Source: Synechococcus sp. KORDI-100 (GTDB lineage: Bacteria; Cyanobacteriota; Cyanobacteriia; PCC-6307; Cyanobiaceae). From it: a DNA stretch of 64,000 bases. Of the stretch, positions 1 through 64,000 are shown piece by piece. The position numbers and the translations under genes were made by a program. The DNA is taken from NCBI RefSeq assembly GCF_000737535.1, contig NZ_CP006269.1:1550001-1614000 (forward strand), in the 5' to 3' direction. The notes beneath the pieces were generated by a model. It was given only the letters and a program-made list of their open reading frames with translations, was not told the DNA's origin and searched no databases. How positions within the stretch are numbered: position 1 is the first letter of the stretch; every line of letters begins with the position of its first letter.

Positions 1-28
1 CAGCTCATCTCTGCCCCTGGATCTGATC

Positions 29-367
29 ATGCTGGTTGAGCTGCGTCAGGCGGACAGCGATGTGTTGCTCCATCTCGTCGAGATGGATGATCCACCGCAG
101 CCGGGTCGCTGGTTCTCTCTGGATCAGACGTCCTATCTCGTTCTGCAGCGGCGGCATCGCTATCGGCTCCACAACGGTCGTTATGAAATCGGCTGCATCG
201 CGTTGATGGTGAAGCCGCAGCAGCGGCCCAAGGATGCTGTGGCCTGGCGACATGGATGGGTCATCGGTGATGCGGAGTGCCGTTTCAATGCCCGCAGTCC
301 TCTGCTGAGGTGTGCTGTCTGGCCTGAAGGCCCTTGCGATCGCTGTACCCATCGCGAACCGCGATGA
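29..367 (+). CDS. DUF6464 family protein
   Basis: A 112-residue protein that I recognise as the cyanobacterial DUF6464 family; no function is established. It carries a WFSLDQTSYLVLQRRHRYR core and ends in a cysteine pair followed by HREPR (CDRCTHREPR), which looks like a small metal- or redox-type motif. The reading frame is open from the window edge to this ATG, so the true start may lie a few codons upstream or outside the window. The stop codon overlaps the ATG of the next gene (ATGA), so the two are probably translationally coupled. Confidence 0.75.
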   Translation: MLVELRQADSDVLLHLVEMDDPPQPGRWFSLDQTSYLVLQRRHRYRLHNGRYEIGCIALMVKPQQRPKDAVAWRHGWVIGDAECRFNARSPLLRCAVWPEGPCDRCTHREPR

Positions 368-1020
368 CCTCGAAAGGCATCTGGTACGGCGGCACGGTGG
401 TATCCGGCCATGGGGTTGCTTCAGGACGATCGGACGACTCCCCCTATCCAGCTGGGACAATCGCCCTGCAGACCCCCCACTTCGCTTTGCGGGGCTTTGA
501 TCTGCATAATTGCTGGCCCGGAACGATCAATCTCAGTTTTGCTCCGCTCGAGGTGAGGCTGCACAGCGCTGATCATTGCTTTCCTGATCTTTTCTGGACA
601 GAACTTCATTCGCCTGAGACCTTTTCTTTCTGGCGGATCGAGATTTGTCTTGATGACGGGCCAGCCATTGACGGTTGGATCTATCGGCCCCATCCGGAAA
701 CCAAACAACGCCACTGGCAGCCAGATTCCATGCTGGAGTTGCTTGCACCTTCATTGCCAGGGGTTGTCACAGGTGGATCCTTATCGATCCGCGATCCTGC
801 GGATCGGATCCGGGTGATCAACACGGCGCGATTGAGAGCGCGACTGCTGGAGTTTCTGAAATTCCGTGTCCTTGCTTCACAAGGCCTGTTTTTCCAAAAC
901 ACCGAGGGCAACCATCGCCGTGAATGGTTGGGCGCTTGTTATCCAGAAGCCCTTGATCTTGGAGATCAGGACCTGGATCAGATCTGGTCACAGGCGAAAT
1001 CTCTGTACACTGAGGATTGA
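364..1020 (+). CDS. conserved protein resembling CTP-dependent riboflavin kinase (DUF120-like fold)
   Basis: A 218-residue protein with no function I can assign with certainty. I chose the ATG at 364 because it overlaps the upstream stop as ATGA; an earlier in-frame ATG at 334 would extend well into the preceding gene. The order of motifs is reminiscent of archaeal riboflavin kinase (DUF120/RibK): an N-terminal GTVVSGHGVASG, then WPGTINLSF near residues 55-65, a central W/F-rich strand, then a SMLELLAP segment and a closing strand with ADRIRVI. In RibK the GxVxSGxG and PGTLN elements form a cradle-loop barrel that binds CTP and riboflavin. The family link is inference from motif order only. 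About 60 residues follow the barrel-like part. Unrelated sugar- or nucleotide-binding barrels are an alternative. Confidence 0.6.
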   Translation: MTSKGIWYGGTVVSGHGVASGRSDDSPYPAGTIALQTPHFALRGFDLHNCWPGTINLSFAPLEVRLHSADHCFPDLFWTELHSPETFSFWRIEICLDDGPAIDGWIYRPHPETKQRHWQPDSMLELLAPSLPGVVTGGSLSIRDPADRIRVINTARLRARLLEFLKFRVLASQGLFFQNTEGNHRREWLGACYPEALDLGDQDLDQIWSQAKSLYTED

Positions 1021-1314
1021 GACATTTCCCGGTTGAAAGTAACAAATTGGTCGCATGATCAGGTTGGTTTCAAGCAGGGGCCATTAATGTCTTCCTGAAT
1101 GTATTAAATACAAAGATCAATGTGCAGTCTTTTATAGTTAATTTGCTCGAGATTTACTGCTTGTCTGCCATTCTCTATCAAGGATTTCGCTTGTCATGCC
1201 ATCTCCGGTTGGTGAGGATGTTTGTTCCGCACGTTCTCCCTGTCTGAATGATGGGATGGACGCCGATTCAATCCAGCCAATCGCATGCAGGATCCAACGG
1301 GGAGATCGATGGGA
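1021..1314. other. intergenic stretch, AT-richer, no gene seen
   Basis: About 290 bases between two convergent genes. The first 175 bases are distinctly AT-richer than the flanks (runs such as tgtattaaatacaaag). A start at 1196 opens a frame that only runs antisense into fmt and is not convincing. I see no tRNA, no clear hairpin followed by a T-run and no small protein I recognise. Confidence 0.4.
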
Positions 1315-2349
1315 TCAACCCAGTGTCATCCCTTCTGAGGCTTTGAGTTGTTGCAACAGGGTTGATCCTTCACTGCGTCCTTTGCCCTCCAGTTGTGCAG
1401 AACGGATGAGCAGTGGGCAGCCTTGCGTACTCACCACAAGGCCGAGATGCGCAGCACAACACAGCACGGTTCCCGACGGCTGGTCGCTTGTCGGGTCGCT
1501 GGTCGTTGGCCAACGCCCGATCAACGCCTGCGCTTCCTCTGACAGCTGATCGCGAAGCCGTTCAATCAGCGGTTCGGTGCTGAGCAACTTCAGCCGTTTT
1601 CCCTGCCAACAGGTGTAGGCATTCGGATAGAGCGCCATCACCTGTCGGTGAAGAGACAGGGCAGAACGCTTCCAGTCGATCATGAAATCCTCCTTGTTCA
1701 ACATGCGGGCGTAGCTCACTGTTCCGTTCTTCGCGTCCTGGGCTGTGACGCCAAGTCGCATGAGACGGTCCGTTTCCGTTCCCGGTCCTGCAGCTTCGAT
1801 GCGAGTCATCGCAGCAACCATCAGTTCTGCGGTGAGTTGGCTCAGTTTTTGGGCGAGCTGCTCGGCGTTATCCAGCAGTCCAATCGGCAGAGGCTGTTCA
1901 ATCAGAACCGGACCGGTGTCAAGACCTTCCTCCATGGCCATGATGCCGACGCCGGTTTCGGGATCTCCTTCCAGCAGGCTCCATTGAATCGGTCCTGCAC
2001 CTCGCCATCGCGGCAGCAGTGAACCATGGCCGTTCCAGCATCCCAGCGGCGGGAGGTCCAGCACGGTCTTTGGAAGGATCTGGCCAAAGGCCACCACCAC
2101 GGAAACATCTGCGTTCAGTTGCGCCAGTTGTTGCTGAACCTCAGTGTCCTTGCGAATCCGCTGAGGCGTGAACACAGCACAATCAAGATCCAGAGCTCTT
2201 GCTTTCACGGGTGATGGAATCAGCTGCTTCCCACGTCCACGGCGACGATCCGGCTGCGTCACCACGCCAACAATGGTGTGGCCTGCATTGATCAAGGCCT
2301 CCAGGGTCGGAACGGCGTAGTTCGGCGTGCCCCAGAACAGAATGTTCAT
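1315..2349 (-). CDS. fmt: methionyl-tRNA formyltransferase
   Basis: A 344-residue enzyme that transfers a formyl group from 10-formyl-THF to Met-tRNA(fMet) in the cytosol, preparing the initiator tRNA. The N-terminus MNILFWGTPNYAVPTLEAL and the segment HGSLLPRWRGAGPIQWSLL, which contains the catalytic region, are diagnostic; the C-terminal tRNA-binding domain is present (GKRLKLLSTEPL). Length is slightly above the usual 310-320. It is the last gene of a minus-strand run after tldD, tldE and a PhyH-like gene; the gap to the PhyH gene is about 25 bases. The start is an ATG. Confidence 0.96.
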   Translation of the reverse strand: MNILFWGTPNYAVPTLEALINAGHTIVGVVTQPDRRRGRGKQLIPSPVKARALDLDCAVFTPQRIRKDTEVQQQLAQLNADVSVVVAFGQILPKTVLDLPPLGCWNGHGSLLPRWRGAGPIQWSLLEGDPETGVGIMAMEEGLDTGPVLIEQPLPIGLLDNAEQLAQKLSQLTAELMVAAMTRIEAAGPGTETDRLMRLGVTAQDAKNGTVSYARMLNKEDFMIDWKRSALSLHRQVMALYPNAYTCWQGKRLKLLSTEPLIERLRDQLSEEAQALIGRWPTTSDPTSDQPSGTVLCCAAHLGLVVSTQGCPLLIRSAQLEGKGRSEGSTLLQQLKASEGMTLG

Positions 2350-2373
2350 TGCACAGGTTCCGCTTTCATTCGC

Positions 2374-3402
2374 TCAAGACTGTTTGAGAAGACCATGCCC
2401 CACCTGTTTCCAGGGCATCCGGATTGATCCGAAGCGCCGTCCGAACTCCATCGCCTTCAGGTAAAGGCTGCCGCTTCGTTCGCGACACCAGGGCCAACTC
2501 AGAATGTCCAGGCCGCCGAACGGTACGAATGGGTTGCGACGCAGGGAGGCATAAACCTCCACCCGAGTTGTCTGGATCCTGGTCGCGGATCGGCAGTGAA
2601 ATCCATGGGTATCGGCGATCACCAGTGTGTTGCCGGGAACAGCGAAGCGATGTGGGCAAGGCAGATTCATCGCGTTCAGATCCTTCATGGCGGCGCGGAA
2701 GGAGCCCCTCGCGTGGTAAGTGATCGCTGATTCTGCGGCTGTGAGGCTCTGGATTTTCTCCCAGGCCAGGCGTTGGCTGGTCAGGCGGTGGGACCCTGGA
2801 ACATAGGAGAGAGGCCCGGCTTCGTCCTGAACATCCTCGAGAAAGAGCCAGGCCTTGGCCGTGGAGTGAAACGTGTCGGAATGGACGCTGGCCTGTGGAT
2901 CCGGGTGCTTTCCTGTCCCTCCCGAGAAGATTGCCTGCAGTGAAAACACCGGTTCGGCGAGAGTTCCGGCGACGTATCGGATCAGATCCTTCAGGTCCCG
3001 TCGGCTGATCAGGTTGTGCAGGGCAGGTGACAGGCGCTTGAGTTCGACACCGTCGAGAAAAACGCGTCGGGTCGTGGTTGTGCCCTGCGTCATGTCATAA
3101 CGATCCCAGGGCTGGTTCAGGACTTCCTTCTGGAGTGATCTGAACTCAGCCTGCGGCAGAAAGTTTTCGATGCAGATGAAACCGTTCTGCTCGAACTGAT
3201 GGAGCAGGGACGCGGGGATGCGTCTGCTGATGCGCCGCCGCCGTCGTGCCGCCAGCCCTGCGGCGAGTTTCAGCCGCAAGACATGCAGCCCACGCTGGTT
3301 GAGCCAGCGATTGCCCAGAACTGGATTGTCTCGAAAGGATTTCGCACTAGTGAACACAGCCAGGGCCGCCAGCGGCAGTCCCAGCAGATCCCGTCCGGAC
3401 AT
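2374..3402 (-). CDS. phytanoyl-CoA dioxygenase (PhyH) family protein
   Basis: A 342-residue Fe(II)/2-oxoglutarate-dependent oxygenase of the PhyH family. The iron ligands are visible as HSD in ASVHSDTFHS and a distal His in ADTHGFHCRS, followed by an Arg-containing strand (TRVEVYASLRRNP) suited to 2-oxoglutarate. The middle segment GPLSYVPGSHRL is typical of the family. The N-terminal 60 residues are Arg-rich and precede the catalytic core. The substrate cannot be told from sequence; PhyH proteins hydroxylate lipids, small metabolites or halogenate. A TTG at 3405 could add one codon, but ATG at 3402 lies 4 bases after the tldE stop and is preferred. It is probably cotranscribed with tldD-tldE and fmt. 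Confidence 0.85.
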   Translation of the reverse strand: MSGRDLLGLPLAALAVFTSAKSFRDNPVLGNRWLNQRGLHVLRLKLAAGLAARRRRRISRRIPASLLHQFEQNGFICIENFLPQAEFRSLQKEVLNQPWDRYDMTQGTTTTRRVFLDGVELKRLSPALHNLISRRDLKDLIRYVAGTLAEPVFSLQAIFSGGTGKHPDPQASVHSDTFHSTAKAWLFLEDVQDEAGPLSYVPGSHRLTSQRLAWEKIQSLTAAESAITYHARGSFRAAMKDLNAMNLPCPHRFAVPGNTLVIADTHGFHCRSATRIQTTRVEVYASLRRNPFVPFGGLDILSWPWCRERSGSLYLKAMEFGRRFGSIRMPWKQVGHGLLKQS

Positions 3403-3406
3403 CAAT

Positions 3407-4789
3407 TCAGGCTTCGCCGGTGATGGATAGACCGTCGACCCAGACGTGGGGAGAGACGCCTCGGGTTGTGACCTCGGATTCAGGCTCGAGATGAATGATG
3501 TTGTTCAGCAACTGACGAATGTCACCGGCAACGGTGGCCGCTTCCACGGAGATGCGTTCACCACCCTTCACAAGCCAGCCATCGAAAGGAAGTGAAAATG
3601 ATCCCTGGCTGGCTTTGACGCCGGCATGGAGAGCACTGAGATCTTCAATCAGCACAAAGGGATTGGACTCACTGCGGTGATCCAAGGAGCGTCCGCTGTC
3701 GCAGCCATCTGAGGAACTCACAACGAACCAGTCAGGTCCAACGGAGACCTTGGCGCCGAGACCGGCATGGCCGGTCGGCTGGACACCGAACGCCCGTGCC
3801 GTGGCTTCTGAATGCAGAAAGCTTTTCAAAACGCCACCTTCAATCAGGCTGAGGCGTTGCGTCGGAGTTCCTTCGCCATCAAACGGAGCCGCCCCGATGT
3901 TCTCCGGGTGAAGACCGTCATCATGCAGAGAAAGAAACGGAACAGCGATGCGGCTGCCGAGATCGTCCCGTTGACTGAGGCTGACGCCGTCCAGGACGGC
4001 GCGAGCATTCAGCATGCTGCTGAAGGCACCGATCAACGACAGAAAGGCCTCGGGTGTGAAGCAGATCCGGTAGCTCCCGGTTTCGATCGGTTGGTAGGCG
4101 AGATGACTGACCGTGCGATCCGCCGCCTCTTGAATGCATCCCGAGATGTCCAGATCGTCGCTGCCGAGTGCCAGGCGAACCGCTCCGGAACTGCGCGGTT
4201 TGCGACCTGATTCCTCAGCTCTTGCGTACAGATACAGGCTGGCTTGCGTCCTCTCCATCTGACGCAGGGCACCGTCACTGTTGAGATACAGGCTTTGTGA
4301 GAGGGATTCCGCCAGGCCGTTGTAGGGAACGGTCTGAATGGCTGGATGGCGACCCAGAAGATCGGCCTCTGCCTGGCGCAGGGTATCGAGAAGCGGCAGG
4401 ATCCCCTGTCGCTCCTTCAGGGGACGGTCCAGTTCCGGCAACGGTGCTGTCGCCAGGGGCGAAAAGGCAGGGACGTCGTCCGGGTTGCCGAGGCGGCTGG
4501 CTTGATGAGCACCGAGGAGAGCCTGTTCAAGGCCTTCGGGGCTGAGATCTGTGGTGCTGGTGATTCCGATGAGTCCATCGGAGTTCCAGACGCGCACCGT
4601 GATGGAGCTGCGCTGAGCGGCCTTCAGCTGCTTGGCTTCACCGCGGTCGACCTGGACAGAGCAGTCATCGCTGCAGGCAGCCCCCAGATCCCACTGACGG
4701 ATTCCGGACTGACTGGCCAGGCGATGGAGCTGGTCCTGAAGGGCCCCCGCGTTCAAACGGTTGTCGGAGGACTGATCGGTGGAGGTCAT
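3407..4789 (-). CDS. tldE: TldD/PmbA family protein, TldE-like subunit
   Basis: A 460-residue homologue of TldE/PmbA. In the known TldD-TldE heterodimer this subunit lacks the zinc site but helps form the chamber in which unfolded peptides are cleaved; no HExxxH is present here, as expected. Family landmarks include FLHSEATARAFG, a GxGAKVS loop, LIEDLSALHAGVKASQGSFSLPF (partial) and a C-terminal TTRGVSPHVWVDGLSI. It follows tldD by 2 bases and precedes the PhyH gene by 4, indicating one transcription unit. The E. coli pair matures microcin B17 and degrades CcdA; the cyanobacterial substrate is unknown. Confidence 0.9.
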   Translation of the reverse strand: MTSTDQSSDNRLNAGALQDQLHRLASQSGIRQWDLGAACSDDCSVQVDRGEAKQLKAAQRSSITVRVWNSDGLIGITSTTDLSPEGLEQALLGAHQASRLGNPDDVPAFSPLATAPLPELDRPLKERQGILPLLDTLRQAEADLLGRHPAIQTVPYNGLAESLSQSLYLNSDGALRQMERTQASLYLYARAEESGRKPRSSGAVRLALGSDDLDISGCIQEAADRTVSHLAYQPIETGSYRICFTPEAFLSLIGAFSSMLNARAVLDGVSLSQRDDLGSRIAVPFLSLHDDGLHPENIGAAPFDGEGTPTQRLSLIEGGVLKSFLHSEATARAFGVQPTGHAGLGAKVSVGPDWFVVSSSDGCDSGRSLDHRSESNPFVLIEDLSALHAGVKASQGSFSLPFDGWLVKGGERISVEAATVAGDIRQLLNNIIHLEPESEVTTRGVSPHVWVDGLSITGEA

Positions 4790-4791
4790 GG

Positions 4792-6201
4792 TCAGCGGCC
4801 CCCCACCGTGATCGAATCAACCTTGATGTGGGGCTGACCGACGGTGACGAAAATGCTCCCACTCACGGAGCCGCAGAAACCTGCCGCCAGCTCGAGGTCG
4901 TTGGCACACATGGAAATGCGTGGCATGACCTCCTTGGCATCACCGATCAAGGTGGCCCCTTTGACAGGTTTGGTGAGGTTGCCGTTCTCAATCAGGTAGC
5001 CCTCTTCGACAGCGAAGTTGAACTGGCCTGTCGGGCCGACACTTCCGCCGCCCATCGCCTTGCAGTAAAGCCCACTATCCACCGACGCGATCAGTTCATC
5101 GGGTGAGTGCGGCCCGGCATCGATGAAGGTGTTGCGCATCCGACTGGCTGCCGCGAAGGCGTGGCTTTGGCGGCGGCCACTACCGGTGCGCCGGTGACCC
5201 GTGCGCAGTTCACCGGCTCGATCACTGATGAAGCGTTGCAGGATGCCGTCCTTGATCAGAACGGTCCGCTGGGGGGCCATCCCTTCATCGTCCATGGACA
5301 TGGAGCCGAAGGCACCGCCGCTCAGTCCTTCGTCGATTGCCGTGACGGCGGGATGGGCGATCTGAGTCCCGACGCTCTCGGCGAAGGGAGTCGTACCCCG
5401 TTCGATCTGCGTCGTTTCCAGAAGGTGCCCACAGGCTTCATGGAAGATGACGCCGCCGAATCGATTGGCCAGAACCGCCGGCATCTGCCCTGCATCCACA
5501 TACTCCGCTCGCAGCATCTTGCCGGCGCTTTCACACACTTCAGCAGCGCTCGACTCGCAATCCCAGTTCTTGAGATCGTCAGGTCTGTCCGTGCTGCCGT
5601 AGCGACGACCAACACTGGAACGGTGTTCACCATCGGCGGCAAGAACCGAGAGTCCGGTGGATTGATGGAGACGAATGTCGCGGGCGAAGGTGCCGTCAGA
5701 GGCTGCGACCAGAACCTCCTGCCAGTCGCGGGAGTAGCTGCCTCGACGCACCTGGAGATGTTGACCGAAGCGCTGGAGGTGGACCGTCCCCTGAAGGAGT
5801 CGGCCGCTGGCCATGGTCAGGTCCGGACAGCGGGCCAGCCAGTCCTGCTTCGTCGTGCCGTGATCGGTGAGATCGTTCAGACCCTGAAACGATGGAACCG
5901 CAGCCGGGGAACCTGCCACGAGACCAAGCATCGCCAGTGCCTGATCGAGGGAACGGGTCAGACCCTCGCGGCTGAGATCATTCGTGCTGACAAATCCATC
6001 ACGTCCATTCAGAAAGACGCGCAATCCGGCCCCTCGCGAGAAGGACGGATTCACACTTGTGATCGTGTCTTGTTCGGCGAGGAGACCGAGATGATCGGTT
6101 CTCTCCATAAAAACCTCAACCAGGTCAGCACCGGATGAAGTCCCGCGATGGAGAAGATCCTGGAGAAGATCCTTCCAGCCAGACGAAAACGAAGCAGTCA
6201 A
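4792..6201 (-). CDS. tldD: metalloprotease TldD
   Basis: A 469-residue zinc metalloprotease. The catalytic HEACGH motif (HExxxH) is at residues 254-259 in GGVIFHEACGHLLE, and further metal ligand cysteines are expected in the C-terminal half, where CANDLELAAGFCG is seen. It forms a heterodimer with the TldE encoded directly downstream (2-base gap). The first codon is TTG with AAGG a few bases upstream; there is no earlier ATG in frame. The gene upstream, acsF, ends 23 bases away, so read-through from acsF is possible. Substrates in cyanobacteria are not established; roles in peptide maturation or general peptide turnover are both plausible. Confidence 0.93.
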   Translation of the reverse strand: MTASFSSGWKDLLQDLLHRGTSSGADLVEVFMERTDHLGLLAEQDTITSVNPSFSRGAGLRVFLNGRDGFVSTNDLSREGLTRSLDQALAMLGLVAGSPAAVPSFQGLNDLTDHGTTKQDWLARCPDLTMASGRLLQGTVHLQRFGQHLQVRRGSYSRDWQEVLVAASDGTFARDIRLHQSTGLSVLAADGEHRSSVGRRYGSTDRPDDLKNWDCESSAAEVCESAGKMLRAEYVDAGQMPAVLANRFGGVIFHEACGHLLETTQIERGTTPFAESVGTQIAHPAVTAIDEGLSGGAFGSMSMDDEGMAPQRTVLIKDGILQRFISDRAGELRTGHRRTGSGRRQSHAFAAASRMRNTFIDAGPHSPDELIASVDSGLYCKAMGGGSVGPTGQFNFAVEEGYLIENGNLTKPVKGATLIGDAKEVMPRISMCANDLELAAGFCGSVSGSIFVTVGQPHIKVDSITVGGR

Positions 6202-6224
6202 GAAACCTTGGGGGAGTAATGAAT

Positions 6225-7304
6225 TCAGCGCACAGCTGGCTGGAAGCGCTCGCTCGGGATCGGGGCCATCAGGAACAGCTTCGCCATCAATGACACGTTT
6301 GCAAGCCAGTGGGGGAGCTTTTTGGCCAGCCGGAGAGGAGCGGGAGCATCGCTCGCGTCGGCTGCGCTGAGAGCGGCGTTATGGCTGACTAGACCTTCAA
6401 GTCGATCCCAGAACTTCTGATTTCGAACATCGAGGACAACAGGAAACACCCGTGCCGAGGTTTCGTTGGTCTTGTCGATCACCATGCGGTCGTAATCGCG
6501 GGCGTCAAGGCCGAGTGATTCATAAAACTCCTTCCTGGCGACATCCCGCACGTACATGGTTGCGAACACGGCCAGCAGGAAGAATCGACACCAGAGTTTG
6601 GCAATCGGCCCGCGCACGGTGTCTGGCTGAGCCTTCATCAGGGCATCAAAGAAATCCCCATGACGGTTTTCGTCTTGACACCAGTTTTCGAAGAAATTGA
6701 AAATTGGGAAGATCTTGCTATCGGGATTCTTTTCCAGGTGGCGATAAATGGCGATATAGCGCCAGTAGCCGATTTTTTCGGAGAGGTACGTGGCGTAAAA
6801 AATAAACTTTGGCTTGAAGAACGTGTACTTCTTGTTCGCTGTTAGGAAGCCGAGATCAAGCTGGACTCCGAAATCACTCATGGATTTGTTCAGAAATCCG
6901 GCATGACGGGCTTCATCCCGTGCCATGTGAGCAAAACATTCAGCGAGCAAGGGATTTTTCTGCTTGATGCGACGGCTGAGCTCCTTGTAAAGGAGAAAGC
7001 CTGAGAATTCAGACGTGCAGCTTTGCTCCAGAAACTCGATGAAGACCTTGCGGGTTTCCGGGTCGAGCTTGTCAGCGGCACCTTCAAATTCCTCGTTGCG
7101 GACAAAGTGATGCCGGTTGTAGTCCTTACGGAATTCTTCGCAGATCGCTTCGAGTTCTGCCTCGTTGGGTCGAAGATCCATGGAGGCCATCGCCTCGAAA
7201 TCCGTTGTGTAGAAACGGGGGGTGAGGATTGTGTCCTTGACCGGATCCTTGGTTGCAACTGCGTTGGCTTCGGCCTGCTGCGCAACGGCGGTGGGGGGGA
7301 CCAT
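6225..7304 (-). CDS. acsF: Mg-protoporphyrin IX monomethyl ester (oxidative) cyclase
   Basis: A 359-residue membrane-associated diiron enzyme (AcsF/ChlE/CycI) that forms the isocyclic E ring of chlorophyll using O2. Diiron ligands sit in the two ferritin-like repeats: [10 protein letters not shown] and [11 protein letters not shown] in the first half, QDENRHGDF later on. I chose the ATG giving [10 protein letters not shown] because it has GGAG eight bases upstream; an in-frame start nine codons earlier lacks this. The C-terminal hydrophobic segment [17 protein letters not shown] is typical. The presence of this aerobic enzyme fits an oxygenic phototroph. It starts 57 bases after the DUF2996 gene on the same strand. 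Confidence 0.96.
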
Positions 7305-7361
7305 CAGCTCCGATCTCGCGGTGCAACCCAATGTAGAGGGGACTCGCCAGATCCTGGTGGA

Positions 7362-7808
7362 TCAGTTACCTCCGAGCCACTTCTGTCCATTGAGGCGTTG
7401 CATCAGGCGGGAGACCAGCAGCGCCAGGGACATGCGTTTCTCATCGATCAGGAAGGATTCCAGCAAGGTCGGCTCGCTGCCGGGGTCCGCGAGTGTGATG
7501 GTTTTGCTGCTGGTGATGTCACTGCTTCCAAAACACAGCCAGAAGCGTCGTCCTCCAGGCAGTTCACCGACCACCATCGGACAGGCCCCTCCGACGACCG
7601 GTCGCTCTCCGTCCACCAGCTCGAGCCTTTCTGGAACAAGGTCGTAACGCTTCAGCTGTGAAGAGATCTCGGGCAGAAATTCCTCAGCCATGAAGATCTC
7701 AAAGGGTTTGTCCTCAGGCTTCGGGGGCTTTGCCTTCGGCTTGGGTTTGGGCTTGGCCTCACCCTCTGGTTTCGCCTGCTTGGGGGCCTCGGCAGGGGTT
7801 TCGCTCAC
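7362..7808 (-). CDS. DUF2996 family protein
   Basis: A 148-residue protein of the cyanobacteria- and plastid-associated family DUF2996. The first 35 residues are a low-complexity Lys/Pro tract (KPKPKPKAKPPKPEDKP), followed by a compact domain with MVVGELPGGRRFWLCF and a conserved end SRLMQRLNGQKWLGGN. There is no signal peptide or membrane span. It lies between a small membrane protein gene and acsF on the same strand. Its position next to a chlorophyll gene suggests, but does not show, a role in photosynthesis. Confidence 0.85.
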   Translation of the reverse strand: MSETPAEAPKQAKPEGEAKPKPKPKAKPPKPEDKPFEIFMAEEFLPEISSQLKRYDLVPERLELVDGERPVVGGACPMVVGELPGGRRFWLCFGSSDITSSKTITLADPGSEPTLLESFLIDEKRMSLALLVSRLMQRLNGQKWLGGN

Positions 7809-7853
7809 CGTTCGATCCTCACTGCTGGAACTGTAAGCAGACCGGATGCTCGC

Positions 7854-8369
7854 TCACCAATCGCGATCCGGATCCTGGTCCCAGTCGTCCGTCTCCCGAT
7901 GGCTGTTCCGAGCCTCTTGCCCTGTGGAAGTGCCGCCTGAACGGGATTCCTGAGACCGGTCTTCTGCAGGGGATGTCTGCGGGCGTTGAATCACCCGATA
8001 GGGCACAGCCACGGTTGGTGCCGGATCGCGGACATCGCGTTCTGGCATCACCGGGGGTGGCGGTGCCACGGGTGCTGAAGCAGTGGGTTCAAAGATCACA
8101 GGATCGGGAGCTGCAGGTCGACCCATCGGCTGGTGGAGCGTGCGACGGAGCGGCGCGCGCCCTGGAATGAGAAGCAGAGCTGCCACTCCACTGAGGGATG
8201 CACCCGTCGCGGCGGCAATGGCGGTCCAGGCGCCGAGGGGCAACGGTGGCGATCGCCAGATCAGCACCTGAAGCTGAGTTGTGCCGCTCCGGTTCATGGC
8301 CGACAGCACAAGGACGGCAACAACCGGCAGCAGGCAGGGAAGCAGCAGAACCCGCCGGATCAGCGTCAT
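7854..8369 (-). CDS. small membrane protein with acidic, Pro-rich tail
   Basis: A 171-residue protein I cannot assign to a named family. It has two hydrophobic segments near residues 5-25 and 45-68 (VLLLPCLLPVVAVLVLSA; AWTAIAAATGASLSGVAALL), so both termini may be cytoplasmic or lumenal together, then about 100 polar residues that are Pro-rich and end in a strongly acidic DDWDQDPDRDW. The two-span layout resembles LapA-like (DUF1049) membrane proteins, but this is only topological. Its ATG overlaps the stop of ubiX (ATGA), so it is translationally coupled to ubiX. Confidence 0.65.
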   Translation of the reverse strand: MTLIRRVLLLPCLLPVVAVLVLSAMNRSGTTQLQVLIWRSPPLPLGAWTAIAAATGASLSGVAALLLIPGRAPLRRTLHQPMGRPAAPDPVIFEPTASAPVAPPPPVMPERDVRDPAPTVAVPYRVIQRPQTSPAEDRSQESRSGGTSTGQEARNSHRETDDWDQDPDRDW

Positions 8370-8974
8370 TGGCGTGGTCCTTTCCAGCGATCCAGTGGGG
8401 CAAGATCCTCATCGATCCCATCAAAGATGCGGATCACCAGAAAATCGACCATCTCAGCGAGGCTGGTGGGCCTTGTGTACCAGGCCGGAATCGGCGCAGC
8501 GATGCGGGCTCCTGCTTCAGCCAGTGCCGTGAGGTTGCGAAGATGAATGAGATTGAACGGCATCTCCCGAGGGACGATCAGCAGAGGGCGTGATTCCTTG
8601 AGATGAACATCGGCGCACCGTTCGATCAGATCAGAGGCCACCCCGGCACTGATGCGCCCCACTGTTCCCATGCTGCAGGGAAGAATCACCATCGCTTTTG
8701 AGCGGAAACTGCCGCTGGCGATAGCGGCGCTCTGGTCGTTCCATCGATGGCAGATCAGCTCGCCGGTTGAAACCTTGAGGTGCTCTCTCCAGAAGGCCTC
8801 CTGCCTCTGCGGCTCCACAGGAATCGACAGGCCCTGCTCTGCGCGGAACACCTCGTGGGCGCCGCGACTCAGCACGAGATGGATGGTGCGTTCACGCTGC
8901 AGCAACAACTGCAAGGCACGCTCAGCGAGAGGCTGAGCGGAGGCACCCGTCACCCCGAGGACGTAGGGCAGCAT
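8366..8974 (-). CDS. ubiX: flavin prenyltransferase UbiX
   Basis: A 202-residue UbiX/Pad1 enzyme that adds a dimethylallyl group to FMN to make prenyl-FMN, the cofactor of UbiD-type decarboxylases. The N-terminal GVTGASAQPLAERAL is the flavin-binding Rossmann loop, and VILPCSMGTVGRISAGVASDL (partial) and RPLLIVPREMPFN are the diagnostic C-terminal segments. In cyanobacteria the pathway served is plastoquinone head-group decarboxylation. It starts 2 bases after the upstream RNase R-like gene and overlaps the downstream membrane protein by four bases, so it sits mid-operon. Confidence 0.94.
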   Translation of the reverse strand: MLPYVLGVTGASAQPLAERALQLLLQRERTIHLVLSRGAHEVFRAEQGLSIPVEPQRQEAFWREHLKVSTGELICHRWNDQSAAIASGSFRSKAMVILPCSMGTVGRISAGVASDLIERCADVHLKESRPLLIVPREMPFNLIHLRNLTALAEAGARIAAPIPAWYTRPTSLAEMVDFLVIRIFDGIDEDLAPLDRWKGPRQ

Positions 8975-8976
8975 CG

Positions 8977-11319
8977 TCAGCCGTCGCTGAGGGTGACAGG
9001 AACGGCAGCCGGTTCTTGCTCGGCGGAGGGATCAACAACCGGCTCTGATGCCACTTCGAGGTCGATCTGGTTTCTGAGAACATCCACCTTGATCACCTTC
9101 ACGCGAACGGGATCTCCCAGCTGATAGGTGCGTCTGTTCTTTCGTCCGACCAATCGGCTCTGTCTGGATCGGTATTCGTACCAGTCGTCATTCAGGGAGC
9201 TGACATGAACCAGACCTTCAACGGCAGTGGGTCCAACCTCAACAAAAAATCCATAGCTCTGAACACCGCTGATCCGGCCATCAAGATCCTTGTTCAACAT
9301 CGGTTCTGCCGTCCTGGCCAGGACCATGGCGACCAGGTCCCTTTCCAACTCGAGAATCTGGCGGCGTCTCCCGTTCAGTTTCTGGATCAGACGATCCGTG
9401 CAGAGCTGCTGAAGCTTGTCCTCGATCGATCCGGCGAACAACGGCCAGGACACCTGACCGGCGCAGTCGCGGTTGCCCAGGGTGAGACGTTGCTTATGCC
9501 TGACGGTTGGCCGGTCCTTGCCGTCACTGAGAAGGGTCACGATGACCTGCTGGTTCGCCAGATCCACATACATCTGACCTGGGCAGCACCAGGGCACCAA
9601 GGGCTCTGAGCTGGATGGTTCGACAGCTGGCTCCGTGTCGGGCAGGGTCACGGTCGTCTCTCCCCCGTCCTGAGGTTCCGTCCTGCCATTGAGTGATCCG
9701 AAAAATCCGTCCTGCAAGGCGTGACTGAGCTGTTGCTCGAGCACCCTGCGTTGCGGAGCCTTTTCGATCAAAGCCATCAATTCAGAGGCCGAAGGGCTGC
9801 CCTCGTCATTCAGTTCCAGGGGCAGGTCCAGGGCGAGGGCCGTTTTGGCAACATCCGTGAGCGCAGTGTCGTCGGCTTGACCGCTGTGCAACTGAATACC
9901 AGGCAGCCGCAATGCGGTGGCGTGACGACCCCAGGCTCGGTTGGCCGCTCTCAGCAGCGGTTGGAGTAACGACTGGGGATCCGTTGCATCAAGGGCATCA
10001 AACCAGCGATGACGCAGTCCGGTGGGGTCGACCCAGATCAAATCACCCAGCGCATCGATCTCCGGAGTGTGAAGCTCCAGCTGAATCGCACCCCGGCGCT
10101 GCTCGCTCTCAAGCAAACAGCGGGCGCAGAAGAGCAGCGTTTCAAGTTGCCCGAGTTGATCCTTGATGGACTTCAGGGCCGCAGGAATGGTGCGTGCCTT
10201 CGGTTTGCGAGCGGCTAAGGCCTTCAACTGCGCCGGTCCGATGGTTGCGATCGGACGGATTGAACTGAGCGTGAAGGACCAGTCGCTGAGCTCTCCATTC
10301 GCGGTGACATCAAGGCGAACGCTGATGGCCTCAGCGGTTTCATCGACGTTGAACTGGCTGGCTTTGCTGAGCGGTTCGTTGAGCAGAGGCTGCCAGACCT
10401 CCCCGAGACAGATCGCCTCTGAGCGCTCCCTCAACCAGAGATCGAGACTGTTCCCGCAGCCGACCCGCTCGGCCACGGACGGCACGTGGACCCACAACCG
10501 CGATCCACCGGAATGGGGCTCGACATGGACGGCAGGCAGGAACGGTGCCTCATCGTGGTTCCAGCTGCGCAGCAACAGAGCGGGTTGATCAGTGAGGTCG
10601 GTTCTCCCCTTGGTGGCTGGTGATTTAGGCGACACTCTCGGAGCCGCGGGACGGGCCTGTAGTCCTGCTTTCGTGAGCAGAAGATCACGGTCTGAGGCTG
10701 CCCCGCCGCTGAGGGGGAGAGAGCGTGCCACATGGCCCTCGGCCGGGCACTGGGCCACGGGGTAGCGATCCACATGGATCTCGACCACCGAGGTTGGAGG
10801 ATCTTGTTGTAGGTGCTCAGCGTCCTCTCCGGGCAGCTGAATGCTGGTCAGCAGCCGATCATCGAGGGGTACAGCAACCAGCTGGTCGTCCTGCTGCTCC
10901 ACCTGGCCGAGCAGCGTTGTGGTCGCCCGCTCGAGAATGCACTGGACACCTCCTTCAGGCGAGCGACGGCGACCCCCCTCCCGGAGAATTCGCACCAGAA
11001 CCCTGTCTCCGTTCCAGGCGTGATTCAGCTGATGATCACGGATATAGATGTCTTCGCCGCCATCGTCACGGATCGCGAAGCAGAAGCCTTTGCTGCTGCA
11101 TCGCAGTCGGGCTTCGATCAGGTCTGGGTTATCCCCACGCAGCAACCCGTCACTGTCGCGGGACTCGATCACCCCCAAACGACCCAGAGCCGAGAGAGCC
11201 GTCTCCAGCGAGAGCTTGTCGTTTTTGTTGGTGAGTTTGAGGCTTTTCGCCAGAACAGCTGGTGACGTCGGTGTCTCAACAGACAGCTGATCCAGGACGT
11301 CGGCGACCGTGAATTTCAT
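8977..11319 (-). CDS. RNase R/VacB-like protein with degenerate RNB catalytic site
   Basis: A 780-residue protein with the full RNase R layout: an N-terminal winged helix (about residues 1-60), a cold-shock OB domain (about 66-140, with KGFCFAIRDDGGEDIYI and GDRVLVRILREGG), an RNB-like region (about 240-600) and a C-terminal S1 domain (about 675-760, DGRISGVQSYGFFVEVG). The RNB active site, normally DxxxxxDxDDA, is missing: where it should fall (residues 252-275) the sequence reads NHDEAPFLPAVHVEP, followed by a recognisable LWVHVPSVAERV in place of the usual GVHIADV. The essential magnesium-binding aspartates are therefore absent, so exonuclease activity is doubtful and an RNA-binding role is possible. 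An RNB protein with an intact site lies at 33.7-35.8 kb. Two bases separate it from ubiX. Confidence 0.85.
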   Translation of the reverse strand: MKFTVADVLDQLSVETPTSPAVLAKSLKLTNKNDKLSLETALSALGRLGVIESRDSDGLLRGDNPDLIEARLRCSSKGFCFAIRDDGGEDIYIRDHQLNHAWNGDRVLVRILREGGRRRSPEGGVQCILERATTTLLGQVEQQDDQLVAVPLDDRLLTSIQLPGEDAEHLQQDPPTSVVEIHVDRYPVAQCPAEGHVARSLPLSGGAASDRDLLLTKAGLQARPAAPRVSPKSPATKGRTDLTDQPALLLRSWNHDEAPFLPAVHVEPHSGGSRLWVHVPSVAERVGCGNSLDLWLRERSEAICLGEVWQPLLNEPLSKASQFNVDETAEAISVRLDVTANGELSDWSFTLSSIRPIATIGPAQLKALAARKPKARTIPAALKSIKDQLGQLETLLFCARCLLESEQRRGAIQLELHTPEIDALGDLIWVDPTGLRHRWFDALDATDPQSLLQPLLRAANRAWGRHATALRLPGIQLHSGQADDTALTDVAKTALALDLPLELNDEGSPSASELMALIEKAPQRRVLEQQLSHALQDGFFGSLNGRTEPQDGGETTVTLPDTEPAVEPSSSEPLVPWCCPGQMYVDLANQQVIVTLLSDGKDRPTVRHKQRLTLGNRDCAGQVSWPLFAGSIEDKLQQLCTDRLIQKLNGRRRQILELERDLVAMVLARTAEPMLNKDLDGRISGVQSYGFFVEVGPTAVEGLVHVSSLNDDWYEYRSRQSRLVGRKNRRTYQLGDPVRVKVIKVDVLRNQIDLEVASEPVVDPSAEQEPAAVPVTLSDG

Positions 11320-11428
11320 CGAGGCTGATGGCGGAACCGATCGTCAAGACCGGGAGACGGGTGGCCGATGGAGGGAATCGCATCAAGCGATGCGAAGCGT
11401 GCAGAGAACTCCATTCCCACACGTGATC

Positions 11429-11716
11429 CTAAGAGTCGGGTTGTTCGCGATCGGGCCAGAGCAGCCGGATGCCGATCACCAAAAATCCGATTCCTGCAGC
11501 CAGTTGCAGCAGATCCGTTGGAATCACGGAGGCAATCGATCCGCCTGCCAGGGCACCAATCAGGCTGGCCACCACCAGAGCCGATGACGAACCCAGAAAC
11601 ACCGCCAGCGGACGATCGGAGGTGCCACTGAGCGCCACCGTGGCCAGCTGGGTCTTGTCGCCCAGTTCCGCCAGGAAAACAGCGACGAACGTGGACAGAA
11701 GCAAGGTGAGATCCAT
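11429..11716 (-). CDS. TMEM165/GDT1 family half-transporter (first of pair)
   Basis: A 95-residue membrane protein of the UPF0016 (TMEM165/GDT1) cation transporter family. It has one copy of the signature ELGDKTQLATVALS plus three hydrophobic segments. Full-length family members contain two such repeats; here each repeat is a separate gene, the other being immediately upstream (3-base gap), so the two products probably form a heterodimer. Known family members export Mn2+ or exchange Ca2+/H+; in cyanobacteria a GDT1 protein (Mnx) moves manganese into the thylakoid lumen or out of the cytosol. Manganese is the likeliest substrate by family, but this is inference. Confidence 0.9.
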   Translation of the reverse strand: MDLTLLLSTFVAVFLAELGDKTQLATVALSGTSDRPLAVFLGSSSALVVASLIGALAGGSIASVIPTDLLQLAAGIGFLVIGIRLLWPDREQPDS

Positions 11717-11719
11717 TGT

Positions 11720-12049
11720 TCAAGCTGCGGATGAAGCAAGAAAAAGAGAGCGGCCTGCCTGGGCTCCCAGCCAGAGGCCAAGTCCGATCATCAGAACGCC
11801 GGCCATCAATTGCAGCCGTTCCGGTGGCAGAACCTGCGCCAACCAGCGACCCACGAGCACGCCGACAAGGCTGGAGGCGATCAACGCTGTTGCTGCGCCG
11901 AGAAAGACCAACCAGGGAGCTCCGGACTGAGCGGACAGAAGCAGGGTGGCGAGCTGTGTCTTGTCACCCAGCTCCGCAACGAACACCGTTGTGAAGGTGC
12001 TGACGAGCACTGTCAGAAAAGCCGGTCGTTCATTCGAGCCGGATTGCAT
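11720..12049 (-). CDS. TMEM165/GDT1 family half-transporter (second of pair)
   Basis: A 109-residue partner of the preceding half-transporter, also with a single ELGDKTQLATLLLS signature and three hydrophobic segments. The Glu and Asp of the signature, which form the cation site, are kept in both halves. Its ATG shares one base with the stop codon of the upstream cysteine-cluster gene (TGATG), so translation is likely coupled. The two halves are clearly paralogous, consistent with tandem duplication without fusion. Confidence 0.9.
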   Translation of the reverse strand: MQSGSNERPAFLTVLVSTFTTVFVAELGDKTQLATLLLSAQSGAPWLVFLGAATALIASSLVGVLVGRWLAQVLPPERLQLMAGVLMIGLGLWLGAQAGRSLFLASSAA

Positions 12050-12411
12050 CAGTTGGGAGCTCGCTGGGCACGGTTGAACCTACGCATCACAGCGCTTCTT
12101 CCTCCATACCGTGAGCGAATCTGCTGACGGCAGCATTGCATTGCAAAGGCGTCCAGCGAATCCGACTCAACCTCGAAGAGTTCGCCAAGCTGACTGACCC
12201 TGCAGAAATCAGGCCTTTCGGAGTAGATGCGGCAACGTCGTCCGCCGCTGTCGTAGTGAATGCACCAACCGTCGTTTCCCACCATCGCCAGATATCGATT
12301 GCGCTGCTCGTCAGACAGGGCAGCCAACGCCTCCTGCCGTTCATCCGGAGACAGATAACAGCAGGCGCCACAGTGTCGAATGCACTGCCATCGTTCTCCG
12401 CGACTGTTCAT
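12049..12411 (-). CDS. YkgJ family cysteine-cluster protein
   Basis: A protein of about 120 residues of the YkgJ family (putative zinc- or iron-binding), with cysteines in CIRHCGACCYL, in DGWCIHY and CRIY, in FCRV and in QCCRQQ. The frame is open farther upstream (ATGs at 12471 and 12495), but those starts would run antisense across the 5' end of psb30. I prefer MNSRGERWQC at 12411, which lies just before the first conserved cysteines and leaves room for a divergent promoter. No clear ribosome site decides this. It heads a three-gene unit with the GDT1 pair; a metal-related role would fit that context. Confidence 0.8.
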   Translation of the reverse strand: MNSRGERWQCIRHCGACCYLSPDERQEALAALSDEQRNRYLAMVGNDGWCIHYDSGGRRCRIYSERPDFCRVSQLGELFEVESDSLDAFAMQCCRQQIRSRYGGRSAVMRRFNRAQRAPN

Positions 12412-12477
12412 TGCTGTCGTTGTGACAAGACTCGGCAGACTGTGCTGGAATCCACTGAGTGACAGCGCCATTTTTTC

Positions 12478-12585
12478 ATGGGCATCGATTTCCACCTGAT
12501 TGCCAATTTCGGCGCCCTTGCCTTGATCACCCTGGCTGGCCCAGCCGTGATCTTCATTCTCTTCTACCGCCGCGGTGCGCTCTGA
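12478..12585 (+). CDS. psb30: photosystem II reaction centre protein Psb30 (Ycf12)
   Basis: A 35-residue single-span protein, [20 protein letters not shown] at the start and ending [11 protein letters not shown]. The pattern of a short polar N-terminus, one membrane helix containing [13 protein letters not shown] and a basic end matches Psb30/Ycf12, which sits at the periphery of photosystem II near cytochrome b559 and stabilises the complex. It is too short for most gene callers. It is divergent from the YkgJ gene and its stop is only 9 bases from the stop of the convergent recJ. Confidence 0.9.
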
Positions 12586-12594
12586 AGGCCTGAT

Positions 12595-14556
12595 TCAAGG
12601 TCTCAGTCCAAGACCGAGAGAGGCCTCCTCAAGAAGTTGAAGCACCATCGGGTGGCGAGCGAGAGGGTCGTTGCTAATCAGGGTTGATCCCGGTTTGATC
12701 TCCGCGCAGATCTCCTGACCTTCATCATTACGAACAGCAAGCCCTGTTTCTGAGACGCGACGGGCGTTGTAGCGGTGATCGCCGCGCACCAGATCAATGC
12801 ATTCACTGTGCTGCCTGAGCGCTTTCAGCTCAAGTTGCACACGGGTTTCACCCTTCCAGCGGTTCATTCCGATGGTGAACGCAACATCACAGCGTTCCGG
12901 CAACGCCTCCTCGCTGCGCCAGCGCCAGGCGATGGCGCGTCGTTGAACATCGTCCTGACTGAGTGTGAGAGAGAGATGGCCACCACTGAGAAGGCGCGAG
13001 TTCAAAACTGCGCAATCTCTCGCCCAGAACAGGGGCGCTTCGTTGCCGACACCAAAGGGTTCAAGCTTCTGCAGCTCGCTCCAGAGTTCCCAGTCGATCT
13101 GTGAGAGACGTAGGAGGGCTTCCGGCTGAACTGGGAGCCCCTCTCCGGCGCCGGACAACCAGTGCTGCGCCAGGTCATTCAGCTGCGCATGCAGTGCACT
13201 GACATGGGCAGCGACCACGGTGAAACCACCGGCAGCGGGATGCCCTCCGTAGCGGTCCAGGAGCGTGTGGCAAGCCTTGAGAGCAGCATCAACGGCAAAG
13301 CCCTTCGGTGCTCGCACCGATGCCCTCAACATGCCGTTCCCTTCACCGGCGAGTAGGGCCGCAGGCCGGTGGTACCGCTCAACAAGACGTGCCGCGACAA
13401 TGCCGATGACGCCGTGATGCCAGTGGGACTGGGCAAGCAGCAGAAAGGGAGGCAGCCCCCCCGTGTCCGCTTCGATGAGAGCAACGGCCTCGGCTTCGAT
13501 CGCATCGCAAAGGTCCCGTCGCTGACGGTTGTAGTCATCGCAGCGTCGTGCCAGCCCCATGGCGACATCCGCATCCACGGATGTCAGAAGATCCACCACC
13601 AGACTGGGCTCCCCGAGACGCCCGACCGCATTGATCCGAGGGGCGATCTGAAAACCGATGTCGTCGCTGCGCAAGGGCCGATCGTCCAGTCCAGCCAGTC
13701 GCTGAAGGGCTTTGAGCCCAGCACAGTCCGTGCGGTGCAGATGTCTCAGTCCCTCATGCAGCCAGCGTCGATTCGCCCCCTGCAACGGGGCCATGTCGGC
13801 CACTGTGCCGATGCAGAACAGATCCCTTGCTGAGCGGATCGCTTCTGGTCGTTGCAGATCCTCTGCGACCGCCAATGCCAGCACATAGGCAAGTCCCACG
13901 CCGGCCAGACCCCGATAGGGCGAGGTTTGGGGTGTCGTGGCCGGATGAATCAGCGCCGCCATCGGCGGGCGTTCCTCAGGGATGGTGTGGTGGTCCGTGA
14001 CGATCACCTCCATGGCGAGCTCGCTGGCCAGTTCGAGTGCCTTCCGCGCTGAAACGCCGTTGTCGACGGTGATCAGAACCCTGATGCCGGAGTCATGCAG
14101 CTCCTGAACCATGCGTGGATTCAGCCCGTAGCCGTCATCACTCCGCGATGGAATCGCCACGGTCGGTCTGGCCCCCAACGGGGTCAGTGCCTGCAGCAGA
14201 AGGGCACTGCTCGTCATGCCATCGGCGTCGTAATCACCACAGATCGCCAGAGCCTCCTGTTCTCTGCAAGCACGGCTGATGCGCTCGACCGCTGCTCTGA
14301 GATCAGGGAACTGCGTGCTCGGATCCGGAAGTGCCGGTGGATCGAGCAGATCGAAGGCCTCCTGTACGGTCTTGATGCCTCGCCGCATCAAGAGACAACG
14401 CAGAGGTAACGACAAGTCGCATCCCGACAGGGGATCCGGCTCGATGACTGCGGGAAGGGACCAGATCCAGGAATGCTTGGTTTCAGACAACGTTTGGGGC
14501 AAGGAGCGGCCCTGTCGGACAGCATTGTGCTCTGCAATCAACGGTCTGGCCTGCAT
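12595..14556 (-). CDS. recJ: single-stranded-DNA-specific exonuclease RecJ
   Basis: A 5'-3' ssDNA exonuclease of the DHH family used in recombination and mismatch repair. The metal motifs are clear: ICGDYDADGMTSS (motif I), VTDHHTIPE (DHH, motif III) and GGHPAAGGFTV in the DHHA1 domain, followed by an OB domain with EPFGVGNEAPLFWAR. The start is uncertain. ATG at 14556 (653 residues) shares its CATG with the start codon of the divergent HAD gene. A TTG at 14502, with AGGG about ten bases upstream, would begin MPQTLSETKH, close to where conservation should start. Longer in-frame starts upstream run antisense into the HAD gene and are unlikely. Confidence 0.93.
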   Translation of the reverse strand: MQARPLIAEHNAVRQGRSLPQTLSETKHSWIWSLPAVIEPDPLSGCDLSLPLRCLLMRRGIKTVQEAFDLLDPPALPDPSTQFPDLRAAVERISRACREQEALAICGDYDADGMTSSALLLQALTPLGARPTVAIPSRSDDGYGLNPRMVQELHDSGIRVLITVDNGVSARKALELASELAMEVIVTDHHTIPEERPPMAALIHPATTPQTSPYRGLAGVGLAYVLALAVAEDLQRPEAIRSARDLFCIGTVADMAPLQGANRRWLHEGLRHLHRTDCAGLKALQRLAGLDDRPLRSDDIGFQIAPRINAVGRLGEPSLVVDLLTSVDADVAMGLARRCDDYNRQRRDLCDAIEAEAVALIEADTGGLPPFLLLAQSHWHHGVIGIVAARLVERYHRPAALLAGEGNGMLRASVRAPKGFAVDAALKACHTLLDRYGGHPAAGGFTVVAAHVSALHAQLNDLAQHWLSGAGEGLPVQPEALLRLSQIDWELWSELQKLEPFGVGNEAPLFWARDCAVLNSRLLSGGHLSLTLSQDDVQRRAIAWRWRSEEALPERCDVAFTIGMNRWKGETRVQLELKALRQHSECIDLVRGDHRYNARRVSETGLAVRNDEGQEICAEIKPGSTLISNDPLARHPMVLQLLEEASLGLGLRP

Positions 14557-15310
14557 GACCCAGCTTCGCGCTGTCTTCTGGGATGTCGATGGCACCCTGG
14601 CGGATACGGAGATGGACGGCCATCGTCCGGCCTTCAATGCGGCTTTCGACGAACTCGGTCTGCCGATCCACTGGGACCCCGAGCTCTACTCCAGGCTGCT
14701 GGCGATTCCGGGAGGTCTGCGCCGGGTCCGGATCTATCTCTCAGAGCGGGATCTGTCGGTGAGCGATGAGACGCTTCTGGATCTGAGAGAGATCAAACGA
14801 CGCCACTACCTGGGCCGCATCCAGCAAGGGCATGTCGGCTGGCGACCCGGTGTGCGTCGTCTTCTGCATGCCCTCGACAAGGCCGATGTTCCCCAATGGA
14901 TCGTCACCTCGAGTGGTTACCCCTCGGTCATGGCCCTGCTTGAGGCTGGTGGCGAGGACCTGCCTCGATTTGCGGGAATCATCACATCCGATGATGTGAG
15001 CGAAGGCAAACCCTCACCGGCGGGATACAGGCTTGCCTTGCAGCGGAGCGGTTGCCCTGCTGCAGAGGGCCTTGCTGTGGAGGATTCCGCCGTTGGCCTG
15101 GAAGCAGCGCGTGCTGCAGGGCTGGCCTGTCTGCTCACTCCCTCGCCCTGGGACACGGGTCTGGTTTCTCTCCTCTCCCGGGCAGTCGCAGCGGTGAATC
15201 ATCTCGGTGATCCTTCAAATCCAGCCACCCATCTGCATGGCCCCCCTTGCTCGGAGGGGTTGGTGACGCTGGAGTACCTGCAGGATCTGATCTTCGGCAC
15301 GCCCCGATGA
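14555..15310 (+). CDS. HAD superfamily phosphatase, CbbY/phosphoglycolate phosphatase-like
   Basis: A 251-residue HAD hydrolase with a C1-type cap. Motif I is FWDVDGTLADTE (nucleophile and general-acid Asp), motif II the Ser/Thr in VTSSGY, motif III the Lys in EGKPSPAGY, and motif IV AVEDSAVGLEAA. The cap begins GHRPAFNAAFDELGL. This is the CbbY/Gph group, which dephosphorylates xylulose-1,5-bisphosphate, phosphoglycolate or similar sugars. Two genes downstream lies D-glycerate 3-kinase, so a role in photorespiratory or Calvin-cycle by-product clearance is plausible. The stop overlaps the next ATG (ATGA). Confidence 0.85.
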   Translation: MTQLRAVFWDVDGTLADTEMDGHRPAFNAAFDELGLPIHWDPELYSRLLAIPGGLRRVRIYLSERDLSVSDETLLDLREIKRRHYLGRIQQGHVGWRPGVRRLLHALDKADVPQWIVTSSGYPSVMALLEAGGEDLPRFAGIITSDDVSEGKPSPAGYRLALQRSGCPAAEGLAVEDSAVGLEAARAAGLACLLTPSPWDTGLVSLLSRAVAAVNHLGDPSNPATHLHGPPCSEGLVTLEYLQDLIFGTPR

Positions 15311-15651
15311 GCACAGTGCAGGACACACGCTTGTCACGGGTTCAGGGTCGTGTTGGCGATCGCCTGTTGCTCGGCTTCAGGGGGCCTTGGTTGCGCGTCA
15401 GTCTTGTGCTGCTTGCCGTCCTCGTCGGGTTTTTTCTGGGAAGCAACGTCACGGAGTACATCGGAGAAAGCATTGCGCTTGCGCTGCGATCGGTCGCGGC
15501 CTTCATCTTCATGGTGATGGTGGAGATCCTGATCCGTCTGCGATTCAGATTTGCCGGTTCTCCAATCTCCCTGACCTGGCAGGTGATCGATAACCTCAGG
15601 ATCGGTTTCACGTACGCCCTGGCTCTGGAGGCCTTCAAGGTTGGATCCTGA
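15307..15651 (+). CDS. Ycf20/DUF565 family membrane protein
   Basis: A 114-residue protein matching the Ycf20 (DUF565) family found in cyanobacteria and plastids: TRLSRVQGRVGDRLL, then GPWLRVSLVLLAVLVGFFLGS and a C-terminal DNLRIGFTYALALEAFKVGS. It has two or three hydrophobic segments. In Arabidopsis and Chlamydomonas, Ycf20-like proteins affect thermal energy dissipation (NPQ); the cyanobacterial role is not settled. It is coupled to the HAD gene by an ATGA overlap and overlaps the kinase gene after it by about 11 bases. Confidence 0.85.
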   Translation: MSTVQDTRLSRVQGRVGDRLLLGFRGPWLRVSLVLLAVLVGFFLGSNVTEYIGESIALALRSVAAFIFMVMVEILIRLRFRFAGSPISLTWQVIDNLRIGFTYALALEAFKVGS

Positions 15652-16591
15652 TCGCCCCCTTAAGATCCCGGCCCGCGATCTCGATCGGCTGCTGGCCTCG
15701 ATTGGGGTGATGAATCGGCAGGACTGGAAACAGAGCTGGCTGGATCGCGATATCCAAACGGTTGGCCGAGACCTGTGGGCGCCCGGTACCTCAGCTGACT
15801 GGCTCTGGTGCCTGGCCCTCCCGCTGTTGACGCTGGCTGAGCGAAGGGCCGGGATGCATCGGAGCCTGATCGGACTCAGTGCTCTGCCTGGATGCGGGAA
15901 GACCACGCTCGGCGCCTGGCTGGAGGTTGCCGCTGCAGCGATCGGCCTGTCCTTTCAGGTGGTGTCCATCGACGACTTCTACCTGTCCAGTCCGGCGCTG
16001 GACCAATCCATGCAGGGCAACCCCTGGGGTGTTCCAAGGGCGATACCCGGGAGCCATGAGCTGCAGCTGATGGCACTCGCACTGGATGCGTGGAAGTCTG
16101 GAGGGCAGGTGCAGTTCCCCTGTTTCGACAAGGCCCTTCGCGAGGGGCGCGGAGATCGCAGCGGTTGGCGAATCTGTGATGCCTCGGTGGTGCTTCTTGA
16201 AGGGTGGTTCGTTGGTTGTGAACCGCTGGCTGAGACCGACGCGATTGACATCGGGTCGGATCATCTCGACCCTCCCCTTCAGGAGGCAGAGCTCCGCTAT
16301 CGGTCAGCCGTCCAGGCTTCGCTGAAGGCGTATCGACCGATCTGGCAGCAACTGGACCACCTCTGGCAGATCAAGGCACCGGATCTGAACGCTCCGTCTC
16401 TGTGGAAACGCCAGCAGAACGACTCCCAGCAGCGCCTGCGGGGAGCGGGACTTCCGGATGATGAACTGAGGAACTTCATTCGGATGGTCAGCTCAGCCAT
16501 CCCATCGATCAGCTTCGATCTCGCTGATGCCGATGTGGTTTTCTCAGCGGATGCGCAGCGGAATCTTCGATCCCTGCAGCTCCGAGACTGA
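15641..16591 (+). CDS. D-glycerate 3-kinase, plant-type (GLYK)
   Basis: A 316-residue P-loop kinase. The Walker A loop GLSALPGCGKTTL lies at residues 78-90 and SIDDFYLSS follows, both typical of the plant/cyanobacterial glycerate kinase family that turns D-glycerate into 3-phosphoglycerate, the last step of photorespiratory carbon recovery. Later landmarks are RAIPGSHEL, PCFDKALREGRGDR and VLLEGWFVGCEPL. The start codon is a TTG inside the end of the Ycf20 gene, with GGAGG nine bases upstream; there is no ATG until residue 24, so TTG is preferred. It converges with rpmF with one base between the stops. Confidence 0.85.
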   Translation: MDPDRPLKIPARDLDRLLASIGVMNRQDWKQSWLDRDIQTVGRDLWAPGTSADWLWCLALPLLTLAERRAGMHRSLIGLSALPGCGKTTLGAWLEVAAAAIGLSFQVVSIDDFYLSSPALDQSMQGNPWGVPRAIPGSHELQLMALALDAWKSGGQVQFPCFDKALREGRGDRSGWRICDASVVLLEGWFVGCEPLAETDAIDIGSDHLDPPLQEAELRYRSAVQASLKAYRPIWQQLDHLWQIKAPDLNAPSLWKRQQNDSQQRLRGAGLPDDELRNFIRMVSSAIPSISFDLADADVVFSADAQRNLRSLQLRD

Positions 16592-16592
16592 T

Positions 16593-16769
16593 TCAGGACT
16601 CGCTCTCGTCCGTTTCGCTGATGGGATACACAAATCCCTGAGCCCGGCCGCTCAGCACCGATTTGCCGATCGACATGGCCTTCTCCGCAGCCACGGCTGC
16701 TTTGGCTTTCCAGATGGCGTGGCGCTGGTTGCGCTTGGCCTTGGAGGTTTTCTTCTTCGGTACAGCCAT
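16593..16769 (-). CDS. rpmF: 50S ribosomal protein L32
   Basis: A 58-residue basic protein: [20 protein letters not shown] at the N-terminus is the L32 signature, followed by [17 protein letters not shown] and an acidic end SETDESES. The zinc-finger cysteines of some bacterial L32 proteins are absent, as is usual in cyanobacteria. It is transcribed divergently from ftsH, and a good sigma-70-type promoter lies 27 bases upstream of the ATG. Confidence 0.95.
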
Positions 16770-16795
16770 TGCGGCTCAGACATCGCCAAACGCTG

Positions 16796-16825
16796 ATTGT
16801 CCCGTTTGATGAGGCTTCGCGTCAA
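16796..16825 (-). promoter_or_regulatory. probable sigma-70 promoter for rpmF
   Basis: On the minus strand TTGACG (16820-16825) is followed after 18 bases by GACAAT (16796-16801), a reasonable -35/-10 pair placed just upstream of rpmF. It lies in the 87-base divergent space shared with ftsH. Seen by eye only; no transcription start data. Confidence 0.45.
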
Positions 16826-16856
16826 ATCGCTAATGTCTGCGCAGTGCTGATCTGCC

Positions 16857-18656
16857 GTGAGTTCAGATTCGAACGGCTCAAAGGAGTCCGCAGGAACCAC
16901 GGATCCGACGTCACTGACGCTGTTCGGAAAGGGCCGGCCGGAGCCGCCCAGCTACTCGGATCTGCTGAAGGAGATTCAGCAGGGCAAGGTCAAGTCTCTT
17001 GAGCTTGTGCCATCACGACGCGAGGTGAAGGCGGTCTACTCCGATGGACGCGAGGTCAGCGTTCCGGTGTTCGCCAATGATCAACAGATCCTGCGAACCG
17101 CGGAGGACTCCGGAGTCCCCCTGGAGGTCCTCGACACCCGTCAGGAACAGGCCATGGCGGGATTGGTCGGCAATCTCGCGCTGATTCTTCTGATCATCGT
17201 CGGTCTTTCCTTTCTGTTGCGACGCTCTGCCCAGGTCGCCAATCGTGCGCTCGGTTTCGGGCGCAGCCAACCGCGGATCAAACCGCAGGACGATCTCCAG
17301 GTTCGCTTTGAGGATGTCGCCGGAATCAACCAGGCCAAGCAGGAGCTTCAGGAGGTCGTCACGTTCCTGAAGCAACCGGAAAGCTTCATTCGTCTCGGCG
17401 CCAAGATTCCAAGGGGCGTTCTCCTGGTCGGGCCACCCGGAACCGGCAAAACCCTGCTGGCCCGAGCCATTGCCGGCGAGGCCGAGGTTCCGTTTTTTTC
17501 GATGGCAGCGTCGGAATTCGTCGAGCTGTTCGTCGGGGTTGGCGCGAGCCGGGTTCGAGATCTGTTCAAAAAAGCCAAGGAGAAAGCTCCCTGCATCGTG
17601 TTCATCGATGAAATTGATGCTGTTGGCCGTCAGCGTGGTGCCGGCATCGGGGGAGGAAATGACGAGCGTGAACAGACGCTGAATCAGCTGCTCACCGAGA
17701 TGGACGGCTTCGCGGACAACGCCGGTGTGATTCTTCTGGCCGCCACGAACCGTGTCGATGTTCTGGATGCCGCGCTGACAAGGCCGGGCCGTTTTGACCG
17801 GCGAATCGATGTGGGGCTCCCCGATCGACTCGGTCGTGGGGAGATCCTTTCCGTTCATGCCAGGACCCGTCCCCTGGATCCGAGCGTCTGCCTTGAGAAC
17901 TGGGCCAGACGCACCCCAGGGTTTTCAGGGGCGGACCTGGCCAATCTTCTGAATGAAGCGGCGATCCTCACGGCCCGCCGTCGGGCGGCGGCCATCGCTG
18001 ACTCCGATCTCGAGGCCGCTCTGGAACGCATCACGATGGGCCTTGCGGCAGCGCCACTTCAGGACAGTGCCAAGAAGCGACTGATCGCTTACCACGAAAT
18101 TGGCCATGCACTGGTGGCGGCACTGCTGCCGGAGGCGGACCGGGTGGACAAGGTCACGCTTCTTCCCCGCAGTGGTGGGGTCGGGGGGTTTACCCGCCTC
18201 TGGCCAGACGAGGAGGTCCTTGATTCCGGCCTGATGACACGCTCAAGTCTGATGGCACGGCTGGTTGTGGCGTTGGGAGGCCGGGCCGCGGAACTGGTCG
18301 TTTTCGGTCGCGAGGAGGTGACCCAGGGCGCCAGCGGAGATCTGCAGATGGTGGCCCAGCTGGCCCGTGAGATGGTGACCCGTTTCGGCTTTTCATCCCT
18401 GGGCCCAGTGGCGCTTGAGGGAGCTGGCACGGAGGTTTTTCTCGGGCGGGACTGGTTCAGTCAGCGCCCCGGTTATGCCGAGACCACCGGTCGAGAGATC
18501 GATCAGCAGGTTCAGGAGCTTGCACGTCGCTCGCTCCAGCGTGCGGTTGAGTTGCTGGAGCCACGTCGAATTGAAATGGATCGCCTGGTTGACGCTCTGA
18601 TTGAGGAAGAGACCCTTCAGGGTGATCGTTTCATGGTTCTGGCCGGACTCACATGA
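16857..18656 (+). CDS. ftsH: FtsH-type ATP-dependent zinc metalloprotease
   Basis: A 599-residue AAA+ membrane protease. Walker [10 protein letters not shown] is at residues 191-199, Walker B IVFIDEID near 248-254, the second region of homology [11 protein letters not shown] near 309-319, and the zinc site HEIGH at 413-417. FtsH proteins in cyanobacteria degrade damaged D1 and other membrane proteins. Oddly, only one membrane span is visible (about residues 102-121); the first span usual at the very N-terminus is missing, and a TGA two codons upstream of the GTG start rules out a simple extension. This would leave the roughly 100-residue region before the span on the same side as, or tethered differently from, canonical FtsH. 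The UPF0182 gene overlaps its stop (ATGA). Confidence 0.93.
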
Positions 18657-21412
18657 TCCTGCTGCTCCTGCTTCCTGCGCTGCTCGTTGTTCTGGCGGCG
18701 CGGATGTCGATGGAGTGGCTCTGGTTCGCGCAATTCAACCTCGAGAGCGTTCTGCAGCAACGCTGGGTGTATGCCCTGGTGTCTGCAGCTGCAGCGGCCC
18801 TTGTCGTGGTTTGCCTGTCGCGCTGGCGTCGATCCCTCGATCACTGTCAGGACCCCAATCCCACCGAACCGTCCTGGTTGAGCGGCTTCGGATACAGCGC
18901 GGCCCTGTTGTTGTGTCTTCTGACCCTCATCGCCAGCACAACGCTGGCAGGGGGACTTGCAGTCCTGGCGTTCACGCAACCCTTCGCGCTCTCCCACTGG
19001 CCCGAGGCGTTGGCTCAGCTGAGCCCTCCCTCGACCGTACTGATCACCGTGATTCTGATGCTCGCTCTTGCGGCGGCGTTGCGACGACGTTGGCTCGGAT
19101 GGATGACCTTAGGTGTCTCCGGGTGCCTCATCTTCGTCGTCGGACGAGCCTGGGGGCTGTGGATTCTGGCGTTTCGGATTCCCGATTCCGGATTCCGTGA
19201 TGCCCTGCTGAACACCGATTCAAGTTTTGCACTGGGTCGCTTTGGGGCGTGGCGCTTCGGCCTGGAACTGGTCTTGCTGCTGCTGATCTTTCATCTTTCG
19301 GCAGCTCTCTGGCTGCGCCTTACCCGTGCACCCTCACTGTCTGACTGGGCGGTTGCTCGCTTTGAGCCGAGCTTCCGGCGTGGACTGCAGAGCTGGACAG
19401 CAGCGCTGTTCGCGGTGTTGTCCGCCCTTGTTTGGCTGTCGAGATATCAGTTGCTCTGGACACGCACCGGCGTTGTAGCAGGAGCTGGCTGGCTTCAGGA
19501 CCATTGGCTGTTGCCTCTTCGCACCGGCATCGCTGGACTGCTGCTTCTGGCCTCCCTGGCCTTGCTGGCTGGATATGTTGATGTCCGTTTTCGAAGGATC
19601 CAACAGCTGTCAATCGTTCTGGTGGCTGTTCTTTTGTTCACTGAACTTCTGATCACCCCACTTGTGGGCTGGCTCTGGCTTCGCCCCCGGGAATTGGTTC
19701 TTCAGACCCCGTACATCGAGGAGGCGATCCGATCAACGCGACATGCTTTTCAGCTTGACCAGATTGTTCGAAGCATCAAGATTCCCTCTCCCAAGCTGAC
19801 CGCAGACGATATCGCTGAAGGGCGAAGCACCCTCGATAACGTCCGGCTCTGGGATACTCAGCCTCTGCTGCAAACCAACAGCCAACTCCAGGAATTGCGG
19901 GTTTACTACCGCTTTTCCGGTGCCGCTGTTGATCGTTATCCGCTGCTCACCGATCAGGACACCTCTCAGCAGGTGATCCTTTCTCCGAGGGAACTGGACC
20001 AGTCGGAACTCCCGCCGCGCTCAAGATCCTGGCTCAATAAACATTTCGTGTTCACCCATGGCTACGGCTTCACGCTCAGTCCCGTGAACACCTTCAGTAA
20101 CGACGGGTTGCCGGATTACTTCATCAGTGATCTAGGCGCTTCCACACAGATCAAGGGCAACGAAGATCTGGGCATCAGCCGGGAGGTTGTTCGTCAGGAA
20201 GTGCCTGTTGACCAGGGAGGTCTGTACTTCGGCACCGTTCCTGCCACCTATGCCGTTGCTCCGACCGAGGTTGATGAAATCGACTATCCCGAAGGCGACG
20301 TCAACGTTTACACAAGCTACGTGGGATCCGGAGGGATCCCGATTGGGACGCTGCCTCAACGATTGGCTGCTTCCCTCTATCTCGCCGAGCCGCGGCTGAT
20401 GTTTTCGCCATCGATCAATCCGGACACCCGTTTGATGATGCGTCGCGATGTTCGTGAACGGGTCCGGGCACTGGCACCATTTCTGCAGCTTCGCGGTGCT
20501 CCTTATCTTGTTTCGGTTCCTTTGGAGGAATCCAATCAAGCCTTTTCTCCAAAACAGCATCAGTTTTGGATTGTGGAGGGTTACACCGATTCCGTCACAT
20601 ATCCCTACAGCTCCGCGGTCAGTACGAAGGATCCCGATCGCTATCTGCGGAATTCAGTCAAAGCCGTTGTAGATGCTTACAACGGAACAGTGCATCTGTA
20701 TGTGAGTGAACCTGATGACCCCCTGATCCAAGGTTGGTCGCGCGTTTTTCCTGGCTTGTTGGAACCTCTTGAGGCGATGCCTCAGCAGTTGAAAGATCAT
20801 CTACGAGTGCCGGAAGACCTGTTCAGCGTGCAGGTTCAACAGTTGCAGCGATATCACGTCACAGACCCTCGGAAGTTCTACAGCAGTGACGATGTTTGGC
20901 AGGTTCCGCTTGAAACCTATGGACGTGATCAGGTTCCCGTGAGGCCATACCACATCACGGCCCAGGTTGGGACAAACAGTGCCTCAGAGTTTTTGCTTCT
21001 TCAGCCACTGACACCTCTCGCCCGTCCAAATCTCAACGCCTGGCTTGCTGCCCGGAACGACAATGAGCATTACGGTCAACTCCTGCTGATTGATTTTCCT
21101 CGCACCTCACCCATCCTTGGTCCTGAACAAGTGCAGGCTTTGATCAACCAGGAGCCTGAAATCAGTAAGCAATTCGGATTATGGGATCGTGGCGGATCTG
21201 AGGTGCTTCAGGGAAATCTGCTGGTTGTGCCTGTTGGAGATGCACTGCTCTACGTTGAACCGGTTTATCTGAAAGCGAGTCAAGGTGGTTTACCGTCATT
21301 GGCTCGCATTGTTGTCAGCGATGGCAAAGAGATTGCCATGGCCAAAACACTTGATGTAGCCATTGCTGAACTTCAACAAAAAACTCCGCCGATGGTTTCA
21401 TCGGCGGAGTAG
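18653..21412 (+). CDS. UPF0182 family integral membrane protein
   Basis: A 919-residue protein of UPF0182, common in cyanobacteria and actinobacteria, function unknown. About seven hydrophobic segments occupy the first 340 residues (starting [20 protein letters not shown]), followed by a large soluble domain of about 550 residues with PYIEEAIRSTRHAFQLD, NVRLWDTQPLLQTNSQLQ and the YYRF/VDRYPL region that are family hallmarks. The soluble domain is probably extracytoplasmic. Its ATG overlaps the ftsH stop, so the two are coupled; the last codons contain the inverted repeat that ends the convergent peroxiredoxin gene. Confidence 0.92.
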   Translation: MILLLLLPALLVVLAARMSMEWLWFAQFNLESVLQQRWVYALVSAAAAALVVVCLSRWRRSLDHCQDPNPTEPSWLSGFGYSAALLLCLLTLIASTTLAGGLAVLAFTQPFALSHWPEALAQLSPPSTVLITVILMLALAAALRRRWLGWMTLGVSGCLIFVVGRAWGLWILAFRIPDSGFRDALLNTDSSFALGRFGAWRFGLELVLLLLIFHLSAALWLRLTRAPSLSDWAVARFEPSFRRGLQSWTAALFAVLSALVWLSRYQLLWTRTGVVAGAGWLQDHWLLPLRTGIAGLLLLASLALLAGYVDVRFRRIQQLSIVLVAVLLFTELLITPLVGWLWLRPRELVLQTPYIEEAIRSTRHAFQLDQIVRSIKIPSPKLTADDIAEGRSTLDNVRLWDTQPLLQTNSQLQELRVYYRFSGAAVDRYPLLTDQDTSQQVILSPRELDQSELPPRSRSWLNKHFVFTHGYGFTLSPVNTFSNDGLPDYFISDLGASTQIKGNEDLGISREVVRQEVPVDQGGLYFGTVPATYAVAPTEVDEIDYPEGDVNVYTSYVGSGGIPIGTLPQRLAASLYLAEPRLMFSPSINPDTRLMMRRDVRERVRALAPFLQLRGAPYLVSVPLEESNQAFSPKQHQFWIVEGYTDSVTYPYSSAVSTKDPDRYLRNSVKAVVDAYNGTVHLYVSEPDDPLIQGWSRVFPGLLEPLEAMPQQLKDHLRVPEDLFSVQVQQLQRYHVTDPRKFYSSDDVWQVPLETYGRDQVPVRPYHITAQVGTNSASEFLLLQPLTPLARPNLNAWLAARNDNEHYGQLLLIDFPRTSPILGPEQVQALINQEPEISKQFGLWDRGGSEVLQGNLLVVPVGDALLYVEPVYLKASQGGLPSLARIVVSDGKEIAMAKTLDVAIAELQQKTPPMVSSAE
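21376..21410 (-). terminator. intrinsic terminator of the peroxiredoxin gene, inside the UPF0182 coding end
   Basis: A perfect 11-bp inverted repeat, CTCCGCCGATG and CATCGGCGGAG, with a 4-base loop. On the minus strand it is followed directly by TTTTTT, a textbook rho-independent terminator placed about 27 bases after the peroxiredoxin stop. The same bases encode the last residues of the UPF0182 protein on the plus strand. Plus-strand termination looks weaker because only a short, interrupted T-run follows. Confidence 0.85.
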
Positions 21413-21436
21413 GTGGATTTTGTTGAGCGTTCAGAA

Positions 21437-22036
21437 TCAGCCGATCGCGGAGAAATACTCCTTGCTTCCCTTGGGATCTTCCAACATTGTTTTATCACCA
21501 GGTGTCCAGTTGGCAGGACACACTTCATCAGGATTGGCTTCAACGTACTGGTAGGCCTGAAGAACACGAAGCGTCTCATCAACGTTGCGTCCAACAGGAG
21601 CCTTGTTGACCGTCATGTGCATGACCATCCCCTTGGGGTTGATGATGAAAAGGCCGCGATCTGCTTCTCCGTCGTCGTTGAGAACGTTGTAGGCCGCACA
21701 GATCTCTTTCTTCAGATCGGCGATGAGGGGATAGGCGATGTCTCCAATTCCGCCCTGGTTGCGAGGAGTCTGGATCCAGGCAAGGTGGCTGTACTTGCTG
21801 TCCACCGAAACAGCGAGGACTTCTGTGTTTTTTGAACTGAAATCGGCGTATCGATCGCTGAACGCCGTAATCTCCGTCGGACAGACAAATGTGAAATCCA
21901 ACGGATAGAAGAAGAGGACAACATATTTGCCCCTGTACTGGGACAGGCTGATCTCCTTGAATTCCTGATCCACCACGCCGGTGGCAGTGAAATCCGGGGC
22001 CATCTGGCCCACGCGAAGGCAACCGTTTTCGGGCAT
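21437..22036 (-). CDS. 2-Cys peroxiredoxin
   Basis: A 199-residue typical 2-Cys peroxiredoxin (AhpC/Prx1 group) that reduces H2O2 and alkyl peroxides with electrons from thioredoxin. The peroxidatic Cys is in FTFVCPTEI (residue 52) and the resolving Cys in DEVCPANW (about residue 173). The [15 protein letters not shown] segment is present; the C-terminus lacks a clear YF sensitivity motif as found in eukaryotes, although it ends in EYFSAIG. I chose the ATG giving [11 protein letters not shown]; a GTG eight codons upstream is possible. The gene is monocistronic, ended by a strong terminator. Confidence 0.93.
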
Positions 22037-22171
22037 GTTCTGAATGCGGTGGTAAGTCACCGGAACCGGTGAACGACTTATACGTAGTCGTACCGACTTC
22101 CAGTTCCGTCTGTCAATTTATCACGATTGGCCTCCCGCCTGCTCATACACTCAATGCAGATGTGATCGCTT

Positions 22172-22462
22172 ATGGACTGGGCCCCAGCTCTGTTACGCAA
22201 GTTCAGTTCCACTGGTCATTTCAGACTTCTCAATCAGCTGCGGAGCGATCTGCGCAAACGTCCGCTCGATCGCGATGCCGCCAGTGGCACGTTGAAGATG
22301 CCTGGCTCTGCACGCTATTCGCGCCAATCCACCACCCGTAGCCTCCCCACCGTCGCGGAGACCACCCCTCTCAGACCGGCACAACGTGAAGACTCTTCGA
22401 CAGCACAGCAACATGCACCCAGCACTTTTCGCGAACGTCTCAATGCCATCGATATGCGCTGA
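22172..22462 (+). CDS. small conserved cyanobacterial protein, function unknown
   Basis: A 96-residue basic protein with no signal peptide or membrane span. The N-terminal block LLRKFSSTGHFRLLNQLRSDL reads like a conserved helical domain that I have seen in short cyanobacterial proteins; the C-terminal half is Ser/Thr/Arg-rich and probably disordered. It is divergent from the peroxiredoxin gene. No function can be assigned. Confidence 0.6.
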   Translation: MDWAPALLRKFSSTGHFRLLNQLRSDLRKRPLDRDAASGTLKMPGSARYSRQSTTRSLPTVAETTPLRPAQREDSSTAQQHAPSTFRERLNAIDMR

Positions 22463-22512
22463 ATGAACACACTCGACAACGACGTGATGACATCGGAGTG
22501 AAGGCACATCAA

Positions 22513-22586
22513 TGGCTCGGGGGAGACTTGAACTCCCGACCTTGGGGTTATGAATCCCACGCTCTAACCAGCTGAGCTACCGAGCC
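22513..22586 (-). tRNA. tRNA-Met (CAT), elongator type
   Basis: A 74-base cloverleaf on the minus strand: acceptor GGCTCGG pairs with CCGAGCC, D arm GCTCAGCTGGTTAGAGC, anticodon loop TTCATAA (anticodon at 22550-22552) and TC arm GGGAG TTCAAGT CTCCC. Base 1 pairs with base 72 and the D arm is of the GCTC type, so it is an elongator rather than an initiator tRNA. The closing pair of the anticodon stem is an A/C mismatch. No CCA tail is encoded. Confidence 0.95.
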
Positions 22587-22617
22587 GTGGAGGTGATCCT
22601 AGACGATGGTCGAATCG

Positions 22618-23637
22618 TCAGGCACGCGCAGGAAGCTTGCCCAAGGGATTGACGGCACCACCGCCGGCACGACGGATTTCGAAATGAAGGTGAGGTCCTG
22701 TACTGCGGCCAGTGCTGCCCATATTGGAGATGCGCGCGCCCTGATGAACCATCTGTCCTTTCTTGACCAGCAGCTGACTGTTGTGGGCATAACGGGTTGA
22801 TTCGCCGTCCTCATGGATGATTTCAACGAGATAGCCGTAACCACTGCTCCAACCGGCGTAGGTCACAATCCCTGCCCGTGAGGCATGGATTGAGGTCCCC
22901 GTGTTGTTGGCGATGTCGATTCCTTTGTGCATACGCCCCCATCGCCATCCAAAGCCTGAAGTAAACACCCCCTTGGTGGGCCAGATGTAGGAAGGGCCTA
23001 TGACCTTGTGTGGCTCCTTCACAGGGAACGAGGGCAGCTCCGGCCAACTGGCTCCACCACTGACGGAAGGACGGATGGCCAGCAGCTTCTGACCGCCAAC
23101 AGCTTTGGCGACACGAACTTCACGACCCACACTCAATCGCGTGAAATCGAGGCCAGGGTTGTACAGCTTCAGCTGATCAGAGGTCAGACCATGCCGTTTG
23201 AGAAATGACGCAAGTGAGTCTCCGCGTTTGAACGCTGCCGTATCGGAGACCGGTGGTGGCGGCGTGAGAGGGGCAGACGAGGTCAGCGTGTCGGCATCGA
23301 GACCTGCAATGTTCAGGACAGCGTCTGTAACAGCCACCGGAAGACGGATCCATTCACCTGTCTTGAACGTATGGTTGGTGAGGGTATGATTGGCTTCAGC
23401 AAGCGTGCGGATTGAAATCTCGAGCTGTTCGGCGAGGGTGGCGAGTTTTGTGGGTTGAGTCGCTTTCAACCAGAACCATTCGGATGCTGTTGATTCTTCC
23501 TTGGTGGTTGCCTCGGGGAGTGGAGGAAGTTCAGAAATCTCGAATGAGCGACTGTCTGCTTGACCGGGAAGCGCCGACCACAGAGCTGCTGCAAGCAGCG
23601 GAGTCGTTGCAAAAACCAGGGTCGGGAGAGACTTCAT
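22618..23637 (-). CDS. M23 family peptidase with LysM-like domains (murein hydrolase activator-like)
   Basis: A 339-residue exported protein. Residues 1-27 form a signal peptide ending GQADS. Two LysM-like segments follow (about 58-105 and 128-178, the second with RGDSLASFLKRHGL), then an M23 (LytM) domain from about 215. The zinc ligands are present: HKGIDIA and GPHLHFEI, so the peptidase may be active rather than a degenerate EnvC/NlpD-type activator. It acts on peptidoglycan cross-links in the periplasm. It lies just upstream of tRNA-Met on the same strand. Confidence 0.93.
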   Translation of the reverse strand: MKSLPTLVFATTPLLAAALWSALPGQADSRSFEISELPPLPEATTKEESTASEWFWLKATQPTKLATLAEQLEISIRTLAEANHTLTNHTFKTGEWIRLPVAVTDAVLNIAGLDADTLTSSAPLTPPPPVSDTAAFKRGDSLASFLKRHGLTSDQLKLYNPGLDFTRLSVGREVRVAKAVGGQKLLAIRPSVSGGASWPELPSFPVKEPHKVIGPSYIWPTKGVFTSGFGWRWGRMHKGIDIANNTGTSIHASRAGIVTYAGWSSGYGYLVEIIHEDGESTRYAHNSQLLVKKGQMVHQGARISNMGSTGRSTGPHLHFEIRRAGGGAVNPLGKLPARA

Positions 23638-23738
23638 AAAAGACGAATATTGCGATTACGTTCTGTCAAAGGACTCAATCGTACAGAAGGTAACGAGCGG
23701 AACATCCCTCCGCAAGCTTTCTTGTTGCAGTCAGGCGA

Positions 23739-24239
23739 TTACCACAACGACAACCGCACACCTGCCGTGTAGAGAACAAGCGCGCAGGCCACGGAAAGAT
23801 TGAGGCTGCGGACGCCCCCCTGGCCTTCTGCGTTGGCCGATCCAGGCATGGGAATGGTCACAATCGCGTCGCAACGCGATCGGATCGGATCTGGAAGACC
23901 CGTATCCTCCCGACCGAACAGCAGCACGTCTCCCTCCTCGAACTGGAACTCCTGAAGCGACAGACCTCCATAACGACTGCAGCCGATCAGTCGTCGTTGC
24001 TCGGGAAGCTGAAGGTTCAGTTGATCAAAATTCCGATGCACAGTCACGTCAACATGGGGCCAGTAATCGAGGCCGGCCCGCTTGAGTTGACGATCATCAA
24101 GGCTGAAACCGAGTGGTTCGATCAGGGACAGTGGTGTCCTGAAGGCAGCACAGGTTCTCGCCACATTGCCGGTGTTCGGTGGAATCCTCGGCTCAAACAA
24201 GGCGACGCGCAGAGCCGCAGCTGCCAGGGTTTGGTTCAT
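23739..24239 (-). CDS. trmL: tRNA (cytidine(34)-2'-O)-methyltransferase TrmL
   Basis: A 166-residue SPOUT-family enzyme that methylates the ribose of wobble base 34 in some leucine tRNAs. Motifs: EPRIPPNTGNVARTCAAF (motif 1), LLFGREDTGLP (motif 2) and IPMPGSA...RSLNLSVACALVLY (motif 3, knot and AdoMet site). A much longer in-frame start at 24470 lies antisense-like within cobU and is not needed; the ATG at 24239 overlaps the cobU stop as ATGA, so coupling is likely. Length fits the family exactly. Confidence 0.94.
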   Translation of the reverse strand: MNQTLAAAALRVALFEPRIPPNTGNVARTCAAFRTPLSLIEPLGFSLDDRQLKRAGLDYWPHVDVTVHRNFDQLNLQLPEQRRLIGCSRYGGLSLQEFQFEEGDVLLFGREDTGLPDPIRSRCDAIVTIPMPGSANAEGQGGVRSLNLSVACALVLYTAGVRLSLW

Positions 24240-24796
24240 GGAACAGGGCATCCAAGGGCTTGAAGATCGATGGCCCGGCCCTGGATCACCAGCCAGCTCT
24301 TGTCGGAATGGCGCTGGATTCTCTCGGAAAGTTGACCAAGACGATCGCGAAACATGCCGCCGACTTTGGTGGGCGGTACAACACCCCAGCCGGTTTCCTC
24401 CGCGACCAGGACACGGCGCTGCGGCATCGACAGCAACTGTTTGAGAAAAGCATGTGCCTGTCCATGCCACTGCTGGTCGGTTTGATCGAGATGCCAGGCG
24501 ACGAAGCCACCCAAGGCATCAATCAGAACCGATTGTTCCGGACCGATTGTTGCCAGGGCTCCACAGAGATCAGCGCCGGATTCGATCAGCTGCCAGTGCT
24601 TCGGTCGACGTTGCCGATGCAGGGCCAATCGTTGTTGCCAGGCGTTGTCGTCGGGTCGTTGTGCAGACGTGGCCACATAGGTCACGTGAGCGTCGTTGCA
24701 GAGAAGAGATTCCGCCCAGCGACTCTTGCCCCCACGACTTGGACCACAGACCAGGATCAGAGGAGAACTGGGATTGGACGTTTCAACCTCCCCCAT
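24236..24796 (-). CDS. cobU: bifunctional adenosylcobinamide kinase/adenosylcobinamide-phosphate guanylyltransferase
   Basis: A 186-residue CobU/CobP enzyme of the late cobalamin pathway (nucleotide loop assembly). The P-loop CGPSRGGKSRWAE lies at residues 17-29; YVATSAQRPDD, RRPKHWQLIE (with the guanylylated His region H-x-RR-x-x-x-W) and VAEETGWGVVP are the family landmarks. It overlaps the end of pcxA by 14 bases and trmL by four, so it is translated from the same message as psb32-pcxA. With cobN and metH also in the window, it supports de novo cobalamin (or pseudocobalamin) synthesis. Confidence 0.93.
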   Translation of the reverse strand: MGEVETSNPSSPLILVCGPSRGGKSRWAESLLCNDAHVTYVATSAQRPDDNAWQQRLALHRQRRPKHWQLIESGADLCGALATIGPEQSVLIDALGGFVAWHLDQTDQQWHGQAHAFLKQLLSMPQRRVLVAEETGWGVVPPTKVGGMFRDRLGQLSERIQRHSDKSWLVIQGRAIDLQALGCPVP

Positions 24797-25931
24797 TCAT
24801 CCCCTTCAGCGTGGCAACGGACGACGGAGAAACGCGGTTGAGATAACGGAAAATCCAGTATTTGAAAATCGTCGCCAAAATCACTGGGAAGGTGGCGATG
24901 AACAAGAGGATGAAATTCTCCTGCGCTGGCACACCGAAATGATGGGCAATTCCGTCTAACAACACCGTCCAACCTTCAGGGCTGTGATACCCAACAAAAA
25001 TGTCAGTGAATAAAATGATGGCAAAGGCTTTGGCTGAGTCGCTCAGCCCATAAATCGCTTCATCGAGAAATCCGCGCAGAACGCGTAACTCATCCCGACT
25101 GAAAATACAGACAATAATGAAGGCCAGTAGAGCCGATAAGTCTGCAAGGACATTCTTCATCGCATGCAAGCTCTCTTCTTCAGCTTGTCGATTGAGATCA
25201 TCAGCTTTTTGACTTAATTCATCACGCAGCTCCTGGGTCGTAGGTGGGTCATTGCCACGCAATAATGCTTGGAATTCCAGTTCCTGCTTGTAGATAGTTA
25301 GTTGTTTAACAGCCTCATCCTGAAGAGCATCTTTTGAGTAACTGATCACGCCTAACTTTGGAGAGAAGTGGTCCACTGCCGGCGAAATCAGATACGTCCT
25401 TGAAACCTGCTGAACTAGCAGTGGAACCAGGATCAGCAGCAGCAGAACTCTCAGAGAGATCAGCGTTGAATCACGTCGCCGACGAAAACCAGCAACAAGC
25501 GTTTCTTCAGAGGTTGGATCCAGCTGACGGCGAACAGAATCAAAGACTCCGAGAAGCGATCGGGGGAGCGGATCAGGGCTGCGACTGATGCTGGTGCGGC
25601 TGGAACTTCGACCATTGGCGTAGCGATCGACCACCGCTTCGATCAGTTGCAGTTGGCGCAATTCCTGGGTATCAAGCTGTCCGCGATTGCCGCTGAGGGT
25701 CTCGCGTGACGAGCGACAGATGGACAACGCCGTTCGAAAGCGTCGCAACACCGTGGCTTGCACCGAGCGGGGAACCGAAAGTTCAAGTTCCGGTCGGATC
25801 GGGCGATCGCCGTAGTACTCGAGCTCGAGACTCTGGATCAGCAGCGCCGACTCGTAACCACGCTCTAGGTCGTTGGTGAGGTCAAATGCCTGACTGCGTG
25901 CGAAGAATCCGATCCAGTTACGACGGCTCAT
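24783..25931 (-). CDS. pcxA: proton extrusion protein PcxA (CemA family)
   Basis: A 382-residue inner-membrane protein homologous to Synechocystis PcxA and chloroplast CemA, needed for light-induced proton extrusion. Start MSRRNWIGFFARSQAFDL at 25931; a longer in-frame start would overlap psb32. An N-terminal soluble region with ERGYESALLIQSLELEYYGD precedes four membrane spans (for example LRVLLLLILVPLLVQQV, LSALLAFIIVCIFS, FAIILFTDIFVGYH, LLFIATFPVILATIF). A coiled-coil-prone stretch lies between spans 1 and 2. Psb32 is encoded 13 bases upstream. Confidence 0.93.
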   Translation of the reverse strand: MSRRNWIGFFARSQAFDLTNDLERGYESALLIQSLELEYYGDRPIRPELELSVPRSVQATVLRRFRTALSICRSSRETLSGNRGQLDTQELRQLQLIEAVVDRYANGRSSSRTSISRSPDPLPRSLLGVFDSVRRQLDPTSEETLVAGFRRRRDSTLISLRVLLLLILVPLLVQQVSRTYLISPAVDHFSPKLGVISYSKDALQDEAVKQLTIYKQELEFQALLRGNDPPTTQELRDELSQKADDLNRQAEEESLHAMKNVLADLSALLAFIIVCIFSRDELRVLRGFLDEAIYGLSDSAKAFAIILFTDIFVGYHSPEGWTVLLDGIAHHFGVPAQENFILLFIATFPVILATIFKYWIFRYLNRVSPSSVATLKGMNGGG

Positions 25932-25944
25932 CGTGGTGAATGGG

Positions 25945-26625
25945 TCAGCGAGAGAAGACCCACCAGGTGGCCATGGGGATGATGGTGCCCAAAACGAGCA
26001 ACACAACAATCCAGGTTGTGGCGTTGCTGCTTTCCGTTTCCTCCTGGGTTGGAATATTGGTAGGCAGCGTGGTCCGAACGATCTCTTCTGGCGGACCTGG
26101 ATCCTCTCCGCCATTGAGCACGACGGACAGTCTCGTCAATCCATCGATTGACGCCTGGCGGTATCGATCGCCTTCTCGCAGCGGAATCGCCATGGTGGTT
26201 CGTCCTGTGCTGGTGAGCAGGGTCTCCGGTAACTGAGGCTGCAAGGTTTCATCAGCAAGCACCGCTGCCCTCTTGTTCTGGGTCTCGATCATGAGCAGCA
26301 GAAGGGGGTTTGACGGTTTGGTATCACTGGTCCAACGAGAGATCAGATCCCGCCCCAAGCCATCCAGTGTGATGCCGTAATCCAGTCGTCTCAACGTGAT
26401 CAGACGGGCATCAACACGATCACTGCCGAATTCCTCCAGGCGTTTCTCAAGTTCGGAACGACTTGCACGGCTCAGCACATCGGCATCATCGAGAACGTGG
26501 TCAACAGGTCGATCGAGTGGAAAGTCTGCAGGCGAAATGGCAAAGGCCGGAAGGGAGGGGACACCAAACACAAGAACAACGACCGCAAAGCAGGTCAGAA
26601 TTGCTTCGAGGGTTCTCCGCTTCAT
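25945..26625 (-). CDS. psb32: Psb32-like TPM-domain membrane protein
   Basis: A 226-residue protein with a signal peptide (residues 1-29, ending AFA), a TPM domain (about 40-180, VDHVLDDADVLSRASRSELE onward) and a single C-terminal membrane span (TTWIVVLLVLGTIIPMATWW). This matches Psb32/TLP18.3, a lumenal, membrane-anchored factor that helps photosystem II repair and protects against photodamage. Other TPM proteins have acid phosphatase activity. It heads a unit with pcxA, cobU and trmL. Confidence 0.85.
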   Translation of the reverse strand: MKRRTLEAILTCFAVVVLVFGVPSLPAFAISPADFPLDRPVDHVLDDADVLSRASRSELEKRLEEFGSDRVDARLITLRRLDYGITLDGLGRDLISRWTSDTKPSNPLLLLMIETQNKRAAVLADETLQPQLPETLLTSTGRTTMAIPLREGDRYRQASIDGLTRLSVVLNGGEDPGPPEEIVRTTLPTNIPTQEETESSNATTWIVVLLVLGTIIPMATWWVFSR

Positions 26626-26659
26626 CCGGTTCGGAACGATCTATGGCTCCAGTCTGCCG

Positions 26660-27067
26660 CTAGTCGCCAAGACTGTCGCGGTTGAGTGCCTCGATCGCTC
26701 GCACGATCATGCTGGCTTCACCGTTGGGTAGGTCGAGAGATGCCGCCAAACGCTGCAAAAACGTCTTTTCGTCTTCCGTGACGGTTCTGTCGGCATGGAC
26801 GAGATGGGCGGCAACCGCAAGAGCTGACTCCTTCTGCACGACGTTGAGCAATGGCAAGGCCCGATCGATCAGGCCATCAACGCCGTGCTCCCGCATGATT
26901 GTCAGCAGCTGGTCAAACAGCTTGCCCATCTCCGCCTCGCTGCTGTTGCAGTAGAGGGATCGATATTCGAGTTGACGGCGCAGGGCATGGGCCTCATCAC
27001 GACCCAGGGTTCCATCACAGGCCACAGCAGCCAGCGCAACAGCTGCAAAAGCTTCTCGGTCAGTCAT
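26660..27067 (-). CDS. TerB-like (tellurite resistance B family) protein
   Basis: A 135-residue all-helical protein with two TerB-type repeats: AFAAVALAAVACDGTLGRDEA and LVHADRTVTEDEKTFLQRLA. Each repeat carries an acidic D-x-T/R-x-x-x-D/E-E loop that could bind divalent metal. Members are widespread in cyanobacteria and usually unrelated to tellurite as such. No signal peptide. It lies 35 bases upstream of psb32 on the same strand. Confidence 0.8.
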   Translation of the reverse strand: MTDREAFAAVALAAVACDGTLGRDEAHALRRQLEYRSLYCNSSEAEMGKLFDQLLTIMREHGVDGLIDRALPLLNVVQKESALAVAAHLVHADRTVTEDEKTFLQRLAASLDLPNGEASMIVRAIEALNRDSLGD

Positions 27068-27181
27068 GGTCTCAGCGTCCCTGTCGTTATTTGAGCAGGC
27101 ATGGGATTACTTGTCAGATCCCTGTTTTGAGGAACGTTGGTCATTGTTTCCTCAGTCGTTGATGCACTGAAGAGCTCTCAT

Positions 27182-27445
27182 TCAAAGCGGCAACACCTTG
27201 CTCGTCTGAAGTCCACTGAGCACCAGTCGCGTGGCCTCATCGGCATTCACCCAGCGGATGCAGCCGTCATCACAATCGGCCACCTGAAACAGAGATAGTG
27301 CTATGGGGTCTCTCGCATTGCCTTCACAGAACACAACCCAACCCATCCACCACTCCGGTTCCGAGACGCCTGGCTTCTCTGAATCAGGTTGAACGAGCAC
27401 CAGATCACCAGGTTTGAAACTCAAAAACGGCAAGCACCTGGCCAT
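27182..27445 (-). CDS. DUF3104 family protein
   Basis: An 87-residue protein of DUF3104, a family I know chiefly from marine picocyanobacteria. The pattern FKPGDLVLVQ, EWWMGWVVFCEGNARDP and SLFQVADCDDGCIRWVNADEA is diagnostic and suggests a small all-beta domain. No signal peptide. Function unknown. The 114 bases between it and the TerB gene downstream hold nothing I recognise. Confidence 0.8.
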   Translation of the reverse strand: MARCLPFLSFKPGDLVLVQPDSEKPGVSEPEWWMGWVVFCEGNARDPIALSLFQVADCDDGCIRWVNADEATRLVLSGLQTSKVLPL

Positions 27446-27763
27446 TTCGCTTCGTGCGGCAGTACAGCTGTTCTAGTCCGCTAAGCGGATGATGGCATCA
27501 GTAGGTCTGCTCAATCGGGGCCGCGCTTGCGGTGGAGACCATTGCCTGGGTGACGGGAGCTGCAGGCAGGACGGCATCAGGTGGGAATGAGAATCCGGCT
27601 GCAACCTTGCATCTGACAGTCGCTGTGATGTTCGGACATGACGCTGACCAGAGTGTTTGCTTGAGACCCTCTCTTGATTCAAGTTCCGGGGAACTCGACA
27701 AGCCATCGAGTTCGTCTTCTGCAGCAGGGGGTCAGCGTGCCGTGCCGTGTTCCAAGACGAGAC
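27446..27763. other. intergenic stretch, no convincing gene
   Basis: About 320 bases between the DUF3104 gene and the cyAbrB terminator. Frames are open on both strands (for example a TTG-initiated 67-codon minus frame at 27498-27701), but none has a recognisable motif, a ribosome site or a good start. It may include the promoter of the DUF3104 gene. Confidence 0.35.
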
Positions 27764-27794
27764 ATAAAAAAGCGACTGATGAGACATCAGCCGC
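27764..27794 (-). terminator. intrinsic terminator after cyAbrB gene
   Basis: On the minus strand GGCTGATG and CATCAGTC form a stem of seven or eight pairs around a 3-base loop, followed by GCTTTTTT. It lies about 25 bases after the cyAbrB stop. Confidence 0.8.
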
Positions 27795-27818
27795 GCAAGT
27801 CTGTTAAGACAACGACAA

Positions 27819-28190
27819 TCAATCGTCTGCGTCTTCGGAAGCTCCTTCAGGGATCAAGCGGATGGCTTTTTTACCCAGCTTGATCTGGAAATTGTCGCCA
27901 GGCTTGAGGTCCAGCATGGCGGTGTAAGCCTTGCCGATCAGCAGGTTTCCATTTCCCTGGACAGTTGCCACATAGCTCAGCTTGCGTCCGCCTTTGCCAA
28001 CACCTGCTGTACCACCGGTGGCGAGACTCACACCCTTGGCTTCAAGGAGAGCTTCGTAAAAGGCAGTGAAGTTTAAGCGCTCGCCACCGTCTTTCTTGCT
28101 GGAGACGTAGCCGCAAGCCTTCACAAGGTCTGATTTGGAGACATCACCAAGCTCCTTCACTTTGTCCAGCAGGTCTGAACCGGTCAGCAT
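27819..28190 (-). CDS. cyAbrB-family transcriptional regulator
   Basis: A 123-residue cyanobacterial AbrB-type regulator. The N-terminal LTGSDLLDKVKELGDVSKSD, the middle ERLNFTAFYEALLEAKGV and the C-terminal SpoVT/AbrB-like DNA-binding part with GNLLIGKAYTAMLDLKPGDNF are characteristic; in these proteins the AbrB fold is C-terminal. Known family members in Synechocystis control nitrogen and carbon genes and often their own expression. Long AT-rich 5' region and a strong terminator suggest an independent transcript. Confidence 0.9.
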   Translation of the reverse strand: MLTGSDLLDKVKELGDVSKSDLVKACGYVSSKKDGGERLNFTAFYEALLEAKGVSLATGGTAGVGKGGRKLSYVATVQGNGNLLIGKAYTAMLDLKPGDNFQIKLGKKAIRLIPEGASEDADD

Positions 28191-28412
28191 GATTTTTGCT
28201 TAAAAACAACTATCTAATGATGCATTCAAAAAAACACATCGTCAATACGTAGGGCACATCATCGTTGAATGATCCACTGATGTGAACACTTGATCGCGAT
28301 TGGATCAGGAGATGGTCTGGAAGGCCATAACTGGATTTCTTTTCTCGTGCGAACCTCGAGGTGCATGACAACATTATTCTTGATCGTGACGTTCTGATCC
28401 AACCAGCTTCGG

Positions 28413-29090
28413 ATGCCCGGACCAGCCCGTTCAGTTCTTGCTCTTGGCCTGATCTTTCTTTTGCTTGGGTTGCTGAATGCTGCCCTGGCAACAACCGTTT
28501 CCCCCGAACTGCAACGGGCTGAAGTTCTCAACGGATTTGCGGCTGTTGCACTGATGCTCGTGGCAGCCCTGTGGACTCGAGCGGATCCAAAAACTGCCGA
28601 ACGAGTGGTTCTTCCAGGCGAACAGGGTCTGGTGCTGTCTGACGACCTGACTGAGCCACAACGTCAGGAACTGGCCTGGGGGAGTCAGATGCTGCTGACG
28701 GCAACTCCTGCTTCAACGCTGCTTGTGCATTGGAATGGGTCTGTGATTCTGAGGCGAGGCCTTCTGGGTTCGGGTGATTTTCAACCCGGGACCATCAGTC
28801 GCAGGGCGATGGAACGGGAGACTGTCGTCTCACTTGTGAACACAACACTGTTTCCTGGTCGCACGGAGTTTGATCCTGTCCTGGAGAAGTTACCCGCTGT
28901 CATCGTTTGCCCGCTGGGAGGCAATGGTGTCGTCATTTTGGGTGGATGGTCCGTGCGTTGTTTCAGTCAGTCCGATGAACGTTGGTTACAGGGATGGGCG
29001 CAACGACTCAAAAGCTCACTGCTGGAGACGATGAATCAGACGAACGTTTCTGATCGTCCGAGCCTGAATTCGAATCCTGATCCAACTTGA
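28413..29090 (+). CDS. cytochrome b6f cofactor-assembly factor (CCB2/CCB4-like, DUF2930)
   Basis: A 225-residue membrane protein resembling the CCB2/CCB4 group ('cofactor assembly of complex C subunit B'), which in plastids attaches haem ci to cytochrome b6. Two N-terminal spans (ALGLIFLLLGLLNAALA and GFAAVALMLVAALW) precede a soluble domain with PGEQGLVLSDDLTEPQRQEL, ERETVVSLVNTTLFPGR and GVVILGGWSVRCFSQSDERW. The last 20 residues are low-complexity and lie opposite the end of lptC, with an 83-base overlap. The family call rests on overall pattern. Confidence 0.75.
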   Translation: MPGPARSVLALGLIFLLLGLLNAALATTVSPELQRAEVLNGFAAVALMLVAALWTRADPKTAERVVLPGEQGLVLSDDLTEPQRQELAWGSQMLLTATPASTLLVHWNGSVILRRGLLGSGDFQPGTISRRAMERETVVSLVNTTLFPGRTEFDPVLEKLPAVIVCPLGGNGVVILGGWSVRCFSQSDERWLQGWAQRLKSSLLETMNQTNVSDRPSLNSNPDPT

Positions 29091-30183
29091 TTGTGGACTT
29101 CACCCGTTCACCATCTCGACCAAAACGCACCGATCCACCGTCACCAAGTTGGCCTTCAAGGCGTTCAGCTGTTGTGGTCTGTTCGAGCTTGTCTCGTTTC
29201 AATTCCACGGCTCCATCCGCAATGACCACATCGGTCCGCCAGTTCCAACTGCAGCGTCGCGCGGATAACCCTTGTTCAGGCTGCTGAAGACGACAGTTGG
29301 CAGGAATGATCACTGTGTTGCTGCGTTCATCCACGACAAAACCGGAGCCGGTCGCTGACCCTTTCTCGAAAACAGCCTGGAAGGGTTCACTGCTTTTGAG
29401 TTGCTTGGACTGGTAGTTCCAGCGTGTGGCTCCAGCGTTCACCTCACCCTTGCCGTTCGGAATCTTGAGCGTGACCGGAGCGATCAGGTCGATGTATTGA
29501 TCCTGCGTGTTTCCTACCAGGCGGGCAGCCGTGAGTGTCCGTCCCTCGGTCTGTTCCGCACGGACGGGACCTGCTGCCACCAAGGTTCCATCACTGAGGT
29601 TCCAGGTTCCCTCGGCTGTGGTCACAACGGTCTGTGGCTGTTCGTACTCGCTGCGCTGTCGATCCCAACGCTGCAGGGTTGTTGGTCCCTGGAACCGCAG
29701 GGTGTCGCGATCCTGTTGGAACACGATCTGACGCACTGTCAGCCGTGATTCAGCATCCTCCGCTCTGGGACGCTGGTCGATCACCATTCTCGACTGAGAT
29801 GGCCTCCACTTCAACCGATCTCCGCTGATCAACAGCTTGCGTTGATCGAGCTGCTGAAGACGGACCTGACCTTCCAGAACCACCAGATCGCCATCGTTGA
29901 GAACAGTCGCAAGTTCAGCGCTGATGCGGTATGAGGGTTTGTTGTTTCTGTAAAGAATGCCGCTTGGACCGAGGGCGCGAACCGTGCGACTGCTGAGGTC
30001 GTACCGGGCCTCCGGGCTGGTCAGATCCCAGTCTTTCGTTCCATCCGGGCGGCGCTGATTGAGATTCAGTGAACGGAAGACGAAGGGTCGCGATTCCTCC
30101 GTCACAATCGCAAGCGGTTGTCGACAACCGAGCAGGGATATCGCCGCGATGGCTGATGTGGTCCATGCCAGGACGCAGCGCAT
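29008..30183 (-). CDS. lptC: LPS export protein LptC-like lipoprotein
   Basis: A 391-residue envelope protein. The N-terminus MRCVLAWTTSAIAAISLLGC has a lipobox (LLGC), so it should be lipid-anchored. The rest is beta-rich with LptC/OstA-type repeats (YRISAELATVLNDGDLVVLEG, KLLISGDRLKWR, GTLVAAGPVRAEQTEGRTL). It is about twice as long as proteobacterial LptC, as in other cyanobacteria, and would bridge LPS from LptFG to LptA. I chose the ATG at 30183; the frame extends into metG upstream. A Ser/Asp-rich tail forms the antisense overlap with the CCB gene. It follows metG by 17 bases. Confidence 0.82.
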   Translation of the reverse strand: MRCVLAWTTSAIAAISLLGCRQPLAIVTEESRPFVFRSLNLNQRRPDGTKDWDLTSPEARYDLSSRTVRALGPSGILYRNNKPSYRISAELATVLNDGDLVVLEGQVRLQQLDQRKLLISGDRLKWRPSQSRMVIDQRPRAEDAESRLTVRQIVFQQDRDTLRFQGPTTLQRWDRQRSEYEQPQTVVTTAEGTWNLSDGTLVAAGPVRAEQTEGRTLTAARLVGNTQDQYIDLIAPVTLKIPNGKGEVNAGATRWNYQSKQLKSSEPFQAVFEKGSATGSGFVVDERSNTVIIPANCRLQQPEQGLSARRCSWNWRTDVVIADGAVELKRDKLEQTTTAERLEGQLGDGGSVRFGRDGERVKSTIKLDQDSNSGSDDQKRSSDSSSPAVSF

Positions 30184-30200
30184 TGGAGGCGGTAGATGGC

Positions 30201-31745
30201 TCAGAGCGGTTCCTCCAGTTCGAGGCGTTGCATCACCGGATTCGGTTTGGGAAGCACGCTGCCTGATGTGAGACCACCCCAGCGCAGCTGATCCTTCCAT
30301 GGGCCGTTCACGGCATCGATGCCCAGCTGGGCAAGGATCCTGGCGCTGAGTTCCGGCAGAAGCGGACTGAGAAGGACACCAACAACGCGGGCAGCTTCGA
30401 GAACCACATAAAGATCGTTGGCGACGACATCGTCCTGTCCGGGTTGTTTCATCCGGCTCCAGGGCGCCGTGTCGTTGAGATGGCCATTGGCCGCGATCGC
30501 GAGCTGGAGGATGGCTTCGGCGCCGGCTTTGAACGACAGTTCCGGCATTCTGCTGAGCACAATGCTGACCGTACGGCTGGCCTGCTGGGCGAGGGGATGC
30601 TCCGGGCCTGCATCTGACCCTGCCGGTGGGACAGCATCGTCAAACCACTTTCGAGCCATCGACGAGGTTCGGTTCAGCAGGTTGCCGATGGTGTTGGCCA
30701 GGTCATTATTGACCAGATCAACGAACCGTTGCTGCTGAAAATCACCGTCATCGCCGAACTGAATATCGCGCAGCAGATACCAACGAACGGCGTCCGTCCC
30801 GCATCGTTCCAGCAGCACTTCAGGATCCAGAACATTGCCGAGAGACTTCCCCATTTTCTGACCCTCCCGGGTCAGAAAGCCATGGCCGAAAACACGATCC
30901 GGCAAAGGAAGCCCGGCTGACATGAGCATCGCGGGCCAGTAAACGGCATGAAAACGAAGAATGTCCTTGCCGATCACATGGACGGACGCCGGCCAGCCCG
31001 CTTGATTCAGCCGGTTGAGGTCAATGCTGTGGCCGTCATCCAGCAGAGCGCTCAGGTAACCGAGCAGGGCGTCGAACCACACGTAGAAGGTATGGCCGGG
31101 CTGGCCTGGAACCGGAAGACCCCACGAGACGTTTGAACGCGAGATCGAAAAATCCCGCAGACCCTGCTGAACAAAATTCCTGACCTCCTGGCGACGGCTG
31201 GCGGGGGCAATGAAATCGTCTCTGGCGACGAGTTCTTCGATCTGCTCCTGATAACGGGAAAGACGGAAGAACAGGTTCTCCTCATCTCTCCATTCCAGCG
31301 GGCGCTGATGAATGGGGCAGTGGGGTTCCATCGCGTCGGCGGGATCGTCTTTGTATTCCTCACAGCCAACGCAGTACCAGCCGGTCTGCCTGCCGGTGAT
31401 CACATCTCCAGAGGCTTTGACACGCCCGTAGAACTGCTCCACCAGCTGCAGATGCCGCGGAGCTGTCGTGCGGATGAAACGATCCTGGGAGATGTCCCAG
31501 CGTTGCCAGAGGTCCCGGTAACGAGCACTGATTTCGTCGCAGTGCAGCTGGGGACTGACCCCCCGTGCTTCGGCCGTCCGTTGAATTTTCTGACCATGCT
31601 CATCCACCCCTGTGACGAACAGAACGCCATTGTCCTGATGCCTCTGGAACCGTGCCAGCGCGTCACAGGCAATCGTGGTGTACGTGCTGCCGAGGTGAGG
31701 ACGATCGTTGACGTAATAGAGCGGAGTTGTGAGGGTGTAGTTCAT
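30201..31745 (-). CDS. metG: methionyl-tRNA synthetase
   Basis: A 514-residue class I synthetase charging tRNA-Met. HIGH is seen as HLGS (residues 17-20, in YYVNDRPHLGSTYTTIACD), the zinc knuckle as YCVGCEEY...HCPIHQ, and KMSKS as KMGKS in REGQKMGKSLGNV. The C-terminal EMAP-like tRNA-binding domain of longer MetRS enzymes is absent, as in many cyanobacteria. Start MNYTLTTPLYY at 31745 (an earlier in-frame start adds 18 residues with no family similarity). Confidence 0.96.
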   Translation of the reverse strand: MNYTLTTPLYYVNDRPHLGSTYTTIACDALARFQRHQDNGVLFVTGVDEHGQKIQRTAEARGVSPQLHCDEISARYRDLWQRWDISQDRFIRTTAPRHLQLVEQFYGRVKASGDVITGRQTGWYCVGCEEYKDDPADAMEPHCPIHQRPLEWRDEENLFFRLSRYQEQIEELVARDDFIAPASRRQEVRNFVQQGLRDFSISRSNVSWGLPVPGQPGHTFYVWFDALLGYLSALLDDGHSIDLNRLNQAGWPASVHVIGKDILRFHAVYWPAMLMSAGLPLPDRVFGHGFLTREGQKMGKSLGNVLDPEVLLERCGTDAVRWYLLRDIQFGDDGDFQQQRFVDLVNNDLANTIGNLLNRTSSMARKWFDDAVPPAGSDAGPEHPLAQQASRTVSIVLSRMPELSFKAGAEAILQLAIAANGHLNDTAPWSRMKQPGQDDVVANDLYVVLEAARVVGVLLSPLLPELSARILAQLGIDAVNGPWKDQLRWGGLTSGSVLPKPNPVMQRLELEEPL

Positions 31746-31814
31746 CTTGAAGGGCAGGAACTCCGCGGCTTCGCTGCGACGCTGGATCCTAACGACCACC
31801 TTTCAGCCCGATCG

Positions 31815-31979
31815 ATGGACCCTGGCAGCTGTCTTGGTGCCTGCACGGCAACCCCCCGTTTCGAGGTCTTGCGTCGGTCCAACGATGGCGATGGGCCCGG
31901 GGTGAGCGCTTTGTCGCGTGTGGAGGTTCGACACCCGATCGTTGATGGCGATCCTGAACAGGCGGAGAGACACCAATGA
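31815..31979 (+). CDS. possible small protein upstream of and coupled to the FAD oxidoreductase
   Basis: A 54-residue frame starting MDPGSCLGACTATPRFEVL and ending VRHPIVDGDPEQAERHQ, whose stop overlaps the ATG of the following gene as ATGA. The overlap and the protein-like composition (PRFEVLRRS, RVEVRHP) make translation plausible, but I do not recognise a family and there is no obvious ribosome site. It may act only as a coupled leader. The frame is also open far upstream, antisense to metG; that part is not considered coding. Confidence 0.45.
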   Translation: MDPGSCLGACTATPRFEVLRRSNDGDGPGVSALSRVEVRHPIVDGDPEQAERHQ

Positions 31980-33760
31980 GGCCGAAGAGCTGCAAGGACT
32001 GGGATGTTGTGGTCTGGGGTGGTGGAACCGGTGGTGTGGCTGCCGCCGTCCAGGCCGCCCGCGCTGGCGTCAGGACTCTGTTGTTGACACCAGCCGGCTG
32101 GCTTGGAGGGATGCTGAGTGCCGCTGGCGTCAGTGCTCCGGATGGCCATGAATTGTCCTGCTGGCAGACAGGCTTCTGGGGAGCTCTCTTGAGAGATCTC
32201 GAAGGCAGCCTTGCAGAGGGGCTGGACCACAACTGGGTGAGCTGCTTCGGGTTCCGCCCATCACAGGCGGAGGCGATTCTGCAGCGATGGGTGTCGGAGG
32301 AGTCGCGTCTCCATTGGTGGTCTGATGTTGACCTGCTGGAGCTGGAGCGCCGTGCCGATCGCATTGTTTCGCTCACTGTCGCGCGTCGGACTGTTCCGCA
32401 TCGGGATGAATCCACCCGACTGGTGCCCAGGATTGTGATCGACGGGAGCGATCTCGGCGATTTGATGGCGGCTGCCGACGCCCCCTTCCGTTTCGGCTGG
32501 GAACCGGACACGCTCTGGTCGGAACCGAGTGCTCCAAGTTCGGAACGTCTCGCGCGGGAGCCGTTCTTCCGAGAGCAGCCGATTCAATCCCCAACCTGGG
32601 TGGTGATGGGCCAACTCGCGGCGGGCCCTGGGCCAGACACGCCGCTTGTGCCTCCCGAGCCCCCCTTTCAACGCTGCCTGGAGTCCTGTGGTCTGCGGCG
32701 CACGCTCACCTACGGACGACTTCCAGGGGGACTGGTGATGCTGAACTGGCCTCTCCATGGGAACGACTGGCATCAGGGTCTCGATCGCTGCATCAGCAGC
32801 GATCGACGTGAACGGCAGGATCTGGCCGCTGAGATGCAGGCTCACAGTCTTCGCTTCCTTCAGACCCTTTGTGTCAGCAGCGACGGATGGCTTCAGGCGG
32901 GGCACGCCTTCCCGGGCCGGGATCCCTGCCTGGCGCTGATGCCCTACTGGCGTGAAGGGCGTCGACTGGTCGGCCGCAACGTCGTCACGGAAAACGATCT
33001 CCTTCCGGTGGGGCCCAACCAGTCCCATGGCCCTCTACCGATGGATGTCCATGGTCGTTGCACCAGCATCGCTGTGGGGACCTATGCCAACGACCATCAC
33101 TACCCTGGAGAGGACTGGCCACTGGCTCCGAAGAGCATCCCCTGGGGAGGCCGCTGGACCGGAACACCCTTCTGCATTCCCTACGGCGCTCTGCTGGGGG
33201 AATCCGTGTCCAACCTGCTGATGGCTGATAAAGCGTTCAGCGTCAGCCACATGGCCAATGGCGCCACCAGGCTGCAGCCTTTGATCCTCAACATCGGGCA
33301 AGCCGCCGGTATGGCGGCGGCACTGTCGCTCCAGCACCAGTGCTCTCCCCTTGAACTGCCGGTCCAGGACCTGCAGAGCGCCCTTCTGAACGACCCCATC
33401 GCACCGGCTGCTGTGATGCCGATCTGGACCATCCCCGTCTGGCACGACGCGTGGAGGAGTTCACAACACGAGGCCCTGCACGATCCCACCAGCATGGAAA
33501 CGGCTTCCATGCAGGCGGTTCCAGCCTCCGACGCAGCACCGCTGCAGGAATCAGCCATTCAGGTCCAGGGGACCTTTCTGGCGAACTCGGAATCCGACTG
33601 GCAGCTGCAGACCTCGCAGAGGCCTCGACAGCTGATGACTCTCGAGCCGGGTGTCCGGAACCTCCTCACCCAGTGCAACAACGGCACTCAGGTTTCCGTC
33701 GTTGCTGCTGAGAACCCCTGGGGCCCCTGGTTGAGAGTTCTCAGGGCCACGATCATCTGA
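31976..33760 (+). CDS. FAD-dependent oxidoreductase (FAD_oxidored family)
   Basis: A 594-residue flavoprotein. The dinucleotide-binding motif GGGTGG at residues 15-20 (VVVWGGGTGGVAAAVQAARAG, partial) and TPAGWLGGMLSAAGVSAPDG place it in the FAD_oxidored group often described as xanthan-lyase-like. The C-terminal flavin contacts are GTPFCIPYGALLG, SHMANGATRLQPLILNIGQAAGMAAAL (partial). After about residue 470 there is a divergent tail of unknown role. No signal peptide or membrane span. The substrate is unknown. Its end overlaps the convergent RNB exonuclease by eight bases. Confidence 0.82.
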   Translation: MRPKSCKDWDVVVWGGGTGGVAAAVQAARAGVRTLLLTPAGWLGGMLSAAGVSAPDGHELSCWQTGFWGALLRDLEGSLAEGLDHNWVSCFGFRPSQAEAILQRWVSEESRLHWWSDVDLLELERRADRIVSLTVARRTVPHRDESTRLVPRIVIDGSDLGDLMAAADAPFRFGWEPDTLWSEPSAPSSERLAREPFFREQPIQSPTWVVMGQLAAGPGPDTPLVPPEPPFQRCLESCGLRRTLTYGRLPGGLVMLNWPLHGNDWHQGLDRCISSDRRERQDLAAEMQAHSLRFLQTLCVSSDGWLQAGHAFPGRDPCLALMPYWREGRRLVGRNVVTENDLLPVGPNQSHGPLPMDVHGRCTSIAVGTYANDHHYPGEDWPLAPKSIPWGGRWTGTPFCIPYGALLGESVSNLLMADKAFSVSHMANGATRLQPLILNIGQAAGMAAALSLQHQCSPLELPVQDLQSALLNDPIAPAAVMPIWTIPVWHDAWRSSQHEALHDPTSMETASMQAVPASDAAPLQESAIQVQGTFLANSESDWQLQTSQRPRQLMTLEPGVRNLLTQCNNGTQVSVVAAENPWGPWLRVLRATII

Positions 33761-35759
33761 TCAGCATCGCGCTTTCGCTGTCTTCAGGAACGATGATTTC
33801 AAGGGACATCGATTGACCCGGCACCGGGTCCTCAACCTCAAGGCGCCCGACGATGCCCATGGCCAGATCGTTGACATGCACCAACGCCAGATGGTCCTGT
33901 TGCCTCAACCAGCGGAGGAATTGCAGGCCCCATCTCTGACCGGCATGGGAGGCGAACCAAATCCGCTGCCAGTGTCGCTGATCCTCACGGCTGATCTGAA
34001 CGGCCTGGCGCATCGGCTGCTCGAGCTCATTGATGGCATCAGCGAGTTGGTCGTTGGTAAGCGGTGTCTGATCTTCAAGACTGGCGATCAGCTGTCGGTG
34101 GACCAACAGATCTGAATAGCGACGGATCGGTGATGTGGCCTGGACGTAGGCCTCAAGCCCAAGGCTGAAGTGGGGCAGGGGAGTCGTGCCTTGCACGCCA
34201 CGGCTGAGGCAGCGCTGCACGGCCGCATCACGGGCCGGTCCATCGGGGATCCGCTCAAGCTCCGTCTTGACGGGCAGCTCTGCCCTGGCCTGACTGCGGA
34301 ATGGCAGCGGAACCTGCTCAGCCTTGCCGATGCTGGCGACCACAGCTCCCATCAGCAGCATGGCCTCACTCACCATCCGCCGTGAAGCGGAGGAGTCGAT
34401 CACCTGCAGCTCCAGCTGACCGTCATGACGCCGGAAGCGTCCTTCCGGCCGATCGAAACCCACGGCACCTTGCCCATGACGCCAATGTGAACGTTGCTGG
34501 AGCAGGGTCGCCATCCGCGCCAAACCCTCATCTCCAGGAGGAGCCAGTTCGATCAGTTCGTCGGCATCCTCATAATTCAGGCGATAGCGGGGCTGAACCC
34601 AGCTTCGGGTGAGCCGGTGTTGTGCGATCGACCCATCAGGGTTGAGCAAGACGCCAACGCTCAACGCTGCACAACGCTTGCCCGAGCGCAGACTCAACAC
34701 ATCGGCCGCCAATGGCAGTGGCAGCATCGGCTGGCAGCCATCTGCCAGGTAGAGACTGGTCGCCCGGCGGCGAGCCTCCTGATCCAGGGGAGACCCCGGA
34801 GCGATCAGTCGCGCCGGATCCGCGATGTGAATCCAGATCCAGTCACCGTCCGCCCCTGGCTCAAGTGACACTGCGTCATCAATTTCACGGGTGGTGATGT
34901 CATCAACGGTGTATGTCGTCAGAGCTGTGAGGTCTGCACGGTGTTCGTCACCGGGACAGGGTTCTTCGGCTTTCGCGATCAGTTGTTCTGCCGCCTCGAT
35001 CTGATCCTGTGAGAAGCCGCCGGACCAGGCACTGCCTCGCAGGCCAAGGGGTCGATCAGGATCCAGCAGCTGGCGCGTGTAAAGCCAGCTGCGGATGTCC
35101 GATCGCTCTGAAGCGATCTTCAGCAGCCGGAGGGTGTCCTCCAGCCCGGGCACTGATGCCAGCGACATCGTGTTGTCACAGGCAAAATCAAGCAGTTGGT
35201 CCAGCCGTTCGGTCCAGCGTTTGGACAGGGCTGATCGCTCCTGATCTGACAGTGGTGAGGCGCGAAGCAGCCGTTCAAGGCCCTGTTGCTCAATCCTGGC
35301 CTGCTGTCGGTCGCGATGTCTGGCTTGTCGTTGACGACGGATCTCATCGCGACTGCGGGTCTGCAGATCGCGGTCCCGCCGAAGCCTGAACCAGGGCTGC
35401 GGTCCATGCAGCCAGTGCCAGACAGAGCCGAGTTCGATCAGCCCAACGTCGGCGAAAAGCAGTTCAGCAAGCTCCGCGACGGAAAGGCGAGGGAGGCGGT
35501 CGGAGTCCGTGCAATCAGGCTCGTCAGACATCAGCAGCCACCAGGCCGCTGCACTGTCCCGAGCTGTCGGCACGACCGACGTCGTCGTGTCCCGGTCTGG
35601 CAAGGGAGCCCGGGTCTGCGATTCGGTTAGCCCTTGAAGGCAGGTGATCTCCCGATTCGGAAGGTCAAGATCCTGGCGTGGAGGTGCGAGGGCGACTACC
35701 GCACGCGTTCCCTTCACGGCTTTCACCCGTCCGATCAAAGGTTGCCCTTTGTGGAGCAC
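33753..35759 (-). CDS. RNB-domain 3'-5' exoribonuclease (RNase II family)
   Basis: A 668-residue exonuclease with an intact active site: TTREIDDAVSLEP near residues 289-301 supplies the metal-binding aspartates, followed by IWIHIADPARLIAPGSPLD, RATSLYLADG and the MLPLPLAADVLSL segment. It degrades RNA processively from the 3' end. The first codon is GTG, and the frame remains open into the end of rpsR, so the start is not certain (the preceding codons read KPESIVG). A C-terminal S1-like part is short. It is downstream of rpmG and rpsR on the same strand, 47 bases after rpsR. Confidence 0.9.
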   Translation of the reverse strand: MLHKGQPLIGRVKAVKGTRAVVALAPPRQDLDLPNREITCLQGLTESQTRAPLPDRDTTTSVVPTARDSAAAWWLLMSDEPDCTDSDRLPRLSVAELAELLFADVGLIELGSVWHWLHGPQPWFRLRRDRDLQTRSRDEIRRQRQARHRDRQQARIEQQGLERLLRASPLSDQERSALSKRWTERLDQLLDFACDNTMSLASVPGLEDTLRLLKIASERSDIRSWLYTRQLLDPDRPLGLRGSAWSGGFSQDQIEAAEQLIAKAEEPCPGDEHRADLTALTTYTVDDITTREIDDAVSLEPGADGDWIWIHIADPARLIAPGSPLDQEARRRATSLYLADGCQPMLPLPLAADVLSLRSGKRCAALSVGVLLNPDGSIAQHRLTRSWVQPRYRLNYEDADELIELAPPGDEGLARMATLLQQRSHWRHGQGAVGFDRPEGRFRRHDGQLELQVIDSSASRRMVSEAMLLMGAVVASIGKAEQVPLPFRSQARAELPVKTELERIPDGPARDAAVQRCLSRGVQGTTPLPHFSLGLEAYVQATSPIRRYSDLLVHRQLIASLEDQTPLTNDQLADAINELEQPMRQAVQISREDQRHWQRIWFASHAGQRWGLQFLRWLRQQDHLALVHVNDLAMGIVGRLEVEDPVPGQSMSLEIIVPEDSESAMLIR

Positions 35760-35806
35760 GCCAACGATGGACTCGGGCTTGATCTCAGGTTTACGTTGTC
35801 CGGCGA

Positions 35807-36028
35807 TCAGCCTTCGGGGTTCACAAAGGGAAGCAGGGCCACGATGCGGGCGCGTTTCACAGCATTGGTGAGATCGCGTTGCTGCTTCGCTGTCAACCCG
35901 GTCAGACGACGGGGAAGAATCTTGCCGCGCTCAGTGATGAACTTCTTGAGCAGATCCACATCCTTGTAATCGATGGGATCGCCTGGCTTGATCGGAGAAA
36001 GACGCTTCTTGAAGAAGGAGCTGGACAT
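35807..36028 (-). CDS. rpsR: 30S ribosomal protein S18
   Basis: A 73-residue basic protein with the S18 signature [21 protein letters not shown] and [20 protein letters not shown]. It lies on the 30S platform next to S6. It follows rpmG by 38 bases, an arrangement common in cyanobacteria, and precedes the RNB exonuclease gene. Confidence 0.97.
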
Positions 36029-36066
36029 GAATCAGGAACAGTTGAAAGGCGGTGTGAGCAGCGGGC

Positions 36067-36267
36067 TCACTTGATCTCCTTGTGGAGCGTCATCTTGTTG
36101 AGCTGAGGGCAGAACTTCATCAGCTCAAGCCTTTCAGTTGTGTTCCGGCGGTTCTTCTCGGTCGTGTAACGGGACACGCCGGGGGAGCGCTTTTCGGAAG
36201 CGGGAACGGACCGGCATTCGGTGCACTCGAGGGTGACAACGATCCGGACGCCCTTGTTCTTAGCCAT
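36067..36267 (-). CDS. rpmG: 50S ribosomal protein L33
   Basis: A 66-residue protein: [20 protein letters not shown] at the start, then [20 protein letters not shown] and [16 protein letters not shown]. Only part of the zinc ribbon is kept: a CxxC pair (CTEC) near the N-terminus and a single Cys near the C-terminus, the typical cyanobacterial pattern. A start 14 codons upstream is in frame but not part of the L33 family. The gene is divergent from pheT. Confidence 0.96.
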
Positions 36268-36385
36268 AAAGGACGTAGCGCCGCAGGTGCTAAGCGAACT
36301 GACAAACAAAGATCCTACCCGCTCAGGCTGCCAACCCCAGATGGGGGGCGGTTCCTAAGATCACGCGCCTGATTCAGCTCGATCC

Positions 36386-38830
36386 ATGCGGGTGTCCCTC
36401 TCCTGGCTGAACCAGTTGGTTCAGGTCGATGAAGGGGTCGAGGACCTGGCTGAACGTCTCTCGATGGCCGGCTTCGAGGTCGAGGACATCGACGATCTCA
36501 GGGCCAGGGCCCAGGGCGTGGTGGTGGGCTATGTGCAGCGTTGTGAAAAGCATCCCAATGCAGACAAGCTCAGCGTCTGCCAGGTCGATGTCGGCACCGA
36601 CCAACCCCTGCAGATCGTCTGCGGAGCGCCGAATGTACGTGCCGAACTGCCCGTCCCTGTCGCCATGGTGGGGGCTGTTCTTCCGGCCGTAGGACTCACG
36701 ATCAAGGCCGGGGAGCTGCGGGGTGTGACCAGTGAAGGCATGATCTGTTCGCTGGCAGAACTCGGTCTCGACAGCGATCTTGATGGGATTGCCGAGCTGG
36801 ATCGCCTCACGGTTGCAGTTCCGACAACGGGAACGCCCGTGGCGGCCCTGCTGGGACTGGATGACACCGTTCTGGATCTGGCGATCACGGCCAACCGCCC
36901 TGATGGGCTGTCCATGGTGGGGATTGCACGGGAGGTGGCTGCGCTCACGGGAGCCCAGCTCTCGTTGCCCTCACTGGAGCTTCAGCCCTCGCATCAGGTT
37001 CTCGACTGTGATCAGGAGAGTGCTGTGGCGTTTCAGAAGGGTGGCCTTTACAGCCTCACCTTGATCGAGGGTATGGATGGCTCCCGCCCATCGGCGAGCT
37101 GGCTCAAACAGCGCCTTGAGCGGGCTGGCATCAACAGTGTCAACGCCATCGTCGATGTGACCAACCACGTGATGGTGGAGCAGGGGCAACCCCTGCATGC
37201 CTTCGATGCCGATGCCCTCGAGGAGCTGACGGGAAAACCCGTCGTTGCAGGCAGCTTTGGACTGCGCCAGGCACGCCCGGGAGAACCTTTCACGGGTCTT
37301 GATGATCGGGATCTGATCCTGGATGCGAAGGCTCAGGTGGTCACCTGTCACGACCTGCCGATTGCCCTCGCCGGTGTGATGGGAAGCAGGGACAGCGGCG
37401 TGAGCGCTTCGACAAAGCGAATCTGGCTTGAATCGGCCATGTTCTCTCCTGCCGCGGTGCGCGCAACGGCGCGATCCGTGGGACTGCGCACCGATGCGAG
37501 CAGTCGTTTTGAGAAGGGTCTTCCGGTTGATCTCACACTCGCCTGTTCGGTCAGAGCGGTCGAGATGCTGTCCCAGCTGTTCGATCTGGTGGAGCGCGGG
37601 CGTTGGGTCAGTGGTGACCTGCCAGCGGTTGGACAATCCGTCCTGCTGCGTCGTGAGGCGTTGCAGAAATTGCTTGGTCCACTGCAGACGCAGGAGGGGT
37701 CTGCTGAGCTCGATGACGCTTCAATCGAGCGTTGCCTCACGGCTCTCGGCTGTTCCCTGACCGCGACTGATGCAGGCTGGCAGGTGGTGGCTCCACCGTC
37801 ACGCCGTCAGGATCTGCATCGTGAGGTGGATCTCATCGAAGAGGTCGCAAGACTCACGGGATTTGATCGTTTCGAAGCTCACCTGCCGGACCCACTTGTT
37901 CCCGGAGCCCTGAGTGCAAGACAGCAGGCTGAGCGACGCATCCGTCAACTGATCTCAGCTGCAGGCCTGCAGGAGATCACAACCCTTTCCCTGGTCGGTG
38001 CATCCGAGCAGGAACCAGACCGCATCGCCATCAGCAATCCATTGTTGACGGAAACGAGTTTTCTGCGCACCAATCTCTGGGAGGAACTGCTGCAGGTCTG
38101 CGTGCGCAATCTCAAGACACCTCAGCCTGGATGCTGGGTGTTCGAGATCGGCAACGTCTTCGGCGGATCAGCTGAGGCTGTCGAACAGCGAGGTCTGCTT
38201 GCCGGAATGATCTGCGGGGAACGTCGGCTGGAACGCTGGACCAGCAGTGGAAAACCGGTGATGCCGACGTATCACGACGCGCGGGGAAGGCTGACTGAAG
38301 TGATGCAGGCCCTGCATCTTGAACTCCTGGATCAGCGCCTCACGTCTGATGAACGACTGCACCCCGGCCGGGCGGCCACGCTGGTGCTGGAGGGCCGGCC
38401 CCTCGGCTGCTTTGGACAGCTCCATCCAGTTCTGACGGAGCGGCACGGACTACCGGATGCCACCTACCTGTTTGAACTGGATCTGGATCGCCTGTTGGAT
38501 GCCGCAACCCGCAGCAACCGTTGGGTCCCTGGATTCAAGGGTTTTCCCACGGTTCCATTCAGCGAACGGGATCTTGCCGTTGTGGTGGATCGCGACTGTC
38601 CTGCCGCTGAGTTGATTCAGACCATCCGCAAGGCAGGAAAACCCCTCCTGGAGACCGTTGAACTGATCGATCGCTTCGAAGCCGATCAACTGGGGGACAA
38701 CAAGGCCAGTCAGGCCTTTCGTTTGCGCTATCGCGGCAAAACCACTCTCAAGGAGAACGACGTCCAACCCGTGCATGACAAGGTCCGTCAGGCACTGGAA
38801 CAACGCTTCAGCGCTGAACTTCGCAGCTGA
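36386..38830 (+). CDS. pheT: phenylalanyl-tRNA synthetase beta subunit
   Basis: An 814-residue subunit of the alpha2-beta2 synthetase. Domains in order: tRNA-binding OB domain (about 38-150, VCGAPNVRAELPVPVAMVGA, partial), B3/B4 editing module with NRPDGLSMVGIAREVAALTG and VVDVTNHVM-type segment (IVDVTNHVMVEQGQPLHAFD), B5 with LIEEVARLTGFDRF, a catalytic-like core and a C-terminal anticodon-binding FDX-ACB domain (FPTVPFSERDLAVVVDRD). It starts MRVSLSWLNQLVQVDEG. pheS is not in the window. The 3' end overlaps rlmD by 23 bases, tail to tail. Confidence 0.97.
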   Translation: MRVSLSWLNQLVQVDEGVEDLAERLSMAGFEVEDIDDLRARAQGVVVGYVQRCEKHPNADKLSVCQVDVGTDQPLQIVCGAPNVRAELPVPVAMVGAVLPAVGLTIKAGELRGVTSEGMICSLAELGLDSDLDGIAELDRLTVAVPTTGTPVAALLGLDDTVLDLAITANRPDGLSMVGIAREVAALTGAQLSLPSLELQPSHQVLDCDQESAVAFQKGGLYSLTLIEGMDGSRPSASWLKQRLERAGINSVNAIVDVTNHVMVEQGQPLHAFDADALEELTGKPVVAGSFGLRQARPGEPFTGLDDRDLILDAKAQVVTCHDLPIALAGVMGSRDSGVSASTKRIWLESAMFSPAAVRATARSVGLRTDASSRFEKGLPVDLTLACSVRAVEMLSQLFDLVERGRWVSGDLPAVGQSVLLRREALQKLLGPLQTQEGSAELDDASIERCLTALGCSLTATDAGWQVVAPPSRRQDLHREVDLIEEVARLTGFDRFEAHLPDPLVPGALSARQQAERRIRQLISAAGLQEITTLSLVGASEQEPDRIAISNPLLTETSFLRTNLWEELLQVCVRNLKTPQPGCWVFEIGNVFGGSAEAVEQRGLLAGMICGERRLERWTSSGKPVMPTYHDARGRLTEVMQALHLELLDQRLTSDERLHPGRAATLVLEGRPLGCFGQLHPVLTERHGLPDATYLFELDLDRLLDAATRSNRWVPGFKGFPTVPFSERDLAVVVDRDCPAAELIQTIRKAGKPLLETVELIDRFEADQLGDNKASQAFRLRYRGKTTLKENDVQPVHDKVRQALEQRFSAELRS

Positions 38831-40202
38831 CTCGACGGAGCAGCACCAGGGATTCCAGGTGGCTGGTCTGCGGAAAGAAATCCACAGGATGCAGGCCATC
38901 AATCGCGTACGGACCCTGCGGATGCGCGAGTTGTTTGAGATCCCTGGCCTGGGTGGCGGGGTCACAGCTGAGATAGGCGAGGTAAGCCGGAGGACAGGCA
39001 AGCAGGGTGTTCAGAACGGATTGATCGAGTCCACGGCGTGGTGGATCCACAACGATTGCGTCACAACCGGAGAGTTCCGTTGACATGAGGCCATCGACAT
39101 CACCCTGAAGAAAATGACAACGGCTGGCCAGCCCGTTGCGTTCAGCGTTTTCGATCGCCTGGGTGATCGAGGAGGGATGACGTTCTATGCCGATCACCTC
39201 AAAACCCCGCGCTGCCAGCGGCAGGCTGATGGTGCCGATCCCGCAGTAAGCATCAAGGATGCGCCCACGGCCGAGGACGGAAATCATCCAATCGCAGATC
39301 ACCGTGATGATAGATTCAGCCTGTGGAGTGTTGACCTGAAAGAAGGTGCTCGTATCGAGGACGAGTGCAAGGCCGCAGATGCTCTCCTGAAGACTGTCCT
39401 GTCCGGCGATGACACGCGTTTCTCTCCCGAGGATCAGATTGCTGCGAACTGGTTGGAGATTGAGGGTGACGCCACGAAGGCTGGGCCAGCGATCCATCCA
39501 TCGCCTTGCCAGCTCATGAACACCATCCAGCCGGTCATGACTGGAGACGAGCGTGATCAGGAGATCACCCGAATGGTGGCCGATGCGGAGCCCGAGGTGG
39601 CGCAACCCCTTGGCTTCGCTGAGATCGTGATCAGCAGGCCAGCCGGTCTGATCAAGATCCTGTTTGAGAGGCTCGATCAGCGCATCAAGGCGTGGATCCA
39701 GAACCGGACAGTGGTTGAGATTGATGATCCGGTGGCTGCCCCGCTTGTAGTAGCCGAGACGCAGAGATCCATTCGGCGCGCGTTTGAGCGGGATCAGGGC
39801 GCGATTGCGGTAACCGAGTGACCGCTGGTGGTTGAACCGGGATGAGCTGACCGGCTGATTGATGCCTCCCAGTCGACTCAGGGTCTCGGTGAGCTGATGT
39901 TCCTTCCACTGCTGCTGACCGGTGGCCCCGAGGTGTTGAAGCGTGCAGCCGCCGCAGTCGGAAGCAAGGATGCAGGGTGGGCGTCGTCGTTCAGACGAGG
40001 CGTGGATCAGTTCGAGTCGGCGGCTTCTCCAACGTGATCGCTGGCGCTGGAGCAGCTGGATCCTGGCCACTTCGCCAGGCAGAAGATCGGGCACGACGAT
40101 GACCCATCCTTGCCACCGCGCCAGACCACATCCGTCGCGATCAAGGTCGGTCGCCTCAACCTCAAGGGTCAGACCGGGGCGTGGTGCATCGTCTCTCGGC
40201 AT
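38808..40202 (-). CDS. rlmD: 23S rRNA (uracil(1939)-C(5))-methyltransferase RlmD/RumA-type
   Basis: A 464-residue AdoMet-dependent methyltransferase. It begins with a TRAM domain (TDLDRDGCGLARWQGWVIVV, partial), followed by cysteines in CILASDCGGC and NHCPVLD that match the 4Fe-4S site of RumA. The methyltransferase domain contains LDAYCGIGTISLPLA, VVDPPRRGLDQSV and the catalytic Cys in LSCDPATQARDL. It modifies uridine in 23S rRNA (or tRNA U54 in related enzymes); the FeS cysteines favour the RlmD group. Confidence 0.88.
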   Translation of the reverse strand: MPRDDAPRPGLTLEVEATDLDRDGCGLARWQGWVIVVPDLLPGEVARIQLLQRQRSRWRSRRLELIHASSERRRPPCILASDCGGCTLQHLGATGQQQWKEHQLTETLSRLGGINQPVSSSRFNHQRSLGYRNRALIPLKRAPNGSLRLGYYKRGSHRIINLNHCPVLDPRLDALIEPLKQDLDQTGWPADHDLSEAKGLRHLGLRIGHHSGDLLITLVSSHDRLDGVHELARRWMDRWPSLRGVTLNLQPVRSNLILGRETRVIAGQDSLQESICGLALVLDTSTFFQVNTPQAESIITVICDWMISVLGRGRILDAYCGIGTISLPLAARGFEVIGIERHPSSITQAIENAERNGLASRCHFLQGDVDGLMSTELSGCDAIVVDPPRRGLDQSVLNTLLACPPAYLAYLSCDPATQARDLKQLAHPQGPYAIDGLHPVDFFPQTSHLESLVLLRRVSCEVQR

Positions 40203-40283
40203 TGCAAAGGCGTAACACGCGAGCTGGTCGCCGACGGCTCAAGGGCTTGTGACCACTAAAATCCAGCAAGCCTGTTCAGTTCT

Positions 40284-40778
40284 ATGAGTGTCGTCCGGGA
40301 TCTCATCCTCCAGGCCGATGATGATCTGCGGTATCCCACCAGTGGTGAACTGCGCACGATGGTCGATTTCCTCGACCAGGGGGCTATCAGGGTGAGTGTC
40401 GTCCGTGTGCTCACGGACAACGAGAAAAAGATCGTGGACGAGTCGGCCAGACAACTGTTCGCCCGCAAACCGGATTACGTCGCTCCAGGCGGCAATGCCT
40501 ATGGCCAGCGGCAACGTGCCCAGTGCCTGCGCGACTACAGCTGGTATCTCCGCCTGGTGACCTATGGCGTTCTTGCCGGCAGCACCGAGATGATTCAGGA
40601 CATCGGCCTGATCGGTGCCCGTGAGATGTACAACAGCCTTGGTGTCCCCATGCCGGGGATGGTGGAAGCGATGAAAACCATGAAAGACGCTTCCATCGCC
40701 TTGCTGTCCGATCAGCAGGTCAAGATTGCTGCTCCCTACTTCGACTTCCTGATTCAGGGAATGCAGACGTCGACCTGA
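40284..40778 (+). CDS. apcD: allophycocyanin alpha-B subunit (ApcD)
   Basis: A 164-residue phycobiliprotein of the phycobilisome core that acts as a terminal energy emitter towards photosystem I and, in part, photosystem II. The chromophore Cys is in AQCLRDYSWYLRLVTYGVLAG. MSVVRDLILQADDDLRYPTS at the N-terminus and NEKKIVDESARQLF separate it from ApcA; features such as EMYNSLGVPMPGMVEAM fit ApcD. No other apc gene is adjacent, as is usual for apcD. The upstream spacer to rlmD is short (81 bases) and should contain its promoter. Confidence 0.95.
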   Translation: MSVVRDLILQADDDLRYPTSGELRTMVDFLDQGAIRVSVVRVLTDNEKKIVDESARQLFARKPDYVAPGGNAYGQRQRAQCLRDYSWYLRLVTYGVLAGSTEMIQDIGLIGAREMYNSLGVPMPGMVEAMKTMKDASIALLSDQQVKIAAPYFDFLIQGMQTST

Positions 40779-41029
40779 CCGAACTCAGGCTCACAGGTCT
40801 CATCCGGGACTATCACCAGGTACGGATCAGATTCTTGAACGAGACCGGTGATCAGCAGTTGTTCTTACCCGTCTCTTAAGTGTTGCTGAATGAGACGCAT
40901 GATGAGTCTTAATCGCGATTGGCAATGCGATCAATCAAGTTCGCTTTTTGAGCGGACGATCAACCCTTACCGAGCGAATGATTGAGTGGCCACCTTTCGG
41001 TCACATTCCTTTCATCACATCATCTGTGC

Positions 41030-41069
41030 CTGAAACAGTTCGCTTACATCTGAAACAGTTCGTTTCGTC
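41030..41069. repeat. two-copy direct repeat, 20-bp period
   Basis: ctgaaacagttcgcttacat is followed directly by ctgaaacagttcgtttcgtc; the first 13 bases are identical and 15 of the first 16 match. A 20-bp period is close to two helical turns, as in paired operator sites. It lies 250 bases after apcD. Confidence 0.6.
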
Positions 41070-41244
41070 TGGTCGCCGAAGTATCAACGGGTCGGCATCA
41101 CTAATCAATATGGATCACTGGTCTCATTTTGGGCTCATTGCAACTCTTGTTATGCGTCAAGGATGGACATTATGAGAATCAAATCAGAGGTTGTTCGTCC
41201 TGCTTTCTGCAGCGTCCGCGGCAAGCTTCCAAGCCAATTCAGCT

Positions 41245-41273
41245 TGCGTACCTGTCTTTAACACAGGTACGCA
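41245..41273. repeat. perfect 11-bp inverted repeat with 7-base loop
   Basis: TGCGTACCTGT, loop CTTTAAC, ACAGGTACGCA. All eleven pairs match. No T-run follows on either strand, so it is not a standard terminator. It could be a protein-binding site or part of a structured RNA. Confidence 0.7.
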
Positions 41274-41867
41274 TGAGTCAGATGCAAGTGCATAACTGAG
41301 GTTCAAGAAACTTGAATCGGCCCTGGACTGGACATGGACGCAGGGAACGAGTGTCCGGAATGAGTGTCCCGGCCGACAAGGGCCTGGCCGCTTCCTCAGG
41401 CCTCCGGCAGGTCTGATGGGCTTGGGTTTGCGTTGAGGCCATGGGGCGGACAGACAGCAGATACACGCAAAGCGATGCATTGATTGACCCAACAGCAATC
41501 ACAGAGCCATCAACAAAGTCAGGCCTATGACAAGACGCACTCAAAGCCAATTGTCAGCCCTAAATGGCATAGGCAAAGCATAAAGGTGCTGCAAATAAGA
41601 TTGTCAGAAAATAAGTTGTTGATATTTAGCAATCGTCTCATGCAAGAACCTTTATGAGTCTTGGTCTGCGATGCACCTGAGAACAATGCGCCTTTGATTG
41701 GCGGACCAGTGCCTGCCGACGTGTCGAACAATTCTGGCTGCCCAGGAGGAGTGAAAACATGTCGGCGCCTGAATGCCTCCGGCGGCGACAAGGACCCATG
41801 GCGTCCCAGTGAAGCCAATTGTGTCTCATCCTGAGTCTTGATTCTGGAGTCAGTTGGGACGGTCAAG

Positions 41868-42875
41868 TCAGCGTCGGTAGACGCCGCTGAGCAGCTGGTA
41901 AGCCTCGGACACGCGACGCATCGATTCAGGAGAGCCTCCCGTATCCGGATGAGCGTTCCTGGCGCTGGTGCGATAGGCCTCCTTGATCGATGACAGCGTC
42001 ACTTCGGCTCCCGGCTGGGTTGAAAGGCCCAACAGCTTCAGCGCCCCATGCACGGTCATGGTCGATTCCAGGGTCTCGAACGACGTCGCCCTGTGACTGC
42101 GCCTGAAGCGATTGACAAAGCGACGAATCATCGTCGGCATCCGCTCCGCAAGATTGGCTGTTGCGAAGGGATCTTCCAGGGTCCCAGCCACCACCATCAC
42201 CCGTCCGAGCGTCGGTGATTCCGTCGTCCACTGCTGGCACAACTCCTGAACCGCAGCATTGGCTCCGGTCCAGGTGAACGGCCTGCCGTCACTGGCATCC
42301 ACACTGTTCCAGAGATCTCTGGAGAGCCAAGTGATGGCCGCTTCCACAACGGTTGCACCCGGTGGCTGTCCGTACAGAGACGTCCAGTGATCATCGGCAG
42401 CACCCATGGCAGCCAGAAGATCGCCGTGGCAAACAGCCGCCACGACAGGATCTGCTTCGGTGGTCTGAGCCTTGATCGATGGGGCACGCAGGGTCTGCTT
42501 GAGCTGACGACCACGTTTTCGGACAAAGCCGGGCAAGTCGATGCCACCCGATTCAGGACCTGCTGACTCAGAAGCGGCTGACTCAGGAGTGTCGGATGGG
42601 GGAGCCAAGGCCTCCTGAGGAGTCTCAACCTCGTTCTGATCCTGGCGTCGGATCAGGACCAGACTGCTGGCTTCCTGGATCGGCTGAGAAGGCTGAGACG
42701 TTTCAGCGTCGTTGATCTCCTCTTCGTCCTGATGCAGGAGGTACTCCAGCAGCTGTTCAACGACGGCTCCCCGAGACCTCACTCCGTAGACAGGTTTCAG
42801 ATTGTCGAGAGCGTTGATCAGCGCATCCGACAGCACGAATGATGTTGAACGCTTTCTGGCTCCCTCCTCTGACAC
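41868..42875 (-). CDS. J-domain protein with N-terminal ribbon-helix-helix-like domain
   Basis: A 335-residue soluble protein. Residues 9-48 (STSFVLSDALINALDNLKPV then GVRSRGAVVEQLLEYLL) look like a ribbon-helix-helix (CopG/Arc-type) DNA-binding fold. A Ser/Glu/Pro-rich linker runs from about 50 to 115. A middle helical domain (about 140-260) contains ATVVEAAITWLSRDLWN and RRFVNRFRRSHR. The C-terminus (about 275-335) is a J domain with the HPD motif at 309-311 (ARNAHPDTGGSPE), the site that stimulates DnaK. The combination suggests recruiting Hsp70 to a DNA-bound or oligomeric complex. It follows the DUF3370 gene by 24 bases. Confidence 0.8.
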   Translation of the reverse strand: MSEEGARKRSTSFVLSDALINALDNLKPVYGVRSRGAVVEQLLEYLLHQDEEEINDAETSQPSQPIQEASSLVLIRRQDQNEVETPQEALAPPSDTPESAASESAGPESGGIDLPGFVRKRGRQLKQTLRAPSIKAQTTEADPVVAAVCHGDLLAAMGAADDHWTSLYGQPPGATVVEAAITWLSRDLWNSVDASDGRPFTWTGANAAVQELCQQWTTESPTLGRVMVVAGTLEDPFATANLAERMPTMIRRFVNRFRRSHRATSFETLESTMTVHGALKLLGLSTQPGAEVTLSSIKEAYRTSARNAHPDTGGSPESMRRVSEAYQLLSGVYRR

Positions 42876-42899
42876 AGGTTCGACCTCCCTTGGCGAAGG

Positions 42900-44450
42900 T
42901 TATCGACCTTGCATCTCAAGCAACCACTCCTGCTGGTTCTGGATCGCTTCCTGATATCGCGGAGTCGTGACGGGAGACATGATGGGACTCCTCAGTGGTG
43001 CCATCTGCACGGTTGGCTCGATCCTGGGCAGGGTTGGTGGATTGAACGTTTGCGGCTGGGCCTGAATGACCGGGGGAAGGGCATTCGGAGAGACAGTGCG
43101 GTCTTTCTTGCTGTCCAGGCGTTTGCGGGCCTCCTCCAGTTGAATCTCCCGGCGTCGGAGCATCGCCAGCTGCTGGACGGGGACGACGCTGAGCAAATGC
43201 CCAGGAGTGGCATCTGCGGGATAGACAAGACTCAACTTGACGGGATTGGTCTGGCCAGGAATCAGATTCAGATCAGCCAGGGCCAGGCTTTCTCCGGAGC
43301 GAAGACCGACGTGAATTTCCCGGTAACCCTCCATCGTTTCGATTCTGAGTGAGCCACGGAAGGCCGTGAACTGTTTTTTTCCGGAGACCACTGGATGACT
43401 CATCACCAGCTGATGCGCCCCCGATCCACTGAGGTTGAGGGTGACGTCGTAACGAACGCCGTAGGTCCCGACATTGTTCAGGGCTGAATCAGCCATCCGG
43501 GTTGAAAGAGGATTCACCTGCACGTCCCGCGTGCCGAAATTGTGTCGGGCGGTGCTGGTGAGCGGAACATGCAGGGGACCCTGGCGAAGGTCGTGCTGGA
43601 TGCTGGCGTTGTAGGTGTCCCCAAGGGCCACACCAGCCACGCGGGAAAAGACACGCCCCAGCTGGATGTCGCGAATGCGATTCAGGTAAATCCGACCGGG
43701 AGCGAGTCTCCCGGAGTTGAGAACAGAGATCAACCGTCTAGGGTCGTTGGTTTCCTCCGCGGCAACGACCGCCATGGTGAATGGTCCGTCACTGCGGCCA
43801 TGCAGCAGGCCGTTGGCGATGCCACGGGCAGGCAGCACCGTGCTGACGACGATGGCCTTGCCACCGGCAGGAATGGTGATCGAAGGCTTCAGTTTGCGAT
43901 CCAGTTCCTGACGGAGCATCTGAACGGCCGTCGCATCGCCCGGGCCGGTGTTCCAGGGACGCTTACCGAGGGGTTTGACACCCATCAGGTTGTTGGGCAG
44001 GTAGGGAGCTTCGAAGCTGTTTTTGACCGATCCCTTGTCGAAACGGAGCGTGACGGGTTGCCTGCCTGGATTGCTTGCGATCAAGGCCAGGGTGAGAAGA
44101 CCACGGTCACGGCGGCCGCCCATCTTTCTCTTGTCGTCCGGGTAGTACTTGTGGTGCATGTGAACACCGAACTCACCGTTGAAGGTGTATGCCGGATTGC
44201 GTAGGGGCCGATTGGTCTCTGCAGCAATGGCGGACCCTTTCGCCGTGTTCACAAGAATTCCAGGCCCCGTCACGATCTCCGGCTGATTCGAGTGGAGAAC
44301 AGGCACGTTGTTGAACGTGCCATTGAGGCCGCGAGCCCGTTGGCCTGCCATGAGCGCCACATAGGCCGAAGCCATCGACGGAAGCCCAATCTCAAGGGTC
44401 GCAATGGAGACAACGCTCACGACCAGAATTGGGACTCGTCTGAGCATCAT
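42900..44450 (-). CDS. exported DUF3370 family protein
   Basis: A 516-residue protein of the cyanobacterial family DUF3370, function unknown. MMLRRVPILVVSVVSIATLE begins a signal peptide ending near MASA, so the protein is exported. Family landmarks are LNGTFNNVPVLHSNQPEIV, GPGILVNTAKG, TFNGEFGVHMHHKY and LTLALIASNPGRQPVTL. The C-terminal 100 residues are Pro/Gln/Arg-rich with a short coiled-coil-like RRREIQLEEARKRLD. I chose the double Met at 44450; the frame extends 58 codons upstream without similarity. It is probably cotranscribed with the J-domain gene. Confidence 0.85.
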   Translation of the reverse strand: MMLRRVPILVVSVVSIATLEIGLPSMASAYVALMAGQRARGLNGTFNNVPVLHSNQPEIVTGPGILVNTAKGSAIAAETNRPLRNPAYTFNGEFGVHMHHKYYPDDKRKMGGRRDRGLLTLALIASNPGRQPVTLRFDKGSVKNSFEAPYLPNNLMGVKPLGKRPWNTGPGDATAVQMLRQELDRKLKPSITIPAGGKAIVVSTVLPARGIANGLLHGRSDGPFTMAVVAAEETNDPRRLISVLNSGRLAPGRIYLNRIRDIQLGRVFSRVAGVALGDTYNASIQHDLRQGPLHVPLTSTARHNFGTRDVQVNPLSTRMADSALNNVGTYGVRYDVTLNLSGSGAHQLVMSHPVVSGKKQFTAFRGSLRIETMEGYREIHVGLRSGESLALADLNLIPGQTNPVKLSLVYPADATPGHLLSVVPVQQLAMLRRREIQLEEARKRLDSKKDRTVSPNALPPVIQAQPQTFNPPTLPRIEPTVQMAPLRSPIMSPVTTPRYQEAIQNQQEWLLEMQGR

Positions 44451-44580
44451 GAGGGATTGTTGATCCGTTGCCAGGCGACCAGAACGGGGTGCCTCGGCGA
44501 GGCCACAACCTAATCCGAGGATCGTTCTGCGCCAAGCACAAATCCGCCATTGGACGTTTGATTTCGCCAGGATCTGACTA

Positions 44581-44781
44581 ATGCTGGAGTTCAACATGCT
44601 TCCTCCCTTCTGCTGTAGCGACACCTCCGATTACGACTCCCGTCGTCGCCATCACCAGCAACGAAAAATGGCGATGCTGACCTTCTGGCGTGATGGTCTT
44701 GAGCGACAGCTGTCGGCCATCAATGCGGCGATCGGCACCCTGGAGCAACAGATCGAGCGGGATGCTCAAAGCAACGGCTGA
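44581..44781 (+). CDS. small conserved protein with coiled-coil end
   Basis: A protein of 66 residues (61 if it starts at the second ATG, 44596). MLPPFCCSDTSDYDSRRRHH is followed by a helix KMAMLTFWRDGLERQLSAIN and AAIGTLEQQIERD with heptad-like spacing. I believe similar short proteins occur in other marine Synechococcus, but no function is known. It is divergent from DUF3370 and overlaps the end of the sigma factor gene by 16 bases, tail to tail. Confidence 0.6.
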   Translation: MLEFNMLPPFCCSDTSDYDSRRRHHQQRKMAMLTFWRDGLERQLSAINAAIGTLEQQIERDAQSNG

Positions 44782-45398
44782 GGTGTCTTCACGGCTCCTG
44801 CCAGCCTTGACAGTCCCCGTTTGACCCTGCGATGCACCGTCATCGCTGAAAGACTGAGCTTGCGACCCGCCTGTCGCAGGCTCATCCCATCAAGAACCAC
44901 AGCTTTGATGGCCATGATTTCAACCTTCGGGAGTTTGTTCAGAGCCTTCATCAGCTCGCGTTGCCGTTCGCTTTGCTCTGTTGCCTCGAGGTCTTGAGCG
45001 TCTGCGACCCACTGGTCGTCCCGAAGTGTCGACCATCGACCTTTGCTGAGATACAGCATCAGGGTCTGATGATCCTGTGCCGACAGGCTGTCGTCTCGGC
45101 ATCGCATCAACCGTTGAGCCCTCTCCTCAACGCTCCGCGGCAACCTGACGATGCCGCTGCTGTCCCTGAGGTAATGCAGGATCGCTCCCCGAATGTGGGG
45201 TCGTGCGAAGGCGTTGAAGTGTGTTGATCGCTGTTCGCTGAATTGGTGCGACGCCCGGATCAGACCAAGCCTGCCGACCTGGACGAGGTCATCGAGGTCC
45301 TCGCTGGTGCGACTGGCGTAATGACGGGCGATGGGTGTCACCAGCTGTAGATGCTGTTCAACGATCACGTTGCGGCCGTTGATGGGTCGTTGGGTCAT
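44766..45398 (-). CDS. sigma-70 family RNA polymerase sigma factor, type III (SigF/SigB-like)
   Basis: A 210-residue sigma factor with regions 2, 3 and 4 but no region 1. Region 2 is EQHLQLVTPIARHYAS and DLDDLVQVGRLGLIRASHQF with FNAFARPHIRGAI; the region 3 start reads GIVRLPRSVEERAQRL; the region 4 helix-turn-helix is MSLRQAGRKLSLSAMTVHRR. This is the alternative, non-ECF type III class that in cyanobacteria handles motility, stress or late-growth genes. No anti-sigma gene is evident. It is downstream of the Ap4A phosphorylase gene (77-base gap). Confidence 0.88.
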   Translation of the reverse strand: MTQRPINGRNVIVEQHLQLVTPIARHYASRTSEDLDDLVQVGRLGLIRASHQFSEQRSTHFNAFARPHIRGAILHYLRDSSGIVRLPRSVEERAQRLMRCRDDSLSAQDHQTLMLYLSKGRWSTLRDDQWVADAQDLEATEQSERQRELMKALNKLPKVEIMAIKAVVLDGMSLRQAGRKLSLSAMTVHRRVKRGLSRLAGAVKTPQPLL

Positions 45399-45475
45399 GG
45401 AGCAGATCGGTTCGTTCCTTGAGATCGGTCTGTTCCAAGCGATGCACGGCTGGATCCCTCACGTCATCCGTGTGA

Positions 45476-46339
45476 TCACGGACCTGGTGGCAGAACGTCT
45501 CTCAGCAGAGATTCAGGGCCAGCGCTCCGCAGCCAGCGTCGATCGGAGGCCTCCGTGCTCAGCAGATAGCCGGCAAATCCGAGCGCATTCACACTGAAGC
45601 CCCTCACGCCCTCGCAGTGCCGTCGAATCAAAGCCAGCCATCGTCGGCTCAGCAGAAGGTTGTAAGGCTGGCTCGGCTTTTCACGGTCGGAGGGTGAACC
45701 CAGGCCGGCACGATCGCAGAGTTGTTCGTAGTGATCACAGAGCTCGACCGGCTCGGGAAGTTGATCAGGGAAATGCCGGATAAAACAATGAAGAGCCAGC
45801 AGCCTGTCCCCAGCGTCAGCTGTCCCAGGTTGTGAGTTCAGATCATGCGCGTCAAACCATGCTTCGCGAGGACAGAGCCGTTCGCCCTGGTGGCGTGGAA
45901 GCAACTGCAGATGACGATGCGGTTGGCTGGCACCAGCCGACGGCCCACTGTTGAAAAACCACAATCCAGTCGTGTCGCGATCGACATGCACAACGGATTG
46001 CCAATCCTCCAGGCTCAGCCAGCCATCCTGTGCAGCCCAATCGCGAGTGATCAGGAGCATGTGGCCGTTCTGAACTGGATATTTGTTCAGGATCAGCACA
46101 TGCCGGTTGAGCACCAGCGACACCTGAAGCTGTTCATTCCAGGGGCGGAATGGATTCGGTTTCGGCCCCGATGCACGCAGATGACGGGGAGGCAGGCCTG
46201 TGAGATGGCGAATCTCATAGGTGATGCCGGCCTCACCGCTGATGTGCCCAAGCTCGGTCGACAGGGGAACAAGCGCCTTGCTGGACAGGGCTGCATCACT
46301 GCACCGCAGAGCTTTGTGCCAGTAGGTATCAGCCGCCAT
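45476..46339 (-). CDS. Ap4A phosphorylase / ATP adenylyltransferase
   Basis: A 287-residue member of the Apa1/2 family of the HIT-like superfamily, which phosphorolyses diadenosine tetraphosphate to ATP and ADP. The active-site segment GASQPHRHLQLLP carries the HxHxQ-type motif with the nucleophilic His; NGHMLLITRDWAAQ and FNSGPSAGASQPH are conserved around it. The C-terminal domain has PYNLLLSRRWLALIRR. The start overlaps the SpoIID-like gene by 11 bases. Ap4A is a stress-linked nucleotide, so a role in clearing it after translation errors or heat stress is likely. Confidence 0.88.
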   Translation of the reverse strand: MAADTYWHKALRCSDAALSSKALVPLSTELGHISGEAGITYEIRHLTGLPPRHLRASGPKPNPFRPWNEQLQVSLVLNRHVLILNKYPVQNGHMLLITRDWAAQDGWLSLEDWQSVVHVDRDTTGLWFFNSGPSAGASQPHRHLQLLPRHQGERLCPREAWFDAHDLNSQPGTADAGDRLLALHCFIRHFPDQLPEPVELCDHYEQLCDRAGLGSPSDREKPSQPYNLLLSRRWLALIRRHCEGVRGFSVNALGFAGYLLSTEASDRRWLRSAGPESLLRDVLPPGP

Positions 46340-47309
46340 CGCGCTGCAGACGAGCCAGTGATGCGCCTCGGTAGTAGTGACCGAGGATCTCGTTGAACTG
46401 AAGACCGTCCAGAGCCAGTTGCTGCGCCCCCTGCTGGCTCATGCTGGCACCCAGATGGCCGTGGGCCTCAGCACTGATCGAGCTGGTCGCCGCATAGAGA
46501 CTCTCAACAATCCCACCCTTGTAGCTGAGGACGATGCCACGGGTACTGGCTGTGGCGTCCCGGCTTCGCTGGCTTCTCGTTGCTTCGCCCCCGTAAACCT
46601 GCCAACGGGTTGTGTCTCCGAGGTTGAAATCCCGGGACGCCGGTCTGGCCAGATGGGCCAGGGCGTAGGAGCGAGCGGCAACGGCCTGGGCCTTGAGTGC
46701 TTCAAGATTCCAGCCACTCGGCATTTCAGCACCGACCACGGACGCCACGTACTGCTCGAGATCAAGCTCGTTCACCGCGATCCAGCCCTGATCGCGGCGA
46801 AGGAATTCAAGGTTGTGTCGATAGGGAACCTGATTGATTAGGATCGTGCCTCCGCTGCAGCGAACAGAACCAGCACGATCGCTGCGGAGGATCGAAAGAA
46901 GATCACGGTCCTTGAGACGTGGTCCGGAGCCTTGGACGCGGCAGACCATCCCCTGACTTGTCTGGAGGCTTCTGATCGGCGAGCGACTCGTCAGGGCTAC
47001 ACGAATCGGCAGGCTGACCGACTCGCCCAGAGGGGGGACATCAGGCACCAGGGGAGCCACACCGCCGGCTGGTCCCGCTGCTGGTGAGGAGCTTGGCGAG
47101 CTGGCTCGTGACAAGGCTGTGCTCGAGCTGGCGCGATCTGCAGCCCGGGGGTCTTCGAGAAGCTCCAGCAACGACGCTTCCCCTTGATCAGCGCCAGACT
47201 GATTTGGCTGAAACTGTTCGCTGATCGATCGACTCGATCCAACAAAACCGATGGCCGCCACGACCAGCGTTAGAAGCACCACCAGAGCCACACGAGAGAG
47301 TGGGGCCAC
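46329..47309 (-). CDS. SpoIID/LytB-domain protein
   Basis: A 326-residue protein with an N-terminal hydrophobic segment (VALVVLLTLVVAAIGFVGSS), so exported or membrane-anchored; start codon GTG. A Ser/Pro-rich linker (about 45-85) leads to a SpoIID domain: DLEQYVASVVGAEMPSGWN, LKAQAVAARSYALAHL and VYGGEATRS, then a region with GGIVESLYAATSS. SpoIID is a lytic transglycosylase acting on stripped glycan; cyanobacterial homologues probably trim peptidoglycan in growth. The catalytic Glu (GAEMP) is kept. It is divergent from the SDR gene. Confidence 0.88.
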   Translation of the reverse strand: MAPLSRVALVVLLTLVVAAIGFVGSSRSISEQFQPNQSGADQGEASLLELLEDPRAADRASSSTALSRASSPSSSPAAGPAGGVAPLVPDVPPLGESVSLPIRVALTSRSPIRSLQTSQGMVCRVQGSGPRLKDRDLLSILRSDRAGSVRCSGGTILINQVPYRHNLEFLRRDQGWIAVNELDLEQYVASVVGAEMPSGWNLEALKAQAVAARSYALAHLARPASRDFNLGDTTRWQVYGGEATRSQRSRDATASTRGIVLSYKGGIVESLYAATSSISAEAHGHLGASMSQQGAQQLALDGLQFNEILGHYYRGASLARLQRDGG

Positions 47310-47384
47310 GCACGATTCCGCTCAGAACAGGCGGAATCATGGCCGACTTCAGCGGAGAGATGGTGACCATGACGCCCAGCTGTC

Positions 47385-48119
47385 GTGAGTTCCGCAGGCG
47401 TTTCTGATCAATCCTGGACGGGCACAGCCCTGGTGGTAGGCGCAGGCGGCATCGGCTCCGCTGTCGCCCTGGAGCTCAGCCAACGCTTCCCGGAGCTGAC
47501 AGTGCTGACCTGTGGACGCCAGGGTCCCCCCGACCAGGACCTTAAGATTGATCTCGAAGACGATGCATCTCTGGATCACTTCACCGGTGCGCTCCAGGCC
47601 CGTGGAGATCGTCTGCGGCTTCTGTTCAACTGCAGCGGTCGATTGCATGGACCCGAGCTTCAACCGGAAAAACGCCTCAAGCAGGTGAATCGGCGGCAAC
47701 TGGAGCAACAGTTCGCGATCAACGCCATCGCTCCTGTTCTGCTGGCGCGGGCCGTGGAACCGCTGCTGAAACGCGATCAACCCTTCCATTTCGCCAGCCT
47801 CAGTGCGCGGGTCGGAAGCATCGGGGACAACAGGAGCGGAGGCTGGTACGGCTATCGAGCGGCCAAAGCAGCCCAGAACCAGTTGCTCCGCTGCCTCAGT
47901 CTGGAGTGGTCCCGCCGTTGGCCTCAGACCACTGTCACGTTGCTGCATCCGGGGACGACGGACACGGAGTTGTCAAAACCGTTTCAGTCGTTCGTGCCCG
48001 CTGAAAAGCTTTTTTCACCCCAGCGTGCGGCCGGACATCTGATTGATGTTCTGGTCCGGCAGACCCCTGAAACGACAGGTCGCTTCCTGGCCTGGGATGG
48101 TCAGGAAATCGTCTGGTGA
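47385..48119 (+). CDS. short-chain dehydrogenase/reductase
   Basis: A 244-residue SDR. The cofactor loop is VVGAGGIGSAVALEL (residues 18-32); the acidic D of DLEDD and FNCSGRLHGPE (NAG-like) follow; the catalytic set is Ser in FASLSARVG and the YGYRAAKAA (YxxxK). The HPGTTDTELSKPFQ segment matches the CsgA/CsgR-like SDR group, often NADP-dependent. Start is GTG; no better ATG exists. The substrate is unknown. Its end overlaps the DUF2237 gene by 19 bases. Confidence 0.85.
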   Translation: MSSAGVSDQSWTGTALVVGAGGIGSAVALELSQRFPELTVLTCGRQGPPDQDLKIDLEDDASLDHFTGALQARGDRLRLLFNCSGRLHGPELQPEKRLKQVNRRQLEQQFAINAIAPVLLARAVEPLLKRDQPFHFASLSARVGSIGDNRSGGWYGYRAAKAAQNQLLRCLSLEWSRRWPQTTVTLLHPGTTDTELSKPFQSFVPAEKLFSPQRAAGHLIDVLVRQTPETTGRFLAWDGQEIVW

Positions 48120-48496
48120 GCATGCTCCTTGAGCTGCTCCAGTGAAACCACTTGCAGAGCCGTGTCTTCGGTGGATTCCAGACAGACCTTCGGAGCCATT
48201 CCATCCTCGTAGGCCTGCTTCCAACGGGGCGCACAGACACACCAGTGATCGCCAGGCTTCAGACCGGGGAACTGAAAGGCCGGCACCGGTGTGGAGAGAT
48301 CATTCCCCTGAGCCTTGCTGTAGCGAAGAAAGGATTCCGTCATCACGCAGCAGATGCTGTGCTGACCTTGGTCGGACGGGTCGGTTTCACAGAAGCCGTT
48401 CCGGTACCAACCCGTCATCGGCTGACAGCCACAGACTTTCAGAGGTGCCCCGAGCACGTTTCGGGAGTTGGATCTGGCCGGAGTGCTGGCGGTCAT
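48101..48496 (-). CDS. DUF2237 family protein
   Basis: A 131-residue protein of DUF2237. Typical blocks: NVLGAPLKVCGCQPMTGWYR, CETDPSDQGQHSICCVMTE, FLRYSKAQGNDLSTPVPAF and GLKPGDHWCVCAPRWKQA. Seven cysteines, several in pairs, and invariant His/Trp hint at a metal- or redox-binding fold, but no function is known. Start MTASTPARSN at 48496; a start 14 codons upstream is less likely. Confidence 0.88.
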   Translation of the reverse strand: MTASTPARSNSRNVLGAPLKVCGCQPMTGWYRNGFCETDPSDQGQHSICCVMTESFLRYSKAQGNDLSTPVPAFQFPGLKPGDHWCVCAPRWKQAYEDGMAPKVCLESTEDTALQVVSLEQLKEHAHQTIS

Positions 48497-48607
48497 CCTG
48501 AGGCTTTCGATGCGAGGAGTCTGACGAAGGAGTGGCACATTTTGACGACAGATGGTTGACGGACCCCTAGGGGAACGCGTTAAAGGTCAGACAGTCATGT
48601 CCCCTCG

Positions 48608-48838
48608 ATGGATTGGGAGTTCACCGAAGACGCTGCCTTTCTCGCACTCTGCGATGCCTTCCGCGAAAGCGGTGAAAGTTCGGCCATGGAATTTCTGGCC
48701 AATGGTGAAGGGGCCTTTCATTTCCAGGATCTGGCGCAGAACGCGGCTGGCGAGGGGCTTGATCTGAGTGAGTCGAATGCCCTCGACGCGTTCCAGCAGG
48801 ATGTGATCGACACGATGGAAAAGCTCTGCCAGGACTGA
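48608..48838 (+). CDS. small acidic conserved protein
   Basis: A 76-residue acidic protein starting MDWEFTEDAAFLALCDAFRE, all helical by appearance, with no signal or span. No family recognised. It stands alone, between DUF2237 and the gene downstream of metH, with convergent orientation to the latter. Composition and clean start suggest a real gene. Confidence 0.55.
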   Translation: MDWEFTEDAAFLALCDAFRESGESSAMEFLANGEGAFHFQDLAQNAAGEGLDLSESNALDAFQQDVIDTMEKLCQD

Positions 48839-48879
48839 ATTGACCGCGCGGGTTGCCGACATCAGCCTGCGTCGTCAGC

Positions 48880-49152
48880 TCAGCTGAAAAAGAAGGCAAT
48901 CTCCTTGTCTTTGAGACCATCCCATCCTGCTGCGATCAGGCGTGAGTTCAGGGACTCTTGATCGAAGTGTTTGGCACCGGTCTTCACCACGCGGTTGCGC
49001 ATCGACTTGAGGACTCCACTGCGCGCCCGTCTGCTTTCGAGATCCATCACCTCCCGATAGAGGGAGAGCATGGATTCAGGGATCGGCGTCCCATCGAGGT
49101 CAACACCCGCCTGAATCGCTGTATCAACGCCATCCGGTCCAGCTATCGCCAT
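48880..49152 (-). CDS. small conserved protein downstream of metH
   Basis: A 90-residue soluble protein with PIPESMLSLYREVMDLESRR, a basic stretch SMRNRVVKTGAKHFD and an end AAGWDGLKDKEIAFFFS. I do not recognise a named family, but the sequence reads as a conserved cyanobacterial protein. It begins 29 bases after metH on the same strand and may be cotranscribed with ilvE and metH. Confidence 0.6.
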   Translation of the reverse strand: MAIAGPDGVDTAIQAGVDLDGTPIPESMLSLYREVMDLESRRARSGVLKSMRNRVVKTGAKHFDQESLNSRLIAAGWDGLKDKEIAFFFS

Positions 49153-49181
49153 GGTTGATCTGCATGCAGAAGCGGCTCAGA

Positions 49182-52100
49182 TTACGCACTGAAGTAACGG
49201 GCCTTGCTGTGAATCGCCACCAGAGCCGTGGTGCTCTGTTCTGGTTCCAGCTGATCACTGGCATCCATGCTCAAGCCGATACGGTTGGCGTCGAGCCAGT
49301 CGAGCTGTTGCCTCGAATCGGCCACGTTCGGACAGGCCGGGTAGCCGAAGGAATAGCGGCTGCCTCGATAGCGCTGAGCAAGAACATCCCGCAGCGGCAT
49401 GCTGTCGGGATCGGGGAAACCGAGCTCGTCGCGGATGCGTGCGTGCACCCACTCCGCCAGGGCCTCAGCCATCTGGACGGCAAGGCCGTGGAAGTACAGA
49501 TAATCGCTGTAGTGATCGCCCTGGAACAGCTCCTTGGCCACCTCACTGGCCTTGTCGCCCATGGTGACCGCCTGCATCGGCAAGACATCGCTGGGGCGGC
49601 CATCGGTTTGAAGGTCCCGGAAGAAATCTGCAATGCAGTAGCGATTGCCTGACCGTTGACGAGGCAGGTCAAAACGTCCGAGTTCCTGATCTCCACTGGC
49701 ATCGAACACCCGCAGGGAATTTCCGTCCCTGCCGACTGGGAAGTAGCCGTAGGCCACACGAGGCGTCAGCAGCCGTTCATCCAGGCAGCGATCAATCCAC
49801 TGCAGCAACACAGGTTCCGCTTTTTCGGCCAGCATCGCGTCGTAGTCCTCGCGGCTCTGCTGCTGGGTTTTACGGATCTGCCACTGGCCGGCGAACAGGG
49901 CATTGCGGTCCAGATACCGGAAGACGTCATCCAGGGGAATGTCCTGCTCCGTGAGGATCGCTGCACCGTGAAAGGGTGGTGTCACCGCGGCTTCGGCGGG
50001 TACGGTCTCAGAGCGTTCCCTGCTGACCACCGCAGGCGTTGAGGGCACGTCTTCGGTGCTGTCGTTGTTCTTGGCGACGGCGGGGGCCTCGACCTCATCG
50101 TTGTCATCAAGGCCGACACCCTGTGGTGCGCCATCGAGAAATCCCTGGCTGTTGCTCCAGGTGTCCTTGACCTTGGCATCCATCAGCGCATCCATGAAGC
50201 GCAGATCAGCGAAGGCGTCGCGGCCGTAAATCACCTTGCCGTTGTAGACATCCCGGCAATCCTTCTGAACGAAACGGGGGGTGAGTGCGGCACCACCGAG
50301 GATCACCGGAACATCAATCCCTGCTTCGTTGAAAGCACTGAGGTTGTCTTTCATGAAGGCCGTCGACTTCACAAGCAGCCCGCTCATGGCGATGCAATCC
50401 GCCTTATGTTCCAGCTGGGCCTCGATAATGGCTTCACAGCTCTGCTTGATCCCGAGGTTGACCACCTCGTAGCCATTGTTGGTGAGGATGATGTCGACCA
50501 GATTTTTACCGATGTCATGAACGTCTCCCTTCACGGTGGCGATCAGGAACTTCCCTTTGCTGCTGCTTTCCCCCTCGGTTTTCTCCATGTGGGGTTCCAG
50601 GTAAGCCACGGCTGACTTCATCGTTTCAGCGCTCTGGAGCACGAAAGGCAGCTGCATCTGCCCGCTGCCGAACAATTCACCCACCACCTTCATGCCATCC
50701 AGCAGGTAGGTGTTGACGATTTCCAGTGGTTTGTAGGTCTTGAGACCTTCATCAAGTGCCGGCTCGAGACCGATCCGTTCACCGTCGATGATGTGCTGTT
50801 TGAGGCGTTCCTCAACAGGCAAGTCCGCGAGGGAGGGACCGGAGGCCCGGGCCTCCTTGGTGCTGACGCCCTCGAACAGTTTCGTGAGTTCGGTCAGCGG
50901 GTCGTAGGTGCAGATTCCGTTGTCGAATGTCCGGTTGTCATTGATCAGATCGCGGCAGATCGTCTGATGGTCGCCGTTGATCTTGATCAGCGGCAGGATC
51001 TTCGCCGGGCTGACAATGGCCGCATCCATACCGGCTTCGCAGCAATCGTGCAGGAAGACGGAGTTGAGGGTGATGCGCGCCGCAGGAGACAAACCGAAAC
51101 TGACATTGCTCACCCCGAGGACAACATGAACGCCGGGAAGGTTGTCGCGGATCAGTCGGATGGCATCAACCGTTGCCTTGCCATTCAGACGATCTTCTTC
51201 GATGCCGGTTGAAATCGGCAGGGCGAGGGGGTCATAGAAGATTTCATGGGCCGGCAGACCGAATTCGAGGGCATCCCGGTAGGCCCGCTGGGCGATGCTG
51301 AATTTTTTCTCAGCTGTCCGCGCCATTCCATCCTCGTCGATGGTGCCAACGACAACTCCAGCTCCGTAACGCCTGGCCAGCTCGAGCACCTTGAAGAAGC
51401 GCTCATCACCATCCTCGTAGTTGGTGGAATTGAGGATGCATTTGCCGCCTGCCACCTTGAGGCCGGCTTCCATCTTCTGCCACTCGGTGGAGTCGAGCAT
51501 CAGGGGCAAATTGACGTTCGTGACAAGCCGACTCACCAGCTCGTGCATATCGCGTTCGCCATCGCGCCCCACATAGTCGACATTGACGTCGAGAACATGG
51601 GCGTTCTCCTTCACCTGGCCGCGGGCGACGGAGACGAGGCCATCCCAGTCCTCGTCAGCCAGAAGTTCGCGGACCTTGCGGCTGCCACTGGCGTTGAGAC
51701 GTTCTCCGATGATCAGGAAGGAATTGTCCTGGTGGTACGGCGTGATGCCGTAGATCGACGACGCTGCCGGTTCCACCCTGGCGAGGCTCCGCTCGGCGGG
51801 CTTCAGCTGGGCCGACAGTTCCGACAGGGCTCCGATGTGCGCTGGCGTGGTGCCACAACAACCGCCGATGACCTGGACCCCGAGATCCTCGACGAAATGC
51901 ATCAGCTGCATCTTCAGTTCCGTCGGCGTCAGTCGGTAATGGGCAACACCGCCGATGTTCTCCGGTAGTCCGGCATTGGGAATGCAGCTCACCGCAAATG
52001 GCGAATGCTCGGAGAGGTAGCGGATGTGCTCCTTCATCTGTTCCGGGCCGGTGGCGCAATTCAGGCCAAGAATGTCGATGGGGAAGGGTTCCAGGATGGA

Positions 52101-52769
52101 CACGACAGCAGCGATATCGGATCCCACCAACATCGTTCCCGTCGTCTCCATGGTCACGGACACCATCAATGGACGTCGTTGTCCCGTGCGCTCGAAGGCC
52201 TCCTCGATGCCCTGCAGGGCTGCCTTGATCTGAAGAACGTCCTGACAGGTTTCGACGATGAACAGATCAACGTCTCCTGCCAGAAGACCTTCCGCCTGTT
52301 CTCGAAAGGACGCGGACATCGAATCGAAGTCGATGTGTCCGAGCGTGGGCAGCTTCGTGGTGGGTCCCATCGAGCCGGCCACGAAACGAGGCTTCTCGTC
52401 AGTGCTGTAACGATCAGCCATTTCACGGGCCAGTTCAGCTGCTTTTTTGTTCAGCGCGAAGGCCTGATCCTCCAATCCGTATTCAGCGAGCACGATTGAG
52501 GCAGCACCGAATGTGTCTGTTTCGATCACATCGCAGCCAGCTTCCAGAAACTGCTGATGAACGGCCTGAACCGCATCAGGCCTTGTCACAACAAGGTTCT
52601 CGTTGCAGCCTTCCAGATCGGCCCCACCAAAATCCTCCAGGGTGAGATCCATCTGCTGAAGGCTGGTGCCCGTGGCTCCGTCAAAAACCAGCACCGGCCG
52701 TTCAGGGCTGTGCAGACGACGGAGAAAACGGGATGTCACGGCAGCTTTGGTTGTCGTGCTGGCAGCCAT
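49182..52769 (-). CDS. metH: cobalamin-dependent methionine synthase
   Basis: A 1195-residue four-module enzyme. Order: homocysteine domain (about 15-330; zinc Cys in LNCATGPEQ and [11 protein letters not shown]), pterin/methyl-THF domain (about 350-620; [17 protein letters not shown]), B12 cap and binding domain (about 650-890; [15 protein letters not shown] with the cobalt-ligating His) and a reactivation domain (about 960-1190; [28 protein letters not shown]). A low-complexity, acidic linker of about 70 residues separates the last two. It shows the organism uses B12 for methionine, consistent with cobU and cobN here. It follows ilvE by 58 bases. Confidence 0.97.
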
Positions 52770-52827
52770 GAACCTGATCTTGATCGTTGGATCCTAAGAA
52801 AACTGTCTGCAGCTCTTCTCCCCTGCG

Positions 52828-53739
52828 TCAGACCGTCACACGGGTGACCCAGTGCTCGAATTCAGGGTCCCTGCCTTCTGTGATCGCCACGAGCCGCAGC
52901 TTCAGTTCATCCATCACGGGTCTGTGGGTGTTCAGGGGGGTGGACTCGATCTGACGAATCGGTGTGATCTTGGCGGCCGTTCCCGTCAGGAAGACTTCGT
53001 CAGCGATGAACAGCTCCGTCTTGTCCACAGGCCGTTCAATCACCCGCATTCCCATGCTTGTTGCCAGCTCAATCACGCTGGCGCGGGTGATCCCCTCAAG
53101 GATGTCCTGGTCGACGCCTGGGGTGACCAGGGCACCGTCCCGAACCAGGAACAGATTCATGCCGCTGGCTTCACTGATCTTGCCGCGGCTGTTCAGCAGC
53201 AATGCCTCATCGAAGCCGCTCTTCACCGCCTCTGTCTTGGCCAGGGAGCTTGTGATGTAGGCGCCGCTGATCTTTCCTCTCAGGGGAAGTGAGCGATCCT
53301 CCTGACGCGTCCAGCTGCTGATGCGACAACTGACACCCTCCGGTGACAGGTAGTCACCCAGCGGCAGGCCGTAGATCAAGAAGTCGGTTTCAATCTCATG
53401 GAGGCGGGGGGCAATCCCGAGATCGCTCGTGTAGACGAACGGTCTCAGATAGATCGGCTGGTCGGGTTTGTTGGCTTGCAGCATCGCTGTCAGGGCCGCC
53501 AGGATCTCGTCCTCCGGAAGGTCTGTCAGCAGCAGGCGCGCACTCTGGCTGAGTCGGCGGGCATGCCGGTCGGCGCGGAACAGCAGCATTGTGTTGGCGC
53601 TGTCGGGGGCTGGAATGGCCCGCATGCCCCCGAACGCACCGGTGCCGTAGTGAAGGGCATGGGTGGCGATCGAGATCCTGGCCTCCTCGAAGGGCACACA
53701 TTTGCCCTGGAACCAGGCATAGGGCAGGAACTGATGCAT
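52828..53739 (-). CDS. ilvE: branched-chain amino acid aminotransferase
   Basis: A 303-residue fold-type IV PLP enzyme, last step of Leu/Ile/Val synthesis. ALHYGTGAFGGMRAIPAP near the N-terminus, the PLP lysine in LRGKISGAYITSSLAKTEA and EALLLNSRGKISEASGMNLF (partial) are diagnostic, as is ITRASVIELATSMGMRV. The frame is open 60 codons upstream across the cobN promoter region; the ATG at 53739 (MHQFLPYAWFQG) matches the family start. Confidence 0.95.
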   Translation of the reverse strand: MHQFLPYAWFQGKCVPFEEARISIATHALHYGTGAFGGMRAIPAPDSANTMLLFRADRHARRLSQSARLLLTDLPEDEILAALTAMLQANKPDQPIYLRPFVYTSDLGIAPRLHEIETDFLIYGLPLGDYLSPEGVSCRISSWTRQEDRSLPLRGKISGAYITSSLAKTEAVKSGFDEALLLNSRGKISEASGMNLFLVRDGALVTPGVDQDILEGITRASVIELATSMGMRVIERPVDKTELFIADEVFLTGTAAKITPIRQIESTPLNTHRPVMDELKLRLVAITEGRDPEFEHWVTRVTV

Positions 53740-53806
53740 CGCAGACGAAGCCCGATCGCAGAATCTTCTCACCCGTTCATGACCAACCGGGCTGGAGAAT
53801 GGCGAG

Positions 53807-56800
53807 ATGCATCGCCTGGCCAGTTGTCCTGGGCTCGACCCTCCAGAGGACGTGGTGCTGGTGGAGCAGCCGCCGGCCGATGTTCTGCTGCTCAGCAGCG
53901 CTGGTACCGACCTCAGCACCCTGGCCAGCTGCCTTGAAGAGTCAGACCTGGCCTGCTGGCGGGAGCGGATCCGGGCCCTCGATCTGAGTCAGCTGCAGCA
54001 TCCCGCCCAGGTGGATCACTACCTGCGCAGCACGGCGGACAACGCCAGGGTTGTGGTGCTGCGTCTTCTCGGCGGTCGCGGGCACTGGAGCTACGGGCTG
54101 GAACAACTGCAGCTTTGGCAGCAGTCCGTACAGGGACGGCAGCTTGTGGTGCTCTCAGGCACCCAGGATCAACAGGCGGTTCTGCATCCTCTCGGCTCGA
54201 TCGCAACCGGTCTTGCCGATCGTCTGGCGACGCTTCTGCGCGAGGGCGGGAGTCGCAACATGGGCGAGCTCCTAAAGGTTCTCGATCGGGTCCTGAGTGG
54301 TCTGGAGCCCAAGCCGGACTCCGTCACCATTCTGCCGTTGCCTGATCCCTTGCCCTGGGAGTGGGGAACGGAGAGCGGAGCCAGGGTCGGCGTTGTTCTC
54401 TATCGCTCGCTGCTGCAGGCGGACGATCTTGACCTCGCCAGACAGCTCAACCGGACGCTGCGTGAAGCCGGACTCTGTCCCCGACTGCTGTGGGTGAGCA
54501 GTCTCAGGGATGCGGCCGTTCAGGCCGGCGTTGTGGACCTTCTCTCCTCCGAGGGGGTTGAACTTGTGATCACGGGAACCGCCTTCGCATCTGTGCGCTC
54601 GGAGGACGCTGGCCTGGGCAGTCCGATCTGGGATCAACTGGATTGTCCCGTGCTGCAGCTGCTCACGGGCTCCCGCCCCCGAGAGGCCTGGAACGCCAGC
54701 AGCCGGGGGCTGGATCCCCTCGATCTCTCGCTGCAGGTGGTCATGCCTGAGCTGGATGGACGGGTGACCACACGGCCCTGTGGGTTTCGCCAGCTGACCA
54801 TGGATCAGGGTGGTTTGGCGACGGCACTGCCAAGCCTGATCCCGGATGCTATCGGCATCCAGTGGCTGGTTGAGCACACGGTCCGCTGGATCGAGCTGAG
54901 ACGGACCCCAGCGCAGAAGCGCCAGGTCGCCCTTGTACTCGCCAACTATCCCGTGCGCGATGGTCGTCTGGCGAATGGTGTCGGGCTGGACACGCCCAGC
55001 AGCTGCGTCTCGATTCTTCGTTGGCTGGCAGAGGCTGGCTACGACCTCGGCGACGGTCCTCTGCCTGAGGATGGCGATGCATTGATGCGCTTGCTGCTCA
55101 GCGGACGCACCAATGCTCCCGAGAGCAGGGTGCGACCGCCGCTCGCTCACCTTCCGCACGACATCTACCTTGCTTGGTGGAACCAGCTACCTGCGGACGC
55201 GAGTCAGCCGATCGCCAGGCGCTGGGGCCATCCCTTGAGTGCCTGTGATCAGGAACCTGCCGGCTTTCCCATCCATGGGCTGCGATTCGGTCGGATCGTT
55301 GTGCTGATCCAACCCGATCGTGGCTACGACCCGGATCAGATCGCTGATCTGCATTCACCTGACCTGCCACCGCCCCATCGCTACCTGGCGCAGTACCTCT
55401 GGCTGAAACAGATCCATCGCAGTCAGCTGATGGTGCATGTGGGCAAGCACGGCAGCGCTGAATGGCTCCCCGGTAAAGCCGTCGGTCTCAGCGACCGCTG
55501 CGGGCCTCATCTCGCTCTTGGTGCCATTCCCCATCTCTACCCCTTCATCGTCAACGACCCCGGCGAGGGTTCACAGGCGAAACGTCGTGGTCACGCCGTG
55601 ATCCTGGATCACCTCACGCCACCCCTTGGCCGTGCAGGACTGTATGGGCCGCTCCAGACACTGGAGAACCTGCTGGATGAACTGGTCGAGGCTCGTGAGC
55701 TCGGCTCGGAGCGCGTTGCGCTGCTGCAGAGGTCGATTCTGGAGACCCTGAAGGCGATGGACTGGCCAGGGATCAGCGCGCCGCCTGGAGCTGGTCAACC
55801 AGATGCGGATCTGGAACGCCATCTCGATGCGGTGGAGACCTACCTGTGCGAGCTCAAGGAGTCCCAGATCCGCATCGGTCTGCATCGACTGGGTGAGCGA
55901 CCTGCCGCCTCGATCGAACGTGAGTTGCTGATGGCCATTGCTCGGGCTCCATCGTCAGGTCAACCGGGGTTGACGCAGGCGATGGCCATCGAGCTCGGAC
56001 TCGGCTTCGACCCCTGGCAACAGGAGGATGGCGATCTGTTGTCGCCATCAGATCAACAACGGCTGGCGGAACTCGGCAGTCCCAGGGCCCAGCGCGTTGG
56101 CGATGGAACCGCCTGGTTGGAGACGCAGGGATTGCTGCTGCTTGAAACCCTGACCGAAGGCAACGCCGAAGTTGGGACCTTGCATCCCTTGCTGGCTCGG
56201 TGGCTTGATCAGATCCCAGGCGATGGCGTTCTTTCGAGGGTTCGGGACACGCTCTGGCCCCGTCTCGTTCAGTGCGCGCCCTCGGAACGGGACGGGTTCC
56301 TCAGAGGAGCATCCGGACAACGGATCGCGGCCGGACCGTCCGGTGCGCCCAGCCGCGGTCGGCCGGATGTGCTCCCGACAGGGCGTAATTTCTATTCCGT
56401 GGACCTTCGCGGTCTGCCGACGGAAGCCGCCTGGGATCTGGGCAGACGCTCGGCCGAGCGACTGCTGGATCTGCATCTGCTCGAGCAGGGGGAACCGCTG
56501 CGGCACCTCGCGCTCTCGGTCTGGGGCACCGCAACGATGCGAAACGGGGGTGAGGACATCGCTCAGCTGCTGGCCTTGATGGGCGTTCGTCCCGTCTGGG
56601 ACGGCCCCACGCGACGAATGGTGGATCTTGAGGTGATCCCCGCCTCACTGCTGGGGCGATCAAGGGTGGACGTGGTGCTGAGAATCTCCGGTCTGTTTCG
56701 AGATGCGTTTCCGCACCTTGTGGGCTGGGTCGACCGGGCCCACCAGCGCATTGCGTCCCTGACGGAGGACGACAGCATCAATCCCCTGGCAGCACTGGTG

Positions 56801-57550
56801 AGACATGAGGGGCCCCAGAGCAGGATTTTCGGTTCGGCACCTGGGGCCTATGGAGCTGGCCTGCAGGCATTGATCGATCACGGCAGCTGGGAGAACCGAT
56901 CAGACCTTGGAGAGGCCTTCCTCCAGTGGAGTCGTTGGCGTTACGACGGCAGCGACGTTGTTGTGGCCGACCGCAGTGGACTTGAGCAGGCACTTCAGCG
57001 GGTCCAGGTGGTGCTGCACAACCAGGACAACCGCGAACACGATCTGCTCGACTCGGATGACTACTACCAGTTCCATGGTGGTCTGTCCGCAGCGGTGGAA
57101 ACGTCGTCAGGCCAGCGTCCACAGCTGTGGTTTGGTGATCACTCCCGACACGAACGTCCGCGGCTTCACCGACTTGAAAAGGAACTGGACAAGGTCGTGC
57201 GCAGCCGACTGCTCAATCCACGCTGGATCAATGGCATGAAGCAGCACGGTTACAAAGGCGCTTTTGAAATGGGGGCGAGCCTGGATTATCTGTTCGCCTA
57301 CGACGCCGCAACCGACCGTGTTCCCGACTGGTGTTATGGCGCTCTCTGCGATCAGTGGCTGGCCGACGACGACACACTCTCCTTTCTCAGCCAACGCAAT
57401 CCCTGGGTCCTGAGGGACATGGCGGAACGGCTTTTGGAGGCGTCGAATCGTGGGCTCTGGGAACAGCCACGACGGGATCAACTGGATCGGTTAAGAGACC
57501 TGGTCATCAGCAGTGAAGCCCGCATCGAAAGGGGAGACCTCACTTGTTGA
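53807..57550 (+). CDS. cobN: cobaltochelatase subunit CobN
   Basis: A 1247-residue large subunit of aerobic-type cobaltochelatase, inserting Co2+ into hydrogenobyrinic acid a,c-diamide, and homologous to ChlH. Core landmarks: VALVLANYPVRDGRLANGVG, HVGKHGSAEWLPGKAVGLSD (with the H-x-x-x-H-G-like site), LPTGRNFYSVDLRGLPTEAA and a C-terminal MKQHGYKGAFEMGASLDYLF. Length is normal. No CobS/CobT is nearby; in cyanobacteria ChlI and ChlD are thought to serve both chelatases. It is divergent from ilvE (67-base space) and overlaps the next gene by 11 bases. Confidence 0.95.
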   Translation: MHRLASCPGLDPPEDVVLVEQPPADVLLLSSAGTDLSTLASCLEESDLACWRERIRALDLSQLQHPAQVDHYLRSTADNARVVVLRLLGGRGHWSYGLEQLQLWQQSVQGRQLVVLSGTQDQQAVLHPLGSIATGLADRLATLLREGGSRNMGELLKVLDRVLSGLEPKPDSVTILPLPDPLPWEWGTESGARVGVVLYRSLLQADDLDLARQLNRTLREAGLCPRLLWVSSLRDAAVQAGVVDLLSSEGVELVITGTAFASVRSEDAGLGSPIWDQLDCPVLQLLTGSRPREAWNASSRGLDPLDLSLQVVMPELDGRVTTRPCGFRQLTMDQGGLATALPSLIPDAIGIQWLVEHTVRWIELRRTPAQKRQVALVLANYPVRDGRLANGVGLDTPSSCVSILRWLAEAGYDLGDGPLPEDGDALMRLLLSGRTNAPESRVRPPLAHLPHDIYLAWWNQLPADASQPIARRWGHPLSACDQEPAGFPIHGLRFGRIVVLIQPDRGYDPDQIADLHSPDLPPPHRYLAQYLWLKQIHRSQLMVHVGKHGSAEWLPGKAVGLSDRCGPHLALGAIPHLYPFIVNDPGEGSQAKRRGHAVILDHLTPPLGRAGLYGPLQTLENLLDELVEARELGSERVALLQRSILETLKAMDWPGISAPPGAGQPDADLERHLDAVETYLCELKESQIRIGLHRLGERPAASIERELLMAIARAPSSGQPGLTQAMAIELGLGFDPWQQEDGDLLSPSDQQRLAELGSPRAQRVGDGTAWLETQGLLLLETLTEGNAEVGTLHPLLARWLDQIPGDGVLSRVRDTLWPRLVQCAPSERDGFLRGASGQRIAAGPSGAPSRGRPDVLPTGRNFYSVDLRGLPTEAAWDLGRRSAERLLDLHLLEQGEPLRHLALSVWGTATMRNGGEDIAQLLALMGVRPVWDGPTRRMVDLEVIPASLLGRSRVDVVLRISGLFRDAFPHLVGWVDRAHQRIASLTEDDSINPLAALVRHEGPQSRIFGSAPGAYGAGLQALIDHGSWENRSDLGEAFLQWSRWRYDGSDVVVADRSGLEQALQRVQVVLHNQDNREHDLLDSDDYYQFHGGLSAAVETSSGQRPQLWFGDHSRHERPRLHRLEKELDKVVRSRLLNPRWINGMKQHGYKGAFEMGASLDYLFAYDAATDRVPDWCYGALCDQWLADDDTLSFLSQRNPWVLRDMAERLLEASNRGLWEQPRRDQLDRLRDLVISSEARIERGDLTC

Positions 57551-58097
57551 GATCACGCACCATCTGACGAAACGGGTCGATGGATCCCGGTTTTGCGGAC
57601 GGGGCGACGCTGGTGGTCGACTCCTCAACCTCCTTGGGTTTGAGGTCCTCCTTTCGAGCCACCGGTGCCGCATTGGCTGGCATCGGTGCATTGACTCCGG
57701 TGACGGCTGTCCCCCGAAGCCTCTGTTTCATTTCCGCGCTGCTCACCTGCTCCGCGAAGGTCTTCTTCACCAGCTTCGGAATCCCCGTGGTGAGAGTGGT
57801 GCTCTCCTCCTGCTTCACCGCGCCGCCAAGGCCTTCGGTGCGCTTGGTGAGCTGCTCGGTTTCGGCAGCCACTTCAATCACACGCTCTTTGCTGCCCGGC
57901 GAATCAGCGGTGCCCGGGAAGGTGCGGCGAATCGTCTTGGATTCGCGCATGTAATCAACATTTCCGAGCGAGGACGAGGAGTCCGCATCCAGGAAGTAGG
58001 CCTCGGGTTGCTCCTTCTTCGGGGCGCGGGGCTGGATCGGTTTGGCCTCGTCGGACCCCTTCGTGACGTTGCTCAGCAGACGATCAAAGAAGCCCAT
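57540..58097 (-). CDS. conserved protein of unknown function
   Basis: A 185-residue soluble, highly polar protein starting MGFFDRLLSNVTKGSDEAKP. It has an ordered-looking N-terminal part with AYFLDADSSSSLGNVDYMRE and SKTIRRTFPGT, then long Lys/Glu/Thr-rich and Pro/Ala-rich stretches, and a C-terminal DPFRQMVRDLNK helix. The YFLDADSS and RRTFPGT pieces look conserved, perhaps as short binding motifs in a disordered protein. No family recognised. It follows the PHP gene by 27 bases. Confidence 0.65.
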   Translation of the reverse strand: MGFFDRLLSNVTKGSDEAKPIQPRAPKKEQPEAYFLDADSSSSLGNVDYMRESKTIRRTFPGTADSPGSKERVIEVAAETEQLTKRTEGLGGAVKQEESTTLTTGIPKLVKKTFAEQVSSAEMKQRLRGTAVTGVNAPMPANAAPVARKEDLKPKEVEESTTSVAPSAKPGSIDPFRQMVRDLNK

Positions 58098-58124
58098 GCC
58101 GACCGGACCTGAAGTGAGACGAAC

Positions 58125-58781
58125 TTAGCGGCCACTCAGGTCTATTCCATGGCTGTCGGTCCCACACGTACGCAAAAGGCCAAGATTCGACAGCTGACGA
58201 TCGATCGCTTCACAGACCAACGGGCTGGGTTGCCAACGGGGCTGCATGTCGTAGTCGTACCAGGCTTCACCACCATCCATGCCAATGCTGGCGGCCGTAT
58301 CAATCAGTTCGGCATGCCCGAGCCGGTAGCGGGCGGGATGGGCCAGAACCGCAAGCCCTCCGGCAGCATGAATCGCCTTCACCACGGCTTCAGCTCGCAG
58401 CGGTTCACCGACGACAGCATCACCGCGGTTGTAGGGCTGCAGGGCTGGGTGATCGAGCTCGAAGCCAAGAGCGAGGACATGCACAAGGCATCCCCGCAAC
58501 AGGCAGCTGATCTCCATGCCACTCCAGAGTGTGGGCACCTGCTCCCCAGCTTCGCGTCGCTGCCGCAGCCAGGCCTGCATCGGTGGATGGGCGCGACTGC
58601 TGTGGTGATCCGTCACGGCGAGATGCTGCAGGCCGAGACGCGTGGCCTGTTCGATCAGGGCCTCCGGTTCAAGGCTGCCGTCACTGCAGACGGTGTGGCA
58701 GTGGAAATTCAGCTGTCCGGGACAGCTGTCCGGGCCGACACGGTCGAGGACCTCTCGCAGGGGGTGATCAACGGTGGGCAT
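58125..58781 (-). CDS. PHP-domain phosphoesterase
   Basis: A 218-residue PHP protein. Metal-binding motifs: NFHCHTVCSDGSLEPEAL, AVTDHHSSRAH, the Glu of WSGMEISC, LAHPARYR and the final GTDSHGID. This single-domain form resembles YciV/RnaAM-type PHP enzymes, which act as 5'-3' exonucleases on short RNA or as 3',5'-bisnucleotide phosphatases. Start MPTVDHPLREV at 58781 lies 1 base after the hemJ stop; the frame extends 16 codons into hemJ. Confidence 0.85.
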   Translation of the reverse strand: MPTVDHPLREVLDRVGPDSCPGQLNFHCHTVCSDGSLEPEALIEQATRLGLQHLAVTDHHSSRAHPPMQAWLRQRREAGEQVPTLWSGMEISCLLRGCLVHVLALGFELDHPALQPYNRGDAVVGEPLRAEAVVKAIHAAGGLAVLAHPARYRLGHAELIDTAASIGMDGGEAWYDYDMQPRWQPSPLVCEAIDRQLSNLGLLRTCGTDSHGIDLSGR

Positions 58782-58782
58782 C

Positions 58783-59355
58783 TCAGGCTCCGGCAGTGGC
58801 TTCCTTGCGAAGACGTCTCCAGCGGGCATAAAGCTGAATCGAGGCAGCCATGAAGATCACCAGTGCGACCAGGAACCAGGTGGCGGCGCTGGTTGGGAAC
58901 TGATTCTTGAACACCACCAGCATCACCACAAGCACCAGCATCAGGGTGGGAAGTTCGTTGAGGGCGCGCAGCTGTCGGCCGCTCCAGTTGCACTCCCCCG
59001 ATTGCAGCTGTCCCATCAGTCGATAGCAGAGCCAGTGGTATCCCAGCAAGGCAACCACCACGGCGAGTTTGACGTGCATCCAGCTTTGCTGAAGCCAGCC
59101 CGGCTGGCAGACCAGGAGCCCGACGGCCATGCTCACGGCCACCAGCATGCCTGGAGTGGTGATGATGTTGGCCAGACGCCTCTCCATCAGGGCGTACTGC
59201 TCCTTGAATGGCCCCTGCAACGCCGGATCCAGTTCTGCGGTTTCAACGTGATAGATGAACAGGCGCACCAGATAGAACAAACCGGCGAACCAGACCACCA
59301 CACCAACGATGTGAAGCGTCTTGAACCAGAGGTAAGCCTCAGGGGGCAGGGTCAT
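58783..59355 (-). CDS. hemJ: protoporphyrinogen oxidase HemJ
   Basis: A 190-residue membrane protein. YLWFKTLHIVGVVVWFAGLF and YLVRLFIYHVE at the N-terminus, then MERRLANIITTPGM and SWMHVKLAVVVALLGYHWLC (the conserved H/K pair), are HemJ hallmarks; four to five spans. HemJ oxidises protoporphyrinogen IX to protoporphyrin IX, feeding haem and chlorophyll synthesis, and replaces HemG/HemY in most cyanobacteria. It lies between the photolyase and PHP genes with short gaps. Confidence 0.92.
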   Translation of the reverse strand: MTLPPEAYLWFKTLHIVGVVVWFAGLFYLVRLFIYHVETAELDPALQGPFKEQYALMERRLANIITTPGMLVAVSMAVGLLVCQPGWLQQSWMHVKLAVVVALLGYHWLCYRLMGQLQSGECNWSGRQLRALNELPTLMLVLVVMLVVFKNQFPTSAATWFLVALVIFMAASIQLYARWRRLRKEATAGA

Positions 59356-59390
59356 GGAGTAAAGCCTGATGCTTTGACCCTACGAAGCGT

Positions 59391-60878
59391 TCAACCCATC
59401 ACGTCAAGAAACTGCTGCGCGCGGCGTTGATGGCTGAGCAGGATGTCCGGAGCCATCCGATCGAGATTTCTGGCCATCATCGCCAGCCGGTACTGACCTC
59501 GAAAGAACGATTCGTGCTGCTTGATGAAGCTCCAGAACAGGCCGTCCCAGATGTCGCACCAATCGCCCTTGCGGTAGTCCGACATTTTTCGAACGTAGTT
59601 CGACCCTGACAGGTAGGGCTTGGTGGTGAAGATCCCACCATCGGCGAACTGACTCATGCCGTAGACATTGGGCACCATCACCCAGTCGTAGGCATCAACA
59701 AACAGCTCCATGAACCAGGTGTAGATGCGTGTCGGATGGAATCCGCAGAGGAGCATCAGGTTGCCAAGGAGCATCAACCGTTCGATGTGGTGGCAGTAGC
59801 CGGTCTCGAGGGCATGGCGGATGGCGTCATCGATGGGGGGCAGCCCCGTTGATGCGGTGTAGAAGGCCTGCGGAATCGGACGGTCTTCGAAATCCCAGAA
59901 ATTGCCGTTGCGCATCTCCACGCCATGGCGTCTGTACATCGCGGCCATGAACTCACGCCATCCCACGATCTGACGCACGAATCCCTCCAGTGAGTTGAGG
60001 GGAACATCACCCGATTCGGCCCGTGCAAGGGTGCGGTCGAGGATCTGCTGTGGCGTCAGCAGTCCGCAGTTCAGCATTGGTGTCAGCACGCCGTGCCACA
60101 TCACACGGTGCTGGCTGCTGATGGCATCCTCATAGGCCCCGAACTGGCTCAGGCGCTGCTCAAGAAACTGATCCAGCCAGGCTTCGGCAGCGGCGTGGGT
60201 GACGGGGTAGGCAAAACCATCGCAGGATCCGATGCCCGGAAGCGATTCGGCGCCGATCTGCTCGGCCTGGGTCTGAAGTGTTGCCGGGAGGGAATCTTCA
60301 GGTTCCGGCGGCACAACAATCCCCTTCGGCAGCTTTTTACGGTTCTCGGCATCAAAACTCCAGCGCCCGCCGAGGGGTCCACCGTCGGGCTCAAGCAACA
60401 GGTTGAGTCGCCGCCGCTGCATCTCATAGAAGCGAGCCATGAAAGGCTTCTTGCCACTGCTGAAGTGCTCATCGATCACCGCCTGGGGCGTCAGCAGCAT
60501 CGGGGTGGGAGCGATCACCGCGCTGCCACCAAATGGCTTGAGCGCCGCATGCAGTCGCCGTTCCAACAGATCATCCACCGGGTTGGCGAGGTGGAAGATT
60601 CGGTATCCCTGCTCAAGCAACAGCTGCAGATGGGTTGCTGTATCCCGGGCCAGGTGGTGGTGCTGCAGGACGACGTCAAACCCCTTCGATCGCAGGGTTT
60701 CCGCATAGGCCTGCATTGAGGCCCTGTGCAGCAATAACTTCTGGCGATGCACCAGTTGTGGCCACTCGTGATCCGTTCCAAAAAACAGCGGATCTTCAAT
60801 CAGGGCCACAGGTCGTCCCGACTGGATGGAGGGATGCTCCGCAAACAGCTGGTGCGGATAAACGAGGGTGATCTCCAT
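59391..60878 (-). CDS. FeS-BCP/CryPro-type photolyase-related protein
   Basis: A 495-residue member of the deoxyribodipyrimidine photolyase-related family. The N-terminal Rossmann part starts MEITLVYPHQLFAEHPSIQ; the FAD-binding helical half contains FVRQIVGWREFMAAMYRRHG, TYWFMELFVDAYDWVMVPNV-like sequence (YTWFMELFVDAYDWVMVPNV) and GMSQFADGGIFTTKPYLSGS (partial). Four cysteines typical of the 4Fe-4S cluster of PhrB are present: LNCGLL, GYCHHIER, LLCGFHP and DWCDIWDGLFW. Known members repair (6-4) photoproducts in light. I chose the ATG at 60878; an earlier one lacks family similarity. uvrC lies just upstream in the same direction. Confidence 0.92.
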   Translation of the reverse strand: MEITLVYPHQLFAEHPSIQSGRPVALIEDPLFFGTDHEWPQLVHRQKLLLHRASMQAYAETLRSKGFDVVLQHHHLARDTATHLQLLLEQGYRIFHLANPVDDLLERRLHAALKPFGGSAVIAPTPMLLTPQAVIDEHFSSGKKPFMARFYEMQRRRLNLLLEPDGGPLGGRWSFDAENRKKLPKGIVVPPEPEDSLPATLQTQAEQIGAESLPGIGSCDGFAYPVTHAAAEAWLDQFLEQRLSQFGAYEDAISSQHRVMWHGVLTPMLNCGLLTPQQILDRTLARAESGDVPLNSLEGFVRQIVGWREFMAAMYRRHGVEMRNGNFWDFEDRPIPQAFYTASTGLPPIDDAIRHALETGYCHHIERLMLLGNLMLLCGFHPTRIYTWFMELFVDAYDWVMVPNVYGMSQFADGGIFTTKPYLSGSNYVRKMSDYRKGDWCDIWDGLFWSFIKQHESFFRGQYRLAMMARNLDRMAPDILLSHQRRAQQFLDVMG

Positions 60879-60882
60879 ACGT

Positions 60883-61185
60883 TCAGGTGTTTTCTCCGGC
60901 CAGGCGACAGGCCCGTTGCCCGAGAGCCGTGGCGTACCCCCGATCAATCAGGCCGGCGCGGGGACTGAGCACCCCAGCCCTGCAATCCATCACAACCTTT
61001 TCTCGATGCCCCTGTTGATCGTTGAGGCGCAACACCAGCTGCCAGTGATTCTTGGCGCTGCGGGTGATGCCGTCGGCGCACACAGGACCAGTACAGAGAC
61101 CGGGGGCAGCAAGTGCCGGTTGGCTCAGGACGATCGAGCACAGCATCACTATGGCCAGCAGTAGGCGGAACACACCGCGAATCAA
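60883..61185 (-). CDS. small secreted protein
   Basis: A protein of up to 100 residues with a signal peptide (VFRLLLAIVMLCSIVLSQPALA) and a small mature part containing LCTGPVCADGITRSAKNHWQ, LRLNDQQGHREKVVMDCR and RACRLAG. Four cysteines in the mature part suggest two disulfides. The first codon is TTG at 61185; a GTG at 61173 would give a more usual signal peptide. It is 4 bases from the photolyase gene and 23 after uvrC. Function unknown. Confidence 0.7.
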   Translation of the reverse strand: MIRGVFRLLLAIVMLCSIVLSQPALAAPGLCTGPVCADGITRSAKNHWQLVLRLNDQQGHREKVVMDCRAGVLSPRAGLIDRGYATALGQRACRLAGENT

Positions 61186-61208
61186 TCGGTCACACCACTC
61201 TGGTCAGA

Positions 61209-63209
61209 TCAACGCTGATCCGTGGACAGGGTGGTTGGGCTCTGATCGAGTGAGCTGCTGTCGGGCCTGTCCTCCGGACTGTCGTCCTCAGGATGAAAAA
61301 AGGCATGGATCTGTTCGGCCAAGGAGGGACCCACCCCCGGTGCCGCAGCCAGTTGTTCGACGGTGGCCAGTTGAATCGCATCGATGGCATGAAAATGGGC
61401 GAGCAGATCACGCACCCGCTTGGGCCCGAGGCCTGGAATATCGGACAGACGAGACCGTTTCATCCGCTCCCCGCGTTGCTGGCGATGGAAACTCACGGCG
61501 AAACGATGGGCTTCGTCCCGCAGACGGCGCAGCAGCGCAACGCCGAGTTGATCGGGTTCGCTGTCGAGGGGTTGGCGCTCCCCTGGCAGGAACACCTCCT
61601 CCCGCTGCTTGGCCAGTGAGCAGACATTCAGTTCCTCGTGAAGATCGAGTTCACGAAGGGCCTCCATCACCGCCGACAACTGCCCCTTGCCACCGTCAAT
61701 CATCACCACATCAGGCCAGTCGTTCAGACCATCGGTCTGCAGGGCACTGCCACCGCGCTGCCGCAGGGAGGCGAGATCGGCTCCTTCCGCCTTGACCCTC
61801 GCCCAACGCCGGAAACGACGTCGCATGATCTCCGCCATGGCCATGAAGTCGTCGCTGTGGCCGGCCTGAATGCTGCTGCTGCGGATTTTGTATTTGCGGT
61901 AATGCTGCTTGGCGGGCAGGCCATCGATGAACACCACCTGGGAGGCAACAGCGTCACTGCCCTGGATGTGACTGATGTCGTACCCCTCGATCCGTCTCGG
62001 CGGCGTGGGCAAGTCCAGCAACTGCGCCAAATCCTCCGTGGCCAGGGCCTGTTGCTCCTGTCCCTGCTTGGCGCGCAGCAGTTCGAATTCAGCGTTTCGT
62101 TGCACCAGTTCGATCAGATCGGCCTTCTGCCGCTGCTTGGGGCAGTGGATGTGCACCTTGCGTTCCCGCTGCTCCGACAGCCAGTCCTCAAGAAGCTCCT
62201 GCTGTGGCAGCGCATGTTGCACCAGCAGTTCCGGTGGAATCTCCACGGCATCCACCTGGCTGTAGTGCTCTTCGATCACACGCTGCAGGATCAACCCCGG
62301 CTCCATGTCGCAGGCATCGGCGGCATAGCCAAGCCGGCCAACGAGCTTTCCAGCACGCATCTGAAACAACTGCACAGCGGCGAGCCGCTCATTGCAGGCC
62401 AGGGCCAGGACATCCCGACTCACCGAGGAATCGGGAAGACTCATCTTCTGATCAGCTGTCAGCTGATCCAGGCCCTGCAGCTGATCACGGATGCGGGCAG
62501 CCGATTCAAAATCCAGCCGCTCGGCATAGCGGCCCATCTGCTCCTCGAGAAGGGTCTGCAACTCGTCGCTGCGGCCTTGAAACACCATCGCCACCTTGCG
62601 GAGCGTGCGGTGGTACTCCTCGGAACTGATCTTCTGCTGACACACCCCAGGGCAACGTCCAATGCTGTAGTTGAGGCAGGTCCGATCGGGATACATCGGA
62701 CGAGGGCGTTGCCGGAGTGGAAACACCCGTTTGACCAGAAACAGGGTCCGTCGCAGCAGGCCAACATCGACATAGGGCCCGTAGAAACGGTCCAGGGGAC
62801 TGCGGAAGCGGCGGCGGCGAGTGATGAAAATGCGCGGGTAGGCCTCGCTCCAGGTGATGCAGAGATAGGGGTATTTCTTGTCGTCCTTGAGCAGAACGTT
62901 GAAGTGAGGCTGATGGTTCTTGATCAGGTTCGACTCAAGAGCCAGGGCCTCCGCTTCGCTGTCGGTGACGATGAATTCGATCTCACACACCTGCCGGGTC
63001 ATCAGGCGGATGCGGGGGGAGAGATCATGTCGGCTGCGGAAATAGCTGCGAACGCGACTGCGCAGACTTTTGGACTTGCCGACGTAGAGAATCCGATCCT
63101 CTCCATCGCGCATGAGATAGCAACCCGGCTCAGCAGGGATCTCCTTCAATCGCTGCTCGAGACGATCCGGCCGCATCAGCAGCGCCGTCGTCGATCCAGG
63201 GGGTGCCAA
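61209..63209 (-). CDS. uvrC: excinuclease ABC subunit UvrC
   Basis: A 666-residue nuclease of nucleotide excision repair. GIY-YIG domain at about 20-100 ([20 protein letters not shown], then [10 protein letters not shown]), a UVR motif ([20 protein letters not shown]), an RNase H-like C-terminal nuclease with [15 protein letters not shown] and DGGKGQLSA, and a double helix-hairpin-helix end ([25 protein letters not shown]). The TTG at 63209 lies 7 bases after the flavin reductase stop; ATG at 63176 is the alternative. The two genes are probably one unit. Confidence 0.96.
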
Positions 63210-63216
63210 TGCTCGT

Positions 63217-63699
63217 TCAGCCGCCGTAGTTCCAGCCGGTGCTGGCCAGGTTCAGAGCCTCTCCGTCCGCCAGCAGGCGGGCGGATTTCACCTCGCCGAC
63301 AAACACGGTGTGATCACCGTGCTTCAGCTGGCCGATCACGCTGCATTCGACCCCACCGATGGCGTCCTCAAGCAGGGGGAGGCCCAGTTCGCCCTCCTGA
63401 AAGGGCGCTGCCTCGAAACGTCCTCCCATCGCCTTCTGAGGCTTGAAGAACACGGCGGCGAGATCCTTCTGATCAGCCCGGAGAACATTCAGTGAGAAAC
63501 AGCCTGTGCGTTCGATGATCCCGTGGCTGGTGCTGTCTGCCCGCACACCCATCACAACCAGTGGCGGCTCGAAGGATCCCTGGGTGACCCAGGAGGCGGT
63601 GAATCCATTCACCTCATCGCCGTCGCGGACTCCACAGATGAACAGACCATGGGGGATCTTGCGCAGCAGGGTTTTCTTGGCGTCCAGATCCAGGCTCAT
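63217..63699 (-). CDS. flavin reductase family protein
   Basis: A protein of about 160 residues of the flavin-reductase-like (DIM6/NTAB, FMN-binding split barrel) family. [39 protein letters not shown] and the closing [16 protein letters not shown] are typical. It would bind FMN or be the C-terminal half-equivalent of a flavodiiron protein partner. Longer starts at 63720 and 63774 exist; I prefer [10 protein letters not shown] at 63699 because the longest would overlap the start of the divergent coaD. uvrC follows. Confidence 0.85.
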
Positions 63700-63748
63700 C
63701 AGAGTGGAAAACAGCTGCATGAAATCTAGGCAGAGCCTCGCTGCATAG

Positions 63749-64000
<252 letters not shown>

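Follow-up and report, generated by a model that had tools for sequence, protein, structure and literature searches.

Genes and domains at the locus

The window, that is, the whole stretch of 64,000 nucleotides from contig NZ_CP006269.1 of Synechococcus sp. KORDI-100 that was analyzed, carries a gene for an RNase R-like protein, followed by ubiX and preceded by two half-size GDT1 genes (Table 1). Translation of the open reading frame (8977-11319, minus strand) revealed no internal stops. Judged by its sequence, this gene is the picocyanobacterial orthologue of zam, encoding an old RNB-family pseudonuclease. A PF00773 search of the window's genome returned two genes, zam and rnb.

Table 1. Coordinates of zam, its parts, and related genes in the window
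Feature	Position	Strand	Basis or remark
zam gene	8977..11319 (stop codon included)	-	780 aa, ATG start
N-terminal winged-helix-like region, residues 1-68	11116..11319	-	Helices and strands of AlphaFold2 model (predicted); dN/dS 0.24
CSD1 (OB_RNB), residues 71-126	10942..11109	-	Pfam, 65.2 bits
Cys74, first of Zam pair	11098..11100	-	Aligned with Cys73 of PCC 7117 Zam
Cys80, second of Zam pair	11080..11082	-	Aligned with Cys79 of PCC 7117 Zam
RNB domain without catalytic residues, residues 239-598	9526..10605	-	PF00773, 132.9 bits (cut-off 29.3)
Pseudo-active site R251-P262 (RSWNHDEAPFLP), replacing D-x5-D-x-D-D	10534..10569	-	Alignment
Gln582, column of E. coli RNase II Arg500	9574..9576	-	Alignment
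S1 domain, residues 674-756	9052..9300	-	PF00575, 53.2 bits
ubiX (flavin prenyltransferase)	8366..8974	-	TIGR00421, 156 bits (cut-off 108.9); 2 bases after zam
Two adjacent half-size GDT1 (PF01169) cation/proton antiporter genes	11429-11716 and 11720-12049	-	Just 5′ of zam
rnb, RNB paralogue with intact active site	33753-35759	-	D/E/D/D and catalytic Arg

Pfam analysis combined with an AlphaFold2 model (mean pLDDT 78.2, pTM 0.76, 45 sequences) revealed a CSD-RNB-S1 architecture, in which CSD2 comes from the model only. The Pfam CSD2 match was marginal (26.5 bits, cut-off 26.2) and fell at residues 89-130, in the CSD1 region. The positions of CSD2 and of the winged helix are thus predicted from the model. 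An earlier, sequence-only reading of this DNA had described the winged helix, cold-shock, and S1 domains as intact, which is correct for CSD1 and S1 but not for the winged helix, since the latter is poorly conserved and gave no match in a Pfam scan of the 780-residue protein. The predicted fold is that of RNase R, the best structural match being 7dcy (RNase R; Z 36.2, rmsd 3.3, 614 residues aligned), with similar values for 5xgu_A (E. coli RNase R; Z 34.4, rmsd 3.7, 603 residues aligned).

The adjacency of zam and ubiX proposed in that reading was confirmed by the TIGR00421 match on the same strand, and it extends to other genomes. In family f1, which we read from kinship as marine Synechococcus plus Prochlorococcus, all 30 loci with 1.5-kb flanks, among them that of the window, have ubiX downstream of zam in the same orientation, as do 4 of 6 additional loci. 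Of 103 loci with flanks of up to 3 kb, including these 6, 36 carried ubiX in that position. It was absent from 63 others in which 1 kb or more of downstream sequence was available, and the remaining 4 had too short a flank. No arrangement of the two genes other than downstream on the same strand was seen in the 103 loci. UbiX serves quinone synthesis, making a redox link between the neighbors a tempting but speculative idea. On the other side of zam, every one of the 36 f1 loci for which flanks were available, that of the window among them, had a GDT1 match upstream on the same strand; the two GDT1 genes are alike, and the match cannot tell one from the other. An opposite-strand neighbor upstream of zam recurs in 66 of the 103 loci (for example, L178) and had no Pfam match in the single example scanned.

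Two Nostocaceae loci carried a third same-strand gene after zam-ubiX. In our reading, its product resembles the LapA-like protein of the window, which itself matched LapA below the cut-off. In Anabaena PCC 7120, alr1240-alr1241-alr1242 are reported to form one transcription unit, which has an antisense transcript that nitrogen deficiency induces (PMC10287535). The zam-ubiX order in Nostocaceae loci L295, L297, L209, L210, and L043 agrees with the alr1240-alr1242 unit.

Loss of the active site

Alignment with E. coli RNase R and RNase II placed R251, P259, L261, and P262 in the four metal-binding Asp columns. None of the four acids (D-x5-D/E-x-D-D) is present, so that the protein does not qualify as a catalytic RNase II/R, as expected from the sequence-only reading of an RNase R homologue without catalytic aspartates. 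In this region, NHDEAPFLPAVHVEP corresponds to residues 254-268 (10516-10560) and LWVHVPSVAERV begins at residue 275. The catalytic arginine of E. coli RNase II is Arg500. Its column contained Arg in 31 of 32 comparison proteins and a gap in the other, and the window protein has Gln.

Loss of the complete site extends across the sampled family. Aligned counting was applied to 201 unique full-length Zam-clade proteins, with identical or contained sequences merged and the products of one split gene (L068/L076) left out; alignment A2, without L186, covers 44 of the 80 named loci. The four acidic residues were retained in none of the 201 proteins: three were acidic in 4, two in 73, one in 70, and none in 54, and Asp was absent from all four columns in 179. 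All 32 comparison proteins (2 from E. coli, the other 30 Rnb-type) had D, D/E, D, D. The rows nearest to an intact site were L041, L052, and L211, with D-A-D-D (three of four Asp), and the first two also retained the Arg of the Arg500 column. An alignment-free count had given three matches for L041, L052, L084, and L092; we take those of L084 and L092 to be chance placements, and the aligned count was used instead. We also looked for a Zam with an intact site in families f50, f18, f26, and f25, and found none there or elsewhere in the 201 rows. The degree of active-site loss thus differs between lineages, with no full set anywhere in the Zam family in this sample. The survey of orthologues suggested by the sequence-only reading therefore recovered the same loss in marine picocyanobacteria, but the loss is not peculiar to them.

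Aspartates supplied from elsewhere could have compensated for the missing ones. Column conservation, the approach used here, revealed no family-wide, Zam-specific set of replacement acids in the RNB domain when the 201 proteins were compared with active relatives. The single Zam-wide acidic RNB column not common to active relatives was residue 513, located in an insert. The 48 f1 rows alone gave a few more acidic columns (residues 284, 301, 387, 393, and 506).

The rnb product retains D/E/D/D and the Arg; the sequence-only reading had noted REIDDA in this RNB protein at 33.7-35.8 kb. Picocyanobacterial Rnb is also diverged, with end branches of 1.35 and 2.05 for the proteins encoded at 33753-35759 (-) and L063, and the Rnb open frame of genome G378 is just 398 codons long. 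The presence of both zam and rnb in the window's genome, and likewise in 7/7 and 4/4 class genomes, is compatible with Zam serving the active Rnb as a decoy or as an inactive partner. We hold this to be extremely improbable, since no Zam-Rnb contact is known in the literature consulted, where the published partner is RNase E, and RNB enzymes are generally monomeric, a habit that speaks against such a partnership.

Assignment to the Zam family

In a quick tree of 74 rows, some on long branches, 42 of the 201 Zam rows, including the window protein, fell on one side of a branch with an SH-aLRT value of 99; the other side grouped 30 Rnb rows with RNase R and RNase II of E. coli, the sole noncyanobacterial RNB proteins in the tree. 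The window protein shares 259 of 726 aligned residues with Zam of Picosynechococcus sp. PCC 7117 (L200), a strain that we take to be a congener of PCC 7002. Zam of PCC 7117 has its Cys pair at positions 73 and 79, like the published PCC 7002 Zam. The CSD1 Cys pair was present in 195 of the 201 Zam proteins and absent from 6; it is missing in all four family f18 rows (L069, L240, L247, and L235). Two motifs separated Zam from the 32 comparison proteins, RCSSKG[FY]CF (187/201 versus 0/32) and [DN]DWYE[YF] (194/201 versus 0/32).

The family was described in 2022 (PMC9145284). According to the parts of that report drawn on here, Zam is a cyanobacterial member of the RNB family whose active site is degenerate and whose CSD1 carries two invariant cysteines that are redox active; sll1910 of Synechocystis and Zam of Synechococcus PCC 7002 are named members, and every cyanobacterial genome that the authors searched contained a Zam. 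The loss of the catalytic site is therefore real but already published. An earlier paper on Synechocystis rnb counted a single RNase II-family member in that organism (PMC3293843, in part); Zam apparently escaped notice then.

A replacement motif in picocyanobacteria

At the lost site, the 48 f1 rows were nearly uniform, with W253 in 48, P259 in 48, L261 in 47, and P262 in 45. Among the 153 other Zam rows, W253, L261, and P262 were found in none and P259 in 9. Only 7.5% of the columns of the f1 RNB core reached a conservation of at least 0.95, so that the W-x5-P-x-L-P replacement stands out. Tentatively, the dead site may have been rebuilt in f1 as a conserved element (W253, P259, L261, and P262) closing the RNA channel or docking a partner, which would make the Zam of this lineage a remodeled scaffold rather than a nuclease that has merely lost residues. 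On the same view, the primary task of Zam would be to control RNA turnover in response to redox state, outside photosynthesis. We regard this as possible, though doubtful.

Selective constraint

The median dN/dS of zam was 0.12 overall in 10 sequences from the same genus, and CSD1 (residues 69-130; 0.016) was the most conserved region, followed by S1 (residues 671-757; 0.053), the RNB core (0.17), the winged helix (0.24), and the tail (0.50); 23 to 36 of the 45 pairs were usable at dS values of 0 to 3 (29 to 36 for the overall, CSD1, S1, and RNB core values), with synonymous sites near saturation. CSD1 and S1 of Zam are thus under the strongest purifying selection, and the RNB domain is less constrained. 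The order is reversed in Rnb: of its three parts, the RNB domain has the lowest dN/dS (0.11, versus 0.26 for the N-terminal and 0.19 for the C-terminal part) in 11 same-genus sequences, one of them partial and all with the four acids. The pseudo-active-site stretch of Zam (residues 245-285) had the same dN/dS, 0.11, as the active-site stretch of Rnb, indicating that the site of Zam is not simply drifting.

These values bear on the possibility that zam is a decaying pseudogene, for which one could cite the long f1 stem branch (1.34 in the quick tree) and the f18 genome with zam in two open reading frames. The frame is open in all 10 same-genus sequences, and this, together with the dN/dS of 0.12 and the finding that 375 of the 388 class genomes have a match at Zam level, leads us to reject this reading, whose probability is virtually nil. 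The argument from a maintained frame against decay, made from the sequence alone, is thereby upheld.

Distribution and relation to photosynthesis

The Zam profile was matched by 387 of 388 class genomes: 375 at an E value of 1e-60 or better, 12 at the Rnb level only (1e-31 to 1e-40), and 1 without a match. These three counts were read by eye from the match table, and several of the 13 genomes are fragmented drafts. Two of the 13 are f58 genomes (G442 and G450, one of them a single contig), each of which has one RNB gene with an intact site. Zam can therefore be missing. In genome G241 (family f18), zam is present as two overlapping open reading frames, L068 and L076, of 281 and 475 codons; the split may be genuine or may stem from a sequencing error.

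Pigment and growth phenotypes have been published for zam. Deletion of the gene in PCC 7002 is reported to decrease phycocyanin synthesis and to change the PSI:PSII ratio (PMC9145284, in part), as expected if the regulatory task of Zam were confined to photosynthesis or phycobilisomes. Such a role would also fit the search of 60 genomes from other classes of the phylum, which gave no Zam match reaching CSD1 and 8 partial matches. Against it, Zam with its Cys pair was kept in 3/3 tested small g2 genomes without PBS-linker matches and in 4/4 tested Epithemia/Rhopalodia endosymbionts, in which PsaA/B were absent (two genomes) or in pieces with stops (two genomes) and no linker matches were found. 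Four other small f1 genomes that were tested had one PBS linker each, and the comparison genomes of L149 and L200 had both PBS linkers and PsaA/B. Retention of Zam without PBS linkers or intact PsaA/B argues against a role in photosynthesis alone, and we consider a dedicated regulator of this kind unlikely.

Proposed function

We favor, with moderate confidence, the view that Zam is a redox-gated scaffold that binds RNA or modulates RNase E and does no cutting itself. In the window protein, the CSDs and S1 would contact RNA, RNase E, or both, and formation of a disulfide between C74 and C80 would switch this contact; the switching may in turn couple RNA turnover to the redox state. In other species, the Cys pair is reported to be redox active and needed in vivo, and an Anabaena RNase II/R protein, identified as Zam by the authors, to bind RNase E (PMC9145284, in part). 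A review states that Alr1240 stimulates RNase E activity (PMC10989914), and RNase II was present in an Anabaena RNase E coprecipitate (PMC10783494), both as given in the parts of these sources used here. In the literature consulted, we found no experiment asking whether a picocyanobacterial Zam binds RNA or contacts RNase E. The best interpretation of this dead RNase R relative is a role in binding RNA, an option raised in the sequence-only reading, or in regulation.

Alr1240 is probably Zam, both because its transcription unit matches the run of zam, ubiX, and a third gene in two Nostocaceae loci and because of the identification made by the 2022 authors. The same review, in the part used here, states that Alr1240 of Anabaena PCC 7120 degrades unstructured RNA like RNase II (PMC10989914), and this contradicts a dead enzyme. 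Perhaps the activity was due to a host nuclease in the preparation. The report would be explained directly if Zam were still a nuclease with a noncanonical site, and the three D-A-D-D proteins, two of which also keep the Arg, may be active. For the family, we judge this explanation very unlikely: no Nostocaceae Zam row has, in our reading, more than two acidic residues among the four positions; the RNB domain has no family-wide replacement acids; and the Arg500 column is occupied by Gln in the window protein. In addition, purified PCC 7002 Zam is reported to have displayed neither nuclease nor RNA-binding activity, the data not being shown and the authors cautioning that the protein is aggregation-prone (PMC9145284, in part).

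The noncutting, redox-gated scaffold would be a pseudoenzyme that nearly all surveyed cyanobacteria have kept and that apparently links the turnover of RNA to redox conditions. To its published description, the present analysis adds a wide count of site loss, a near-fixed replacement motif in picocyanobacteria, and the retention of Zam in endosymbionts whose PsaA/B are missing or broken, and it sets out the contradiction over Alr1240 activity. The near-fixed W-x5-P-x-L-P motif, the widespread zam-ubiX adjacency, and the occurrence of Zam without PBS linkers or intact PsaA/B are absent from the literature consulted.

Comparison with known systems

The window protein agrees with the published Zam, as described in the parts of that report used here, in branch, domain order, degenerate site, CSD1 Cys columns, and a conservation concentrated on the OB-fold domains (PMC9145284). 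The f1 proteins differ from the published Zam by W-x5-P-x-L-P at the lost site and by the location of their gene 3′ of two half-size GDT1 genes. The PF00773 score of the window protein is also lower, with 133 bits versus 231 for PCC 7117, 241 for Snowella, and 279 to 308 in four Nostocaceae genomes.

The bacterial RNase R structures (5xgu from E. coli, 7dcy from M. genitalium, and 8cdu, presumably the B. subtilis enzyme) share their fold and domain order with the Zam model (Z 34-36). They possess the metal site and the catalytic Arg, both of which are absent from the window protein.

The closest functional parallel is yeast Ssd1 (7am1), a fungal RNB pseudonuclease (PMC8934651, PMC8097288), to which the Zam model could be superimposed with a Z value of 30.6 over 612 residues. 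According to the parts of these papers considered here, Ssd1, like Zam, combines an RNase II-family fold and conserved CSDs with lost active-site residues (PMC8934651), and it has a nonenzymatic RNA role with an alternative RNA site (PMC8934651, PMC8097288). Ssd1 itself descends from Dis3L2, has CSD1 and S1 insertions that block the funnel (PMC8934651, in part), and is described in these parts with no redox Cys pair. The likeness between Ssd1 and Zam is one of fold, the tree having been built without eukaryotic rows.
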